From positions 5,592,501 through 5,656,500 of the forward strand of contig NZ_CP067395.1 in NCBI RefSeq assembly GCF_017355525.1: a DNA stretch of 64,000 nucleotides, read 5' to 3'. The notes beneath the pieces are model-generated. The model had not been told where the DNA came from, made no database searches, and was given only the letters and a program-made list of their open reading frames with translations. A program made the translations under genes and the position numbers. This DNA is from Lysobacter enzymogenes. Its GTDB lineage: Bacteria; Pseudomonadota; Gammaproteobacteria; Xanthomonadales; Xanthomonadaceae. Positions 1 through 64,000 of this stretch are shown in pieces. Every line of letters begins with the position of its first letter. The first letter of the stretch is position 1.

Positions 1-60
1 CGCGCAGGCGGTCAGCAGCGCGGGAACGAGGAGGACGGAAGCGCAACGCAGCTTGGACAT
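1..60 (-). CDS. Lipoprotein, N-terminal fragment at window edge
   Basis: The reverse strand encodes the first 20 residues of a protein, ending in a lipobox (LLTAC) after a lysine/arginine n-region and a hydrophobic core. This is the signature of a lipoprotein signal peptide cleaved before Cys19. The rest lies beyond the left edge, so its role cannot be said. No strong ribosome binding site is visible before the ATG. Confidence 0.6.
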   Translation of the reverse strand, partial: MSKLRCASVLLVPALLTACA

Positions 61-214
61 GGGCGGGCCGGGCGGTGGACTGACGAGCCGGCGATTATGC
101 CTGGGGTGCGTGACGGCGAAAGGACCGCGGCGCGGCGCGGGTTTGCGGATCGTGGCCGGGTGGGGCGCGGGCGTTTGCAGGTTCGCGCCACTCCCGCATA
201 CCGCATGGGCTACC

Positions 215-242
215 TGTAGGAGCGGCGCAAGCCGCGACCGCG
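215..242 (+). repeat. REP-like palindromic repeat, single copy
   Basis: The copy begins TGTAGGAGCGGCGCAAGCCG and continues with GCGACCGCG. The segment GCGGC-GCAA-GCCGC can form a small hairpin. Matching copies, mostly as inverted doublets, lie near 9.2, 13.2, 33.7 and 53.5 kb, always between genes. Confidence 0.8.
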
Positions 243-359
243 AATCCGCACCAACGTCGCCACCCGCATCCGGATCGCCTTCTCCGCCCGTCGATCGACA
301 GCGCCGCCAACGAATGGAGCAGCGCAGCTGAAGGAAAGGCGCAGACAGCCGCCGCCACC

Positions 360-394
360 TTGAATCGAATCGCTGTAGTTCCAATATTCGGAAC
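360..394 (+). promoter_or_regulatory. Candidate promoter with overlapping operator palindrome
   Basis: TTGAAT at 360-365 and AATATT at 383-388 are spaced by 17 bases, a plausible sigma70 -35/-10 pair with 4 of 6 matches each. The -10 lies inside a perfect inverted repeat, GTTCCAATATTCGGAAC (378-394). It sits 47 bases before the ArsR-type gene, as expected for an autoregulated repressor. Inferred only. Confidence 0.4.
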
Positions 395-441
395 CACGAA
401 AACAATAGCGGCCGCCCCCGGCTTGTAGCAAGCTTGCCCCC

Positions 442-870
442 ATGAGACCCCTGCATCACCCCGCCACCGCCGACATCGAACTGACCGCGGTGCTGTACGC
501 GCTGGCCGATCCGGTGCGCCTGAGCCTGGTGCGCGGCCTGAGCCGCGACAACCCGGTGTCGTGCATCCGCGTGTCCGAGGAAAAGCAGCTGGGGCTGCCG
601 CGGGCGACGCTGTCGCGCCATTTCGACCTGCTGCGTTCGGCCGGGCTGGTGCATACGGTGAAATCCGGAACGCAGTATCTCAACACCTTGCGCTGCGACG
701 ATCTGGAGCTGCGTTTCCCGGGCCTGCTGCGCGCGATCCTGTTCGCCGACGGCGCCAAGGCCGGCGCGCCCGAGGCGGCCAAACCCGCGCCGCGCGCGGC
801 GTCCAAGCCGGCCGCGCCGGCCCGGCGCGCGGCCGCGGCGCCGGCGCGCGCAGGCCGGGCGCGCTCTTGA
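442..870 (+). CDS. ArsR-family winged-helix transcriptional regulator
   Basis: The 142-residue protein has an ArsR-type winged helix-turn-helix at about residues 10-90, including the typical 'LADPVRLSLVRGL' start and 'LSRHFDLLRSAGLV' recognition helix. I see no metal-binding cysteine pair of the ELCVCDL type, so this is probably not a classic metal sensor. The last 40 residues are an Ala/Pro/Lys/Arg-rich basic tail that could add nonspecific DNA contact. The downstream symporter is a possible target, since it is the next gene in the same direction. A palindrome at 378-394 may be its operator. No clear Shine-Dalgarno precedes the ATG. Confidence 0.8.
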   Translation: MRPLHHPATADIELTAVLYALADPVRLSLVRGLSRDNPVSCIRVSEEKQLGLPRATLSRHFDLLRSAGLVHTVKSGTQYLNTLRCDDLELRFPGLLRAILFADGAKAGAPEAAKPAPRAASKPAAPARRAAAAPARAGRARS

Positions 871-1063
871 GCGCGGCCGAGGCGGGAGGCGATTTTGCCG
901 ATGCCGCTCACAGTCATGACGTTTGGTTGCGCGCTTATGCACTTGGATCAGCCGGCGCGCCGGCCAAGCTGTTTATCGTGTCGTCCCCGCGTTCGCCCGC
1001 CCGCCGCCGCGCCGGCGCAGCGTCCGCCCCGTCCTTGACCGATCTTCGACCCGGATAGCCGCG

Positions 1064-2386
1064 ATGACCGCCTTGTTCTCCGCTTGGTTCCGCATTCCGT
1101 TCTGGCAACGCGTCGTCGCCGGCTTCGCGCTCGGCGCGCTGGCCGGCTGGGCGTTCGGGCCGGCGGCGGAAACCTGGTTCGGGCCGCTCGGCGATCTCTA
1201 CGTCACCCTGATCAAGATGATCGCGGTGCCGCTGGTGTTCTTCGCGGTCATCAACGCGGTCGCCTCGCTGCACGGGCAGAAGTCGATCGCCGCGCTCGGC
1301 GGCCGTACCTTCCTCTGGTTCGCGATCACCGCGGTGCTGGCGGTCGCGGTCGGCCTGGCGGTCGGCACGATCCTGCAACCCGGCGCCGGCGTGATCGGGC
1401 TGGCGATGGACTCGGCGTACAAGCCGCGCGACGTGCCCAGCGTGACCAAGGTGTTGCTCGACGTGGTGCCGAGCAATCCGTTCTACGCCCTGACCGGCAT
1501 CGGCACGACCAAGAACGCCGCCGGCGAAACCGTGCTCGCGGCCGGCAAGGGCTCGATCCTGCCGGTGATCTTCTTCGCCGGCCTGCTCGGCTTCGCGATG
1601 GTCAAGCTCGGCGAGAAAGTCGCCGGGGTGCGCAAGCTGGTCGGCGAGGCCAGCGAGCTGATGATCCAGGTCACCCGCTTCGTTCTCGAAGTGACCCCGA
1701 TCGGCACCTTCGGCCTGATCGCCGCTTTGGTCGGCGCCTACGGCTTCGAGAAGCTGCTGCCGCTCGGCAATTTCGTGCTCGCGCTGTACGTGGCCTGCGC
1801 GCTGCACATCGTCGTGGTCTACAGCGCGCTGTTGCTCGCCCACGGCCTCAACCCGCTGAAGTTCTTCCGCGGCGCCGCGCCGGGCATGCAGGTGGCGTTC
1901 GTCAGCTCGTCGAGCTTCGCCGCGATGCCGGTGGCGATGCGTTCGATCACCCACAACCTCGGCGTCAACAAGGACTACGCGGCGTTCGCCTCGCCGCTCG
2001 GCGCGAGCATCAAGATGGACGGCTGCGGCGCGATCTATCCGGCGCTGTGCGCGGTGTTCATCGCCCAATACACCGGTACGCCGCTGACCGGCGACCAGTA
2101 CTTCATCGTGCTGATCGCCTCGGTGCTCGGCAGCTTCGGCACCGCCGGCGTTCCCGGCACCGCGGTGATCATGGCCACCGTCGTGCTCAGCGCCGCCGGC
2201 CTGCCGCTGGAGACCATCGGTTACCTGTACGCCATCGACCGCGTGCTCGACATGATGCGCACCATGACCAACGTGACCGGACAGATGCTGGTGCCGGTGC
2301 TGGTGGCCAAGGAGACCGGGCTGCTCGACCGCGAGGTGTACGAGGCGGCGCCGACCGATGTCGGGATCGAGGAAGGCAAGGCTTAG
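1064..2386 (+). CDS. Dicarboxylate/amino acid:cation symporter (DAACS family)
   Basis: This inner-membrane secondary transporter would import C4-dicarboxylates or acidic amino acids with Na+ or H+. The 440 residues contain the family marks: the serine-rich hairpin (SSSSFAAMP), the GASIKMDG motif, the second hairpin loop (GTAGVPGTA) and the substrate-binding helix with DRxxDxxRTxxNVTG. The middle motif reads MDGCGAIY where many relatives have MDGTALY, so specificity may differ from GltP or DctA. I chose the ATG at 1064 because homology starts there; the frame stays open upstream to 923. It lies downstream of the ArsR-type regulator on the same strand. Confidence 0.9.
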   Translation: MTALFSAWFRIPFWQRVVAGFALGALAGWAFGPAAETWFGPLGDLYVTLIKMIAVPLVFFAVINAVASLHGQKSIAALGGRTFLWFAITAVLAVAVGLAVGTILQPGAGVIGLAMDSAYKPRDVPSVTKVLLDVVPSNPFYALTGIGTTKNAAGETVLAAGKGSILPVIFFAGLLGFAMVKLGEKVAGVRKLVGEASELMIQVTRFVLEVTPIGTFGLIAALVGAYGFEKLLPLGNFVLALYVACALHIVVVYSALLLAHGLNPLKFFRGAAPGMQVAFVSSSSFAAMPVAMRSITHNLGVNKDYAAFASPLGASIKMDGCGAIYPALCAVFIAQYTGTPLTGDQYFIVLIASVLGSFGTAGVPGTAVIMATVVLSAAGLPLETIGYLYAIDRVLDMMRTMTNVTGQMLVPVLVAKETGLLDREVYEAAPTDVGIEEGKA

Positions 2387-2447
2387 CGCGGTTGCGGCGC
2401 GCGCGCTGCGCGTCGCGGATGCAGCGGCATCGATCCAGGGAGGGCGC

Positions 2448-3140
2448 ATGCCGGTAACGATCGAATCGCGACGCATGACGGCGGCCGAGCGGCAACAGCT
2501 CGGCGCCATCGGCGGCGCCCGCTCCGGCTCGGGTGCGTGGTGGGCCTGGCCGATCCTGATCTGCGTTTTGGCCGCGGGCGCGCTGTTCCTGCAGCGCTGG
2601 CTCGAACCGTTGTGGGGCACGGGCCATCGCGGCGCCGATACGCTCGCGCCAGCGCTCGTCGCGGGCCTGGGCATCGCGTTGTTCCTGGCCCTGATCGCGG
2701 CCTGGGTCGCGCTGCGCGTCAGCCGCGCCGCGCGCAACAACCGCCGGCGGATTTTCGGCTCGTACTGGGACGACCTGGAGGCCGGCACGGTCGATGAAGA
2801 ACGCTACGAATTCCTCGCCTCGCTGAGCGCGCGCGACGGCGAGACCGGCGTGCCGATCCATTTGTTGCGGATCGACGCGCAGCGCTGCCTGGTGGTGTTC
2901 GGCGAACCCGGCGACGGCGCCGACCGACCCGACGACGACACGCAACCGCGCCGGCGCGCGCTGCTGCGGCGCGCGCCGCGCTCGCGCCATGTGCTGTCGC
3001 TGCGCTTCGAAGGCGAGGCGCTGGCGAGCGAGCCCAGCGATGCGCTCGGTTGGCAGGCGCCGGGCTGGGAGTGGAACGGCCGGGTCTGGGAGGTGGAGTG
3101 GGAGCCTCTCGTGCAGCGGCTCGGGCAGCGCGGGGATTGA
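2448..3140 (+). CDS. Two-helix membrane protein of unknown function
   Basis: The protein has 230 residues with two hydrophobic segments, at about residues 28-48 and 65-90, followed by a charged soluble domain of about 130 residues. The start is set by a strong AGGGAGG at 2437-2443, five bases before the ATG. The soluble part has an Arg/Asp-rich middle and a Trp-rich end (WQAPGWEWNGRVWEVEWEP). I do not recognise a family. It begins 61 bases after the symporter and may be cotranscribed with it. Confidence 0.7.
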   Translation: MPVTIESRRMTAAERQQLGAIGGARSGSGAWWAWPILICVLAAGALFLQRWLEPLWGTGHRGADTLAPALVAGLGIALFLALIAAWVALRVSRAARNNRRRIFGSYWDDLEAGTVDEERYEFLASLSARDGETGVPIHLLRIDAQRCLVVFGEPGDGADRPDDDTQPRRRALLRRAPRSRHVLSLRFEGEALASEPSDALGWQAPGWEWNGRVWEVEWEPLVQRLGQRGD

Positions 3141-3229
3141 GGGCCGCTGATGGCGGAACGTAAGGCGTCGGTGGCGACAACGCCGCCGCATCGGCCATGA
3201 TCCCGCACAACCTCAAGGAAGCGCTCGCG

Positions 3230-3787
3230 ATGCCCAAAGGACTCCCGCACTTCGCCGCCCCCGCCGCCCTGGCGCTGCTGGCCTGCGCCTGCGCCAGCGC
3301 GCCGCCGCCGCAACCCGCCGCGCCGCCGACCGGCGCGGTCGGCGTGCGCTCCATCGACAAACGCCTGGTCGCCGCCGAGCGCATGCAGCTGGCGGCGAAC
3401 GAAACCTTCGAAATGCCGCTGGCCGAAGCCGGCAACGCCGCGCCCGAGTACCCGCCGGCCTTGCTGGCGCAGCGCCTGCCGCCGCAGACGGTGTGCCTGA
3501 GCGTCGCCATCGGCGCCGACGGCGCGGTCAGCGACAGCCGTGTGCTGGCCGCGAGCGAAGGCTGTCCGACGCAGGCGCCGGCCGCGCCGGACTTCGTCGC
3601 CGCCGCGCGCGCCGCGGTGGCGCGCTGGCGCTTCGATCCGGCGTTCCGCTGCGTCTATCCCGGCGCCAAGCCGATCGACGAGCAGGGTTGCGTTACCGGC
3701 CGCGAGGAAGCCGTCGCGGTCAGCATGGCCTACAGCTTCGTGTTCGAGCAGAAGGACGGGCGCGGGACGGTGCGGGTAGGGGAGTGA
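3230..3787 (+). CDS. Lipoprotein with TonB C-terminal-like domain
   Basis: This is a predicted lipoprotein of 185 residues. The signal peptide ends in a lipobox (LALLAC), and a proline-rich linker follows. The C-terminal half contains a 'PEYPPALLAQRLPPQTVCLSVAIGADGAVSD' style stretch, then a helix and 'ARWRFDPA'. This resembles the energy-transducer TonB C-terminal fold seen in many xanthomonad lipoproteins. Cysteines in the second half may form disulfides in the periplasm. The ATG at 3230 is preferred over one 33 bases upstream because AAGGA at 3215-3219 precedes it. Confidence 0.65.
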   Translation: MPKGLPHFAAPAALALLACACASAPPPQPAAPPTGAVGVRSIDKRLVAAERMQLAANETFEMPLAEAGNAAPEYPPALLAQRLPPQTVCLSVAIGADGAVSDSRVLAASEGCPTQAPAAPDFVAAARAAVARWRFDPAFRCVYPGAKPIDEQGCVTGREEAVAVSMAYSFVFEQKDGRGTVRVGE

Positions 3788-3829
3788 GCCGGACGACGCT
3801 CTGCGGTCAGATCGGGCCCGCGCCGCGGT

Positions 3830-4318
3830 TCACACCCGCGAATACGTCCACGACACCATCCGCCCCTCGCGATACGGCATCACCCCATGGAACGGCCGCG
3901 GGTCGCGGTCGAACACCAGCGGCAGGAACTCGCGGTCGCCTTCCCACATCGGCAGCTCGTGCAGGCGGTCGAGGTCGACCCACTCCAGCGTGCCTTCGGG
4001 ATTGCTCGCGTAGGCCTCGCCTTCGAACGCGCTGATGACGAACACGAAACCCAGCCAGTCCTCGCCGCGCTTGCCGAAACCGGGCCAGCTGATGGTGCCG
4101 CGCAGTTGCAGCGCGGTGCATTCGATCCCGGCTTCCTCGCGGATCTCGCGGCGCATGCCGGCCAGCACGTCCTCGTCGGGCTCGAGCTTGCCGCCCAGGC
4201 CGTTGTACTTGCCGAGCTGGTGGTCGTCGGGGCGGGCGTTGCGATGGACCATCAGGACCTGGCGGCCATCGGGCGAAAGCACGTAGCCCAGGGTGGCCAC
4301 GATGGGGGTGTACGGCAT
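3830..4318 (-). CDS. NUDIX hydrolase, 8-oxo-dGTP diphosphatase-like
   Basis: The 162-residue protein would hydrolyse nucleoside diphosphate-linked substrates; oxidised dGTP is likely by resemblance to MutT-type proteins. A complete Nudix box spans residues 43-65 (GGKLEPDEDV...REIREEAGI) and supplies the Mg2+-binding glutamates. The start at 4318 (MPYTPIVATLGYV) matches the first strand of the fold. The frame stays open upstream, but that extension is low-complexity. The gene is convergent with the lipoprotein gene at 3230 and divergent from the M16 gene. Confidence 0.85.
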   Translation of the reverse strand: MPYTPIVATLGYVLSPDGRQVLMVHRNARPDDHQLGKYNGLGGKLEPDEDVLAGMRREIREEAGIECTALQLRGTISWPGFGKRGEDWLGFVFVISAFEGEAYASNPEGTLEWVDLDRLHELPMWEGDREFLPLVFDRDPRPFHGVMPYREGRMVSWTYSRV

Positions 4319-4502
4319 CGGCGGGGTCGGTACGGGGGAAAGCGGCGCACAGTGTCGGCGATCGGGCCGGCAACGGCCAGCGGCGGCGGTCACCCCACGT
4401 GACTTCCGACCCGCACCGGGCGCCGGGACTCGGGTTACTGTGCGCACAACTGCGCCCGCGCTACGCCGGCGCCGTTCACCACGACAGGACAGGGAGCCCT
4501 CC

Positions 4503-5903
4503 ATGCGCAAGCGTCACCTCTGCGTGCTGCTCGCCGGCCTGACCACGCTCGCCTCCGCTGCGTTCGCGACCGCGTCCGCCGCCGAGAGCGACCGTTGGCA
4601 GTTGCCGGTAGCGGTCAAGAAACTCGACAACGGATTGACCGTGGTCGTATCCACCGACCACAGCTCGCCGACCGTCGGCGTCAGCGTGGTCTACCACGTC
4701 GGCATGCGGCTGGAGCCGAAGAACCGCACCGGCTTCGCCCATCTGTTCGAACACCTGATGTTCCAGGGCACGCCGGTCGCGCGCAAAGGCGTGTTCGACA
4801 AGGTCATCTCCGGCGGCGGCGGCCGCAACAACGGCTCGACCCGCCCGGACTACACCAACTACATCGAAGTCGCGCCGGTGTCCGCGCTGGAACGCATCCT
4901 GTGGCTGGAAGCGGACCGCATGAAGACCCTGGACTTCAATCCGACCACGCTGAAGAACCAGCAGGACGTGGTCAAGGAGGAGATCCGGGTCAACGTGAAG
5001 AACCAGCCGTACGGCGGCTTCATGTGGATCGACATCGGCCAGCACGCGTTCCAGAAGTGGGAGAACAACCACGACGGCTACGGCAGCTTCCAGGACCTGG
5101 AGAACGCCAGCCTCGCCGATGTGCAGTCGTTCCACCGCGATTACTACGGCCCCAACAACGCCGTGCTCGGCATCGCCGGCGACGTCACCCCGGAGGAAGC
5201 CTTCGCCCTGGCCGACAAGTACTTCGGCGCGGTCGCCGGGCGCCCGACGCCGGCGCCGTCGGACTACAGCGAAGGCCTCAACACCGCCGAGAAGCGGATC
5301 AGCCAGACCGACGCGCTGGCGCAGGTGCCGGCGATCGCCGCGGGCTGGAAGATGCCTGCGCGCGGCAGCCGCGACCAGGCGCCGATGGCGGTGCTCGGCA
5401 ACGTGCTCGCCGGCGACGACGCCTCGCGGCTGTATCAGGCGCTGGTCAAACAGCGCCAGATCGCGATCAACGTCTCGCCGCTGTACGGCCTGGGCGACGC
5501 CTGGAACTACAACGGCCCGACGCTCTACACCCTGTTCGCGCTGTACAAGCCCGACAGCAGCGCCGACGCGGTGCTGGCGGTGATCGACGAGGAAGTCGCC
5601 AAGATCGCCCAGAACGGCGTCGACGCGGCCACGCTCAAGCGGGTCAAGACCAAGATGCTGGCCGACTGGTACAACGGCCTGGACGCCTTCATCGAGCGCG
5701 CCGACACCCTGGCGGTGACGCAGACGCTGTGGGGCGACGCCAACGCGGTCAACAAGATTCCGGCGCTGATCGAGGGCGTGACCTCGGCCGACCTGCAGCG
5801 CGTGGCCAAGACCTATCTGACCCGCGCCAACCGCACCGTCATCGACCGCCGCCCGGCCGCGCTCGCCGCGGCGCCCGCCGCCGCCGCGCCGGCGAAGAAC
5901 TGA
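4503..5903 (+). CDS. M16-family zinc metallopeptidase, catalytic subunit
   Basis: The precursor has 466 residues and a signal peptide of about 28 (through ATASAA), so it is periplasmic or membrane-associated. It carries the inverted zinc motif H80-LFE-H84 with E83 as catalytic base. A Glu at residue 160, 76 residues after H84, fits the third ligand. The family cleaves short peptides inside a two-lobed chamber. AGGGAG at 4491-4496 supports the ATG at 4503. The next gene, 13 bases downstream, encodes a related protein without the zinc motif, so the two probably form a heterodimer. Confidence 0.9.
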   Translation: MRKRHLCVLLAGLTTLASAAFATASAAESDRWQLPVAVKKLDNGLTVVVSTDHSSPTVGVSVVYHVGMRLEPKNRTGFAHLFEHLMFQGTPVARKGVFDKVISGGGGRNNGSTRPDYTNYIEVAPVSALERILWLEADRMKTLDFNPTTLKNQQDVVKEEIRVNVKNQPYGGFMWIDIGQHAFQKWENNHDGYGSFQDLENASLADVQSFHRDYYGPNNAVLGIAGDVTPEEAFALADKYFGAVAGRPTPAPSDYSEGLNTAEKRISQTDALAQVPAIAAGWKMPARGSRDQAPMAVLGNVLAGDDASRLYQALVKQRQIAINVSPLYGLGDAWNYNGPTLYTLFALYKPDSSADAVLAVIDEEVAKIAQNGVDAATLKRVKTKMLADWYNGLDAFIERADTLAVTQTLWGDANAVNKIPALIEGVTSADLQRVAKTYLTRANRTVIDRRPAALAAAPAAAAPAKN

Positions 5904-5916
5904 GGAGAGCGAGGCC

Positions 5917-7341
5917 ATGAGCATGACTACCAACAAACTCGCGCTGTCGCTCGCGCTGGCGCTCGGCGTCGCCGCCGGCATCGCCCACGCCGGCCCCTCG
6001 GTCGCGCTACCCGAGCGGCTGCCGCCGCTGGCCGCGGACAAGCCGCTGCCGGTGCCGCAGATCGCCCGCAAGACCCTCGCCAACGGCCTGGAGGTGTGGG
6101 TGGTCCCGCGCCAGGGCCTGCCGCGGGTCGACTACGTGCTGGCCGTGCGCAACGCCGGCTACGGCGCCGACGCCGGCGACGCGCGCGGTTTCGCCTCGCT
6201 GTACGCGAACCTGCTGGTCGAAGGCACCGGCAAGCGCGACGCCAAGGCGGTGGCCGAGGCCGCGCAAGGTTACGGCGGCTCGATCGGCGCGTCCGCGCTC
6301 AACGACGGCGTGATCCTCAGCGGCGACGCGCTGGCCTCGCAGGCCGCGCCGATGCTCGGCCTGATCGCCGAAGTCGCGCAGACCGCGACCTTCCCCGACG
6401 CCGAAGTGGAACTGGCCAAGGCCAACGCGCTGCAAGGCCTGAAAGCCGCGCAGGCGCAGCCCGGCTACAAGGCCGCGCGCGCGCTGTCGGCGGCGGTGTA
6501 CGGCGATCATCCCTACGCCCGCACCCAGCCGACCGAAGCGTCGATCAATGCGGTCAGCGCGCAGCAGGTGCGCGCCGAACACGCGCGCCGGTTCCGCCCC
6601 GACCGCGCCTTGCTCGTCGTCGCCGGCCGCATTTCCGCCGAGCAGGGCTTCAAGCTCGCCGAAACCGCGTTCGGCGGCTGGAAAGCCACCGGCGAAGCGG
6701 TCGCCGACATCGCCCCGGCGCAGCCCAGCGCGCCGGCCCAGCGCCTGTTCGTCCAGCGCGACGGCAGCGTGCAGTCGGCGGTGCGCCTGGGCCGTCCCGG
6801 CATCGCCGCGACCGACGCCGACTACGTGCCGGCGCAGCTCGCCGGCATCGTCCTCGGCGGCGGTTTCAGCAGCCGCCTGATGCAGAACCTGCGCGAGGAC
6901 AAGGGCTACACCTACGGCGCCCGCGGCGGCCTCACCGCGCTGCGCGCCGGCGGCGCGATCCAGGCCTCGGCCGACGTGCGCAACGAAGTCACCGGCGCCT
7001 CGCTCGGCGAATTCGTCTACGAGTTCGGCCGCCTCAACGACTACCCGGTGCCGGCGCAGGAACTGGAAGACACCAAGCGTTACGTCGCCGGCGGCTACCT
7101 GATCGGCAACCAGCAGCAGCGCTCGGTCGCCAACAGCCTGGCCGGCAACTGGCTGGTCGGTTTGCCGGCGGAATTCCTCGGCGAATACGTGCCGAAGATC
7201 CGCGCGGTCGACGCCGCCCAGGTGCAGGCGATGGCCAAGAAGTATTACGCCGCCAAGGACCAGTCGATCGTGGTGGTCGGCGATTACAAGGCGGTGCAGT
7301 CGCAGCTCAAGGAGTTCGGCGAGTTCAAGCAGGAGAAGTGA
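5917..7341 (+). CDS. M16-family protein, non-catalytic partner
   Basis: The protein has 474 residues with a signal peptide ending near GIAHA. It has the M16 fold, including 'LANGLEVWVVPRQGLPRVDYVLAVRNAG' and the C-terminal 'RLMQNLREDKGYTYGARGG' with the Arg/Tyr pair that contacts substrate in this family. Where HxxEH should be, the sequence reads SLYANLLVEG, so zinc cannot bind. This is the usual division of labour in two-gene bacterial M16B systems: one subunit has the zinc site, the other the R/Y substrate site. GAGGAGAGCGAGG precedes the start. Confidence 0.9.
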   Translation: MSMTTNKLALSLALALGVAAGIAHAGPSVALPERLPPLAADKPLPVPQIARKTLANGLEVWVVPRQGLPRVDYVLAVRNAGYGADAGDARGFASLYANLLVEGTGKRDAKAVAEAAQGYGGSIGASALNDGVILSGDALASQAAPMLGLIAEVAQTATFPDAEVELAKANALQGLKAAQAQPGYKAARALSAAVYGDHPYARTQPTEASINAVSAQQVRAEHARRFRPDRALLVVAGRISAEQGFKLAETAFGGWKATGEAVADIAPAQPSAPAQRLFVQRDGSVQSAVRLGRPGIAATDADYVPAQLAGIVLGGGFSSRLMQNLREDKGYTYGARGGLTALRAGGAIQASADVRNEVTGASLGEFVYEFGRLNDYPVPAQELEDTKRYVAGGYLIGNQQQRSVANSLAGNWLVGLPAEFLGEYVPKIRAVDAAQVQAMAKKYYAAKDQSIVVVGDYKAVQSQLKEFGEFKQEK

Positions 7342-7371
7342 GGCGGCGCGAAGCGTCGCCGGGCTGCACGA

Positions 7372-7399
7372 GAAAACCCCGGCATCGCCGGGGTTTTCT
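7372..7399 (+). terminator. Rho-independent terminator after the M16 pair
   Basis: AAAACCCCGGC, a three-base loop, then GCCGGGGTTTT followed by CTTT. The stem is perfect and U-rich on both strands, so it can also serve the convergent membrane-protein gene that ends at 7441. Confidence 0.9.
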
Positions 7400-7440
7400 T
7401 TGCGCCGCGGCCGCTGCGCATGCGCCGTAGCGCGACGCTT

Positions 7441-7854
7441 TCAGGCCGCCGTGCGCGCGCGCCGTTGCGCCAGCCGCGCACCCAGCCAGCTCGCCGGCAG
7501 CGGCGACAGCACGCCGGCGGCGATCATCCACCACGCATGCGGCAGCAGCAGGCTGACCGCGATCACCCCGCAGACGATCAGCGCGCCGACCGTCAGCGCG
7601 GCGCCGCGCGGGTGCCGGCGCGAGATCAACGCGGCCAGCAAGCCGCCGTCGAACGCCGCGGCGACCCAGCCCGCCAGCACCGTCAGCATCGCCGGCCACG
7701 GCGCGCCGGCGACATGCGCGCTCATCGCCGCGGGATCGCGCGGATCGATGCCCGGCGGCAGGGGGTGCAGCCGCGCCGAGCCGTACTCGAACAGGTGCAT
7801 GGTCAGCATCGCCAACACCATGCCGGCGACCACCGCGAGAATCGTGCGTACCAT
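7441..7854 (-). CDS. Small integral membrane protein, unknown function
   Basis: The 137-residue protein has about four hydrophobic helices (residues 3-22, 53-75, 82-102 and 104-122) and a basic tail (RLAQRRARTAA), which suggests a cytoplasmic C-terminus. The start at 7854 (MVRTILAV) is chosen because GGGGAG lies just upstream; the frame is open 42 bases further. The first helix contains a 'HLFEYGSARLHPLPPG' segment typical of uncharacterised xanthomonad proteins. No enzymatic motif is visible. Confidence 0.7.
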   Translation of the reverse strand: MVRTILAVVAGMVLAMLTMHLFEYGSARLHPLPPGIDPRDPAAMSAHVAGAPWPAMLTVLAGWVAAAFDGGLLAALISRRHPRGAALTVGALIVCGVIAVSLLLPHAWWMIAAGVLSPLPASWLGARLAQRRARTAA

Positions 7855-7993
7855 CGCGACTGCTCCCCTGATGCGGCCGGCCCGGCGGGCCGGCATGCGG
7901 CGAGCATCGCGCCGGCCGCGGCGGCCTGCAAGCGCGCATGCCGGCAGGCGTACGGCTCGCGCATAATTCGCCGGCCAGCATAGGAGTTATTCG

Positions 7994-8590
7994 ATGTCCG
8001 CCAGCCCCACCGCCTCGCCCCCGCGCCTGCTCGCCTTCGCCGGCAGCCTGCGTTCGGGTTCCTACAACCGCCGCCTGATCCCGGTGCTGGCCGAGGGCGC
8101 GCGCGCCGCCGGCGCGCAGGTCGAGCTGATCGAATTGCGCGATTACGCGCTGCCGGTCTACGACGGCGATATCGAAGCCGAGGCGATGCCCGACAACGCG
8201 CGCCGGCTGCAGGAGCTGATGGCGCAGCACGACGGGCTGCTGATTTCCACGCCGGAGTACAACGGTTCGATGCCGGCGCTGGTCAAGAACACGCTCGACT
8301 GGATCTCGCGCCCGCTGCCGGACGGCCGTTCGGGCACCAGCCTGTTCGCCGACAAGGTCGCCGGCATCGTCTCGGCCTCGCCGGGGCCGCTCGGCGGCCT
8401 GCGTTCGCTGCTGGTGCTGCGCGACGCGCTGGCCAAGCTCGGTTTGATCGTGGTGCCGCAGCAGGTCGCGGTCGGCCAGGCCGGGGAGAAACTGCACGAG
8501 TACGGCCAGCTCGGCGACGAACGCCAGCGCGAGGCCGTGCACCGGGTCGGCGCCGCCGTGGTCCGTCATCTGCGCGTCCAGGGAGCCTGA
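7994..8590 (+). CDS. NAD(P)H-dependent FMN reductase
   Basis: The 198-residue protein has a flavodoxin-like fold. The phosphate-binding loop is GSLRSGSYNR at about residues 18-27, and the flavin-contact motif is TPEYNGSMPALVKNTLDW at about 86-103. Both are characteristic of the NADPH-dependent FMN reductase (chromate/quinone/azo-reductase-like) family. It would reduce flavin or quinones using NAD(P)H in the cytoplasm. The exact substrate is not evident. The thioesterase gene follows two bases after the stop and is probably translationally coupled. Confidence 0.85.
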   Translation: MSASPTASPPRLLAFAGSLRSGSYNRRLIPVLAEGARAAGAQVELIELRDYALPVYDGDIEAEAMPDNARRLQELMAQHDGLLISTPEYNGSMPALVKNTLDWISRPLPDGRSGTSLFADKVAGIVSASPGPLGGLRSLLVLRDALAKLGLIVVPQQVAVGQAGEKLHEYGQLGDERQREAVHRVGAAVVRHLRVQGA

Positions 8591-8592
8591 GC

Positions 8593-9090
8593 ATGAAAGG
8601 TCAGCAACGCGAATTGAACCTGCGTTTCCTCGCCCAGCCCACCGACGTCAATTACGGCGGCAAGGTCCACGGCGGCATGGTGATGAAGTGGATCGACCAG
8701 GCCGGCTACGCCGCCGCGGTCGGCTGGAGCGGCAAGTACAGCGTCACCGTCGCGGTCGGCGGCATCCGCTTCGTCGCGCCGATCCGGATCAGCGATCTGG
8801 TCACCGTGCACACCAAGCTGATCCACACCGGCACCAGCAGCATGCATTTCGCGGTCGACGTCAAGGCGCGCGACCCGGGCCTGGACGACGGCGAGCCGGA
8901 GGAGCGGCTGTGCACCCATTGCGTCATCGTGTTCGTCGCGATGGACACGGTCGAAGGCAAGCCGACCCCGGTGCCGGCGTGGACGCCGGTGACCGACGAC
9001 GACAAGCGCCTGGCCGAGTACGCGCTCAAGGTCATGGAGTTGAGCAAGGGCATCGAGGCGACGGTGGAGCGGTACGTCAACGAGGCCTGA
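8593..9090 (+). CDS. Acyl-CoA thioesterase, hotdog fold (YciA-like)
   Basis: The 165-residue single hotdog-domain protein would hydrolyse acyl-CoA to free acid and CoA. The signature 'DVNYGGKVHGGMVMKWIDQAGYAAA' includes the catalytic Asn/Asp-region and the helix that gives the fold its name. 'GIRFVAPIRISDLVTVHTKLIHTG' forms the core strands. The length fits the YciA/BACH family. A CAGGGAGCC site in the end of the flavin reductase gene serves as ribosome binding site. The two genes look like one operon, closed before the REP doublet at 9158. Confidence 0.85.
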   Translation: MKGQQRELNLRFLAQPTDVNYGGKVHGGMVMKWIDQAGYAAAVGWSGKYSVTVAVGGIRFVAPIRISDLVTVHTKLIHTGTSSMHFAVDVKARDPGLDDGEPEERLCTHCVIVFVAMDTVEGKPTPVPAWTPVTDDDKRLAEYALKVMELSKGIEATVERYVNEA

Positions 9091-9157
9091 GGTCGGGGTT
9101 CGTTCGTACTTCGGTGCGGCGGCTGCGGAGTGGCGGGTCGCGTCGCAAGCGCGGTGT

Positions 9158-9240
9158 CGCGGTCGCGGCTCGCGCCGCTCCTACAGGGGGCGGCCGTGGG
9201 TTCGTATCCGACTGTAGGAGCGGCGCGAGCCGCGACCGCG
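9158..9240. repeat. REP doublet (REPIN-like inverted pair)
   Basis: Two copies of the 28-base repeat face each other. The inverted arm is 9158-9185 (ending CGCCGCTCCTACA) and the direct arm is 9213-9240 (starting TGTAGGAGCGGCG), with 27 bases between. The pair can fold into one long hairpin. It lies between the thioesterase gene and the convergent NlpC/P60 gene. Confidence 0.85.
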
Positions 9241-9273
9241 GGGTGGCCGGTCGCTTCGAAGACCCAAAACGCA

Positions 9274-9297
9274 ACAGGCCGCCCGGAGGCGGCCTGT
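9274..9297 (-). terminator. Terminator of the NlpC/P60 gene
   Basis: ACAGGCCGCC, a four-base loop, then GGCGGCCTGT. On the reverse strand the stem is followed by TGCGTTTTGG, a short T run. It sits just after the stop of the leftward NlpC/P60 gene. Confidence 0.75.
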
Positions 9298-9320
9298 CGG
9301 ATGCGGCGCGGTACCGAGGT

Positions 9321-10067
9321 TCAGATGCCGTCGACCCGGCGCGCTTCCATGAACTTGCCGCTCCAGTAGCCGCTGTCGAGGCTCGACACGGTCACGTCCT
9401 TGCCGGTGCGCGGGGCGTGCACGAAGCGGCCGTCGCCGAGGTAGATGCCGACGTGGTCGACGCGGCCGCGGCGGCCGAAGAACACCAGGTCGCCTTCGGT
9501 CATGGCGTCGCGGTCGATCACTTCGCCGGTCTTGGCCATCTCGCGCGAGACGCGCGGCAGTTCGATGCCCAGGGCGTTGCGGAACACGTAGCCGACCAGG
9601 CCCGAGCAGTCGAAGCCCTGGTCCGGCGAGGTGCCGCCCCAGCGGTACGGGGTGCCCAGCAGGGCCAGGGCCTTTTGCAGCATGCCCTTGATCCGGCCCT
9701 GTTCGGCGACCGGGATGTCGCTCTTGCTCAGCGGGATGTCCTGGCCCTGGCCGAGCATCCGGTTCAGGTCGGTCGCCAGCATCAGCGCGCGGTCGGACAG
9801 GGTCATCGCTTCCGGCAGCATGTGGCCGCCGCTGGCTTCCGGCGCGTCGGCCGAATCGTTGCGCAGCGAGGGGCCGCCCGGGAGCAGCGAGGAAGCCGCG
9901 CCGGCGCTCACGGACTGGGCGAAGGCGGGCAGGGCGCACACCGCCAGGGTGGCGGTGAGCAGGATTCGTTGGCTGGCCCGGCGGCCGGGGCGTCGGCTTT
10001 GGGCGGTGTCGCAAGATGCTTGGGGGGTGGCAGTCTGGCGGTTGTGGCGATGGGTCGAAGTCGTCAC
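9321..10067 (-). CDS. Secreted NlpC/P60 (C40) peptidoglycan endopeptidase 1
   Basis: The precursor has 248 residues. A basic n-region of about 30 residues is followed by a signal core (ILLTATLAVCALPAFAQ). A linker of about 60 residues and a C-terminal NlpC/P60 domain from about residue 130 follow. The catalytic triad is visible: C154 (FDCSG), H205 (DHVGIY) and H217 (FVHAP). Such enzymes cut D-gamma-glutamyl-diaminopimelate bonds in peptidoglycan. The start is a GTG without a clear Shine-Dalgarno; no later start keeps the signal peptide. A CRP/Clp palindrome lies about 100 bases upstream. Confidence 0.85.
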   Translation of the reverse strand: MTTSTHRHNRQTATPQASCDTAQSRRPGRRASQRILLTATLAVCALPAFAQSVSAGAASSLLPGGPSLRNDSADAPEASGGHMLPEAMTLSDRALMLATDLNRMLGQGQDIPLSKSDIPVAEQGRIKGMLQKALALLGTPYRWGGTSPDQGFDCSGLVGYVFRNALGIELPRVSREMAKTGEVIDRDAMTEGDLVFFGRRGRVDHVGIYLGDGRFVHAPRTGKDVTVSSLDSGYWSGKFMEARRVDGI

Positions 10068-10158
10068 TTAGGAATCACAGAGTCGTCACCGGAGAAGGAC
10101 AATACCCGCCGGGTGGGACGGTGTGGTTCAAATTTCGTTAGGCGAGCGTAAACAGGTA

Positions 10159-10174
10159 TGTGATTTTGCTCACA
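10159..10174. promoter_or_regulatory. CRP/Clp-type binding site
   Basis: TGTGATTTTGCTCACA is a perfect TGTGA-N6-TCACA palindrome, the site bound by CRP and by the xanthomonad homologue Clp. It lies in an AT-rich stretch, centred about 100 bases upstream of the leftward NlpC/P60 gene and downstream of the second NlpC/P60 gene. The first is therefore the likely target. Clp control of lytic enzymes is known in Lysobacter and Xanthomonas; control of this gene is inference. Confidence 0.75.
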
Positions 10175-10221
10175 TTTTTGACGCGTACTAAGCCGCAGTC
10201 CTGTTCATTCGAGTCGCAGGA

Positions 10222-10797
10222 TTACTTGAGAATCCGCTTGGCGCCGCTGTAATGATCGCGCCAGTACGGGCCGTCCAGGCGGTCCAGGCGGACCGTGCCG
10301 CCGGTGCTGGGGGCGTGGACGAAGCGGCCTTCGCCGACGTAGATGCCGACGTGGCTGACGTTGCCGGAGCTGCCGAAGAACACCAGGTCGCCGGCCGCCA
10401 GCCGCAGCGGGTCGATGCGCGGGCCCTGGTAGCCGGCCAGGTCGCGCGAGGTCCGCGGCAGGTTCAGCGCCAGCATGTCGCGGTAGACGTAATTGACCAG
10501 GCCGCTGCAGTCGAAGCCGCCTTCCGGGGTGTTGCCGCCGTAGCGGTACGGGGTGCCGACCAGGCTGAAGGCGCGCATCAGCACGGCGTTGGCGGCGACC
10601 GGGTTGTCCGGGTCCACGTGCGGCCAGACCCGGGCGGGCTGGGCCGGCGGGGGCGTGCGGCGCACCGTCTGCTTGCCGCCGCTGCAGGCCGCGAGCAGGC
10701 CGCACAGGGCCAGCGCCAGCACGGCGGCCGGCAACGGCCAGGGCCCGCGCGCTGGCGCGGGAGCGGTGTTGCCGGGATAATGCGCGGCCTTCGTCAC
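10222..10797 (-). CDS. NlpC/P60 lipoprotein endopeptidase 2
   Basis: This second C40 peptidase resembles its neighbour: FDCSGLVNYVYRD around the catalytic Cys, SHVGIYVGEGRFVHAPSTGG with both histidines, and GTPYRYGGNTPEGG before the Cys. Unlike the first, it has a lipobox (LCGLLAAC), so it should be anchored to a membrane. The start is uncertain. I use a GTG at 10797, which gives about 38 residues before the lipid Cys; the frame is open upstream to 10917 but would overlap the promoter of the divergent slyD-like gene. The pair probably arose by duplication, with lipidation as the main difference. Confidence 0.8.
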   Translation of the reverse strand: MTKAAHYPGNTAPAPARGPWPLPAAVLALALCGLLAACSGGKQTVRRTPPPAQPARVWPHVDPDNPVAANAVLMRAFSLVGTPYRYGGNTPEGGFDCSGLVNYVYRDMLALNLPRTSRDLAGYQGPRIDPLRLAAGDLVFFGSSGNVSHVGIYVGEGRFVHAPSTGGTVRLDRLDGPYWRDHYSGAKRILK

Positions 10798-10931
10798 GGC
10801 CGATAGCTTGGCGGCTGGCGGCAGCGGCGACAAGACAATCGATGTGTCGTTTTGTGGCGGCCGGCGCGAATCGGCCGCCGATTCCTTTATTTCCCCGGGC
10901 GCGCCGTGCGCGCCCACCAGCCGGACTAGCC

Positions 10932-11411
10932 ATGAAAATCGAAAAAGATCGCGTCGTGCGTTTCCACTACACCGTAGCCGAGCAGGGCGGCGAGCCCGTC
11001 GAGAGCTCGGAAGGCCGCGAACCGCTGGCGATCCTGATCGGCCACAACAACATCATCCCGGGCCTGGAAAAGGCGATGGACGGCCGCGAGGCCGGCGACA
11101 AGTTCGAAGTCGACGTGCCGGCGGCCGAAGCCTACGGCGAGCGCCAGGACGGCCTGACCCAGCGCGTGCCGAAGAAGTACTTCAAGGACGCCAAGCTGAC
11201 CCCGGGCATGCAGGCCGTGCTGCCGACCAACTTCGGCCCGCGCGCGGTGACGATCCTGAAGGTCGGCATGAGCGTGGTCGACGTCGACCTGAACCATCCG
11301 ATGGCCGGCAAGGACCTGCACTTCGCGATCGAGATCGTCGAAGTGCGCGAAGCGGCGGCGGAAGAAGTCGAGCACGGCCACGTGCACGGCGACGGCGGCC
11401 ACGCCCACTGA
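10932..11411 (+). CDS. slyD: FKBP-type peptidyl-prolyl isomerase, SlyD-like
   Basis: The 159-residue cytoplasmic prolyl isomerase and chaperone starts at the ATG at 10932 (MKIEKDRVVRFHYTV), the usual SlyD start. The FKBP core carries an inserted chaperone flap at about residues 75-120, including AYGERQDGLTQRVPKKYF. The tail is His-rich (HGHVHGDGGHAH) and could bind nickel or other metals, although it is shorter and lacks the cysteines of E. coli SlyD. It is divergent from the NlpC/P60 lipoprotein gene. Confidence 0.9.
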   Translation: MKIEKDRVVRFHYTVAEQGGEPVESSEGREPLAILIGHNNIIPGLEKAMDGREAGDKFEVDVPAAEAYGERQDGLTQRVPKKYFKDAKLTPGMQAVLPTNFGPRAVTILKVGMSVVDVDLNHPMAGKDLHFAIEIVEVREAAAEEVEHGHVHGDGGHAH

Positions 11412-11451
11412 GTCCGCGCGGCCCGTCCGGGCCGCGGTCGGGCGACACCGG

Positions 11452-11473
11452 ACGGCCCGCGCATGCGGGCCGT
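11452..11473 (+). terminator. Terminator after slyD-like gene
   Basis: ACGGCCCGC, a GCAT loop, then GCGGGCCGT, followed by TCGCGTTTTC. The T run is weak but correctly placed 40 bases after the stop codon. Confidence 0.7.
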
Positions 11474-11514
11474 TCGCGTTTTCGCCGCGGGGCCTCGGAC
11501 CCGATGCCTTCCGC

Positions 11515-11785
11515 TGCGTTGCGGGAGAGTCTTCAGTGTCGACGGCTTTCGCTTTGTCGTGGGAGGGCCTTCAAGCTCGGCGCCTTTCGATCCGAAGCGG
11601 CGATTCGAGCGAAAAACGTCGGGCCGAAGGCCTTCGCACGGTCCCGTTGCAACGGCGAGCTGAGCGGAAAGCGTCGGGCCTGAAGGCTCTCCCACAACGA
11701 AGCGAAAGGCGCCGGGCCTGAAAGCCCTCCTGCAACGGGTCGAAAAGCGCCGGGCCTGAAGGCCTCCCGCAAGATCCGGCCTGTG
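11515..11785. repeat. Cluster of inverted GGGCCTGAAGGCC-type repeats
   Basis: Six related units fill the space between the slyD-like and DUF418 genes. Two lie in one orientation (near 11515 and 11558, GGGAG...CTTCA...CGGC...TTTCG). Four lie in the other (near 11613, 11657, 11703 and 11750, e.g. GCGCCGGGCCTGAAGGC followed by CTCCC and GCAA). Opposed units can form hairpins. The family is distinct from the TGTAGGAGC repeat. Apart from the terminator at 11452, I see nothing else in this 428-base gap. Confidence 0.75.
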
Positions 11786-11839
11786 CATACTCGCCGTGCT
11801 TGCCGTCTTGTCTTTCGCCTTTCGTTTGCGCAGTTCCCC

Positions 11840-13075
11840 ATGACCGCTTCCGTCCCCGAATTCGCCCCGGTCGCCGCGCCGCAACGCGTGGCCGCGCTCG
11901 ACGCGCTGCGCGGGCTGGCCCTGCTCGGCATCCTGCTCAGCAACGTTTCCGGCTTCGCCGGGCCGCTGCTGGAATTGCACGACGGCATCGACCCGGCGTT
12001 GCGCGGCGCCGACCGCGCCTGGGCGACGTTCGTCTACGTGGCGATCAACGACAAGGCCTGGAGCCTGTTCGCGCTGCTGTTCGGCATGGGCTTCGCGACC
12101 ATGCTCGCGCGCGCGCAGGCGGCCGCGCGCGGCTTCGTCGCGGTCTACCTGCGCCGCAGCCTCGGTTTGCTGGCGATCGGCCTGATCCATGCGTGGCTGA
12201 TCTGGGCCGGCGACATCCTGGTCACCTATGCCTTGTGCGCGTTCGCGCTGCTGGCGCTGCGCAAGCTGTCGGCGCAGACGTGGCTGGCCCTGGGCGGCGC
12301 GCTGTACGCGGCCGGCATCGGCTGGATGCTGCTGATCGCCGCGGCGCTGACCGTGCCCGGCGTGGCGGTCGGCGGGCCGCAGGATCTGGCCGCGGCGCAG
12401 GCCGAGCGCGCGGCCGAAGTCGCCGCGTACGCCCACGGCGATTACGCCGCGGCCACCGCCCAGCGCCTGTGGTTCTTCTTCGACTTCGTCGTCTCCGGCT
12501 GGACGCTGATGTTGCCGCTGACCCTGGGCCTGTTCCTGATCGGCGCCGGCCTGGCGCGCAGCGGTGTGCTGGCCGATCCGCAGCGCCAGCGCGAACGATT
12601 GCGGGCGATGCTGGCGTGGGGCCTGGCCGTCGGCGCCGCGCTGACCGCCGCGAGCGTGGCGCTGACCGCGACGCCGTCGACGGCGGTCTTCACCGCCAGG
12701 TCGATGCTGGCGCAGACGCTGCACCTCGCCGCCGGCCTGCCGCTGGCGCTGGCCGCGATCGCCGCGATCGTGTCGTGGCTGCACGCCGGCGCGCGCTGGC
12801 CGCTGCGCTTCGCCGCGGCCGGGCGCATGGCGCTGAGCCACTACCTGACCCAGTCGCTGGTCGCGACGTGGCTGATGTACGGCTACGGCCTGGGGCAGTG
12901 GGGGCGCTGGTCGTACAGCACCCTGATCCTGGCCGCGCTGGCGCTGTTCGTCGCGCAGATGGCGTTCAGTACGTGGTGGCTGCGCCGGTTCCGGTTCGGG
13001 CCGTTGGAATGGTTGTGGCGTGCTTTCACGTATGCGCGTTGGCCGCCGTTGCGGGTGGAGCGGGCGGCGGGATGA
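11840..13075 (+). CDS. DUF418-family integral membrane protein (YeiB-like)
   Basis: The 411-residue inner-membrane protein has about 9-10 hydrophobic helices. The N-terminal 'RVAALDALRGLALLGILLSNV' is the hallmark of this family, and the C-terminal DUF418 part contains 'AAGRMALSHYLTQSL' and 'FRFGPLEWLWRAFTY'. The biochemical role is not established; related acyltransferase-3-like proteins handle membrane or envelope substrates. The start at 11840 (MTASVPEF) fits other members; the frame is open 57 bases upstream into the repeat cluster. Confidence 0.85.
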   Translation: MTASVPEFAPVAAPQRVAALDALRGLALLGILLSNVSGFAGPLLELHDGIDPALRGADRAWATFVYVAINDKAWSLFALLFGMGFATMLARAQAAARGFVAVYLRRSLGLLAIGLIHAWLIWAGDILVTYALCAFALLALRKLSAQTWLALGGALYAAGIGWMLLIAAALTVPGVAVGGPQDLAAAQAERAAEVAAYAHGDYAAATAQRLWFFFDFVVSGWTLMLPLTLGLFLIGAGLARSGVLADPQRQRERLRAMLAWGLAVGAALTAASVALTATPSTAVFTARSMLAQTLHLAAGLPLALAAIAAIVSWLHAGARWPLRFAAAGRMALSHYLTQSLVATWLMYGYGLGQWGRWSYSTLILAALALFVAQMAFSTWWLRRFRFGPLEWLWRAFTYARWPPLRVERAAG

Positions 13076-13162
13076 CGCGCGGTGTGGCTTGCCCAGGCAA
13101 CTGAAGCCGGCAGTCGTGCGTGCATGAGGAATGACGCGGGCTGTCGTCGCGATTTGAAATTC

Positions 13163-13245
13163 CGCGGTCGCGGCTTGCGCCGCTCCTACAGTCGCTGCGT
13201 TGCGGCGGCGCTGCCCCTGCAGGAGCGGCGCGAGCCGCGACCGCG
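13163..13245. repeat. REP doublet (REPIN-like inverted pair)
   Basis: The inverted arm at 13163-13190 ends CCGCTCCTACA. The direct arm at 13218-13245 begins TGCAGGAGCGGCG, one base off the usual TGTAGG. The 27-base spacer equals that of the pair at 9158, so the doublet may move or persist as one unit. Confidence 0.8.
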
Positions 13246-13292
13246 CCGCCACGCTTGCGACGAACGATCGGATCGACCGGAACCCGACAAAA

Positions 13293-13319
13293 GAAACGGC
13301 CCGCGCGAGCGGGCCGTTT
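13293..13319 (-). terminator. Terminator of M4 protease 1
   Basis: AAACGGCCCGC, a GCGA loop, then GCGGGCCGTTT. On the reverse strand it is followed by CTTTTGTC. It lies 37 bases after the stop of the leftward protease gene. An almost identical hairpin ends the sister gene. Confidence 0.85.
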
Positions 13320-13355
13320 CCATCGCGCCGTCACACCGGCGCGAACAACCTTGCC

Positions 13356-15161
13356 TCAGTTGACGCTGACCGCGCTCCACGCGCGCGCCACCGCGGCGTA
13401 CTCGGCCGAATTGGCGCCGTACAGATCGGTCGCCGCCTGCAAGGTCCAGGTGCGCGCCTGCGGATAGGTGGTGCTGGACACGAAGTAGCGGGTCAGCGCG
13501 CGGTACATGATCGCGCCGACCTTGTTGCGGCCGATGCCGGTAATCGCGGTGTCGCCGTTGCAGACCAGCTGGGCCTTGGTGTAGTTGAACCCGGCCGGCA
13601 CCACCGCGCCTTCGGACAACAGATAGAACATGCGGTTCAGCACGCCGGAGGTGTAGTGCGGGTCGTAGGTGCCGCCCTGGCCGGTCTGCGAGGCAGTGAA
13701 GCCGCCGCTGGGGTAGCAGACCTTGGAACGGCCGTCGGCGTCCTGCTTGAACAGGATGCGCAGCGCGCTGGTGCCGTTGGGGTTGTTCTTGACCAGCTTC
13801 TCGCCCATCAGATAGTCGCCCGGGTCGTTGGCGTTGTTGGCGCTGAACTCGACCAGGGTGCCGAAGATGTCGGAGACGCCTTCGTTGATGCCGCCGGTGT
13901 CCTTGATGTTGTAGTAGCCCAGGCGCGCGGTGGCCTCGGTCACGCCGTGGGTCATTTCGTGGCCGGCCACGTCCAGCGCCACCAGCGGCTTGAAGCTGGA
14001 ACCGTCGCCGTAGGCCATCAGCTTCTGCGAGCCGTACCAGAACGCGTTGTCGTAGTTGCTGCCGACGTGGACGAAGCTCTTGACGCCCTTGCCGTCGTTG
14101 AAGATGCCGTTGCGGCCGTGCACGTTCTTGTAATAGTCCCAGGTCGCGGCGACGCCGTAGTAGGCGTCGGCGGCGACGGTGGCGCGGTCGCTGGTGGCGT
14201 TGTTGCCCCAGCTGTTGTCGGCGTCGGTGAACAAGGTCGCGCTCGGGAAGCCGTTGGTGTAGCTCATCGAGCCTTGCGCGTCGTAGGTCGAGCCGTTGCC
14301 GCGGCTCGGGTCGACCAGGCGGAAGCCGCTGCTGGTGGAGTCGGTGACGATGCCGACGTTGCCGATCAGCAGGGTCTTGCCGGTGCCGTTGGAGGCGGCG
14401 GTCTGGATGCGGTCGTCGGCCTGCAGCAGCTTGCCGTTGCCGGCGTCGACGAAGTAGGTGATGTGGCCCGGCAGCGGGTCGTTGCGGCGGTCGCCGTGCA
14501 GTTCCAGCTGATACGCCAGGGTCGGCTCGACCCCGCGCGCGAACACCACCAGCCCGGCGTTGTCGATGTTGCGCACCTGGCCGTCGAAGTTGGCGCCGGC
14601 CTCGACCTTGGCCTGCTCCAGGCCGATCTTCGGCTGCAACTCGGGGCGGGCGAGGGTGCGCATGTTGTCGCCCTGGCTGATCGACTTGAGCTGGCCGTTC
14701 TGGCTGTGCACGACGAAGTCGCCGCCGACGACCGGCAGGCCCTGGTAGCTGCGCTCCATGCGCACGTGCTCGGTGCCGTCGCGGTCCACCATCACGTCGC
14801 GGGCGCGGAAGCCGTCGGCGGCGACGCGGTTCACTTCGCGCCCGGCGGCGCCCTGCAGCAGGCCGCGCGCGCGCGCGGCGGCGGGCGAGGCGTCGGCCTC
14901 GGCTTCGCCCGGCGAGGAAGCGACCAGATCGCTGCCGGCGCGCGCGCCGGTGCCGGCGAACAGCGCCGCCAGCGGGGTGCGGTGATGCTCGGCGACGGCG
15001 TTCGCGGCATCGGCGCGGCTCTGCGCGGCGAGCGCGGCCGAAGCGGCCGGCGCGGCCGCGGCGTCGCCGCCGGCCAGGTCGGCGATGGCGTTGGTGCGGC
15101 CGGCGGTCAAAGCCAGCGCGGCGAGAATGGCGCTACCGAGCAATGCGTACTTGAGTTGCAT
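13356..15161 (-). CDS. Secreted thermolysin-type (M4) metalloprotease 1
   Basis: The precursor has 601 residues: a signal peptide through about residue 25, an FTP/PepSY propeptide of about 220 residues (VMVDRDGTEHVRMERSYQGLPVVGG), then an M4 catalytic domain. The zinc site is H401-E-M-T-H405, with E427 in GGINEGVSD as third ligand. The C-terminal domain contains the DPHYTSG stretch expected near the catalytic histidine. It should be exported, self-processed and act on extracellular protein, as do many lytic proteases of predatory bacteria. The start is at 15161, with GGGGAAGA upstream. Confidence 0.92.
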   Translation of the reverse strand: MQLKYALLGSAILAALALTAGRTNAIADLAGGDAAAAPAASAALAAQSRADAANAVAEHHRTPLAALFAGTGARAGSDLVASSPGEAEADASPAAARARGLLQGAAGREVNRVAADGFRARDVMVDRDGTEHVRMERSYQGLPVVGGDFVVHSQNGQLKSISQGDNMRTLARPELQPKIGLEQAKVEAGANFDGQVRNIDNAGLVVFARGVEPTLAYQLELHGDRRNDPLPGHITYFVDAGNGKLLQADDRIQTAASNGTGKTLLIGNVGIVTDSTSSGFRLVDPSRGNGSTYDAQGSMSYTNGFPSATLFTDADNSWGNNATSDRATVAADAYYGVAATWDYYKNVHGRNGIFNDGKGVKSFVHVGSNYDNAFWYGSQKLMAYGDGSSFKPLVALDVAGHEMTHGVTEATARLGYYNIKDTGGINEGVSDIFGTLVEFSANNANDPGDYLMGEKLVKNNPNGTSALRILFKQDADGRSKVCYPSGGFTASQTGQGGTYDPHYTSGVLNRMFYLLSEGAVVPAGFNYTKAQLVCNGDTAITGIGRNKVGAIMYRALTRYFVSSTTYPQARTWTLQAATDLYGANSAEYAAVARAWSAVSVN

Positions 15162-15570
15162 GTGCGGTCTTCCCCGTAGTTTTGAAAAAGGATGGCCAAA
15201 GCGCGCCCGTGCCGCGCCGAGGGCGGCGATGCGTCGGGAACGGATGGGCCTGCGGCGCTCGGCATCGCCGGTGGCGTGCCGATGTGCGGCGGGCACGAAA
15301 ACGTTAGGCGCGCGGCGCGGGCGGCGCGAACGCAAACCAGCCTTGCGCGTCACACAATGGCACCGGTCACCACGCTGGCTGTCACATATTGCGTCGCCGT
15401 AATGCATTCGGCGCGTCGCAGAGCGATGGTCGCGCCGCGGCGGCGAAGCCGCGTCGGCGGCCGGCGCGGCCGGGCGGGTTCGGCGCGGCGAAATCGGCGC
15501 GGCGAAAAGAGAACGGCCCGCGCGAGCGGGCCGTTCGAATGCCTGCGGCCGTTGCGGCCCGGCCGGAGGT
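15162..15570. other. Intergenic region between the two M4 genes
   Basis: This region holds the promoter side of M4 protease 1, with a less GC-rich segment at 15350-15400 containing several TGTGAC/GTCACA half-sites but no complete CRP/Clp palindrome. It also holds the terminator of M4 protease 2 at 15511-15536. No gene is evident. Confidence 0.5.
15511..15536 (-). terminator. Terminator of M4 protease 2
   Basis: GAACGGCCCGC, a GCGA loop, then GCGGGCCGTTC. On the reverse strand it is followed by TCTTTTCGCC. It is the same stem as the terminator of M4 protease 1, which suggests that gene and terminator were duplicated together. Confidence 0.8.
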
Positions 15571-17403
15571 TCAGTTCACGGCGACCGCCGACCAGGCGCG
15601 GGCGACGGTCCGGTACTCCGGCGAGTCCGCGCCGTACAGGTCCTTGGCCGCATTGAGGGTGCCGGCGCGGGCGCCCGGATAATCGGTGCTGGAAACGAAG
15701 TACTTGGTCAGCGCGGCGTACCAGATCTTGGCGACCTTGGCCGCGCCGAGGCCGACGATGCCGGTGTCGCCGTTGCAGGCGAGGTCGGCGACGGCGACGT
15801 TGGGATGGCTGGCGGGCACCTGCGATCCTTGCCACATCAGATACCAGGCCAGGTTGCCGACGCCGGAGCTGAAGTGCGGATCGAATTTCTTGCCTTCGGC
15901 GGTGTCTTCCCGGGTGAAGCCGCCGGCGGGATAGCACTTGAACGAGCGGTTGCCCTTGCTGCGCCAGGCGGCGTCGAGATTCTGCTGGAACAGCACCCGC
16001 TCCGCGCCGCCGGTAACGGTGCGGGCGAACTTCTCGCCGAACAGGAAATCGGCCGGGTCGTTGGCGCTGCCGGCGCTGAATTCGACCTGGGTGCCGAACA
16101 GGTCCGAGAGCGCTTCGTTGAGGCCGCCGCTGTCCTTGATCAGGTAATAGCCCAGATTGGCCGAGGCGATGGTGACGCCGTGGGTCATTTCATGGCCGGA
16201 CATGTCGAGGCTGACCAGCGGAACCTTGCCGTTGGAGGCGTCGCCGTCGCCGTAGATCATGTAGCCCCCGCCGGGAACCCAGGCCGCGTTGAGGTAGTCC
16301 TTGCCGTAGTGGACGTAGCTTTTCACGCCCTTGCCGTCGTTGCCGATGCCGTTGCGGCCGTGCACGGCCTTGAAGTAATCCCAGGTCGCGGCGATACCGT
16401 AGTGGACGTCCGCCGCGGCGCTGGCGGGATCGGATGTGTTGCCGTTGCCCCAGACGTTGTCGCTGTCGGTGAACGCCGCGGCGAAGATCGTGCTGGTCGA
16501 GTTCTTGGCATTGAGGGTCTGGCCGCTGCCGCGCGAAGGGTCGATCAGCTGGTAGCCGTTCTTGGTCGAATCGGTGACCAGGCCGACATCGCCCAGGGTC
16601 AGGGTCTTGCCGGTGCCGTTGGCGGCGGCGGTGTGCACGCGGTTCTCGGCTTCCAGCACGCTGCCGCTGCGCGCATCGAGGAAATACGACATCACGCCCG
16701 GGCCGTTGCCGTCGGCGCGTTCGCCGCTCAGGTCGACCTGGTAGGCCAGGGTCGGTTCCATGCCGTGGCGGGCGTAGACCACCAGCCTGGCCGGCTCGAG
16801 CTCGGCGACGCGGCCGTCGAACTGGGCGCCGGCGTCGCTGCGCGCCTGCGCGGCGCTGATGCCGGGCTTGAGTTGCGGACGCGCGGTGGTGCGCATGTTG
16901 CCGCCCTGGGTGATCGAGAGCAGTTCGCCGTTGCGGGTATGCACGACCATGTCGCCGCCGATCACCGGCAGGCCTTGGTAGTTGCGTTCCATGCGCACGT
17001 GTTCGGTACCGTCGCGGTCGATCATCACGTCGCGGGCGTTGAAGCCGTCGGCCTGGGCGAGGTTGGCTTCGCGCGCGCCGATTCCGGCGAGCAGGGCGCG
17101 TGCGCGTGCGGCGGCGGCGCTTTGGTCGGCTTGTTCCGGCGAGGTGCTGGACCAACCGAGTTGGCTGCCGGGGCGGGCGCTGGTGTCGATCATCGCGCGC
17201 AGCGTGGCCTTGTTCTGCGCGGCGGCGGCGATGGCGTGGGCGTGCGCGGCCGGCGTTGCGGCGGCGCCGGACGGAACCGCGGACGCGGTGGCCGGCGTCT
17301 TGGCGGCGACCGCGGCGGCGGTGGACGAGCGCTGGCTGTGGACGGCCACGCCGGCGAGCGCGGCGACCACGGCGGCGGCGAGTAGAGCGGTCTTCGACTG
17401 CAT
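15571..17403 (-). CDS. Secreted thermolysin-type (M4) metalloprotease 2
   Basis: This is a 610-residue paralogue of the neighbouring protease with the same layout: signal peptide, alanine-rich linker, FTP/PepSY propeptide and M4 domain. Zinc ligands are H404 and H408 in HEMTH and E430 in GGLNEALSD. It differs in several catalytic-domain loops, for example an AAWRSKGNRSFKCYPAGG segment and a PGGGYMIYGDGDASNG insertion. Specificity has therefore probably diverged. Both end in nearly the same C-terminus (SPEYRTVARAWSAVAVN here), which marks recent common origin. Confidence 0.92.
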   Translation of the reverse strand: MQSKTALLAAAVVAALAGVAVHSQRSSTAAAVAAKTPATASAVPSGAAATPAAHAHAIAAAAQNKATLRAMIDTSARPGSQLGWSSTSPEQADQSAAAARARALLAGIGAREANLAQADGFNARDVMIDRDGTEHVRMERNYQGLPVIGGDMVVHTRNGELLSITQGGNMRTTARPQLKPGISAAQARSDAGAQFDGRVAELEPARLVVYARHGMEPTLAYQVDLSGERADGNGPGVMSYFLDARSGSVLEAENRVHTAAANGTGKTLTLGDVGLVTDSTKNGYQLIDPSRGSGQTLNAKNSTSTIFAAAFTDSDNVWGNGNTSDPASAAADVHYGIAATWDYFKAVHGRNGIGNDGKGVKSYVHYGKDYLNAAWVPGGGYMIYGDGDASNGKVPLVSLDMSGHEMTHGVTIASANLGYYLIKDSGGLNEALSDLFGTQVEFSAGSANDPADFLFGEKFARTVTGGAERVLFQQNLDAAWRSKGNRSFKCYPAGGFTREDTAEGKKFDPHFSSGVGNLAWYLMWQGSQVPASHPNVAVADLACNGDTGIVGLGAAKVAKIWYAALTKYFVSSTDYPGARAGTLNAAKDLYGADSPEYRTVARAWSAVAVN

Positions 17404-17969
17404 GGAAGCGATCCCCTGGAAAGCCTTGCGTAGAGATGGCGCGCGCGTCCGGGCCAGTGCGGTCCGGTGGCGGCGGCCGGTGCGGCTCGGCGCGCGCGGT
17501 CCGGTGGCGTCGGACGGCGATGCGGCGAGTCGGAATCCACGTTAGGGGCGGTCCGGAGGGCGAGCGCCGGGGTTGAAGGCGTTTTCAGAGTTTTATAATG
17601 AGTAATTCATCACAAAAAAATCGAATTAAGACCTGTCCTAGCGCCTCGTTTGCTTGCCAGCAAGGCGGCAAGAGCCCCGGCCGCGAAAACGGCAGCGACG
17701 CCGGCGTACGCCGGCAGCGGTCGAGCGCGCCTGCGCGCGAAGGCCGGCCGGGCTTTCGGCGCCCGGCTCAGCCGCCCGCCGCGCCGCGCGGTCGCCGCGG
17801 CGGATCGCGCGCCCGCGCGAGCGAGGTTTGCCGTGCCGTACGCGGCGATTCGCATCGCCGAAACCCTGCATCCGATCTGCATCGCATCTGTGCCGGCGCG
17901 CGCTCGTTACTATGGTCGGCGCCAGCGCGCCCGGCGCGCGGCGCGTTTCGGACCAGACCACGGAGCACC
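17404..17969. other. Intergenic region between M4 protease 2 and the DadA-like gene
   Basis: This 566-base stretch separates divergent genes. Its main feature is an AT-rich island at 17581-17640, unusual for this genome, which holds promoter-like sequence. The remainder is GC-rich and open in several frames. One leftward frame (17610-17882) has a hydrophobic segment but no ribosome binding site and is not annotated. Confidence 0.5.
17573..17599 (+). promoter_or_regulatory. Candidate sigma70 promoter in AT-rich island
   Basis: A perfect TATAAT lies at 17594-17599, with TTGAAG at 17573-17578 and a 15-base spacer. The island also reads as a promoter leftward (TATAAA on the other strand), so it may drive M4 protease 2, the DadA-like gene, or both. 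Strand and target are inferred. Confidence 0.45.
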
Positions 17970-19283
17970 ATGGGCGCAGTGCAGGCGGAACACGAGTCGG
18001 TGGAACAGCAGTCGGCCGAGCCGCTCGCGGCGCGGCGCGAGGACGTGGTGATCGTCGGCGCCGGCGTGATCGGACTGGCCTGCGCGCTGATCCTGCTCGA
18101 GGACGGCCGCCGGGTGCGGGTCATCGACGCCGGCCGCATCGGCGGCGGCAGCTCGCACGGCAACTGCGGCACCATCACCCCCAGCCACGCGACCCCGTTG
18201 GCCGCGCCCGGCGTGATCGCGCAGGCGCTCAAATGGGTGCTGAGCCCGGACGCGCCGCTGTACCTGCACCCCAGGCTCGACCCGCAGCTGTGGGGTTGGC
18301 TGCTGCGCTTCGCCGCGCGCTGCAACGAGCGCGACTGGCGCAGCAGCGCCACCGCGAAAGCGGCGCTGCTCAACGATTCGCGCGAGCGCCTGCAGGCCTG
18401 GGTCGGGCGTTACGGGCTGGCCTGCGAGTTCGACGGCTCCGGCGTCGATTACGTGTTCCGTTCCGAAGCCGGCTATGTCCACAGCCAGCACGAGCTCGAC
18501 CTGCTGCGCGAATTCGGCGTCGGCGTGGAGCTGATCGACGGCGGCGCCTACGAGGCGCAGGACCCGGCGTTCAAGCCCGGCGTGGTCGGCGCGATCCGCT
18601 TCGCCCACGACGCGGTGCTGCGACCGGACACTTACGTCGCCGAGCTGGCGCGCGCGGTGCGCGAGCGCGGCGGCGAGCTGCAGGAATACTGCGCGCTGAA
18701 GGATCTGCGCGAGGACGCCGACGGCGTCGCCCTCGACACCAGCCACGGCCTGGTGCATGCGCGCGAGGCGGTGGTGGCGCTGGGCGCGTGGTCGCCCAAG
18801 CTCGCCGACGCGATCGGCCTGCCCGCGCTGAAGGGCGCGATCCAGCCCGGCAAGGGCTATTCGATCACCTACGACCGGCCCGAGCTGCTGCCGCGGCGGC
18901 CGGTGGTGCTGAAGGAACCCAAGGTCTGCGTGACCATGTGGGACAGCGGCTACCGGCTCGGCAGCACGATGGAATTCTCCGGCTACGACGAAAGCCTCAA
19001 CCCGCGCCGGCTGGCCGCGCTGGAGCGCGGCGCGGCGCAGTTCCTGCACCAGCCGCTCGGCCCGGTCGAGCGCGAGCGCTGGTACGGCTGGCGGCCGATG
19101 AGCATCGACGACGTGCCGCTGATCGGTCGCGTCCCGGGCCGCCAGCGCCTGTGGATCGCCAACGGCCACGGCATGATGGGCGTGAGCATGAGCGCCGGCA
19201 CCGGCCAGTTGTTGGCCGACCTGATCGGCGGGCGCGCGCCCGCGATCGACCCGCATCCTTACCGACCGGAGCGCTTCGCATGA
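17970..19283 (+). CDS. DadA-like FAD-dependent D-amino acid dehydrogenase
   Basis: The 437-residue flavoprotein has an N-terminal dinucleotide-binding motif, VVIVGAGVIGLACALILLEDG, at about residues 26-46. It continues with SSHGNCGTITPSHATPLAAPG, the pattern of DadA and related D-amino acid oxidases. The C-terminal YGWRPMSIDDVPLIGRVPG and NGHGMMGVSMSAGTG motifs complete the FAD site. It would oxidise D-amino acids to keto acids at the inner membrane, passing electrons to quinone. GGAG precedes the ATG at 17970. It overlaps the next gene by four bases (ATGA). Confidence 0.87.
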   Translation: MGAVQAEHESVEQQSAEPLAARREDVVIVGAGVIGLACALILLEDGRRVRVIDAGRIGGGSSHGNCGTITPSHATPLAAPGVIAQALKWVLSPDAPLYLHPRLDPQLWGWLLRFAARCNERDWRSSATAKAALLNDSRERLQAWVGRYGLACEFDGSGVDYVFRSEAGYVHSQHELDLLREFGVGVELIDGGAYEAQDPAFKPGVVGAIRFAHDAVLRPDTYVAELARAVRERGGELQEYCALKDLREDADGVALDTSHGLVHAREAVVALGAWSPKLADAIGLPALKGAIQPGKGYSITYDRPELLPRRPVVLKEPKVCVTMWDSGYRLGSTMEFSGYDESLNPRRLAALERGAAQFLHQPLGPVERERWYGWRPMSIDDVPLIGRVPGRQRLWIANGHGMMGVSMSAGTGQLLADLIGGRAPAIDPHPYRPERFA

Positions 19284-20650
19284 GTGAGCAGCAAGCTCAA
19301 TTCGACTTGATCGTCGTCGGCGGCGGCTCCGGCGGCCTGGCCGGCGCGTTCCGCGCCGCCGAGCACGGCGCGCGCGTGGCGCTGCTGGAGCCGGGCCTGC
19401 TCGGCGGCACCTGCGTCAACGTCGGCTGCGTGCCGAAGAAGGCGATGTGGCTGGCCGCCGACATCGGCGCCAAGCTGCGCATGGCGCAGTCGCTGGGCTT
19501 CGCGGTCGACGCGCCGCCGCAGGAGACCTGCGAGCTGGACTGGCCGACCTTCATCGTCCATCGCCAGCGCTACATCGCCGGCATCCACGACAGCTACCGC
19601 AAGCGCCTGGACAAGGCCGGCATCGTGGTCGCGCCGATGCGCGCGCGCCTGCTCGACGCCAACACCGTGGAATGCGACAACGGCGCGCGCATGGGCGCGG
19701 CGCGCATTCTCATCGCCACCGGCGGGCATGCGGTCAAGCCGCAAATTGCCGGCGCCGAACTCGGCGGCACCTCCGACGATTTCTTCCAATGGACCGCCGC
19801 GCCCAAGCGCGTCGGCATCGTCGGCGCGGGCTACATCGCGGTCGAGCTGGCCGGCGTGCTGCAGGCGCTCGGCAGCCGGGTCGAGCTGTTCGCGCGCGGC
19901 CAGCGCCTGCTCGAAGGCTTCGACCACGAACTGACCGCGCAGCTCGCCGACGATTACTGCCAAAGCGGCGTGCGCCTGCATTTCGGCCACGCGGTCGCGG
20001 CGCTGGAGGCCGACGGCGCGCAGGTGCGCGTGCGCGGCAGCGACGGTTCGCTGAGCGAGCCGTTCGACAAAGTGCTGTTCGCGACCGGGCGCAAGCCCAA
20101 CACCGCCGGCCTGGGCCTGGAGCGCGCCGGCGTGGCGCTGGACGCGGACGGGTTCGTGCGCATCGACGCGCTCAACGCGACCAGCGTCGCCGGCATCGAC
20201 GCGGTCGGCGACGTCAGCACCGACCCGCCGCTGACGCCGGTGGCGATCGCCGCCGCGCGCCGGCTGATGGACCGCGTCTACGCCGGCGGCTCGGCCGTGC
20301 TGGACCGCGACGACATCCCCACCGTGGTGTTCGCCCACCCGCCGATCGGCAAGGTCGGCCTGACCGAGGAGCAGGCGCGGGCGCGACATGGTGACAATCT
20401 GCACATCTACCGCGCCGGGTTTCGGCCGATGCTGTACGCCCTGGCCGAGTCGCCGCAGCGCAGCCTGTTCAAGCTGATCTGCGTCGGCCAGGAACGCCGC
20501 GTGGTCGGCATCCATCTGCTCGGCGAGGCCGCCGACGAGATGCTGCAGGGCTTCGCGGTCGCGCTCAAGCGCGGCATCACCCTGGACGACCTGCGCGACA
20601 CGGTCGCCATCCATCCGACCAGCGCCGAGGAAGTGGTGTTGATGCGTTGA
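19280..20650 (+). CDS. gor: Glutathione-disulfide reductase
   Basis: The 456-residue flavoenzyme would reduce oxidised glutathione with NADPH. The FAD motif is VVGGGSGGLAGAFRAAEHG, the redox disulfide is GGTCVNVGCVPKK at about residues 43-55, and the second nucleotide motif is VGIVGAGYIAVELAG. The C-terminal His-Glu pair lies in AIHPTSAEE. Overall this is the glutathione reductase type rather than lipoamide or mercuric reductase. It is translationally coupled to the DadA-like gene, an uncommon pairing. Confidence 0.9.
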   Translation: MSEQQAQFDLIVVGGGSGGLAGAFRAAEHGARVALLEPGLLGGTCVNVGCVPKKAMWLAADIGAKLRMAQSLGFAVDAPPQETCELDWPTFIVHRQRYIAGIHDSYRKRLDKAGIVVAPMRARLLDANTVECDNGARMGAARILIATGGHAVKPQIAGAELGGTSDDFFQWTAAPKRVGIVGAGYIAVELAGVLQALGSRVELFARGQRLLEGFDHELTAQLADDYCQSGVRLHFGHAVAALEADGAQVRVRGSDGSLSEPFDKVLFATGRKPNTAGLGLERAGVALDADGFVRIDALNATSVAGIDAVGDVSTDPPLTPVAIAAARRLMDRVYAGGSAVLDRDDIPTVVFAHPPIGKVGLTEEQARARHGDNLHIYRAGFRPMLYALAESPQRSLFKLICVGQERRVVGIHLLGEAADEMLQGFAVALKRGITLDDLRDTVAIHPTSAEEVVLMR

Positions 20651-20708
20651 GACCGTCAGGCCCGCGCGTTATGGTCGGTCGACTTGATTACGGATCGGGA
20701 CGCACGGC

Positions 20709-22886
20709 ATGAGCGAGAGCAGGGCGGAAGGGCGGCGGCGCGGCGCAGCGCGCGTTTGCGCGGTTGCGGCGGCGATTTGGGCGTGCGGCTTCGCCGCGAC
20801 GGCGGCCGCGCAGCCGGCGTTCGAGATCGAAGACCTGCTCAGCGCGCCGCAGCCCGAGCAGCTCACCGCCGCGGCGACGGCGCCGCTCATCGCCTGGGTC
20901 GGCAACGAGCGCGGCGTGCGCAACGTCTGGACCGCGCGCGCGCCCGAGTTCGCGCCGCGCAAGCTCAGCGGCTACGACGCGGACGACGGTCAAACCATCG
21001 GCGCCCTGCAACTCAGCCGCGACGGCCGCTGGCTCGCCTATGTGCGTGGCGGCAGCGCCGACGCGGCCGGCAGCAACAGCAATCCGACCGGCGATCCCGA
21101 CGGCCAGGAGCAGGCGGTGTGGGTCGTCGCCAGCGACGGCAGCGGCAAGCCGCAGCGCATCGCCGCCGGACGCTCGGCCTTGTTCGCGCCCAATGGCGAT
21201 GCCTTGATCGTGCAAGGCCGCAGCCTGGGTTGCTACGCGTTGCCGGGCGCGACCGCGCCGGGCTGGTGCAAGGAAGCCTTGCTCAAGACCCGCGGCGCCA
21301 ACAGCGCGGCCGAATTCGCGCCCGACGGCAAGTCGCTGGCCTTCGTCAGCAACCGCGGCGACCACAGCTTCGTCGGCGTGCTCGACCTGGAAAAACGCGA
21401 AGTGCGCTGGATCGGCGCCGACTTCAACAACGACGCCGCGCCGGCGTTCTCGCCCGACGGCCGCCGCATCGCGTTCCTGCGCACCGCGGCGAACAAGCCC
21501 GGCGACGGGTTCGATCTGACCAAAGCCAATCCTTTCGAAATCTGGGTCGCCGACGCCGACACAGGGCTTGCGAAGCGCGTCCACCGCTCCAGCGAAACCG
21601 CCGGCGGCTACGCCCAATTCAACGGCGCCGACCCGTTGATGTGGAGCCGCGACAACCGCCTGATCTTCGCCTCCGAACAAAGCGGCTGGCTGCACTGGTA
21701 CGCGATCCCGCCCGAAGGCGGCGCGCCGACGCCGCTGAGCCGCGGCGAATGCGAGGCCGAAACCGTCGCCCTGGCCGACGACGGCGCGTTCGTGTTCGGC
21801 GGCAACTGCGCGCAGATCGATTACCGCCAGGTGTTCAGCGTCGACGCGCAAGGCAAGGCGCAGACCCTGCTGACGGCCAAACAAGAGATCGCCACCGACC
21901 CGCTGCCGCTGGCCGGGGGCCAGTGGATCGCGCTGCGCCACGCCGATGCGCGCAGGCCGACCGCGATCGCGGTGATGCCGAGCGCCGGCGGCGCGCCCAA
22001 GCGGATTTTCCCGGCGCAGTTGCCCGCGCGTTTCCCGCTGGACCGATTGGTCGAGCCGAAGACGATCACCCTGACCGCCAGCGACGGCATCGTGTCGCAC
22101 GCGACCGTGTTCGAGCCGCCGGCCTCGTTCAAGGGCAAGCGCGCGGCGCTGATCTACGCGCACGGCGGTCCGATCCGGCAGATGCTGCCGGGCTGGCACT
22201 ACAGCAGCTACTACTACAACGACTACGCCAGCAACCAATGGCTGGCCAGCCGCGGCTACGTGGTGCTGGCGCTGAACTACCGCGACGGCACCGGCTACGG
22301 GCAGACGTTCCGCCTCGCCGACAAGCAGGGCCCGCGCGGCGCGTCGGAGTACCAGGACGTGCTCGCCGCGCAGGCGTGGCTGGCCGCGCGCGCCGACGTC
22401 GACGCGCGCCGCATCGGCATCTACGGCGGTTCCTACGGCGGTTTCCTCACGTCCACCGCGCTGGCGCGCAACTCCGACCTGTTCGCCGCCGGCGTCGACC
22501 GCCACGGCGTGCACGACTGGCGCGAGAGCGCCAAGGGCGGCGACAACAGCGGGCTGTGGGGCCTCAAGCCCGACGAACTGGAGCTGGCCTACCAGTCCTC
22601 GCCGATGTCGCGCCTGGCCGGCTGGCGTTCGCCGGTGCTGGTGATCCACGGCGACGACGACCGCGCGGTCAAGTTCTCCCAGGGCATCGATCTGGTCGAG
22701 CGCCTGCGCGAACGCAAGGTGCCGGTGGAAACGCTGGTGCTTCCCGACGAAGACCATTTCTTCCTGCGGTATGCGAGCTGGCTGCGGGTGCATCGGGCCG
22801 CCGCCGATTTCTTCGCGCGGCGGCTCGGGACGGGAGCCGCGCAGGCGGAGCGATCCGACGCGGCAAAACCCAAATCGGGCGGCTGA
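20709..22886 (+). CDS. S9-family prolyl oligopeptidase-type peptidase
   Basis: The 725-residue serine peptidase has a signal peptide (ending near AATAAAQ), so it is exported. The N-terminal part is a WD-like propeller with repeated TolB-type motifs (LSRDGRWLAYV, FAPDGKSLAFVSNRG, FSPDGRRIAFLRT). The C-terminal alpha/beta-hydrolase has S575 (GGSYGG), D651 (HGDDDR) and H683 (DEDHFF) as triad. It should cleave short peptides after proline or a similar residue, possibly feeding on products of the secreted proteases nearby. It stands alone between gor and hutG. Confidence 0.9.
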   Translation: MSESRAEGRRRGAARVCAVAAAIWACGFAATAAAQPAFEIEDLLSAPQPEQLTAAATAPLIAWVGNERGVRNVWTARAPEFAPRKLSGYDADDGQTIGALQLSRDGRWLAYVRGGSADAAGSNSNPTGDPDGQEQAVWVVASDGSGKPQRIAAGRSALFAPNGDALIVQGRSLGCYALPGATAPGWCKEALLKTRGANSAAEFAPDGKSLAFVSNRGDHSFVGVLDLEKREVRWIGADFNNDAAPAFSPDGRRIAFLRTAANKPGDGFDLTKANPFEIWVADADTGLAKRVHRSSETAGGYAQFNGADPLMWSRDNRLIFASEQSGWLHWYAIPPEGGAPTPLSRGECEAETVALADDGAFVFGGNCAQIDYRQVFSVDAQGKAQTLLTAKQEIATDPLPLAGGQWIALRHADARRPTAIAVMPSAGGAPKRIFPAQLPARFPLDRLVEPKTITLTASDGIVSHATVFEPPASFKGKRAALIYAHGGPIRQMLPGWHYSSYYYNDYASNQWLASRGYVVLALNYRDGTGYGQTFRLADKQGPRGASEYQDVLAAQAWLAARADVDARRIGIYGGSYGGFLTSTALARNSDLFAAGVDRHGVHDWRESAKGGDNSGLWGLKPDELELAYQSSPMSRLAGWRSPVLVIHGDDDRAVKFSQGIDLVERLRERKVPVETLVLPDEDHFFLRYASWLRVHRAAADFFARRLGTGAAQAERSDAAKPKSGG

Positions 22887-23040
22887 ACCTCCAGCGCCGA
22901 ACCGGCGCCTTTGAATCCGCGCCGTTGAATCCGCGCCGCCGCCAGCTTGCGCGCGCGTCGCGCAAACCGGCGGCGGCCGCGGCGCAGTACCATGCGGTTA
23001 CTGCGCCGGCCCCCGCCGCCGGCTTCGATGCGAACCCGCC

Positions 23041-23850
23041 ATGACCCTGTCCGCCCCCGCCTGGCCCGTGTTCCAACTGCACCGCGGCCACGCGCCGCTG
23101 CTGATCAGCCTGCCGCACGACGGCTCGCTGATTCCCGACGAATTTTCCGCGCGCATGGTCGAGTCCGCGCGCCACGCACCCGACACCGACTGGCACGTCT
23201 CGCGCCTGTACGACTTCGCCCGCGAGCTCGGCGCGTCGATCCTGGTGCCGCGCTATTCGCGCTACGTGGTCGACCTCAACCGCCCGCCGGACGACACCTC
23301 GCTGTATCCGGGCCAGAACACCACCGGCCTGTGCCCGGCGGTGCAGTTCAGCGGCGAGCCGGTCTACCTCGACGGCCAGGCGCCGGACGCGGCCGAAGTG
23401 GCGCAGCGCGTGGACCTCTACTGGCGCCCGTATCACGAGACCCTGGTCGCCGAGCTCGACCGCATCCGCGCCGAACACGGCCGCGTGCTGTTGTGGGAAG
23501 GCCATTCGATCCGCGGCGAAGTGCCGTTCCTGTTCGAAGGCCGCTTGCCCGACCTCAACCTCGGCACCGCCGCCGGCCGCAGCTGTCTGCCGGCGACGCA
23601 GGCGCGGTTGGAAGCGGTGCTGGCCGGGCAGGGCGATTACGACTGGATCGTCAACGGCCGCTTCAAGGGCGGCTACATCACCCGCCATTACGGCGATCCT
23701 GAGATCGAAGCCGAAGCGGTGCAACTCGAACTGAGCCAGCGCAACTACATGGACGAGGATTCCTTCGCCTACGACGAAGCCAAGGCGGCGAAGCTGCAAC
23801 CGCTGTTGCGCGCGCTGCTGCAGGCGGCGCTGGATTCGCAACGCGGATGA
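23041..23850 (+). CDS. hutG: N-formylglutamate amidohydrolase
   Basis: The 269-residue enzyme of histidine degradation would hydrolyse N-formylglutamate to glutamate and formate. The start 'LLISLPHDGSLIP', the internal 'VDLNRPPDDTSLYPGQNTTGLCP' and the 'GHSIRGEVPFLFEGRLPDLNLGT' segment are typical of HutG of the deformylase type. The rest of the hut pathway is not in the window. It overlaps the next gene by four bases. Confidence 0.92.
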   Translation: MTLSAPAWPVFQLHRGHAPLLISLPHDGSLIPDEFSARMVESARHAPDTDWHVSRLYDFARELGASILVPRYSRYVVDLNRPPDDTSLYPGQNTTGLCPAVQFSGEPVYLDGQAPDAAEVAQRVDLYWRPYHETLVAELDRIRAEHGRVLLWEGHSIRGEVPFLFEGRLPDLNLGTAAGRSCLPATQARLEAVLAGQGDYDWIVNGRFKGGYITRHYGDPEIEAEAVQLELSQRNYMDEDSFAYDEAKAAKLQPLLRALLQAALDSQRG

Positions 23851-25145
23851 GTGCGGCGCGCGGCAGCGAAACGGGCGCGGACGCGGCGGCCTCGACGCTG
23901 CCGCTGTCGCTGGCGCAGGCGCGCGCGCTGCACCTGCACGCGCAAGGCCTGCTGGCGCGGCCGCGCCGGCGCGCGCGCAAGGCCGATGCGCTGGCGGCGA
24001 TCGCGCGCATGCAGCTGTTGCAGATCGACACCATCCACGTGGTCGCGCGCAGCCCCTACCTGGTGCTGTTCTCGCGCCTGGGCGACTACCCGCAGCGCTG
24101 GCTGGAAGAACTGCTGGCCGAGCGCGCGATCTTCGAGGTGTGGGCGCACGAAGCCTGCTTCGCGCCGATGGACGATTACCTGATGCACCGCAACGCGCTG
24201 CACCAGCGCGAGCATCATTGGGCGATCCGCAACGCGCAGCGCCATCGCGGCAGCCGCGGCGGCGAAATCGACCGCTTGCTCGCCCACATCCGCGAGCTCG
24301 GCCCGGTCAAATCCTCGGATTTCGAGCGCGAAGACAAACGCCAGGGCGGCGGCGGCTGGTGGGGCTGGAAGGACGAGAAACGCTGGCTCGAAGCCGGCTT
24401 CGCCCTCGGCGAGCTGATGGTGGCGCGGCGCGAGAACTTCCAGCGCGTCTACGACCTGGCCGAGCGCGTGGCCGGCGTCGCGGTCGCGGACTGGAACCGC
24501 ATCGCGATCGAGCCGGCGCAGGTGCGGCGCGACACCATCCTCAAGTCGGTGGCCGCGCTCGGCATCGCCCAGGCGCGCTGGATCGCCGACTACTACCGGA
24601 CCAAGCCGCGCCTGCGCGACCGCGACCTCGACGAACTGGTCGCGCAAGGCGCGTTGCTGCGGGTGGCGGTGAAAGGCTGGAACGCGCCCGGCTACGTCCA
24701 TCCCGGGCACGCCGACGCGTTGGCCAAGGCCGCCGCCGGCCGCCTGCGCGCGACCCGCAGCGCCTTGCTGTCGCCGTTCGATCCGGTGGTGTGGGACCGC
24801 GAACGCGCCAGCGAATTCTTCGGTTTCGATTACACCCTGGAGTGCTACACGCCCGAGCCCAAGCGCCGCTACGGCTATTTCGTGCTGCCGATCCTGGTGC
24901 GCGGGCGGCTGGTCGGGCGGCTTGACGCGAAGGCGCACCGCGCGGCCGGCGCGTTCGAGGTCAAGGCCTTGTACCTGGAAGACGGCGTCGAAGCCGATGA
25001 AACCTTGGCCGCGGAGATCGCCGCGGCGATCGACGAATGCGCGCGGTGGCACGGCACGCCGACGGTCAAGCTCGGACGCTGCCGGCCGGCGGCGTTCGCC
25101 AAACCGCTCAAGGCCGCGCTCGCGGCCGCCGCCGCCGCGGATTGA
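23847..25145 (+). CDS. Winged-helix protein of the YcaQ (AlkX-like) family
   Basis: The 432-residue cytoplasmic protein has tandem winged-helix domains of the HTH_42 superfamily. E. coli YcaQ in this family is a DNA glycosylase that unhooks interstrand crosslinks. 'ARMQLLQIDTIHVVARSPYLVLFSRLGDY' near residues 52-80 is the conserved N-terminal block, with the QLLQ residues matching the family's catalytic QxQ-type region. 'LLSPFDPVVWDRERASEFFGFDYTLE' is the C-terminal signature. A repair role is likely by family membership. Coupling to hutG has no obvious metabolic reason. Confidence 0.8.
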   Translation: MSAARGSETGADAAASTLPLSLAQARALHLHAQGLLARPRRRARKADALAAIARMQLLQIDTIHVVARSPYLVLFSRLGDYPQRWLEELLAERAIFEVWAHEACFAPMDDYLMHRNALHQREHHWAIRNAQRHRGSRGGEIDRLLAHIRELGPVKSSDFEREDKRQGGGGWWGWKDEKRWLEAGFALGELMVARRENFQRVYDLAERVAGVAVADWNRIAIEPAQVRRDTILKSVAALGIAQARWIADYYRTKPRLRDRDLDELVAQGALLRVAVKGWNAPGYVHPGHADALAKAAAGRLRATRSALLSPFDPVVWDRERASEFFGFDYTLECYTPEPKRRYGYFVLPILVRGRLVGRLDAKAHRAAGAFEVKALYLEDGVEADETLAAEIAAAIDECARWHGTPTVKLGRCRPAAFAKPLKAALAAAAAAD

Positions 25146-25166
25146 ACCGCGGCGCGCGCCGGCGCC

Positions 25167-25745
25167 TCAGCCTTGCTCGTGTTCGGCGTGCTTGCGCGCG
25201 GCCTTTTGCAGCATCGCCACCGATTGCGCGATCGGCTTGCGCAGCGCGCGCGCTTCGGCGATATCGTCCGAACTCATGGCGCAGCGGACCGACTTCTTCA
25301 TCGACTCGATGACGATCCAGGCGAAGGTCTTGCCGCGCGCGCTGACGACGACTTTGAGGCGAAAGCGCACCTGCTCGTCGCGATACAGCGTCTCGTCGTG
25401 CGATTTTCCGCGCACGAACGCGGCGCGCGCAGCCTCCGCCATCGCCGCCGCGTCCATCCGCGGCGCCGACCGCATCAGCGCTTCGGCGAACCGGCGCAGC
25501 GCGAGCGCGCCCTTGCCGGTGTGCACGACCGATTTGGCCAGGGTCTCGCCGCGGTAGCGGATCGCCATCGCCACCGCGGTTTGCTCGTGCGCGCGCTCGA
25601 GCTTGCGCTTGACGGCGAGCAAGGCCTTGGGCAGCGGCATTCCGGATTTCTCCAGCGCCGAGATCTTGCGGTACAGCAAGCTGTGCGACGGCGACAGCTC
25701 GCGTTCGATCACGACGAATCCATTCTTGACGGGGGTCCTGGCCAT
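25167..25745 (-). CDS. Hypothetical protein, helical and basic
   Basis: The 192-residue soluble protein starts at 25745 (MARTPVKNGFVVIERELS); GGAAG lies just upstream, while the frame stays open to 25817. The N-terminal half is helical and lysine-rich. The second half has a possible strand region (ETLYRDEQVRFRLKVVVSARGKTFAWIVIE). It contains no known catalytic motif and no signal peptide. It is convergent with the YcaQ-like gene. I do not recognise the family. Confidence 0.65.
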   Translation of the reverse strand: MARTPVKNGFVVIERELSPSHSLLYRKISALEKSGMPLPKALLAVKRKLERAHEQTAVAMAIRYRGETLAKSVVHTGKGALALRRFAEALMRSAPRMDAAAMAEAARAAFVRGKSHDETLYRDEQVRFRLKVVVSARGKTFAWIVIESMKKSVRCAMSSDDIAEARALRKPIAQSVAMLQKAARKHAEHEQG

Positions 25746-26009
25746 CGGGCGCTTCCGTGGAAACTGTCCGGAGCTTACTGGCGATTTTGCTCCGACGCGC
25801 GATCGGCGCGCCCGCACCCGTTGTTTCTTGCGGATTTAGGGAGTTTCTGTGCCGCGGCTCAGCAGCATTCGCGCGTTCAGGCCACGCATACCGATACGAC
25901 GACGGAGCCGTGCGCGAAATCCCGACGCGCGGTCCGCGCGAACCGTCGCGATGGCGCGCAAGCGTAGCGATGCGCTAGCCGATACGTTGCGGCATCGGTG
26001 CGGGTCCTG

Positions 26010-26384
26010 TCAGGCGCGCTCGGCGAGGAACAGATACGCCGCCAACAATCCGAGCAACGGAATCAGGTTCAACACCAGCGCCGGCACCGCCACGCCGCGG
26101 CGTTCGCCGCGGAACAGCGCGACGATCGCCAGCAGGCTGCCGAACAGCCAGCTCGCGGCGCTGTACATGACGGCTTTGCCGGTGCAGTGCAGGCTCCAGT
26201 TGCCGCACTGGGCGTCGGGGGTGAGGCCGAACACGATCAGCCAGGCCAGCGCCGGGCCGAGCAGCAGCGCCAGCCAGGCCAGCGCGCCGAAAAAGCGGCC
26301 GCCGCTCGGCGCGTCGCCGGCTGCGTCCGCGAGCGGCGCGCCGGGCGGGGACAGGCCGTAACCGGCGCGGCGCTCAGCGGCCAT
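26010..26384 (-). CDS. Small three-helix membrane protein
   Basis: The 124-residue protein has a short cytoplasmic lead rich in Gly/Ala/Pro and three hydrophobic helices at about residues 32-52, 70-90 and 97-119. Two cysteines sit in the loop after helix 1 (QCGNWSLHC), which could form a periplasmic disulfide. No family is recognised. It lies between the hypothetical gene at 25167 and the cellulase-like gene, both also leftward. Confidence 0.65.
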   Translation of the reverse strand: MAAERRAGYGLSPPGAPLADAAGDAPSGGRFFGALAWLALLLGPALAWLIVFGLTPDAQCGNWSLHCTGKAVMYSAASWLFGSLLAIVALFRGERRGVAVPALVLNLIPLLGLLAAYLFLAERA

Positions 26385-26627
26385 GACGGCGGCCTGCGCG
26401 GTTGTCGGAGCCTGCGCGCGGAAAGCGCGAAGCGATGCAATTGCGTCCTTTCATATCGATCTCCGGCCGGTATCGATGCGCGCACGATGCGGCATCGCCC
26501 GGCAGCGCCGCGTGACGGCCCGAGGGCGGCGCGCGGCGCGGTTGCGACAGCGGATGCCGTCGCGGTCCGCACAACGGACCGCGACGGCGCGTGGCGCGAT
26601 TCTACTCCGCCGGGTTGGAGCGAGCGC

Positions 26628-27785
26628 TCAAGGGACGCACTTGGCGCCGCTGTACACCAGCAGATTGTTCTGCAATTCGGCCACTTCGGGACGGTACGGC
26701 AGGTCTTCGACCGCATAGTCCTCGAACGGCCACCACGCCCAGCTCTGGCCGCTGGCGCTGACGATGCGCGAGGTGTGCTTGGCGAAGGACAGAGCGCGGT
26801 CGCGGTCTGCGACTACATTGGCGCCGAACTCTCCCATCAGCATCGGCACGCCCCAGGCGCTGGCCTTGTCCAGCAGCGGCTGCACCAAAGTGGTCAGCGC
26901 AGCGCAGTCGCGGTTGAGGTAGGCAGGCTGGTCGAGCGGATAGAAATGCGGCGTCAGCACGAAGTTGCTGAGGTTGGGTTTGGCCAGTTCCGGCCGTACC
27001 GTGCCGACGTCGCCTTCGACGAACAGCAGATGGCTCTTGCGGTCGCCGTCGCGCCAGTCCGACCAGCGGATGCGGGTGCCGACGTACTCGTAGAACTGCG
27101 GCAGGATCGTGCTGTTGAGCGGGTAGGAACCGGTGGTGCGGCCCGTATGCGGCTCGTTGATGACGTCCCAGCCGGCGACGTTGTGGTAGTTGCGCAGGCG
27201 CCATGCGACGGTGCGCCAGGCCTGCGAATAGACCTCCCAGGCGGACTTGCCGGCATACGGCCCGGCGCTGACGGCGCGGTTGGCCCAGAACGCATCCCAG
27301 AAGTCGAGCTGGTTGCCGTTGGCGCCGGAGACGCAGGCGCCGCCGACCATGTCCTCGACGAACCAGCCGGGGAAGCCGCCGCCCCAGTCGCCCTGGTAGC
27401 ACTGCGAGGTTTCCCACTGGTGCATCGAGACCATCACCCACATGCCGCGCTTGCCGGCTTCGGCCACGACCTGCTCGATCTCGTTGACATAGCCCCAGTC
27501 GATGTTGCCGGGCGTGGGCTCGAGGAAGTTCCAGTTGATCGGGAAGCGGATGAAGTTGAAGCCCCAGGACTGGTAGCGGTCGAGCTGGCGGACGTCGAAG
27601 GGACGCCGCGTGGTGTGCTGGATGAGGTTGTAGTTCAGGCCCTTCAGGCGGACCCACTGGCCGTCCTGGCGGACCATCTGGCCGAGCCCGGCGGGGGCTT
27701 CGAGCAGATCGTCGGCAACGGCCTGGGCGGCTGCGGACTGGGACGCCAGCAGCAGGGACAGCGACAAAGCGAGCGTGCGCAACAT
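26628..27785 (-). CDS. Secreted glycoside hydrolase family 5 (cellulase-like)
   Basis: The precursor has 385 residues with a signal peptide (LALSLSLLLASQSAAAQA). The (beta/alpha)8 domain has the family marks: 'GFNFIRFPINW', the acid/base E211 in 'WDVINEPHTG' and the nucleophile E319 in 'GEFGA'. Family members cleave beta-1,4-glucan, mannan or related chains; several cysteines (SQCYQGDW, GACVSG) suggest disulfides. No carbohydrate-binding module is present. The start at 27785 follows a clear AAGGAAG. An extracellular plant or fungal cell-wall substrate is plausible, not proven. Confidence 0.87.
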   Translation of the reverse strand: MLRTLALSLSLLLASQSAAAQAVADDLLEAPAGLGQMVRQDGQWVRLKGLNYNLIQHTTRRPFDVRQLDRYQSWGFNFIRFPINWNFLEPTPGNIDWGYVNEIEQVVAEAGKRGMWVMVSMHQWETSQCYQGDWGGGFPGWFVEDMVGGACVSGANGNQLDFWDAFWANRAVSAGPYAGKSAWEVYSQAWRTVAWRLRNYHNVAGWDVINEPHTGRTTGSYPLNSTILPQFYEYVGTRIRWSDWRDGDRKSHLLFVEGDVGTVRPELAKPNLSNFVLTPHFYPLDQPAYLNRDCAALTTLVQPLLDKASAWGVPMLMGEFGANVVADRDRALSFAKHTSRIVSASGQSWAWWPFEDYAVEDLPYRPEVAELQNNLLVYSGAKCVP

Positions 27786-27947
27786 GCGACTTCCTTTTCT
27801 CGAATGGTTCAACGCGGCACAAGGCCGCGGCGGGTACAGCCGCTCCAGTTTACCGGCGGCCGTCCGCAGGTTTGCGACAGGCCGATAGAGCAACGCCGCG
27901 GACGAGGCCGCGGCGTTGGCAGAAACATCGGCGAAAGCGCTTGCGGC

Positions 27948-29867
27948 TCAGACTTCCAGCGTCGCCAGATCGCCCTTCGTCTCCAGCCAGGTCTTGCGGT
28001 CGCCCGCGCGCTTCTTCGCCAGCAGCATGTCCATCAGCGACACGGTCTGGGCGTTGTCGTCGACGGTCAGCTGGACTAGGCGGCGGGTGTCCGGGTGGAT
28101 GGTCGACTCGCGCAGCTGCGAGGCGTTCATCTCGCCCAGGCCCTTGAAGCGGGTGACGTTGATCGCGCCGCTCAGGCCCTTCTTGCGGTCGCCCTTCTCG
28201 CGCTCGATCTTCTCCAGCAGGATCCGCTTTTCTTCCTCGTCGAGCGCGTAGAACACGGTCTTGCCCACGTCGATGCGGAACAGCGGCGGCATCGCCACGA
28301 AGATGTGGCCGGCCGCGACCAGCGCCGGGAAATGGCGCAGGAACAGCGCGCTGAGCAAGGTGGCGATGTGCAGGCCGTCGGAGTCGGCGTCGGCGAGGAT
28401 CACGACCTTGCCGTAGCGCAGCCCGCCGATGTCTTCCTTGCCCGGATCGCAGCCGATCGCCACCGCCAGGTCGTGCACTTCCTGCGACGCCAGCACGCTG
28501 CCGGACGCCACTTCCCAGGTGTTGAGGATCTTGCCGCGCAGCGGCAGGATCGCCTGGAAATCCTTGTCGCGCGCCTGCCGCGCGCTGCCGCCGGCGGAGT
28601 CGCCTTCGACCAGGAACAGTTCGGTGCGCGAGAGGTCCTGCGAGCTGCAATCGGCGAGCTTGCCGGGCAGGGCCGGGCCCTGGGTGATCTTCTTGCGGAC
28701 GATCTGCTTTTCGGTCTTCAGCCGCGCGCTGGCGCGCTCGATCGCCAACTGGGCGATCTTCTCGCCCAGGTCGGTGTGCTGGTTGAGCCACAGCGAGAAC
28801 GCGTCGTGCGCCGCGCCCTCGACGAAACCGGCGGCCTGGCGCGAGGACAGGCGTTCCTTGGTCTGGCCGCTGAACTGCGGGTCGGTCATCTTGATGCTGA
28901 GCACGAACGCGACCCGGTCCCACACGTCTTCCGGCGCCAGCTTGACCCCGCGCGGCAGCAGGTTGCGGAAGTCGCAGAACTCGCGCAGCGCGTCGGTGAA
29001 GCCGGTGCGCAGGCCGTTGACGTGGGTGCCGTGCTGGGCGGTCGGGATCAGGTTGACGTAGCTTTCCTGCACCAGTTCGCCGTCGGTCGCCCAGGCCACC
29101 GCCCAGTCGACCACTTCGGTGTCCTTCTTGAGTTGGCCGACGAACAGGTCCGGCGGCAGCAGCTCGCGCTGCGGCTGGCCTTCGCGCAGCTCGCCGGACA
29201 GGTAATCGCGCAGGCCGTCCTCGTAGTACCACTCCAGCCGCTCGCCGGTGGCCTCGTCGAACAGCTTGACGTTGAGGCCCGGGCACAGCACGGCCTTGGC
29301 CCGCAGCACGTGCTTGATCGCGCGCAGGCTGAACTTCGGGGTGTCGAAATACTTGGGGTCGGGCCAGAAGCGCACGCGGGTGCCGGTGTTCTTCTTGCCG
29401 ACGCTGCCGACGATGTCCAGCGGGCTGGCGCGGTCGCCGTCCTTGAACGCCATGCGGTATTCGTTGCCTTCGCGCTTGATGTGCACTTCGACGTGCTTGG
29501 ACAGCGCGTTGACCACGCTCACGCCGACGCCGTGCAGGCCGCCGGAGAAGGTGTAGTTCTTGTTGCTGAACTTACCGCCGGCGTGCAGGCGGGTCAGGAT
29601 CAGCTCGACGCCGGGCACCTTCTCCTCCGGGTGGATGTCGACCGGCATGCCGCGGCCGTCGTCGGAGACCTCGCAGCTGCCGTCGGCGTAGAGGGTGACC
29701 TCGATGCTGCGGGCGTGGCCGGCGAGGGCTTCGTCGACCGCGTTGTCGATGACTTCCTGGGCCAGATGGTTCGGCCGCGCGGTGTCGGTGTACATGCCGG
29801 GCCGGCGCTTGACCGGGTCCAGGCCGGAGAGGACTTCGATGTCTGCGGCGTTGTAACGACTGCTCAT
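27948..29867 (-). CDS. parE: DNA topoisomerase IV subunit B
   Basis: The 639-residue ATPase subunit decatenates sister chromosomes together with ParC. The GHKL ATP site carries 'VIDNAVDEALAGHA' and 'GGLHGVGVSVVNALS'. The TOPRIM domain has 'EGDSAGGSARQARD' and 'DADSDGLHI'. The length and the N-terminal 'LSGLDPVKRRPGMYTDTARPNHLAQEVIDN' fit ParE rather than the longer GyrB. The start at 29867 (MSSRYNAADIEVL) is the usual one. parC is not in the window. Confidence 0.95.
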   Translation of the reverse strand: MSSRYNAADIEVLSGLDPVKRRPGMYTDTARPNHLAQEVIDNAVDEALAGHARSIEVTLYADGSCEVSDDGRGMPVDIHPEEKVPGVELILTRLHAGGKFSNKNYTFSGGLHGVGVSVVNALSKHVEVHIKREGNEYRMAFKDGDRASPLDIVGSVGKKNTGTRVRFWPDPKYFDTPKFSLRAIKHVLRAKAVLCPGLNVKLFDEATGERLEWYYEDGLRDYLSGELREGQPQRELLPPDLFVGQLKKDTEVVDWAVAWATDGELVQESYVNLIPTAQHGTHVNGLRTGFTDALREFCDFRNLLPRGVKLAPEDVWDRVAFVLSIKMTDPQFSGQTKERLSSRQAAGFVEGAAHDAFSLWLNQHTDLGEKIAQLAIERASARLKTEKQIVRKKITQGPALPGKLADCSSQDLSRTELFLVEGDSAGGSARQARDKDFQAILPLRGKILNTWEVASGSVLASQEVHDLAVAIGCDPGKEDIGGLRYGKVVILADADSDGLHIATLLSALFLRHFPALVAAGHIFVAMPPLFRIDVGKTVFYALDEEEKRILLEKIEREKGDRKKGLSGAINVTRFKGLGEMNASQLRESTIHPDTRRLVQLTVDDNAQTVSLMDMLLAKKRAGDRKTWLETKGDLATLEV

Positions 29868-30227
29868 GAAACCTGCATCAGTAGTAAGGAGTGGCGTCCG
29901 GGGCGGCGTCGCGCGAAGGCGCGCGTGCGCCGGCGGGGCGGGCCGGGCGGCGACGGCGGCCATCTTGCCATCGGCGGGTGACGGCCGCGCATCGGCGGGC
30001 CGGGCGCGGGGCGCAGCGAGCATGGCGACCGGGGCCGGCCGGGTCAAGCCGCGCCGGCCCGGCCGCACATTCACGCCCGCCGCCGTCTCGCCGGTTGCGA
30101 CCCGCGCGGCGGCCGCGGCAAGCGCGGCGCGCGCCACGCCGTCGGGTTGATCTGGCGCAAGCCGGCCCCGCGCCGGCGCTGCCATCCTGCGCGCCGCGTC
30201 TTACTCACCATGCCACAGGAGGGCACC

Positions 30228-30638
30228 GTGTCCGCCCAGGACCAGTACTACGATTTGCAGCAGAGCTACGGCCGCTGCCTCATCCGCAAGGGTTTCATCG
30301 AACGCTTCTACGAAATCTTCATGGCCAGCCACCCCGACGTGGCGCCGATGTTCGCGCGCACCGATTTCCAGAAGCAGCGCCTGGCCCTGCGCCGCGGCAT
30401 CAGCGTGGCGATCTTCTACGCCGCCGGCAGCGCGGTGGTGAAGCGCACCAGCGAGCAGATGGCCGACGTGCACGCGCGCAGCGGCCGCACGCCGGTGCGG
30501 CCCGGGCTGTACCCGTATTGGATCGACAGCCTGCTGCTGGCGGTGCGCGAGTTCGACGAGCAGGCCGACGAGGCCTTGCTGGCGCGCTGGCGGCAGGCGA
30601 TGCAGGCGGTGACCGGGATGTTCGCCGGGCGCTACTGA
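30228..30638 (+). CDS. Single-domain globin
   Basis: The 136-residue haem protein has globin landmarks: helix A/B 'SYGRCLIRKGFIERFYEIF', the CD Phe in 'PDVAPMFARTDF' and a proximal histidine at H82 (DVHARSGR). It would bind O2, NO or act as a redox sensor. It lacks the reductase domain of flavohaemoglobins. The GTG at 30228 is preferred over an ATG 18 bases upstream because AGGAGGG (30217-30223) is correctly placed for it. It is divergent from parE. Confidence 0.8.
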   Translation: MSAQDQYYDLQQSYGRCLIRKGFIERFYEIFMASHPDVAPMFARTDFQKQRLALRRGISVAIFYAAGSAVVKRTSEQMADVHARSGRTPVRPGLYPYWIDSLLLAVREFDEQADEALLARWRQAMQAVTGMFAGRY

Positions 30639-30866
30639 CGGCCGCGCCGGAACGCCGGGCGGCGCCCGCAAGCCATTGAAAAACCGGCCCGCCGCCCCGA
30701 TTGGGTGTAGCGTCTGCACGACGCGTGCGACCCGCCGGACCGTCCGTTCAGCCCCTGGCGAGGCGGCCGGGGCTAGGGTTCGCGGCGTCGCGGCACGGAC
30801 GCCCCGGCCCGCCCGCGAGCCGGGCATCCGCCCAGGCTCCGGTCACTCACTGTTTGGAGGTATGCC

Positions 30867-31094
30867 ATGAAGATCCGCAAGCTGCTGCTCCCCGCCGCCA
30901 TCGTCGCGGCCCTGGCCGTGCTGGTCGCGCCGAGCGCGTTCGCTCAGCAGGGTCAGCAGGCCGACCCGAAGGCCGAGGAGGCCAAGAAGGCCGAAGACGC
31001 GAAGAAGGCCGAAGCCAAGAAGAAGGCCGAGGCCGAGAAGCGGCAGAAGTCCGGCGACCGCGGGGTCGAGCCGGAGGAAGAAGGCAACAAGTAA
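30867..31094 (+). CDS. Small secreted Lys/Glu/Ala-rich protein
   Basis: The precursor has 75 residues with a clear signal peptide (LLLPAAIVAALAVLVAPSAFAQ). The mature part, about 48 residues, is almost all Ala, Lys and Glu in runs such as AEEAKKAEDAKKAEAKKKAEAE. It should form one charged helix in the periplasm, perhaps touching the envelope. TTGGAGG at 30854-30860 is a strong ribosome binding site, and a terminator follows closely, so the gene is a single compact unit that may be well expressed. Function unknown. Confidence 0.75.
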   Translation: MKIRKLLLPAAIVAALAVLVAPSAFAQQGQQADPKAEEAKKAEDAKKAEAKKKAEAEKRQKSGDRGVEPEEEGNK

Positions 31095-31132
31095 GTCGCC
31101 TCGGCACCATCCGTGCCCAACCCGTACACCGC

Positions 31133-31166
31133 AACGCCCCGGCCCGCGCCGGGGCGTTGTTTTTTG
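31133..31166 (+). terminator. Strong Rho-independent terminator
   Basis: AACGCCCCGG, then CCCGCG, then CCGGGGCGTT, followed by GTTTTTT. This is a long GC stem with a six-T run, ending the small secreted-protein gene. Confidence 0.9.
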
Positions 31167-31214
31167 CGGTGAACGAAGCGCTAGAGTGCGCGAAATCGGC
31201 TTGGGGAGCGGGCG

Positions 31215-31841
31215 ATGCGCAAGGCAGCGGCGATGGTGTTGCTGATGACGTTGTTGGCCGGATGCGCGCATTCGCGATCCGACGCCTACCCGGATGCGGG
31301 CCCGCCCGTTGCGGTGAGCGGATGCTCGGGCATTCCGTCGGATCCGACCGCGCCGGCGGGATACGTCCGCGCCGGGCCTGCGACCCACGGCCCCGGCGCG
31401 CCCGGCGTGCCGGCGCAGCTCGGCCAGCAGCGGCCGCTGGGCCGTGCAGAGCGTGTGCCGCCGCTGTACGTGTTCGATTCCCGCGCCAGCATGGTGCATT
31501 GGAAGGACGGCCGCGATCCCGAAGCCAGCGAAGTTCCACTGGAGTGGATGAAGGAGCTGGAATTCGGCGAGGCCGAGCGTGCGGGCTACTGGGGGGAATT
31601 CGTCGACGGCCGCATTTACCGCATACCCAGTTTCGGACCTTGCGAACTGGCCCAAGCGCTGCCCGCGCCGATCGAACTGGCGGCGCCGCCGGGCGGTTTG
31701 CTGTTCTTGCAGTTCGTCTCGCCGCGTTGCCGCGATTGCGCACGGCTGTCGCGGGCGATCCAGCGCACCATCGCGAGACATCCGCAATTGCCGGTGCGCT
31801 GGGTGCAGGTGCAGAGCCGGACGCGGGTCGGCGATCGCTGA
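31215..31841 (+). CDS. Lipoprotein with C-terminal CxxC segment
   Basis: The 208-residue protein has a lipobox (LLAGC) at residue 17. The middle is Gly/Pro-rich. The C-terminal part has 'GGLLFLQFVSPRCRDCARLSRAIQRTIARHPQLPVRWVQV': a strand, a Cys-x-x-Cys, a helix and a second strand, as in the active site of thioredoxin-like proteins. The rest of a thioredoxin fold is not obvious, so this may be a minimal or decayed version. It would act at the envelope. It is followed by the phosphodiester glycosidase gene, 48 bases downstream. Confidence 0.65.
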   Translation: MRKAAAMVLLMTLLAGCAHSRSDAYPDAGPPVAVSGCSGIPSDPTAPAGYVRAGPATHGPGAPGVPAQLGQQRPLGRAERVPPLYVFDSRASMVHWKDGRDPEASEVPLEWMKELEFGEAERAGYWGEFVDGRIYRIPSFGPCELAQALPAPIELAAPPGGLLFLQFVSPRCRDCARLSRAIQRTIARHPQLPVRWVQVQSRTRVGDR

Positions 31842-31889
31842 ACCGCATTGCGGCTAGGATGGTCGCAATTTCGCCAGTGCCGCCGCTCG

Positions 31890-32657
31890 ATGCGCAACGC
31901 CGCCGCCTGCTTCTGTTTCGCCCTGGCTTCGCTGCTCGGCCTGCCCGCGGCCGCGCGCGAGCCGCGCTACACGGTGCTGCGGATCGACACGCGCAGCCAA
32001 CCGCTGGCGTTGTATCTCAACGATGAGCGCGGCCGCCCGTTCCACGATTTCAAACGCCTCGACGCGTGGCTGCAAGCGCGCGGCCAGCGCCTGCGCTACG
32101 CGATGAACGCCGGCATGTTCGAGCCGGATTATTCGCCGGTCGGTCTGTTCGTCGCCGAAGGGCAGGAAAAAACGCCGCTGAACCTGCGCGACGGCGAGGG
32201 CAACTTTTATCTCAAGCCCAACGGCGTGTTCCTGCTCGACCGCGACGGCCAGCCGCGGGTGATCGAAGCCTCGCGCTATCCCGAGATCGCCCGCGGCGCG
32301 CGGCTGGCGACGCAGTCGGGGCCGCTGCTGGTCGAAGCCGGGCGCATCCATCCGGCGCTGGATCCGCAGTCGCGCTCGCGCCATCTGCGCAACGGCATCG
32401 GGGTGAAGGGCGACGAAGTGATCTGGGCGATCAGCGACGACAAAGTCAGCCTGCACGAGTTCGCCCGCTATTTCCGCGACGAACTCGGTTGCCGCGACGC
32501 GCTGTACCTCGACGGCAGCCTGTCGTCGCTGTATGCGCCGGAATTCAAGCGCGCCGACCGGCGCGGCCGGCTGGGGCCGATCCTGGCCGTGGTCGAGCCG
32601 TTGCGCAGCGCGCCGGCGCAGGCCGGGCCCGACGCCGGCACGCTCGGCGCGCGGTAG
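31890..32657 (+). CDS. NAGPA-like phosphodiester glycosidase family protein
   Basis: The 255-residue exported protein has a signal peptide ending near GLPAAA. The domain related to N-acetylglucosamine-1-phosphodiester alpha-N-acetylglucosaminidase (DUF2233) is supported by 'RYAMNAGMFEPDYSPVGLFVAEG', 'NGVFLLD', 'ATQSGPLLVEAGRIHPAL' and 'RHLRNGIGVKG', with the final 'DALYLDGSLSSLY' block. Bacterial members remove or process sugar phosphodiesters in the envelope, but the substrate here is unknown. The start at 31890 gives a clean signal peptide. Confidence 0.8.
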   Translation: MRNAAACFCFALASLLGLPAAAREPRYTVLRIDTRSQPLALYLNDERGRPFHDFKRLDAWLQARGQRLRYAMNAGMFEPDYSPVGLFVAEGQEKTPLNLRDGEGNFYLKPNGVFLLDRDGQPRVIEASRYPEIARGARLATQSGPLLVEAGRIHPALDPQSRSRHLRNGIGVKGDEVIWAISDDKVSLHEFARYFRDELGCRDALYLDGSLSSLYAPEFKRADRRGRLGPILAVVEPLRSAPAQAGPDAGTLGAR

Positions 32658-32782
32658 CGCCGGACGCTACGCGCGGACGCGGCCGGCGCTACCTGCGTCG
32701 CGGCCGCAGCGGCGCCGGCCGGCACCGTCTTAGGCTGGCGACGTCCGCATGCCGCGGACGCTGGCAAAGGCGGAGGCTGCGA

Positions 32783-33199
32783 ATGCGCAAGGTGAGGGTC
32801 GCGACGATCGCGGCGGTCAGGCTGGTGGCGGCGCTGGCGATCCTGCTGGCCGGCCTGTACGGGGCGCTCGTGCTGAGCCTGAACGATCTGGGCGGTGCGC
32901 AGAGCTATCTGTGGCTGGCGCTGGCGATCCTGCTGCCGCTCGGCGCGGTCGCGGGGGCGGTCGCGGGCCGCTGGCTGATCGCGCCGGCCTTGTTGCTGCT
33001 CGCGTGGGGCTGGGAATACTGCTTCGGCACCGGCAAGACCCTCGTCAAACTGGCCCGCGGCATCGAGAACGACTGGGTCCGCCTGATCGGCGCCGATCTC
33101 GGCCTGGGCGCGCTGTGCGCGGCGCTGTTGGTCGGCGGAATCGCGCTGGGCTATCGTGCCTCGCAACAGCTTTGGCCGGCGCTCCCGGCCCGGGCGTAG
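32783..33199 (+). CDS. Four-helix membrane protein of unknown function
   Basis: The 138-residue protein has four hydrophobic segments (about residues 9-33, 41-60, 63-80 and 102-122) and a conserved-looking loop 'WGWEYCFGTGKTLVKLARGIENDWVRLIGADLG'. GGAGGC at 32772-32777 sets the start. The GTGKT string resembles half a P-loop but lacks the surrounding fold and lies next to a membrane segment, so nucleotide binding is unlikely. The DUF488 gene follows 24 bases later. Confidence 0.65.
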   Translation: MRKVRVATIAAVRLVAALAILLAGLYGALVLSLNDLGGAQSYLWLALAILLPLGAVAGAVAGRWLIAPALLLLAWGWEYCFGTGKTLVKLARGIENDWVRLIGADLGLGALCAALLVGGIALGYRASQQLWPALPARA

Positions 33200-33223
33200 C
33201 AGGTCCGACCACGGAGAGAACCG

Positions 33224-33610
33224 ATGGCCATCCGCATCGTTCGGCTCGGCACCCCGCGCGGCCACGGCGAAGGGCTGCGCATCGGCACCGTGCGGCGGCC
33301 GCCGCGCGGCGTGCCGAAGTCCGAGTTCGCCCGCCAGGATTGGTACGACGTGTGGTTTCCCACGCTCGCGCCGAGCCTGGAGACGATGAAGCAGGCGCAG
33401 GCGGCGCAGACGCCGGCGCAGTGGAACGCGTTCGTGCGCAAGTACACCGCGGAGATGAAGGCGCATGACGCCCAGCACGCGCTGGAGCTGCTGGCGGCGA
33501 TGTCGCAGGACAGCGATTTTTCGGTCGGGTGTTATTGCGAGGACGAGGCGCGTTGCCACCGTTCGATCCTGCGTGGGTTGCTGGTGGGGAAGGGCGCCAA
33601 GCTCGCATAA
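33224..33610 (+). CDS. DUF488-family protein
   Basis: The 128-residue cytoplasmic protein matches the DUF488 pattern: an N-terminal 'RIVRLGTPRG...GLRIGTVRRPPRGV' and a C-terminal 'DFSVGCYCEDEARCHRSILRGLL' with Cys-x-Cys and Cys-His. The conserved CxC/CH residues might bind metal or act as a redox site, and the family has no settled function. CGGAGAGAA lies before the ATG. Confidence 0.8.
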   Translation: MAIRIVRLGTPRGHGEGLRIGTVRRPPRGVPKSEFARQDWYDVWFPTLAPSLETMKQAQAAQTPAQWNAFVRKYTAEMKAHDAQHALELLAAMSQDSDFSVGCYCEDEARCHRSILRGLLVGKGAKLA

Positions 33611-35983
<2,373 letters not shown>

Positions 35984-36079
35984 GCGCGGCCGCGCTTGCG
36001 CCGGCGGCCGGCGGCACCCATGTGATGGCGATACCTCGCGCGGGCTCGAACGCGCACTCATGAACTTAGGAAGCAAGCG

Positions 36080-36913
36080 ATGAAACTCTGCGGCTTTGAC
36101 GTCGGTCTCGACCAGCCCTTCTTCCTGATCGCCGGCCCCTGCGTGATCGAGTCGATGCAGTTGCAGCTCGACGTCGCCGGCCAGCTCAAGGAAATCACCT
36201 CGGCGCTCGGCATTCCCTTCATCTTCAAGTCCAGCTTCGACAAGGCCAACCGCACCTCGGCGACGAGCTTCCGCGGCCCCGGCATGGAGGAAGGGCTGAA
36301 GGTGCTGGCCGAGGTCAAGCGCCAGATCGGCGTGCCGGTGCTGACCGACGTGCACGAATACACCCCGATGGACGAGGTCGCCTCGGTCGTCGACGTGCTG
36401 CAGACCCCGGCGTTCCTGTGCCGGCAGACCGACTTCATCCAGAACGTGGCGCGCGCCGGCAAGCCGGTCAACATCAAGAAGGGCCAGTTCCTGTCGCCCT
36501 GGGAGATGAAGCACGTCACCGCCAAGGCCAAGGCCACCGGCAACGAGGCGATCATGGCCTGCGAGCGCGGCGCCAGCTTCGGCTACAACAACCTGGTCAG
36601 CGACATGCGCTCGCTGAGCGTGATGCGCGACACCGGCTGCCCGGTGGTGTTCGACGCGACCCATTCGGTGCAGCTGCCCGGCGGCATGGACGGCAAGTCC
36701 GGCGGCCAGCGCGAGTTCGTGCCGGTGCTGGCGCGCGCGGCGATCGCCGTCGGCGTGTCGGGCGTGTTCATGGAAACCCACCCGAAGCCCGAAGAAGCGC
36801 TGTCCGACGGTCCCAACGCGGTGCCGCTGCCGAAGATGCGCGGCCTGCTGGAGACCCTGGTCGAGCTCGACCGGATCACCAAGAAGAACGGGTTCCTGGA
36901 GCAGGATTTCTGA
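36080..36913 (+). CDS. kdsA: 3-deoxy-8-phosphooctulonate synthase (Kdo-8-P synthase)
   Basis: The 277-residue enzyme condenses phosphoenolpyruvate with arabinose-5-phosphate for the lipopolysaccharide core. '[11 protein letters not shown]', '[12 protein letters not shown]', '[31 protein letters not shown]' and '[13 protein letters not shown]' are the expected active-site blocks, in order. An AGGAAG at 36068-36073 precedes the ATG. Its place next to pyrG fits, since CTP activates Kdo in a later step. Confidence 0.96.
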
Positions 36914-37035
36914 TGCCCGACCCAGCGCGGCCCGTCACGACCGCGACAGCGGCCCCGGCCTGCGCCGCGGCCGCCGCTTTTCGCCTTTCCCGCCACGGCC
37001 GCCGCGCGCGGCTGCGCGCCTGAGCCGGCGCGCCG

Positions 37036-38590
<1,555 letters not shown>

Positions 38591-38611
38591 GCCGCGGCCG
38601 ACGCAGCCGGT

Positions 38612-39094
38612 ATGGCCGAGAACTCGCGCAGGGCGTGGTTGGGCGTGGTGGCGCTGGCGCTGCTGGGCCTGCTCGCGTTTTTGCAGTACCGGCTGTGGTG
38701 GGCCGGCGGCGGAGGCGGCGGCAGCGTCGCCGCGCTGCAGGCCCAGGTCGACGGGCAGACCCGCGAAAACCAGGGCCTGCACCAGCGCAACGCCGCGCTC
38801 GCCGCCGAAGTCGAGGACCTCAAGTCCGGCGAGGCCGCGGTGGAAGAACGAGCGCGCAGCGAGCTGGGCATGATCAAGCCCGGCGAGACCTTCTACCGCG
38901 TGGTCGAAGCCAAGCCGCAGGCGCCGGGGCCGAACGCCGCGGCCGCGGTCAGCGCGGTCCAGAACGGCAGCGCCGCCGGCCAGAACGCGGCCGAGGACGA
39001 GCCTTCGCTGGAGGAACAGGTCGACGAGCCGCCGACCGAGGTCGCGCCGTCGGCGCCGGAGCCGCATCCGATGCCGGCGCCGGTGCAGCATTGA
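38612..39094 (+). CDS. ftsB: Cell division protein FtsB, extended
   Basis: The 160-residue bitopic protein has a short cytoplasmic start, one membrane helix (about residues 9-26), then a coiled coil ('LQAQVDGQTRENQGLHQRNAALAAEVEDL') and the conserved 'AVEERARSELGMIKPGETFYRVV'. FtsB links FtsL and FtsQ in the divisome. E. coli FtsB has about 103 residues. Here a tail of about 55 residues, rich in Ala, Pro and Glu, is added in the periplasm. Position between eno and ispD is the usual one. Confidence 0.9.
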   Translation: MAENSRRAWLGVVALALLGLLAFLQYRLWWAGGGGGGSVAALQAQVDGQTRENQGLHQRNAALAAEVEDLKSGEAAVEERARSELGMIKPGETFYRVVEAKPQAPGPNAAAAVSAVQNGSAAGQNAAEDEPSLEEQVDEPPTEVAPSAPEPHPMPAPVQH

Positions 39095-39248
39095 AGCGGG
39101 CGGCGCGCCGTCGTCCGCGCTGCCGGCGGTTCCGTCGCGATGCCACGCGCCGCCGTTGCGGATCGCGCCTAACCGTCGCGATTGCGCATCGCGTCGCTGC
39201 GACAGCGAATCCGGTCGCAGCGACAGTGCGCCGCTGCGTCGCGTTCCC

Positions 39249-39294
39249 GTATTCCCCCGTTCCGGCGAACGCCGGAATCCACAGGCTTTCGCCT
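39249..39294. repeat. Palindromic intergenic repeat
   Basis: CCCCGTTCCGGCGAACGCCGGAATCCACA contains TTCCGGCG-AA-CGCCGGAA, a perfect stem of eight pairs. It lies in the 258-base gap between ftsB and ispD and resembles short palindromes common between proteobacterial genes. Confidence 0.6.
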
Positions 39295-39352
39295 CCGCAG
39301 CGCCCACGCGCGATCGGCGGCGCGAGCTTCGATCCCACGCCATGAGCCGCCG

Positions 39353-40033
39353 ATGATCTGGGCCGTCCTTCCCGCCGCCGGCCGCGGCCAGCGCTTCGGC
39401 GGCGACATTCCGAAGCAGTACCTGCGCATCGCCGGCAAGCCGCTGATCGAGCACGCGCTGATCGCGTTGCTGGCGCATCCGCGCGTGGCCGGGGCGATGG
39501 TCGCGCTGTCGGCCGACGACGCGCTGTGGCCGGGCTGGAGCGAACTGCTCGGCAAACCGGTGCTGCGCTGCACCGGCGGCGGCGAGCGCGCCGATTCGGT
39601 GCTGGCGGCGCTGCGCGCGCTGCCGGCGCAGGCCGGCGACGACGCGTTGGTGCTGGTCCACGACGCCGCCCGCCCGAACCTGCGCGGCGAGGACGTCGGC
39701 CGCCTGGTCGCCGCGGCCGAAGCCGCGCCGGACGGCGCCATCCTCGGCGCGCCGTTGCGCGACACGCTCAAGCGCGCCGGCCGCGGCCGCATCGTCGGCA
39801 CCGAGCCGCGCGACGGCCTGTGGCGCGCGTTCACCCCGCAGGCCTTCCGCCGCGGCGCCTTGACCGCGGCGCTGGCCGATGCGGCCCGCGCGGGGGTGAC
39901 CGTCACCGACGAAGCCTCGGCGATGGAGCGCACCGGCGTGCAGCCGTGGCTGGTGGAGGGCCGCGAGGACAATCTCAAGGTGACTACGCCGGCGGATTTG
40001 GCGCTGGCGGAGTATTTGATCGGCAAAGCCTGA
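39353..40033 (+). CDS. ispD: 2-C-methyl-D-erythritol 4-phosphate cytidylyltransferase
   Basis: The 226-residue enzyme of the MEP isoprenoid pathway uses CTP. '[21 protein letters not shown]' is the nucleotide-binding signature at residues 4-24; '[10 protein letters not shown]' and '[17 protein letters not shown]' are the other family blocks. The start at 39353 ([10 protein letters not shown]) is the only one that fits. ispF follows 127 bases later. Confidence 0.95.
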
Positions 40034-40160
40034 GGAACGAGCGGAGAAGAACGAGGAACGAGTCGTACGACGTCCCGTTTCCGCTCCGCGCTCGCGCTCC
40101 GGCTCCCCGGGTGCCTCGTTCCCGGCTCCTTTTCACTCGTTTTCAGCTTTCATCGAACCC

Positions 40161-40640
40161 ATGAACATTCGAATCGGCCAAGGCTACGACGTCCACGCAT
40201 TCGGCGACGGCGACCACGTGATGCTCGGCGGCGTGCGCGTCGCCCACGACCGCGGCGTGATCGCCCATTCCGACGGCGACGTCGTGCTGCACGCGCTGTG
40301 CGACGCCATGCTCGGCGCGCTGGCGCTCGGCGACATCGGCCAGCATTTCCCGCCCAGCGACGCGCGCTGGCGCGGCGCCGACAGCCGCGCGTTCCTGCGC
40401 CATTGCAACGAATTGATCGCGCAGCGCGGCTACACGGTCGGCAACTGCGACGTCACCGTGGTCTGCGAGCGGCCCAAGGTCGGCCCGCATGCGCCGGCGA
40501 TGCGCGAACTCATCGCCGCCGATCTGGGCATCGCCGCCGATGCGGTCAGCGTCAAGGCGACGACATCGGAAAAGCTCGGCTTCACCGGCCGTGGCGAAGG
40601 CATCGCGGCGACGGCCGTGTGCCTGTTGGTCGGCGCATGA
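40161..40640 (+). CDS. ispF: 2-C-methyl-D-erythritol 2,4-cyclodiphosphate synthase
   Basis: The 159-residue enzyme closes the cyclodiphosphate ring in the MEP pathway. Metal ligands appear in 'GYDVHAF' (Asp8, His10) and '[32 protein letters not shown]'. '[23 protein letters not shown]' is the C-terminal signature. Its stop overlaps the truD start (ATGA), so the two are coupled. Confidence 0.96.
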
Positions 40641-41713
40641 GCGGCTCGGAGGCGGGTTTGAACGAGCTGCCGCGCGCGCACGGCGCGCCGGCGCTGAGCG
40701 CGCGCATCCGCAGCGCGCCGGAGGATTTCCGGGTCGAGGAACTGCCGTCGTTCGCCGCCAGCGGCAGCGGCGAGCACTTGCTGCTGACGGTGGAAAAGCG
40801 CGGCATGAACACCGCCTTCGCGGCCAAGCGGCTGGCGCAGTGGGCCGGCGTGGGCGAGGTCGCGATCGGCTACGCCGGGCTCAAGGACCGCCACGCGGTG
40901 ACCGTGCAGCGCTTCAGCGTGCACCTGCCCAAGCGCGTGGCGCCGGATTTTGCAAAGTTGGAGCTGGCCTTGCTGGAAAGCGACGAACTGCGCGTGCTCG
41001 AACACCACTGGCACGCCAAGAAACTGCCGCGCGGCGCGCTCGCCGGCAACCGCTTCGTGCTGACCCTGCGCGAAGTCGAGGGCGAGCGCGAAGCGATCGA
41101 ACAACGCCTGCAACGCGTCGCCGCCGAAGGCGTGCCCAACTATTTCGGCGAACAGCGTTTCGGCCGCGACGGCGACAACGTCGCCAATGCGCTGGCGATG
41201 TTCGCCGGCCGCCGGGTCCGGCGCGAACAGCGCAGCCTGCTGCTGTCGGCGGCGCGTTCGGAACTGTTCAACCGCGCCCTGGCCGCGCGCGTGCGCGACG
41301 GCAGCTGGAGCGGCCTGCGCGACGGCGCCGGGCTCGACGGCGAAGTCTGGTCGCTGGCCGGCAGCCGCAGCGTGTTCGGGCCGGAGCCGTGGAGCGACGC
41401 GCTGGCCGAGCGCCTGGCGCGCAGCGATATCCATCCCAGCGGCCCGTTGTGGGGCCGCGGCGAACTGCGCAGCGCCGGTGCGGTGCGCGCGCTGGAGCTG
41501 GCCGCGCTGGACGACGAGCAGGCGCTGGCGTTGCGCGCCGGCCTGGAAGCCGCCGGCCTGGACCAGGAACGCCGCGCGCTGCGGCTGCGCGCCGAGCAAT
41601 GGCAATGGCGCTGGCTCGACGACGGCGCGCTGGAAGTCGGTTTCGTGCTGCCGGCCGGCGCTTACGCCACGGTGGTGCTGGCCGAACTCGGCCGGATCGA
41701 AGGCGCGCGCTGA
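40637..41713 (+). CDS. truD: tRNA pseudouridine(13) synthase
   Basis: The 358-residue enzyme modifies U13 of tRNA-Glu. The catalytic aspartate sits in '[21 protein letters not shown]', and '[21 protein letters not shown]' and '[16 protein letters not shown]' are TruD signatures. The start overlaps ispF by four bases. The order ispD-ispF-truD-surE-pcm is shared by many gammaproteobacteria, though here two other genes intervene before surE. Confidence 0.94.
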
Positions 41714-41903
41714 CGGCGCGCCTGCGCATCGGCATGCGTTGCCGCCGCGGCGCGATTGGCTCCTTTCGCGCAGCCGCTCGTCGGCTGGTATGCCGCGGCA
41801 CTGGTCCGCCGCCGCGGCGCGCGTATAAGCCGAAAGCGACAGTCGGCAGGGGCCGGCTGGGCCCGCCGTCCGCGGCGGGAGACCACGTCAGGGAGCCGAA
41901 GTC

Positions 41904-42164
41904 ATGAACGCTTTGCGCACCGTCGTCTTGTCGTTGTCCGTCTGCGTCCTGGCCGCCTGCGCCGGGCATCAGAGCAAGAGCGCTTACGCCGCGCCGTCCG
42001 ATCGTGCGGAACCGGCGACGCTGTCCAAGCACCAGATCGAAGGCATGGACCGCGACGACGCTTACGTCTCCGCGGTGCAGCGTCTGGCGCTGCGGCGCGG
42101 GATCGAGGTGAAGTGGGTCAATCCGCCGGATCGGCGCCGTCTGGCCGACACCGAGAAACGTTGA
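41904..42164 (+). CDS. Small lipoprotein
   Basis: The precursor has 86 residues with a lipobox (VLAAC) at residue 20. The mature part of about 66 residues has 'LSKHQIEGMDRDDAYVSAVQRLALRRGIEVKWVNPPDRR', which suggests one helix followed by a strand. CAGGGAG at 41889-41895 serves as ribosome binding site. It is inserted between truD and the convergent Smr gene. No family recognised. Confidence 0.7.
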   Translation: MNALRTVVLSLSVCVLAACAGHQSKSAYAAPSDRAEPATLSKHQIEGMDRDDAYVSAVQRLALRRGIEVKWVNPPDRRRLADTEKR

Positions 42165-42195
42165 GCGAACGATGCCGCGGCGGCGCCGGGCGAAC

Positions 42196-42771
42196 TCAGC
42201 GCCGCCGCGCCAGCAGCACCAGCACCGCGCCGGTGCCGCCTTGCGCGCTCGGCGCGGAATGGAACGCCAGCACGTCCGCGCGCTGGCGCAGCATCCGGTC
42301 GACCAGGTTCTTCAGCACCGGCAGGCCGCGGCTGTCGAGGAAATCGCTGCTGCCGCCGCGGCCCTTGCCGTGGATGATCCGCACGCAGCCCAGCTCGTGG
42401 GCGCGCGCATCGTTGAGGAACGCGCGCAGCAGCGCTTCGGCCTCGCGCACCGGGCTGCCGTGCAGATCCAGTTCCTCCTGCGCCGACATCTCGCCGCGGC
42501 GCAGCCGGGCGAAAATCTTCGGCGGCAGTTCGTCGCGGCGATAGCTCAGCGGGTCGCCGGCTTCCAGCAACTGTTCGTCGAGGGCATGGCGGAATTCTTC
42601 GCGCGCCTGCGCCTCGTCGGCCTCGGCCATGCGCGGGCGCGGCCGCGGCTTCGGCGCGGACGGCGGCAGCGCGGCTTCGGGCAGGCGGCGGACTTCGCCG
42701 ATGGCGGCGCGGAACAGGGCCGCGTCGTCGTCGCCGGCATCCTGGTCGGGGCGGTCGGGCTGGGACGTCAT
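42196..42771 (-). CDS. Smr-domain protein (MutS2 C-terminal-like nuclease)
   Basis: The 191-residue protein ends in a Smr domain (about residues 105-191) with 'ELDLHGSPVREAEALLRAFLNDA' and 'IIHGKGRGG'. These LDLHG and HGKG motifs occur in stand-alone Smr proteins, which nick DNA or cleave RNA. The N-terminal 95 residues are charged and low complexity. The start at 42771 (MTSQPDRPD) is preferred. Upstream lies a structured element (42830-42882) with a possible CsrA/RsmA site. Confidence 0.85.
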   Translation of the reverse strand: MTSQPDRPDQDAGDDDAALFRAAIGEVRRLPEAALPPSAPKPRPRPRMAEADEAQAREEFRHALDEQLLEAGDPLSYRRDELPPKIFARLRRGEMSAQEELDLHGSPVREAEALLRAFLNDARAHELGCVRIIHGKGRGGSSDFLDSRGLPVLKNLVDRMLRQRADVLAFHSAPSAQGGTGAVLVLLARRR

Positions 42772-43269
42772 GGCCACAGGATATCGCCGCGGGCGCGCCG
42801 CGGTCAGCGCGGCGGCGGCGAAAAGAAAGCCCCGGCCCATCCTTGGGACTTGCGGCCCGTCGGTATCGGGCCGTCACCGGGGAAACAAGGTTGAAGGCGC
42901 GGCACGCGCTGCGATGTCCCCTCGCGCCGCAGGCGCGCACCGAGGGTGCCGCGAACGTCTAGTTCATCACGCTTTCGGCGGCGGGCGAGGGCGTCCCTGT
43001 CAAAACCGACAGGCGCGGCGATCGCGCGCGGGCGCCCAGGCGGGCGCCCCCGGCTCGCGTCGCGATGCAGGCGCCGCAAGGCGCAGCCGGCCGCCGCCCG
43101 CAGCCGTACGCTGCGGCCGGGCAGGATCCAGTCGGCAGATTGGGCAAAGTCCGATGACTGCGCGGAACGCCGCTGCGAAGCTGAGGAAACGGCGAACACG
43201 CTCAGGAGATAAGCGAAGCCCGCACGCCTGCGGCCGTTCCGCTATCTGCGGGCTCCCATCCGCCGATTT
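42772..43269. other. Intergenic region between smr gene and luxR-type gene
   Basis: These 498 bases contain a three-stem structure at 42830-42882 and otherwise GC-rich sequence without convincing ribosome binding sites. Both flanking genes point left, so the LuxR-type gene is upstream of smr. Confidence 0.5.
42822..42882 (-). ncRNA. Candidate structured RNA or 5' leader with CsrA-like motif
   Basis: On the reverse strand, CCCCGG (42882-42877) pairs with CCGGGG (42835-42830). Inside are a hairpin CGGCCCG/CGGGCCG with a seven-base loop and a hairpin CCCA-AGGA-TGGG. The second presents CAAGGATG, the core of the CsrA/RsmA consensus, with GGA in the loop. CTTTCTTTT follows the outer stem, as in a terminator. 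It may be the end of a small RNA, or an attenuator 59 bases before the smr start codon. Inferred from pairing only. Confidence 0.4.
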
Positions 43270-44010
43270 CTACAACGCTATGAGCCCTAGCGCGACCGCG
43301 CGCGCGCAGGCCGCGCGGCGGCCTTTGACCCCGAGCTTGCGCGCCACCTGCTGCAGGTGGAAGTTCACCGTGCGCTCGCTGATCTGCAGGATCATCGAGA
43401 TCTCCCACGAGGTCTTGCCGACCGCCGACCAGCGCAGCACTTCGCATTCGCGGTCGCTGAGCCGGGGCGCGTTGCGCGGACGGCGCAGCAGCCGGTCGAT
43501 CGCCGCGTGCATGCAACTGACGAAGTACACCGCCGGACCCAGGGTCGGCGCCAGTTCGCGCGGATCGGCCAGCGCGTTGACGGTGAAGGTGGTGAACGAC
43601 CACTGCGTGCCCGGCGACCAGCTCGGCACGGTGATGCCGCCGTGCAAGCCGAACTCGCCGGCCGCCATCAGCGTGCGCCGGCCGATCTGGTAGAGCTGCG
43701 GGCGCGGTTCCCAGGTGGTGCGGCCGCGCGAATTCCAGGCCACCGCCGGCAAGCCTTCGCGCGACAGGGTGATGCGCGGGTCGTTGCGCTCGGCGTCGGG
43801 CGCGGCCAGCGCCAGGTAGGTCTTGGACCAGTCGCTGTCGAAATCCTCGAAGAACACGAAATCCGAACCGCCGGCCAGCGGTTCGCGCAACTTGGTCGCA
43901 TAACCGTGGTTGTGGAAGCCCACGGCGCGGGAGAAGGCCGATGTCACGGATTTGACTTCATCCAACGAGCCGGCGCGCATCACCCGGTCGATGTGGTCCC
44001 AATACTCCAT
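43270..44010 (-). CDS. LuxR-type transcriptional regulator with AHL-binding domain
   Basis: The 246-residue protein has an autoinducer-binding domain (about 20-165) and a LuxR helix-turn-helix (about 181-246: [37 protein letters not shown]). The residues that bind N-acyl-homoserine lactones in TraR/LuxR have counterparts: W61, Y65, D77, P78, W92 and G121. No luxI-type synthase lies within the window, so it may be a LuxR solo; Lysobacter has such regulators (LesR in L. enzymogenes), but identity is not shown. The start at 44010 follows a GGAG. Confidence 0.87.
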
Positions 44011-44170
44011 GCGGACTCCATGCGTGTCTGATGACTCGCGCTCCGGCGGGTCGCAGTCATCATACATACGCCCGCCGCGCGCTGCCGGCCGGGCGCGGCG
44101 CGGGAAGGCTGCCGCCCTATCGGGTATCATCCGGGGCTCCCCCAGGCCTGTCTTTCCTCAGCGGAGTCTC

Positions 44171-44980
44171 ATGCGCGTATTGCTCAGCAACGACGACGGC
44201 GTCGACGCGCCCGGCATCCGCATCCTCGCCCAGGGGCTGCGCGAGGCAGGACACGAAGTGCTGGTGGTCGCGCCCGATCGCGACCGCTCCGGCGCGAGCA
44301 ATTCGCTGACCCTGGACATGCCGGTGCGGGTCGCGCGCCTCGACGACAGCACCTGGCGCGTCTACGGAACGCCGACCGACTGCGTGCACGTGGCCCTGAG
44401 CGGCATGCTCGAGGTAGAACCCGACATCGTCGTGTCCGGCATCAACACCACCGCCAACGTCGGCGACGACGTGATCTATTCGGGCACCGTCGCCGCGGCG
44501 ATGGAAGGGCGCTTCCTCGGCCTGCCGGCGGTGGCGATGTCGCTGGCCGCGGCCGACCACGACGGCCGCCATTACCAAACCGCGGCGCGCGCGGCGGTCG
44601 AGATCATCGCCCGCCTGCGCACCGATCCGCTGCCGGCCGACACCATCCTCAACGTCAACGTGCCCGATCTGGCCTGGGACGAGGTCGCCGGCTTCGAAGT
44701 CACCCGCCTGGGCAACCGCCACCGCGCCGAGGCCTGCATCCGCCAGAGCGATCCGCGCGGCCGCGAGTGGTGGTGGATCGGCCCGGCCGGCGCCGAAGCC
44801 GACGCCGGCCCGGGCACCGACTTCCACGCCCTGCGCACGGGCAATATTTCGATCACCCCGATCCACGTCGACCTGACCCGCTACCAGGCGCTGGAACAGG
44901 TCGCCAGCTGGGTCGGCGGCCTCGCCGCGGCGCTCGACACTCCATTGAACAGCGGGCCGGCGCCGGAGCGCGCGCGATGA
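44171..44980 (+). CDS. surE: 5'/3'-nucleotidase SurE
   Basis: The 269-residue phosphatase hydrolyses nucleoside monophosphates. The metal site is in '[16 protein letters not shown]' (Asp8, Asp9), with Ser in '[13 protein letters not shown]' and Asn in '[21 protein letters not shown]'. GCGGAG precedes the ATG at 44171. It heads the operon surE-pcm-yqaA-nlpD and overlaps pcm by four bases. Confidence 0.96.
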
Positions 44981-45657
44981 TCCAGCGCATGCGCCTGCAA
45001 CCCGAAGCGATCGGCAGCGGCCTGACCTCGCAGCGCGTGCGCGACCGCCTGGTCGAGCGCCTGCGCGAAGCCGGCATCCGCGACGAGCGCGTGCTCAACG
45101 CCGTGCGCACCGTGCCGCGCCACCTGTTCGTCGACGAGGCGCTGGCGATGCGCGCCTACGAGGACACCGCGCTGCCGATCGGCCACGGCCAGACCATCTC
45201 GCAGCCGTGGGTGGTCGCGCGCATGACCGAAGCCCTGTTCGAAGACGGCGTGCCCGGCAAGGTGCTGGAGATCGGCACCGGTTCGGGCTACCAGGCTGCG
45301 ATCCTGGCCGCGCTGGGGCTGGAAGTGCACACCGTCGAGCGCATCGGCGAACTGCTGCGCACCGCGCGCAAGCGCTTCCGCCAGCTCGGCCTCAACGTGC
45401 GCAGCAAGCACGACGACGGCCGCATCGGCTGGCCCGAGAACGGCCCGTTCGACGCGATCATCGTCACCGCCGCCGCGCCCGCGCTGGTCGATGCGCTGAC
45501 CGAGCAACTGGCGCCGAACGGCACCTTGATCGCTCCGGTCGGCGCCGCCTCGTCGCAATCGCTGCTCAAACTGCGCAAGGACGCCGACGGCGCCATCAGC
45601 CAGACCACGCTGGCGCCGGTGGTGTTCGTGCCTTTGCTGTCGGGCATGATCGACTGA
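44977..45657 (+). CDS. pcm: Protein-L-isoaspartate O-methyltransferase
   Basis: The 226-residue enzyme starts repair of isoaspartyl residues in aged proteins using S-adenosylmethionine. '[42 protein letters not shown]' and the SAM motif '[19 protein letters not shown]' are diagnostic. The start overlaps the surE stop (ATGA), the usual coupling. Confidence 0.96.
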
Positions 45658-45730
45658 CTCCCCCCGGCGGCCGCGCGGCCGTCCACGACCAACCGGCGGC
45701 TATGCGCCGCCCCTTCGGCCGACTTCGCCC

Positions 45731-46348
45731 ATGGCATTGAAAATTTTCGGACCGCTCTACGAGCGCACCATCACCTGGGCCCGCCACCGCCACGCCCCGG
45801 CCTACCTGACCGGCTTGAGCTTCGTCGAGGCGATCATCTTCCCGATCATGCCCGAGGTGATGCTGGCGCCGATGTCGGTGGCCCAGCCCAAGCGCGCGTT
45901 CTGGTTCGCGACCTTGAGCATCATCGGCTCGATGCTCGGCGCGCTGGTCGGCTACGCGCTCGGCCACTACGCGTTCGAAGCCTTGAAGCCGGCGTTCGCG
46001 GCGATGGGCATGCTGCCGTCGATCGAAGCCGGCATCGCCACCGTGCAGGCCAAGATGGTCGAATCGCCGTGGGCGGTGTTCACCTTCCTGGTGCTCGGCG
46101 GTTTCATGCCGATCCCGATGAAGGTGTTCACCTGGGCGTCGGGCATCGTCGGCGTGCCTATGCTGCAATACATCCCGAGCATGTTCATCGGCCGGGCCAA
46201 GCGGGTGTACCTGCTGGCGCTGGCGATCCGCATCGGCGGCGAACGCGCCGAAGCGGCGCTGCGGCGCTACATCGAGCCGATCGGCTGGATCGCCACCGCG
46301 GTGGTGGTCGTCGCCATCGCCGTGCTGGTCTGGCATTCACAGCGCTGA
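45731..46348 (+). CDS. YqaA/DedA-family membrane protein
   Basis: The 205-residue inner-membrane protein has about five hydrophobic helices. 'SFVEAIIFPIMPEVMLAPMSVAQPKRAFWFATLSIIGSMLGALVGYALG' and 'GGFMPIPMKVFTWASGIVG' match the YqaA branch of the SNARE-associated/DedA superfamily, thought to aid lipid or ion handling across the membrane. It is placed between pcm and nlpD, as in related genomes. Confidence 0.87.
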   Translation: MALKIFGPLYERTITWARHRHAPAYLTGLSFVEAIIFPIMPEVMLAPMSVAQPKRAFWFATLSIIGSMLGALVGYALGHYAFEALKPAFAAMGMLPSIEAGIATVQAKMVESPWAVFTFLVLGGFMPIPMKVFTWASGIVGVPMLQYIPSMFIGRAKRVYLLALAIRIGGERAEAALRRYIEPIGWIATAVVVVAIAVLVWHSQR

Positions 46349-46433
46349 GGCGCGCGAGCGGCGACACTGCCGCAGCGGCATCGGACATCCGAGACACCAC
46401 GCGCCCGGCGAGCGGCGCGGCAAGAGGATCACC

Positions 46434-47225
46434 ATGAGCGAGACGACCCGAACCCCGACCCTGGCGATGGCCGCCTGCCTGCTGGCCACGCTCGCCCTGA
46501 TCGGCTGTTCGAGTTCGGTCGTCCGCGAACCTTCCCGCGGCGGTTCGCGCGGCGGCGGCAGCAGCCGCCCCTCGACTCCGGCGCAGCGGCCGTCGGTGGC
46601 CAAACCCGGCGCGACCGTGGTCGTGCAGCGCGGCGAAGGCCTGTACCGCATCGCGACCAACAACGGCATCCAGCTCGCCGATCTGGCCGCGTGGAACGGT
46701 TTGTCGCCGCCGTACAACCTGTATCCGGGCCAGCGCCTGAAGCTGTATCCGCCGGGTCGCGGCGGCTCGTCGTCGGGTTCGTCGTCGTCGGGCGGCTCGA
46801 CCGCCTCGCGCCCGAGCGCGCCGGCGCCCGCACCGGCCGCGCCGATCGACAGCGGCATCCGCTGGCGCTGGCCGGCCGACGGCCCGCTGCTCGGCCGCTT
46901 CGTCGCCAACGAACCGACCAAGCAGGGCGTCGACATCGGCGGCGCGCCCGGCAGCCCGGTGCGCGCGGCCGCCGACGGCGTGGTGGTGTACTCCGGCACC
47001 GGCCTGGTCGGCTACGGCGAGCTGATCATCGTCAAGCACAACGAACAGTGGCTGTCGGCTTACGGCCACAACCGCAAGCGCCTGGTCAACGAAGGCCAAC
47101 TGGTCAAGTCCGGCCAGCAGATCGCCGAGATGGGCCGCAGCGGCGCGGCGCGCGACCAACTGCATTTCGAAGTGCGCTACAACGCCAAGCCGGTCGATCC
47201 GCTGCTGTATTTGCCGGCGAAGTGA
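46434..47225 (+). CDS. nlpD: NlpD-like lipoprotein, LysM plus degenerate M23 domain
   Basis: The 263-residue protein has a lipobox (LALIGC), a LysM domain at about residues 62-104 (VVVQRGEGLYRIATNNGIQLADLAAWNG), a Ser/Gly linker and a C-terminal M23 domain. The first M23 zinc ligand is missing: the block reads KQGVDIGG, as in E. coli NlpD (NKGIDIAG). It is probably not a protease but an activator of cell-wall amidases during division. rpoS, which often follows nlpD, is absent. Confidence 0.92.
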   Translation: MSETTRTPTLAMAACLLATLALIGCSSSVVREPSRGGSRGGGSSRPSTPAQRPSVAKPGATVVVQRGEGLYRIATNNGIQLADLAAWNGLSPPYNLYPGQRLKLYPPGRGGSSSGSSSSGGSTASRPSAPAPAPAAPIDSGIRWRWPADGPLLGRFVANEPTKQGVDIGGAPGSPVRAAADGVVVYSGTGLVGYGELIIVKHNEQWLSAYGHNRKRLVNEGQLVKSGQQIAEMGRSGAARDQLHFEVRYNAKPVDPLLYLPAK

Positions 47226-47533
47226 ACGCGCGCGGCGACGAGTTCGCCGCCGCGCTGGCGCGCTGGCCGTGGCGCGCGATCCGCGATTGCCCGGGGCGCT
47301 ACGCGCTGACGCCGGCCGATGCGGACTCGACGCCCGAGCGGATCCTCGGCTATCGCGCGCGCAGCAGCGAGCATCGCAGCGCGGTCGCGCGCGACCGCGT
47401 GGTGCTGACGCCGTTCGCGGCCGCGGGCGGATTGATTTCCTATCGCCGCGACGACGGCGGCTGGCTGCACACCTTGAACGATGCCGACGGCTGGGCGCGC
47501 AAGCTGGCGCAACTGGGCCTGGACGCGGCCTGA
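47222..47533 (+). CDS. Hypothetical protein coupled to nlpD
   Basis: The 103-residue soluble protein probably starts at a GTG that overlaps the nlpD stop (GTGA). It contains 'WPWRAIRDCPGRYALTPADADSTPERIL' and 'GGLISYRRDDGGWLHTLNDADGWARKLAQLGL', which suggest a small mixed alpha/beta fold. No signal peptide, no known motif. The overlap indicates cotranslation with nlpD. I do not recognise the family. Confidence 0.65.
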   Translation: MNARGDEFAAALARWPWRAIRDCPGRYALTPADADSTPERILGYRARSSEHRSAVARDRVVLTPFAAAGGLISYRRDDGGWLHTLNDADGWARKLAQLGLDAA

Positions 47534-47585
47534 GCCGCTGTGGCGAACACCGCGAATCGATCCGGCGCGCGTGCGGCGCGGCCGC

Positions 47586-48170
47586 TCACGGCGGCGGCGG
47601 GTGCACGTCGAACTGCCGGTCCACCGCGACGTAGTCGTAGTCGCCCTGGGTCAGGTTCAACAACCGTAAGGCCTTGGGCGCATAGGCGATGCGCACGCGC
47701 AGGTCGGTGCGCACGGCTTCGTAGCAATTCCACGGCACCGAGAAGCGCGTCGGCAGCTCGGGGTCGTCGCCGTCGATGGCGATGTAGAGGCAGTAGATCG
47801 GCGGCCAGCTTTCGCCGTCGTCGCGTTCCATGACCCCGGTCAGCACGCCTTCGCGCCAGAACTTGACCCCGGCGGCGAGGTCGTCGCGCAGATTGGCCTG
47901 GTCGAGCGACTCGCTCCATGCGAGCAAGACCATGAATCCGATCGCCAGCGAAACGCCGGCGATCGGCCAGAAACCGCGCGCCTCGGGTTCGAAATACAGC
48001 GCGGGGGCGAAGCAGATCACGGCGAACACGGTGCTCGACCACAGCACCCGCGGCGCTTCGCGCGATTGTTTGGCGCGCAGGAACTGGCGTTCGCGCTCGG
48101 TCAGCGGCGCGCTGTCGGCGGCGGGGACCGGTTCGGTTGCGGGAACGGCTGCGTCAGTCTGGGAAGTCAT
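47586..48170 (-). CDS. Two-helix membrane protein, paralogue A
   Basis: The 194-residue protein has an N-terminal 'PLTERERQFLRAKQSREAPRVLWSSTVF', two membrane helices (about residues 44-61 and 67-84), then a soluble domain of about 110 residues with strands ('GVLTGVMERDDGESWPPIYCLYIAID', 'DYDYVAVDRQFDVHPPPP'). The layout and several positions match the protein at 48899: the (S/T)xRER start, the helix pair, the 'RDD' after the helices and 'LRVRIAY/MVWYV' strands. Both are probably copies of one family of unknown function. Confidence 0.65.
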   Translation of the reverse strand: MTSQTDAAVPATEPVPAADSAPLTERERQFLRAKQSREAPRVLWSSTVFAVICFAPALYFEPEARGFWPIAGVSLAIGFMVLLAWSESLDQANLRDDLAAGVKFWREGVLTGVMERDDGESWPPIYCLYIAIDGDDPELPTRFSVPWNCYEAVRTDLRVRIAYAPKALRLLNLTQGDYDYVAVDRQFDVHPPPP

Positions 48171-48898
48171 GCGCCACCTTGCGCGGGGGAATCGCGGCGG
48201 TCCGATGCGTCGCAGGCGTTATAACGCCGCCGCCGCGTCCGCGCCAACCCCGGCCGGGGGCGGGTGGGGCAGGGGCGAGCGGGCGATCCCATCGTCCGTC
48301 GGCGCGGGTCGAACGGCTGCGAGCGTCGAGCATCGTGCACCGACTCCCGCGCTCTCGGCGGCGCGATGCTCGAATCGCCCATGGCGCATCGCCCGATTTC
48401 CAGCGGCAACCGCGAAATTCGTCGACATTCGCTGCCCGCCATCGGTCGGTCGTATCGAACCGATCATCGCCGTGCGTTGCGAGTGTGATTGGCGTAGGCG
48501 AACGGTTTCTCCTGCAATAACCGGCGAATGAACGAGAGCCGTTCGAGAGCGACGAACGGCACGCCGATATCGACCGACGGCGCGATCGCTTGCGCAACCT
48601 CGATGGCGTGCGCGCAACCACGATTCAGCCGCCGGCGAAGTAAATGAATCGAACCAGCCGCAACCTCGCTCAGTTGGCTTTCGCCGAGTGCGCCAGCGCG
48701 CAGAAAAATCCGGCCGCAGGTTGCAGATCGAACCCGCAACGGCCGCGCGTGGTTCGCGTTCGAATAGTTGTTCGGCAAATCGCGTGCTACGGTCGCGCCG
48801 CGCTGAAACAGGGGTCGGCGCAACGGAACCCAGATTGCGATGGATCGCGCCGCAGCGCACGGACTCGCGATCGTTAGCCATCGTCGGAAACCCCCACC
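48171..48898. other. Long intergenic region between the two paralogues
   Basis: These 728 bases are not convincingly coding. Base composition falls in places, for example at 48730-48800. Several frames are open on both strands but lack ribosome binding sites and look arginine-rich as shadows do. It probably holds both divergent promoters, and may hide a small RNA. Confidence 0.5.
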
Positions 48899-49498
48899 AT
48901 GTTGACCTCGACCCAAGACCGCAGCGTCCCGTCGCCGGACGCGTTCGGCCCGAGCGCCTCCCAGGCGCCCCATCCGCAACCCCAAGCGCGCGCCAGCCGT
49001 CCGCTGAGCCAGCGCGAGCGCGACCTGCTCGCCGCGCGCAGCGGCGGCCACTGGCGGGTACTGCTTGCGTTGTCGATCGCCGCCGCCGGCGCCGGCGCGC
49101 TGATGCTGCCGTTGGGCTTCAGCGCCGCGACGGCGGTGCTGACCGCGTGCGTCGGCTTCATGCTGTCGCTGAATTTTCCGGTCGCGGAAAACCGCGGCGG
49201 TTACGTGCGCGACGACATCGCGCTGGACAGCAAGATCGGCGTCGCCGGGCGCATCGCCGGCAAGCGCATGCGCGGCCGGCTGCGGCCGTATTGCGCGCTC
49301 ACCGTGACCGACGCAGCCGGTTCGCGCGCGCAGACGTTCAAGCTTCCGTCCGCGGCGTACGCGGCGGTGCGCGAGGGCCAGCCGGCGATGGTCTGGTACG
49401 TGCCGTCCAGCGGCATCGTCATGGAATTGAGCGAAGGTTCGTACCGCTACCGGCTCGGCGACGCCGAGGCCGGCCAGCGTTCGTCGCAACGAGTCTGA
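48899..49498 (+). CDS. Two-helix membrane protein, paralogue B
   Basis: The 199-residue protein starts with a Pro/Ala-rich lead, then 'PLSQRERDLLAARSGGHWRVLLAL', two membrane helices (about residues 51-70 and 73-92) and a soluble domain ('AENRGGYVRDDIALDSKIGVAGRIAGKRMRGRLRPYCALTV', 'MVWYVPSSGIVMELSEGSYRYRLG'). It is the likely paralogue of the divergent gene at 47586. Function unknown. Confidence 0.65.
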   Translation: MLTSTQDRSVPSPDAFGPSASQAPHPQPQARASRPLSQRERDLLAARSGGHWRVLLALSIAAAGAGALMLPLGFSAATAVLTACVGFMLSLNFPVAENRGGYVRDDIALDSKIGVAGRIAGKRMRGRLRPYCALTVTDAAGSRAQTFKLPSAAYAAVREGQPAMVWYVPSSGIVMELSEGSYRYRLGDAEAGQRSSQRV

Positions 49499-49540
49499 TC
49501 GGGGAGGGCCGTGGGTTCGTGGCCGCCGCGGTGCGGCCGG

Positions 49541-49777
49541 CTACGCGCTGTTCGGCGGATCGGCGGCGAAGGGGTTCGCCGCCGATCGATTTGAGTCGCC
49601 GATACCGTGACGTCGCAGGTACTCGCCGTATCGTGCGACCGCGTCGCGTTGTCCGCCGTCGAGCCAAGCCTGATAGCGTTCGGCCGGCGAAGGCGCACGA
49701 CAACCGGCGCTCAGCACCGCCGCGAACCCGACAAGGAAACAGGCCAGCGACCGCAAACGCGGCGCCGGAAACATCAA
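49541..49777 (-). CDS. Small lipoprotein overlapping Mth938-like gene
   Basis: The precursor has 78 residues with a lipobox (VLSAGC). The mature chain has 'PSPAERYQAWLDGGQRDAVARYGEYLRRHGIG', a helix-rich motif, and an unstructured end. Its start overlaps the stop of the upstream gene by four bases (ATGT/TGA), so it is coupled with it. No family is recognised, but the coding signal is supported by the lipobox and the overlap. Confidence 0.7.
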   Translation of the reverse strand: MMFPAPRLRSLACFLVGFAAVLSAGCRAPSPAERYQAWLDGGQRDAVARYGEYLRRHGIGDSNRSAANPFAADPPNSA

Positions 49778-50148
49778 GCCCCCAGCACGAACCCGGCGAC
49801 CACCCGCCGCCCTTCGCCGGCGAGCACGTTGAAGGTGCGCGCGGCGGCCGCATTCGTCATCGACTCCAGACCGACCTTGCGCGCCAGGCAGGCGGCCAGG
49901 GTCGCGGCCGGCGGGAACGCCTGGGCGGCGCCGCAGCCGAGCACGATCAGCTCCGGCTTCAAGGCGAACAGCGGTTCCAGGTCTTCGATACGCAGGCTGC
50001 GCACGTCGCCTGCCGCCCAGTCCTCGATCAGCGCGTTCGGCGCCAGGATGAAGCTGCGCTCGATCCGGCGGTCGTTGACCAGGGCCACGCGGCCGTCGGC
50101 GCCGCGCAGGAAGAACTCGTGGTCGGGGCGTTCCAGGTTCAGTTGCAT
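49774..50148 (-). CDS. Mth938-like domain protein (NDUFAF3/DUF498)
   Basis: The 124-residue cytoplasmic protein contains 'RIERSFILAPNALIEDWAAGDVRSLRIEDLEPLFALKPELIVLGCGAAQAFPP', the fold block of the Mth938/NDUFAF3 family. Human NDUFAF3 helps assemble respiratory complex I; bacterial roles are unclear. It is coupled to the small lipoprotein gene downstream. Confidence 0.85.
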   Translation of the reverse strand: MQLNLERPDHEFFLRGADGRVALVNDRRIERSFILAPNALIEDWAAGDVRSLRIEDLEPLFALKPELIVLGCGAAQAFPPAATLAACLARKVGLESMTNAAAARTFNVLAGEGRRVVAGFVLGA

Positions 50149-50250
50149 CGGACGGGAATCGGGAATGGGGAATAGGGAATCGTCAAAAGCGGGGTAGGGG
50201 CGCGGGCACTCGAATCCGATTCCCGACTCCCCACTCCCGATTCCCGGCTC
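50149..50250. repeat. Inverted repeat of GGGAATCGGGAATGGGG type
   Basis: GGGAATCGGGAATGGGGAAT (50155-50174) is answered by GATTCCCGACTCCCC and ACTCCCGATTCCCGG (50218-50248) in the reverse sense. The arms can pair into a long imperfect hairpin. The segment exactly fills the gap between two leftward genes, suggesting a mobile or REP-type element rather than coding sequence. Confidence 0.7.
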
Positions 50251-50556
50251 TCAGGCCCGCGGCAGCACGATGTGGCGCTTGTCCTTGCTCGGGCGGTACA
50301 GCACCGCGGTGTGGCCGATGCGCTGGACCAGGGCGGCCCCGGTGCGCTCGGCGATGCCGCCGATCACGGCGTCGCGGGTTTCGCGGTCTTCGGCGCCGAC
50401 CTTGACCTTGATCAGCTCGTGGTGCTCCAGCGCGAGGTCGATTTCGGCGATCAGGGCATCGGTCACCCCTTTGCCGCCCACCTGCAGCATGGCCTTGAGA
50501 TCATGGGCCTGTCCGCGCAGGAAACGGGTCTGGGCGGAGGTCAGCAGGGTCGGCAT
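50251..50556 (-). CDS. yhbY: YhbY-family RNA-binding protein (CRM domain)
   Basis: The 101-residue protein consists of one CRM domain: '[41 protein letters not shown]' with the GxxG-like loop. YhbY associates with pre-50S ribosomes and group II intron RNAs. It lies divergent from rlmE, the typical pairing in gammaproteobacteria, which suggests shared ribosome assembly roles. Confidence 0.93.
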
Positions 50557-50637
50557 CGGGACACGCGAATCAAGTCAAAAGGGCGGTCAGGGTATCATGG
50601 CCTCCCCAACCCCCACCCGGAACGGCCGCCCGCGCCC

Positions 50638-51285
50638 ATGGCGACCCGCAGCAAATCCAGCCAGCGCTGGCTCAAGGAACACTTTTCCGACCCCTTCGTG
50701 AAGAAGGCCAAGGCCGACGGCCTGCGCTCGCGCGCGGCCTACAAGCTCGAGGAACTGGTCGAACGCGACCGCCTGCTCAAGCCGGGCATGGTCGTGGTCG
50801 ACCTCGGCGCCGCCCCCGGCGGCTGGTCGCAATGGGTCCGCCAGGAAATGGAGCGGCTGTGGCCGCGGCAGCCGGGGCGGATCGTGGCCCTGGACATCCT
50901 GGAGATGCCCGGCCTGGCCGGGGTCGAGTTCATTCACGGCGATTTCCGCGAAGATGCCGTCCTGGCCCAGCTGGAAGCCACGCTGGACGGTCAGGTCGTG
51001 GACCTTGTCCTGTCCGATATGGCCCCCAATATGAGCGGGGTGGACGCGGTGGACCTGCCGCGGGCGATGCACCTCTCGGAGCTGGCGATGGACTTCGCCG
51101 ACCGGCACCTGAGGGTCGAGGGCACCTTCCTGATCAAGCTGTTCCAGGGCGTGGGCTTCGACGAATACGTGCGCGAGCTGCGCCGTCGCTACGCCAAGGT
51201 CTCGATCCGCAAGCCGGCGGCCTCGCGCAAGCGGTCGCCGGAGGTGTACGCGCTGGCCCAGGGCAAGCGGGCGACGCCGACCTGA
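50638..51285 (+). CDS. rlmE: 23S rRNA (uridine-2'-O)-methyltransferase
   Basis: The 215-residue enzyme (RrmJ/FtsJ) methylates U2552 of 23S rRNA. The SAM motif is '[16 protein letters not shown]', with the catalytic Lys-Asp-Lys-Glu tetrad region seen in '[11 protein letters not shown]', '[16 protein letters not shown]' and 'FLIKLFQG'. The start at 50638 is preceded by GC-rich sequence without a strong Shine-Dalgarno. ftsH follows, as is usual. Confidence 0.95.
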
Positions 51286-51457
51286 CCGGGCCCGTCCCGG
51301 CGGGGCCGGCGCCCCGGCTTGCTGAACGAGCCGGTTCGTGAACGGCGCCGCTTCGGACAGATGTACCGGGGCGGTGGGTGTGACAATCTGGCGGTTACCG
51401 CGGGCGCACGAGGCGTTCGCGGCCACGGGCCCCGCGGGGCCGCAGGGTAGGAAACAA

Positions 51458-53356
<1,899 letters not shown>

Positions 53357-53382
53357 CGAAGTTGCGTAAAACGCGCCCCAAC

Positions 53383-53415
53383 AAAACGCCGGGATCCCCC
53401 GGCGTTTTTGTTTTT
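53383..53415. terminator. Terminator after ftsH
   Basis: AAAACGCCGGG, an ATCC loop, then CCCGGCGTTTTTGTTTTT. The stem is perfect and flanked by A and T runs. Confidence 0.92.
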
Positions 53416-53443
53416 GCCCCTACGCGATAGCCCCGTACCTTCC

Positions 53444-53569
53444 TGTAGGAGCGGCGCAAGCCGCGACCGCGACACACCGCCTGCGTCGAACCCCGTATTT
53501 CCCGCGCTCCCGACCTCGTACCTGCGCCGTCCGCCCGAGTTCGCGGTCGCGACTCGCGTCGCTCCTACA
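53444..53569. repeat. REP doublet between ftsH and folP
   Basis: The direct arm at 53444-53474 begins TGTAGGAGCGGCGCAAGCCG. The inverted arm at 53542-53569 ends GCGACTCGCGTCGCTCCTACA. The two arms use the two different core variants seen elsewhere (GCGGC...GCCGC and GCGAC...GTCGC), so their pairing is imperfect. Confidence 0.8.
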
Positions 53570-53640
53570 GGGAGCGACCCCAATCGCGCACGTCGGCGAC
53601 CGGGTAGCATTCAAGGCCTGACCGCCTCCGGACCCGCCCC

Positions 53641-54540
53641 ATGTTCGACATGTCCCCGACCCTCGACTGCAACGGCCGCGCGCTCAAGCTCGATCGCCCG
53701 CGGGTGATGGGCATCGTCAACGTCACCCCCGATTCGTTCTCCGACGGCGGCGCCCACGACACGCTCGAAGCGGCGGTCGCGCACGGCCTGCGGCTCGCCG
53801 CCGAGGGCGCGGACATCCTCGACATCGGCGGCGAATCCACCCGCCCCGGCGCGGCCGAGGTTCCGGTCGAGGAGGAACTGCGCCGCACCGTCCCGGTGAT
53901 CGAGCGCCTCGCGCGCGAGACCGCGCTGCCGATCAGCATCGACACCTCGAAACCCGAAGTCATGCGCGCCGCGGTCGCCGCCGGCGCCGGGCTCGTCAAC
54001 GACGTCTACGGCCTGCGCCGCGAGGGCGCGCTCGACGCGGCCGCCGCGCTCGGCGTGCCGGTGGTGCTCATGCACATGCAGGGCGAGCCGCGCTCGATGC
54101 AGCACGAGCCGCGCTACGACGACGTGGTCGCGGAAGTGCACCGGTTCCTGGCCGAACGCATCTTCGCCGCCGAGATGGCCGGCATCGCCAAGAAGCGCAT
54201 CGTGGTCGATCCGGGTTTCGGCTTCGGCAAGACCCTGCAGCACAACCTGACCCTGCTGGCCGGGCTGGAGCGCTTCGGCGAGCTCGGCGTGCCGGTGCTG
54301 GCCGGGCTGTCGCGCAAGCGCAGCATCGGCGAGCTGACCGGCCGCGAGGCGCCGGAGCAGCGCGTGCACGGCTCGGTCGCCGCGCACCTGATCGCCGCGC
54401 AGCGCGGCGCGCGCCTGCTGCGCGTGCACGACGTCGCCGCGACCGTGGACGCGCTCAAGGTCTGGGAGGCGGTCGCCGCGCAGGCGCAGCCGCGGCGCGC
54501 GGCGGCGCCGGCGATGCCGAAGTGGCCCGACGAGGATTGA
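53641..54540 (+). CDS. folP: Dihydropteroate synthase
   Basis: The 299-residue enzyme of folate synthesis joins pterin pyrophosphate with p-aminobenzoate and is the sulfonamide target. 'MGIVNVTPDSFSDGG', 'EGADILDIGGESTRPGA', 'ISIDTSKPEVM' and 'VDPGFGFGKTLQHNLTLL' are the pterin-binding blocks. An ATG three codons later (53650) is a possible start. It follows ftsH, as in many gammaproteobacteria, but glmM does not come next. Confidence 0.96.
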   Translation: MFDMSPTLDCNGRALKLDRPRVMGIVNVTPDSFSDGGAHDTLEAAVAHGLRLAAEGADILDIGGESTRPGAAEVPVEEELRRTVPVIERLARETALPISIDTSKPEVMRAAVAAGAGLVNDVYGLRREGALDAAAALGVPVVLMHMQGEPRSMQHEPRYDDVVAEVHRFLAERIFAAEMAGIAKKRIVVDPGFGFGKTLQHNLTLLAGLERFGELGVPVLAGLSRKRSIGELTGREAPEQRVHGSVAAHLIAAQRGARLLRVHDVAATVDALKVWEAVAAQAQPRRAAAPAMPKWPDED

Positions 54541-56066
54541 TGCGGCTGCGCGGCGGGCCGCGTCGCCCGCCGCAGGCTGGCGAAATTTTCGCCAATCCCG
54601 CCGAAGCCTTGGCGTTGCAGGCGTGAAACCCGATTCCAGCGCGGCTGTCCGCATGCTTGTCCACAGGCGGTGTGGATAGCGGCGCGCGGCTTCGACGGCG
54701 TGCGGCGACGCGCGCGATCCGGGCGATCCGCCGCGTTGGACAAAAAACAGCCAATCTCGCGCGAAGCCCGTCGTACAAGGCGTGGAACCCGATTCCCCGG
54801 TGTGTATCCGCATGCTTGTCCACAGCCTGTGTGGACAGCGAAGCCGCGCGCGCGGCGCGGCAACGAGCGTTTCGGCCGCAAAACAGCGCGATGCTTCGTG
54901 GCGCCGCGAGCGCTTCCCGCTCCGGGAATGCCTGGACAAAAATTAGCCAAACCCGCGCGAGCCTTGGCGTACAAGGCGTGGAACCCGATTCCACGGCAGC
55001 TGTCCGCATGCTTGTCCACAGGCGATGTGGATAGCGCCGCGCATTCGCGCCGAAGCGCCTGCGAGGAAACCCGGCGAAAAGCGAGGCCGCAGCGTCGTAG
55101 CGCAGCGCTCGCTGTCGCCGCCGCGAGCGCAAACGACGTTGGACAAAATATCGCCAAACTCCGAAGACCCGCGCCGGATAAGGCGTGAAACCCGATACGC
55201 GTGCGTGTATCCCAATGCTTGTCCACAGGCGGTGTGGACAGCGGTCCGCAGCCGCGTCGAAGCGTGTGCCGGGAAACCCTGCAAAAAGCAAGGCCGCAAC
55301 GCCGAAGCGGACGGCGGTCGGCCATCCGCACGCGCGCGAACCGCATTGGACAAAAAATAGCCAATCTTTGGAAAGCCGCGCCGGATAAGGCGTGAAACCC
55401 GATACGCGTGCGTGTATCCCAGTGCTTGTCCACAGGCGGTGTGGATAGCGATGGCGCTTCGGCGCGGTCGTGCGGTCGCGGCGAAGCCCGGCGCCGCGCC
55501 CGACGGGGCAGGGCGACGACGCAGGGCCTGGACGCTGGTGCGCCGCAGCACCCAAGCGCAGGCGCGCGCCCGGCACGGGCGAGCCGCGCGCTGCGCTCGG
55601 GCGCGCGCATTCGAACCGCCGCCGATCGCCGCGAAGCCCTGCCGCGCAAGGCCTTGAGCCAGGTCCGCAGTCGCTTGGGCGCAGCCGCATCCGCAGGCGC
55701 GGCGAACCCCGCGGCGGGCGCTGCTGCGAATGCCGATGCCCGCCGCAAAGTCAAGGAAATTCACTGGTCATTTTCTCGCCAAACCTCTTGCAATGCTTAT
55801 GCCGCAAGGCTTGGCGCGCGCAATCGAAAAACTGTCCGCAGGCTTGTCCACAGGGGATGTGGACAACTGCAACGCAGTGGTCAGCAAACGTACAAATGGC
55901 CGCAACCGCCGGCCCGTCTAGGCCGGCGCCGGCGCGGCGAAAGGCTTGAGCCGGCTGGTTTGCGCAGCGTTCGCGCCGCCGCCGCCGCGGCCCCGGCCGG
56001 CTTCCGCGCGCCGCCCGCCTGTGCGAGGCTGCGCGTCGCTGCCGCCGCACCGTTCAAACGCTCCGC
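54541..56066. other. Non-coding repeat region between folP and miaA
   Basis: These 1526 bases hold six related repeat units (listed as one array) and GC-rich spacers. Frames are open on both strands, giving long apparent proteins up to 546 residues. The reading frame shifts between several units (spacings 159 and 196 bases are not and are only partly multiples of three), and the apparent peptides are low complexity. I treat the region as non-coding. AT-rich 55760-55800 may hold the promoter of miaA-hfq-hflX. Confidence 0.6.
54580..55870 (+). repeat. Tandem array of units with paired DnaA-box-like motifs
   Basis: Each unit of about 105 bases has three parts: an AT-rich motif (TTGGACAAAAAATAGCCAAT), a middle block (AAGGCGTGGAACCCGATTCC or close), and a pair TTGTCCACA, five bases, TGTGGA(T/C)AG. 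TTGTCCACA begins at 54657, 54816, 55012, 55219, 55426 and 55844. Spacings are 159, 196, 207, 207 and 418, the last being twice 209, as if one unit had decayed. Unit 6 (55768-55870) is divergent but has perfect boxes on both strands. TTGTCCACA is the DnaA-box form of GC-rich bacteria; the role is inferred. Confidence 0.85.
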
Positions 56067-57044
56067 ATGACCGTCTCCCTCGACCCGCGCCCGCTCGCCA
56101 TCGCCCTGATGGGCCCGACCGCGTCGGGCAAGACCGCGCTCGCGCTGGACTGGGCGCAGCGCCTGGACGCGGAGATCGTCAGCGTCGACTCGGCCCTGGT
56201 CTACCGCGGCCTCGACATCGGCGCGGCCAAGCCCAGCGCGGCCGAGCGGGCGGCGGTGCCGCACCACCTGATCGACGTGCGCGAGCCGTGGCAGACCTAT
56301 TCGGCGGCCGAGTTCGCAAGCGATGCGCGCCGGGCGATGGAGCAGATCGCCGCGCGCGGCCGCATCCCGATCCTCGCCGGCGGCACCGGGCTGTACTTCC
56401 AGGCCTTGTTGCGCGGCCTGTCGGACATGCCCGAGGCCGATCCGGCGACCCGCGCGGCCTTGACTCAGGAAGCCGCCGAGCGCGGCTGGGCCGCGCTGCA
56501 CGCCGAGCTGGCCGCGCTCGACCCGGAGGCGGCCGCGCGCATCCACGCCACCGACGCCCAGCGCATCCAGCGCGCGCTCGAGGTCTGGCGGCTGTCCGGC
56601 CGCACCATCAGCGACTGGCGCCGCGCCTCGGCCGGGCGGCCGCGGCTGCCGTTCCGGGTGCTCAAGCTGGTGCTGGCGCCGGCCGAGCGCGCGGTGCTGC
56701 ACGAACGCATCGAACGCCGCTTCGCGCAGATGCTGGTCGACGGCTTCCTCGACGAGGTGCGCCGGCTGCGCGCGCTGCCGGGCCTGGCCGCGCACCCGAG
56801 CCCGCTGGAACTGCCGGCGATCCGCGCGGTCGGCTACCGCCAGGCCTGGGAACACCTCGACGGCGCCTACGGCGAAACCGAGCTGCGCGACCGCGGCGTG
56901 TTCGCGACCCGCCAACTGGCCAAGCGCCAGCTGACCTGGCTGCGCGGCGAACTTGACGCGCGCTGGTTCGATCCTTTGCGCGAGCGGGCCGAACTCGGGC
57001 ATGCCCTGAGGCTGTTCGCCGCGGGCCGGCTGCGCGCGCCGTAG
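56067..57044 (+). CDS. miaA: tRNA dimethylallyltransferase
   Basis: The 325-residue enzyme adds an isoprenyl group to A37 of tRNAs that read UNN codons, using a product of the isoprenoid pathway. The P-loop is GPTASGKT at residues 16-23; '[20 protein letters not shown]' and '[24 protein letters not shown]' are diagnostic. It precedes hfq, the classic order miaA-hfq-hflX-hflK-hflC, interrupted upstream by the repeat array. Confidence 0.96.
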
Positions 57045-57254
57045 AGACTGCCCAGCGCCGCCTACAATGGAGCGCGCAAACCCGGAACCGGGTCGCAATG
57101 TTTGCTTGCACTTGCGTTACCATCGGGCGGTCGCCCCTGTGGGGACAGCAGCCGGCGATACGGAAGCGTCCGTCACCGGGCCCGGGGCAAGCCGCCCGGT
57201 TCCCGTCGGTGGCCGCGCCGTCCTAATAACTAGAACATGCTGGGGAATTAGAAG

Positions 57255-57527
57255 ATGTCTAAGGGGCAATCCCTGCAGGATCCTTTCCTGAATGCGCTGC
57301 GTCGCGAACGCGTACCGGTCTCGGTCTACCTGGTCAACGGCATCAAGCTGCAGGGCACGATCGAGTCGTTCGACCAATTCGTGGTGCTGTTGCGCAACAC
57401 CGTAAGCCAGATGGTCTACAAGCACGCCATTTCCACCGTGGTCCCCGCGCGCAACGTCCGCGTCGGCCCGGGCGGCGGCTACGTGCAGTCCGCCGACGGC
57501 AGCGACGGCAGCGACGAAAACGAATAA
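57255..57527 (+). CDS. hfq: RNA chaperone Hfq
   Basis: The 90-residue hexameric Sm-like protein pairs small RNAs with mRNAs. '[43 protein letters not shown]' (Sm1) and '[17 protein letters not shown]' (Sm2, with the YKHA motif) are complete. The C-terminal tail is short and Gly/Ser/Asp-rich. A 210-base leader separates it from miaA and could hold its own promoter. Confidence 0.97.
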
Positions 57528-57623
57528 GCGTCCGACCCGGTCGGAAGAATTGAGAAACCGGCGCGGCGCCACCATCTGCCAGGGTTCGTCCCCGGGTTTC
57601 GCCCGCCAGCACTCTTCCTATCG

Positions 57624-58952
57624 ATGTTCGAACGTTCCAAGAAGGGCGAACACGCCCTGCTGATCCAGCCTCACTCCGGCGGCGCGCCGGAGGAGGACCT
57701 GCTGGAAGAGTTCGCCGACCTGGCGCGCTCGGCCGGCGCGTCCGTGGCCGCGGTGCTGACCGCGCGGATCGACCGGCCCAACGCGGCCATCCTGATCGGC
57801 AGCGGCAAGCTCGAGGAGGTCAAGGCCGCGGCCGAGGCCACCGGCGCCGACCTGATCCTGGTCAACCATCCGTTGAGCCCGGGCCAGGAGCGCAACCTCG
57901 AGCGCGCGCTGCAGCGGCGCGTGGTCGACCGCACCGGCCTGATCCTCGACATCTTTTCCCAGCGCGCGCGCAGCGCCGAGGGCAAGCTGCAGGTCGAACT
58001 GGCCCAGCTCAAGCACATGTCGACCCGGCTGGTGCGCGGCTGGACCCACCTGGAGCGCCAGCGCGGCGGCTCGATCGGCCTGCGCGGCCCCGGCGAAACC
58101 CAGCTGGAAACCGACCGCCGGCTGTTGCAGAAGCGGCTGGAGCAATTGCAGAAGCGCCTCGACAAGGTCGAAGTGCAGCGCAACCAGATGCGCCGCGCGC
58201 GCCTGCGCAGCGAACTGCCGCGGGTCGCGCTGGTCGGCTACACCAACGCCGGCAAGTCGACCCTGTTCAATGCGCTGACCGGCGCCGACGCCTACGCCGC
58301 CGACCAATTGTTCGCCACGCTCGATCCGACCGTGCGCAAGATCAGCCTCGCGCCCGGCTCCGAGCCCGGCCGGGCCGGCGCGGGCGGCGGCGTGGTCCTG
58401 GCCGATACGGTCGGGTTCGTGAGGGATCTGCCGCACGACTTGGTCGCCGCGTTCCGCTCGACCTTGTCGGAAGCGCGCGAGGCCGACCTGCTGCTGCACG
58501 TGATCGACGCCGCCGACCCGCACCGCGACGAGCGCATCGCCCAGGTCGACGCGGTGCTGGCCGAAATCGGCGCCGGCGATCTGCCGCAGCTGCTGGTGTT
58601 CAACAAGATCGACCGGCTCGACGGCGTCGCGCCGCGGGTCGACCGGCCCGGCGAGGAACGCCATCGGGTGTTCCTGTCGGCGCGCGACGGCGGCGGCCTC
58701 GACCTGCTGCGCGAGGCGCTCGGCGAGGCCTTGCAGTTGCGCCGCGTTCAGGGCGCGGTGCGGGTCGCGCCGCAGGACGCGCGCCTGCGCGCGCGCCTGC
58801 ACGAACTCGGCGCGGTGCGTTCCGAGCTGGCCGACGAGCACGGCTGGCAGCTCGAAGTCGACCTGCCCGTGGCCGACGCCCAGCGCCTGTTCGCCCAGGC
58901 CCACGGCGAGCCGCTGCGGCCCTTGCTTGAGACGGTGGAGACCCCCACCTAG
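57624..58952 (+). CDS. hflX: GTPase HflX
   Basis: The 442-residue GTPase binds the 50S subunit and rescues or splits stalled ribosomes. The N-terminal domain has 'GSGKLEEVKAAAEATGADLILVNHPLSPGQERNLE'. A coiled region 'GPGETQLETDRRLLQKRLEQLQKRLDKVE' precedes the GTPase domain with 'VGYTNAGKSTLFNALTG' at about residues 203-219, then 'DTVGFVRDLP' and 'NKID'. It is 96 bases after hfq. Confidence 0.96.
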   Translation: MFERSKKGEHALLIQPHSGGAPEEDLLEEFADLARSAGASVAAVLTARIDRPNAAILIGSGKLEEVKAAAEATGADLILVNHPLSPGQERNLERALQRRVVDRTGLILDIFSQRARSAEGKLQVELAQLKHMSTRLVRGWTHLERQRGGSIGLRGPGETQLETDRRLLQKRLEQLQKRLDKVEVQRNQMRRARLRSELPRVALVGYTNAGKSTLFNALTGADAYAADQLFATLDPTVRKISLAPGSEPGRAGAGGGVVLADTVGFVRDLPHDLVAAFRSTLSEAREADLLLHVIDAADPHRDERIAQVDAVLAEIGAGDLPQLLVFNKIDRLDGVAPRVDRPGEERHRVFLSARDGGGLDLLREALGEALQLRRVQGAVRVAPQDARLRARLHELGAVRSELADEHGWQLEVDLPVADAQRLFAQAHGEPLRPLLETVETPT

Positions 58953-59112
58953 AATCGACAGGTTCGCGCGCAGGTGAATGCGCGCGCGACCCGCCGCGGG
59001 CGTCCCGACGTCCGCGGACCGGCATCGGCCCTGCCGCGGCCGGTGCTCGGGCGCAGCCGCACTGCCGAACGGCAGGACGCCGCGCCCGGCGTCCACTTTC
59101 TTAGGAGCAGGC

Positions 59113-60240
59113 ATGGCCTGGAACACCCCCGGTAGTGACAATTCCGGCGACAACCGACCGTCGCGGCAACGCAAACCCTCCGGCCGCGGCCTGGATTCCC
59201 TGATCGATTCCGCGCGCGGGCTGTTCGGCAACGGCGGCAGCGGCGGGATCCTGCGCTGGCTCGGCCTGCTGGTCGCGCTGTGGCTGGTGTTCAACTGCTT
59301 CGTGCTGGTGACCGAACAGGAACGCGGCGTGGTCCTGCGCTTCGGCACCTTCTCGCGCGTGCTCCAGCCCGGCCCGCACTTCAAGCTGCCGTGGCCGGTC
59401 GAGAGCGTGAAGAAGGTCAACGCGACCCAGAGCAAGGCCTACAGCGAGAACGTTCCGGTCCTGACCCGCGACGGCAACATGGTCAACGTCGAGATCAACG
59501 TCCAGTACCGGATCGAGTCGCCGCGCCAGTTCCTGTTCGGTTCGCGCGAACCCGAGGAAGTGCTCAAGCAGGCCGCGCAGAGCGCGGTGCGCGAGCAGAT
59601 CGGCCGTTCCGACCTGGACACCGTGCTCGGTTCGCGCAGCGTGCTGACCACCCAGGTGCGCCAGCGCCTGCAGTCGTCGCTGAAGGACTACGAGACCGGC
59701 CTGACCGTCACCGAGCTCAACCTGCCCAACGCGCGCCCGCCGGACGAGGTCAAGGACGCGTTCGACGAAGCCCAGCGCGCCAACGCCGACAAGTCGACCG
59801 CGATCAACGAGGCCCAGGCCTACGCCAAGAAGATCGTGCCGGAAGCGCGCGGCGACGCGCAGCGCATCCGCACCACCGCCGAGGGCTACAAGACCTCGAT
59901 CGTGGCGCGCGCGCAAGGCGACGCGGCGCGCTTCTCGCTGCTGGTCGAGCAGTACAAGGGCGCGCCCGACGTGACCCGCAAGCGGCTGTGGCTGGACACC
60001 GTGCAGGACGTGCTGAGCCAGAACCGCAAGATCGTCGGCGGCGACTCCAAGCAGATCCTGTACGTGCCGATGAGCGACCGCAGCGGCGTGCCGGTGACCC
60101 CGGGCCCGGTCAGCGTGCCGTTGAACCAGCCCGAGCTGCTGCCGTCGGTGACGGCGACCGATTCGTCCTCGTCCAGTTCCAGCGTTCCCTACGTCGGCCG
60201 CCCCACGCGCCCGAAGACCCGCGATGAGGTGATGCGATGA
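59113..60240 (+). CDS. hflK: FtsH protease modulator HflK
   Basis: The 375-residue type II membrane protein has a Gly/Arg-rich start, one membrane helix (about residues 48-66) and an SPFH (band 7) domain ('TEQERGVVLRFGTFSRVLQPGPHFKLPWPVE', 'LTRDGNMVNVEINVQYRI'). The helical 'EAQAYAKKIVPEARGDAQRI' region follows. HflK and HflC form a cage around FtsH. AGGAGCAGGC precedes the ATG at 59113; the stop overlaps hflC. Confidence 0.95.
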   Translation: MAWNTPGSDNSGDNRPSRQRKPSGRGLDSLIDSARGLFGNGGSGGILRWLGLLVALWLVFNCFVLVTEQERGVVLRFGTFSRVLQPGPHFKLPWPVESVKKVNATQSKAYSENVPVLTRDGNMVNVEINVQYRIESPRQFLFGSREPEEVLKQAAQSAVREQIGRSDLDTVLGSRSVLTTQVRQRLQSSLKDYETGLTVTELNLPNARPPDEVKDAFDEAQRANADKSTAINEAQAYAKKIVPEARGDAQRIRTTAEGYKTSIVARAQGDAARFSLLVEQYKGAPDVTRKRLWLDTVQDVLSQNRKIVGGDSKQILYVPMSDRSGVPVTPGPVSVPLNQPELLPSVTATDSSSSSSSVPYVGRPTRPKTRDEVMR

Positions 60241-61100
60241 GAGTTCCTGCCCTGATCGCAGCGGGCGTGGCCCTGCTGCTGGCCCTGCTGGGCTCGGTGT
60301 TCGTGGTCAACGAAGGCCACAGCGCGATCGTGTTCCGCCTCGGCACCGTGGTGCGCGAGGACGTCGGCCCGGGCCTGCGCTTCAAGTGGCCGCTGATCGA
60401 AACCGCGCGCACCTTCGACCGCCGCCTCAAGGTGCTGCCGGCCGAGCCGGAGCGCTACCTCACCGCCGACAAGCTCGACGTCAGCGTCGACTTCTTCGCG
60501 CTCGGCCGGATCGAGGACATGCGCCGCTTCTTCCAGGCCACCGGCGGCAACGAAGACGTCGCGGCCGAGCGCCTGGCGCCGATCATCCGCGATTCGCTGC
60601 GCAACGAGATCAACTCGCTGAAGCTGCTCGACGTGGTCAAGGGCGACCGCGAAGCCGTGGTCGGCAAGCAGCTCGAAGCGATCAACCGCGGCGCGTCGAC
60701 CCTGGGCGTGAAGATCCTCGACATCCGGATCAAGCGCATCGACCTGCCGCAGGACAGCAACGTGCTGCAGTCGGTCTACAACCAGATGCGTTCGCAGCGC
60801 TTGCAGGTGGCCAGCCAGTTGCGCGCGGAAGGCTTCGAGCAATCGCAGGCGGTGCGCGCCTCGGCCGATCGCGACAAGACCGTGATCCTGGCCGAAGCCG
60901 AGCGCGACGCCCAGCGCCTGCGCGGCGAAGGCGATGCCGAGGCCGCGCGCCTGTACGGCGAGGCCGCGTCGAAGGATCCATCGTTCTTCGCGTTCCAGCG
61001 CAGCCTGGATTCCTACCGCAAGGCCTTCGCCGACGGCCAGAGCGTGATCGTGCTCGACCGCGACGACCCGTACCTGCAGTACCTCAAGTCCGACCGCTGA
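60237..61100 (+). CDS. hflC: FtsH protease modulator HflC
   Basis: The 287-residue partner of HflK has an N-terminal membrane helix (residues 4-22) and an SPFH domain ('NEGHSAIVFRLGTVVREDVGPGLRFKWPLIE'). Helical segments follow ('FEQSQAVRASADRDKTVILAEAERDAQRLRGEGDAEAARLYGEA'), and the family end is 'SYRKAF...VIVLDRDDPYLQYLKSD'. Its ATG overlaps the hflK stop. Confidence 0.96.
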   Translation: MRVPALIAAGVALLLALLGSVFVVNEGHSAIVFRLGTVVREDVGPGLRFKWPLIETARTFDRRLKVLPAEPERYLTADKLDVSVDFFALGRIEDMRRFFQATGGNEDVAAERLAPIIRDSLRNEINSLKLLDVVKGDREAVVGKQLEAINRGASTLGVKILDIRIKRIDLPQDSNVLQSVYNQMRSQRLQVASQLRAEGFEQSQAVRASADRDKTVILAEAERDAQRLRGEGDAEAARLYGEAASKDPSFFAFQRSLDSYRKAFADGQSVIVLDRDDPYLQYLKSDR

Positions 61101-61109
61101 GGCCGGCCG

Positions 61110-61301
61110 ATGGCCGGCGAGCTGTGGCGGGCCTTGTGCCTGGTGGCGGTGTTCGAGGGGCTGGTGCTGTTCGTCGCCCCGAACGGCTGGAAGCGCGCCG
61201 CCGAGCAACTGCGTTCCTTGCCCGACCCGCATCTGCGCGCGGTCGGCGGGATCGTGGTGGCGATGGCGGTGACGGCGCTGTGGTGCCTGCGCAGCGGGTG
61301 A
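61110..61301 (+). CDS. DUF2065-family small membrane protein (YjeT-like)
   Basis: The 63-residue protein has two hydrophobic helices (about 6-24 and 43-60) with the family loop 'FVAPNGWKRAAEQLRSLPDPHLRAVGGIVV'. It lies 9 bases after hflC, the same place as yjeT in other gammaproteobacteria, and likely belongs to the hfl operon. Function unknown; purA, which often follows, is absent. Confidence 0.88.
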   Translation: MAGELWRALCLVAVFEGLVLFVAPNGWKRAAEQLRSLPDPHLRAVGGIVVAMAVTALWCLRSG

Positions 61302-61906
61302 CGGCGGCGCGCAAGGCGTCCGCCGCATCCGCCGTTGCCGCGTTCGCCGCAACGGCGACGGATTGATTGAACGGCGCGGGACGTTTTCACGGCGCGCGTT
61401 CGGCTGCGCAGCCGGGCGCGATGCCGAAAGTCCGCGCATCCTGCGACCGCGCGCACGCTGCGCGCCGCCGCCGCGGGCTCTCGCCGGTTGCGCAACGGCC
61501 TCGTACGCCGCACGCTTCGATCAGGCTCCGCCGCTAAAGCGCCGCGACCGTCGCAAAACCGGCGCGCCGCCGCGCTCACCGAATCTCCCGCCGCTTGACC
61601 GTCTTCAAGCGCGCCCAGCGACTGCCATCACCCAAATGCGGATATGTCCGCGCGCGCTGCGAATCCTTCCCGCGGCGTCCGCGTTCGTTCCCGTTTTCGC
61701 CCTGTCGGCCGCGCGCCGCGCCGTCTAGAACCGACGGCGGCCGGCGTCCGCGCGGATCCGTCCGGCGGGGAGCGCCGGATCCGCGGCGCGTCGCGCCTTC
61801 TCCGTCGAGGCCGCCGCCGCGCCGCATCCGCCAGCCGCAAGGCCGGGCGGGGCGGGCGCCGGCCGCGACGCCGCCAACGCCCCATCGCGCTAATGGAGTC
61901 AGCGTC
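61302..61906. other. Intergenic region before the metzincin gene
   Basis: These 605 bases contain no supported gene. A GCCGTTGC...GCAACGGC inverted repeat near 61339-61364 may be the end of the hfl transcript, but no T run follows. The rest is GC-rich and Arg/Ala/Pro-coding in all frames. It probably carries the protease promoter. Confidence 0.5.
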
Positions 61907-63631
61907 ATGAAGCAGATCCCGTCGTTGCGGCGCAGCGCGCTCGCGCTCGCGTTGCTCTCGCTCAGCGGTTCGGCCCTGGCCGCCACCTGTCCGGCGTACA
62001 ACCCGTCGAACAAGGCCAACAAGCTGTACCTGGTGTTCCCGACCGCGAACATCGCCTATCCCTCGTTCGGCTTCAGCGCCGGCTCGGTCACCAACCCGGC
62101 CGCGCCGTTCTCGGCCGCCGACCTGCCCAGCTACACCGGCACCACCGCGGCGCTGCGCTCGGCGGTCAAGCACGTGGTCGAACTGGACTACTGCGAGTTC
62201 AACGTGCAGGTGCTCGACACCACGACCTTGCCGCCGACGACGTTCGCGCGCCGCAACACGGTGGCGGTGACGACCAAGTCGGACATCACCGACGGCCTGT
62301 TCGGGCTGGCGCAGGCGGTCGACACCGGCGACACGACCGCGGTCGATTTCTCCTACGTCTGGGGCAAGACCTACCAGGACTGGACCGGCGGCCCCGGCGG
62401 CGCGCTCAACGGCGCCAGTTCCACCCTCGACCGCTGGGCCAACTCGATCGGCGGCACCGCCGCGCACGAAGCCGGCCACAACTACGGCCTGGCCCACAAC
62501 ACCACGCTGAACCCGGGCGAAGACACCTTCAAGCACCACGTCATGCCGGCCGGCGGCAGCCTCACCGCCGAAGACCGCGCCGGTTACCGCCGCCATTTCA
62601 GCGACACCGAATTCTCGATCCTCGCCGCCAACGTCGGCCTGTCGCTGCAGACGATGTGGAACTGGGACCTGGTCAATCCCAACGCCAATCCCGCGCACAG
62701 CCTCGAACTGCGCGTGCTGCATCCGTCCAGCACCGCGCCGTCGATCGACTGGTCCTACGCCGGCTGCAACAGCCCGTGGATCAACCCGACCGTGATCGGC
62801 CCGATCGGCCCGGCCGAAACCTTCCAGGGCGGCACCTACTACCCGTACACGGTGAAGTGGAGCACGCCGAATCCGGCCTGGGCGACCGGCTCCTGCGCCG
62901 GTCTGCCGGGCCCGCCGGGACAGGCGCCGGGCGGCATCCTGTTCCACATCGGCGCGTCGTTCATGGGCGTCAACTTCAACCTGTCCACGCCGAATCCGAT
63001 CGTCATCAAGGACATCACCCTGCGCGACGCGTCGAGCACGGCGATGGCGCTGAACCCGCGCCTGCACGCGTTCGATGCCGGCACCCTCGACACCATCGGC
63101 AACCTCAACCTCGGCGTGTTCAACGTCGCGCAAGTGCCGCTGCGCCTGCAGAACCTGCAAGTGCGCGAGCTGCCGCGCGTGCTCGGGCTGGACCAGATGG
63201 TCGCCGACGGGCGCATGGCCGATTTCACCGGCCAGGAGTTCCGCGCCTGGGAGAAGACCGAACGCACCCTGGTGCAGGAGCGCCAGAGCCGGCCCGGCGA
63301 AGCCATCGCGATTCCGGTCGCGCACGTGTCGCAGCCGCGCCACGTCTACCAGGTGATCACCGCCGACGACTGCAAGCAGGGCGACAGCCTGTACAGCGGC
63401 CGCGACGTGGCCGACTGCAAGCCGGGCACCGCGATCGACCTGTTCCCGTCGACGACGATGTACTTCACCGCCAACACCATCGACGACAACGCCACGTATT
63501 GGGATCCGACCAAGCGCGAATACGTGCGCGGCCCGCTGGCGTCGCGCACCTACTACCAGGTGACCGGACGGCGCCTGGACCGCAACAAGAACGGCGTCGA
63601 CGACTACATCGACGAGCGCCAGGGCAAGTAA
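61907..63631 (+). CDS. Secreted metzincin-type zinc metalloprotease
   Basis: The 574-residue precursor has a signal peptide (ALALALLSLSGSALA). The catalytic site is H187-E-A-G-H191-N-Y-G-L-A-H197, the complete HEXXHXXGXXH motif, with a Met-turn candidate at M213 (HHVMPAGG). Before it, a domain holds 'KLYLVFPTANIAYPSFGFSAG' and 'YVWGKTYQDWTGGPGG'. The C-terminal half of about 300 residues has strand-rich sequence and ends in 'DRNKNGVDDYIDERQGK', a possible calcium-binding loop. I do not recognise the subfamily. GGAG lies upstream of the ATG. Confidence 0.82.
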   Translation: MKQIPSLRRSALALALLSLSGSALAATCPAYNPSNKANKLYLVFPTANIAYPSFGFSAGSVTNPAAPFSAADLPSYTGTTAALRSAVKHVVELDYCEFNVQVLDTTTLPPTTFARRNTVAVTTKSDITDGLFGLAQAVDTGDTTAVDFSYVWGKTYQDWTGGPGGALNGASSTLDRWANSIGGTAAHEAGHNYGLAHNTTLNPGEDTFKHHVMPAGGSLTAEDRAGYRRHFSDTEFSILAANVGLSLQTMWNWDLVNPNANPAHSLELRVLHPSSTAPSIDWSYAGCNSPWINPTVIGPIGPAETFQGGTYYPYTVKWSTPNPAWATGSCAGLPGPPGQAPGGILFHIGASFMGVNFNLSTPNPIVIKDITLRDASSTAMALNPRLHAFDAGTLDTIGNLNLGVFNVAQVPLRLQNLQVRELPRVLGLDQMVADGRMADFTGQEFRAWEKTERTLVQERQSRPGEAIAIPVAHVSQPRHVYQVITADDCKQGDSLYSGRDVADCKPGTAIDLFPSTTMYFTANTIDDNATYWDPTKREYVRGPLASRTYYQVTGRRLDRNKNGVDDYIDERQGK

Positions 63632-63720
63632 GCCGCCGCGCCGCCGGAGCACGGGCTCCGGCGGCTGCGGTTCGATCCATCGTTTCGAGGGCGCGCCGCG
63701 CGTCGGACCGCGGCGCCGCT

Positions 63721-63753
63721 GCGGGCCCGGCGCAAGGCCGGGCCCGCGTTTTT
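63721..63753 (+). terminator. Terminator after the metzincin gene
   Basis: GCGGGCCCGGC, a GCAAG loop, then GCCGGGCCCGC followed by GTTTTT. A second GC-rich hairpin (GCCGCCGGAGC...GCTCCGGCGGC) lies closer to the stop at 63642-63667 but without a T run. Confidence 0.88.
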
Positions 63754-63768
63754 CGCTGCGGCGGGGAA

Positions 63769-64000
63769 TCAGCTTAATTGACGGACTTCCGAGCCGAAGT
63801 AATTCAAGACTTTAGTGGTGCGCCCATTGAGGATCGGCAGGTCCTCGCGATTGCACCAGCCGATCAGTTCCTGCACGTTGGCTGTGCCGAATTCGTTGAG
63901 TTTGTAGTCGGTCGAGTAGATGACGTTAGCCATGCGGTCGACCACATGGTCGGAGCCGTGCACCAGATAAGCGAGCGTGTCGCGGGTACGCACAGGATCG
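63769..64000 (-). CDS. Unknown protein, C-terminal part, lower GC
   Basis: The reverse strand encodes at least 74 residues ending at 63769, and the frame continues past the window edge. The visible part reads '...GSDHVVDRMANVIYSTDYKLNEFGTANVQELIGWCNREDLPILNGRTTKVLNYFG...', a well-mixed globular composition with Asn, Tyr, Ile and Lys, unlike the Ala/Arg-rich shadows. Base composition is visibly lower than that of the neighbouring genes. No family recognised; the gene may be of foreign origin. Confidence 0.6.
   Translation of the reverse strand, partial: DPVRTRDTLAYLVHGSDHVVDRMANVIYSTDYKLNEFGTANVQELIGWCNREDLPILNGRTTKVLNYFGSEVRQLS

Follow-up and report, generated by a model that had tools for sequence, protein, structure and literature searches.

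Tandem three-box modules lie between folP and miaA

The window analysed here is a 64-kb stretch of the Lysobacter enzymogenes chromosome. Within it, the interval between folP (TIGR01496) and miaA (TIGR00174), both scoring above their model cut-offs, contains six direct copies of a module of about 104 bp (window 54576-55867), all on the forward strand. Read from left to right, each module comprises a palindrome, a middle element, box III, a 3-bp gap, box II, a 5-bp gap and an inverse box I; on the opposite strand, the same order reads as a forward-pointing box I, 5 bp, a backward-pointing box II, 3 bp, and a likewise backward-pointing box III. Box II has the sequence TTGTCCACA, and the inverse box I is CTATCCACA, CTGTCCACA or TTGTCCACA. 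The preliminary description had reported six units here in which TTGTCCACA faces an inverted TGTGGA(C/T)A at a distance of 5 bp, and we find all of them. Its tally of 12 box-like sites correctly captured the box II/box I pairs and overlooked a third DnaA-like box in each unit. This weaker box III lies 3 bp ahead of each TTGTCCACA, reads CTGTCCGCA, GTATCCGCA, GTATCCCAA or GTATCCCAG, and brings the array to 18 box-like sites.

Unit 1 (54576..54681) carries its palindrome at 54578-54594, box III at 54645-54653, box II at 54657-54665 and the inverse box I at 54671-54679. In unit 2 (54735..54840), the same elements occupy 54737-54753, 54804-54812, 54816-54824 and 54830-54838, respectively, and in unit 3 (54931..55036) they lie at 54933-54949, 55000-55008, 55012-55020 and 55026-55034. 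Unit 4 (55138..55243) has the palindrome at 55140-55156, a weak box III of sequence GTATCCCAA at 55207-55215, box II at 55219-55227 and box I at 55233-55241. Unit 5 (55346..55450) is built likewise, with the palindrome at 55347-55363, a weak box III (GTATCCCAG) at 55414-55422, box II at 55426-55434 and box I at 55440-55448. Closest to miaA, unit 6 (55765..55867) contains the palindrome at 55765-55781, box III at 55832-55840, box II at 55844-55852 and box I at 55858-55866, and differs from the others in its middle element. Successive units are spaced by 159, 196, 207, 207 and 418 bp. The 207-base period described earlier thus applies to units 3, 4 and 5; the accompanying claim of near identity did not stand, with units 3 and 4 agreeing at 70% over 207 bp and one comparison yielding 82% matches.

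The AT-rich segment that had been assigned to each unit is present and turned out to belong to a larger element, a 17-bp palindrome or near-palindrome of the form TGG-N11-CCA with an AT-rich centre. In 6/6 units, this element starts exactly 79 bp before box II. Between palindrome and boxes, a conserved middle element extends from about -60 to -18 relative to each box II, represented by GGCGTGRAACCCGAT in units 1-5 and CTTGCAATGCTTATGCCGCAAG in unit 6. It centres around GCCTTG or GCCCGT...GGCGTGRAACCCGATTCC in units 1-3, GATAAGGCGTGAAACCCGATAC in units 4 and 5, and CTCTTGCAATGCTTATGCCGCAAGG in unit 6. Allowing one mismatch, the 64-kb window holds 10 TTGTCCACA sites, nine of which fall inside the 1.3-kb array. 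Shuffles of the whole window contained 5.0 such sites on average and 3 of 100 reached 10, so it is the clustering of TTGTCCACA, and not its total, that is unusual. An RNA element was rejected as an explanation for the repeats: the single Rfam match, to mir-639, is a chance hit (25.2 bits, gathering score 100, E 0.82). A hairpin at TGGAACCCGATTCCA was likewise dismissed, as our comparison of the units indicated that it is not kept in all of them.

Further core sites in the chromosome and the position of the origin

Searching the whole 5,947,018-bp contig for TTGTCCACA-N5-TGTGGA with up to two mismatches returned 13 sites at four loci (26 rows over both strands), compared with 0 and 1 for the reversed controls. 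Besides the six sites between folP and miaA, these comprise five in a second, inverted array and single sites at 1,327,014 and 4,446,568. The second array, which had previously been overlooked, lies just outside the window at 5589772-5590544, about 2-2.7 kb before its start and 57 kb from the first array. Its five units sit between two genes that both end towards it, a hemJ-like gene (TIGR00701, 86.8 bits, under the cut-off of 138) and a putative alkaline phosphatase gene. The two arrays form inverted repeats enclosing about 57 kb in this genome and could mediate an inversion. Of the single sites, that at 4,446,568 is upstream of priA and that at 1,327,014 is near the presumed terminus; both have TGG-N11-CCA or a near form of it at about -80, and neither shows the strict Fis consensus. 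A profile built from the units detected those of the arrays and the module at 1.327 Mb but missed the priA site, and it found nothing in 24 other sampled stretches of the genome.

The array had been judged an unlikely main origin, and our data agree. The dnaA gene lies on the same contig at 3.94 Mb, 1.7 Mb from the array, with nine TTATCCACA sites near it at 3.940-3.950 Mb. Across 25 sampled stretches, GC skew was negative in 10 of the 12 between 0.75 and 3.75 Mb and positive in 11 of the 13 running from 3.935 Mb round to 0.45 Mb, a pattern that places the array away from the main skew switch; in 8-kb blocks inside the window, the sign of the skew varies. Together, the location of dnaA and the skew of the 25 stretches rule out the array as oriC. 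The genome also encodes Fis (NF001659, 108.1 bits, cut-off 99), Hda (TIGR03420, 230, cut-off 194.8) and PriA, as well as IhfA and IhfB, the latter two with model scores above their cut-offs.

The array is shared by all 20 Lysobacter genomes examined

We extended the analysis to 20 Lysobacter genomes. The exact box II-box I pair was found in every one of them, and tblastn placed the array between folP and miaA in all 20, in a gap of 986-2890 bp. The distance from the last box II to miaA is 204-274 bp in 19 genomes and 447 bp in G002. Position is thus shared throughout, and unit number differs, from 3 to 9 when counted by the exact pair and from 4 to 11 by profile; the profile count comprises 147 units at E 1e-3, includes weak ones and was made on loci of ~3 kb for G018 and G019; for G004, two profile counts gave 9 and 10. 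In 118 of the 147 profile units, box II is TTGTCCACA. The sequence between units varies within the arrays. Unit number correlated with genome size (Spearman 0.49, p 0.029, 20 genomes), a result we set aside because the species are related and the sizes partly rounded.

To define the extent of the module, we used 100 genus units from 22 arrays in 18 genomes (all except G018 and G019). Conservation of the boxes in this set is by construction, because possession of the exact box II-box I pair was the criterion for selecting its units. An ungapped alignment of the 68 units left after removal of near-duplicates showed conservation rising at -80 and falling at about +23. Five of the 20 genomes (G000, G005, G015, G017 and G019) also have the second array next to the hemJ-like gene, with 4-5 units by profile. 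A single module with a CAGCC spacer, the counterpart of that at 1,327,014 in L. enzymogenes, is present in at least 14 of the 20, and a further single match suggests G017 as the fifteenth; in all 12 genomes fetched besides G000, this module adjoins the same response-regulator gene. Along the replication arm, eight of nine genomes have the array at 0.56-0.68 of the ori-ter distance and G001 has it at 0.20; for the single module, the values are 0.82-0.95 in seven of eight genomes and 0.42 in G001.

Core and palindrome recur beyond the genus

Within the family, the exact pair occurs in 52 of 119 genomes, five of the 119 being members of the genus. Among the 47 non-genus genomes with the pair, it lies 0.2-3.9 kb upstream of miaA in 14 and not in the other 33, for which many sites are on other contigs or miaA is outside the comparison. 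In 12 family regions that we fetched, the core is flanked by folP and miaA in seven (G060, G093, G119, G086, G045, G106 and G067), unit-profile matches lie between these genes in G056, and the core is beside folP in G113, with no miaA in the fetched stretch. In the regions from G034 and G025, folP adjoins miaA without the core, and that from G040 has neither folP nor the core. In other genera of the family, the core stays beside folP, with miaA 1.4-3.9 kb away.

Across the class, the DARS-core pattern TCCACA-N5-TGTGGAYAA-N3-TG was found in 207 of 369 genomes, and its reversed control was absent from every one. Class genomes outside the genus have at most six exact matches, and the six of G173 are dispersed; close core pairs occur in G313, G327, G419 and G364. 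G497, from a sister family of the same order, carries a small tandem array of three such cores in a stretch of about 430 bp (G497:C24). We then inspected 55 class loci, made up of the best-ranked loci of the pattern search and those of seven chosen genomes, with some overlap (six picked for high counts, G497 as belonging to the same order). In 13 of the 55, priA is within 1.5 kb of the core, and at E 1e-6 none has uvrB, mutH or miaA nearby. Since priA is close to many class cores, priA-linked DARS may be widespread. Finally, searching 84,980 species genomes, a set from which genomes near the L. enzymogenes source may be left out, for TGTCCRCA-N3-TTGTCCACA-N5-TGTGGA gave 39 stretches. Of these, 28 are from Lysobacteraceae (25 titled Lysobacter), and the 11 others are mostly from betaproteobacteria, together with a Steroidobacteraceae bin and three actinomycetes; all stretches with at least two matches are from Lysobacteraceae.

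The palindrome starts at -80..-78 in 79 of the 100 genus units and in 26 of 63 contexts from other family genera, where shuffles gave a mean of 0.06 and a highest value of 1. The strict published Fis consensus fits the palindrome in two of the six L. enzymogenes units (3 and 5) and in 39 of the 100 genus units. At the class loci, this consensus has 14 matches at -79..-77 over 56 contexts, peaking at -78, compared with a mean of 0.39 and a next-best value of 3 for three-wide windows elsewhere; none of 500 base shuffles reached 14. The same search at -84..-72 found no Fis consensus in E. coli DARS1 or DARS2, so E. coli differs in having no such element near -78. A protein other than Fis may bind the palindrome. 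No IHF consensus occurs at a steady place in the units, which also argues against IHF as the binder of the middle element.

The core layout is that of E. coli DARS sites

DARS sites of E. coli recharge the replication initiator protein DnaA. In the description given in PMC5742627, the spacing is the same at DARS1 and DARS2, and box I opposes boxes II and III. This arrangement, with the DARS1/DARS2 spacings, is found in all six units. The MG1655 DARS1 core reads TTATCCACT-ATTCC-TGTGGATAA-CCA-TGTGTATTA, and the DARS2 region contains TTATTCACC-TTTTC-TGTGGATAG-AGT-TGTGAAGAA (L220 3136-3170); orientation and both spacings in the Lysobacter module equal those of DARS1 and of one DARS2 site. For another DARS2 site, our analysis allows a 3-bp gap, and the table of PMC11317965 a 2-bp gap. 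As stated in that report, E. coli DnaA prefers box pairs 2 or 3 bp apart, including those of DARS1 and DARS2, and such pairs correspond to boxes III and II of the Lysobacter unit. On this basis, the core layout defines the array as a putative DARS-type element.

The similarity to the individual E. coli sites is partial. DARS1 (bioD-uvrB) shares the three boxes, the opposition of box I to II and III, the gaps of 5 and 3 bp and a location distant from oriC (0.66 of the arm), but it is present in one copy, has TTATCCACA-type boxes, has no Fis consensus at -84..-72 and is flanked by other genes. DARS2 (rppH-mutH) has the same core layout and is described as requiring Fis and IHF for activity. It lies at 0.41 of the ori-ter distance, and differs from the array in being a single locus and in having its Fis and IHF sites elsewhere. 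As the IHF feature of DARS2 is absent from the array, we do not call the latter a DARS2. Sequence usage differs as well: box II of the genus units is mostly TTGTCCACA, whereas the boxes of the dnaA region are TTATCCACA and the E. coli DnaA-box consensus is TT(A/T)TNCACA.

A probable DnaA-reactivating locus

Taking these data together, we consider the array to be probably a multi-copy DnaA-reactivating sequence (DARS) locus, its activity being inferred from the layout of its sites. In E. coli, ADP-DnaA is produced by Hda, and the presence of DnaA, Hda, Fis and IHF genes in L. enzymogenes is in keeping with a DARS function. For the E. coli sites, PMC8682772 describes boxes I and II as bringing ADP-DnaA head to head, leading to ADP release. 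By analogy, ADP-DnaA remaining after initiation would bind boxes I and II of a Lysobacter module face to face, and the contact between them, aided by a palindrome-bound protein for which Fis is a candidate, would let ADP leave DnaA. A further protein, perhaps on the conserved middle element, could assist ADP release, and DnaA would thereby take up ATP again for a new round of initiation. With several modules in tandem, a single locus would have a correspondingly larger capacity for reactivation, and its position some way down the replication arm would increase this capacity once the fork has passed. Several observations count against the DARS reading: the weak box III in units 4 and 5, the divergent sequence of box II, the partial fit to the Fis consensus in the units and its lack in both single modules, the missing IHF consensus, the position of the array in G001, a location other than the uvrB and mutH upstream regions used in E. 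coli, and the failure of the unit profile to detect similarity in E. coli DARS1 and DARS2.

The preliminary description had proposed a site of the datA or DARS kind; orientation and spacing of the boxes uphold the second of these and the layout argues against the first. In a datA-like role, the boxes would hold back initiation by titrating DnaA or stimulating the hydrolysis of ATP. The 18 box-like sites and the five units of the second array would suit such a sink, as would the report that E. coli datA and DARS sites together hold much titration capacity (PMC12371093). Bacillus subtilis and Streptomyces coelicolor also have DnaA-box clusters away from oriC, a feature they share with the array; unlike the role proposed here, they are presented in PMC10950094 as datA-analogous repressors of initiation. 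E. coli datA (in the MG1655 stretch 4392658-4399252) is likewise a DnaA-box cluster upstream of miaA, but it is about 6.5 kb from miaA-hfq-hflX, with other genes between, and lies nearer to oriC, at 0.2 of the arm, as compared to 0.57 from dnaA for the array. Moreover, datA is IHF-dependent and its boxes form two pairs with 3-bp gaps, one tandem and one convergent; the minimal datA region, an IHF site plus DnaA boxes 2, 3, 4 and 7 in their layout, was not found in the array, whose units have no IHF consensus. We therefore regard a sink or inactivator as unlikely and, because the array geometry fits DARS, keep positional orthology with datA as a lead only.

It is more doubtful still that the array serves to regulate miaA-hfq-hflX under the control of DnaA and Fis. 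The distance of 204-274 bp from the last box II to miaA in 19 of the 20 genus genomes would agree with such a role, and the array may have some effect on the miaA promoter, but a promoter has no need of tandem units up to 2.9 kb away, the second array and the single modules lie beside other genes, and other genera retain the core next to folP with miaA at a distance. A lineage-specific repeat containing DnaA-box-like sequence by chance, with no role in replication, had also been considered and is very improbable: unit number and inter-unit sequence do vary, but the inner spacing is fixed across genera, the profile matched none of the 24 other sampled stretches, and the pattern search, with its near-empty controls, was confined to four loci at conserved places.

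If the array is indeed a DARS locus, the gain and loss of units (4-11 by profile, with a second array in one subclade) could tune DnaA reactivation and initiation timing, making the Lysobacter DARS a kind of rheostat, and the combination of a DARS core and a palindrome at 79 bp could be an ancestral class-wide module that the E. coli sites no longer show; we put both ideas forward tentatively, as possibilities. The mode of action of DARS was elucidated at two loci of E. coli. Among the best-ranked matches in the open PMC literature, none dealt with tandem arrays of DARS or with such sites in Lysobacter or Xanthomonas. With 4-11 modules at one conserved place, and with the 13 core sites that L. 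enzymogenes has at its four loci, the genus offers a natural dosage series for studying whether the timing of initiation depends on reactivation capacity. That an element keeps a fixed distance to the core throughout the class points to a general DARS layout, which provides a search pattern for DARS sites outside enteric bacteria.
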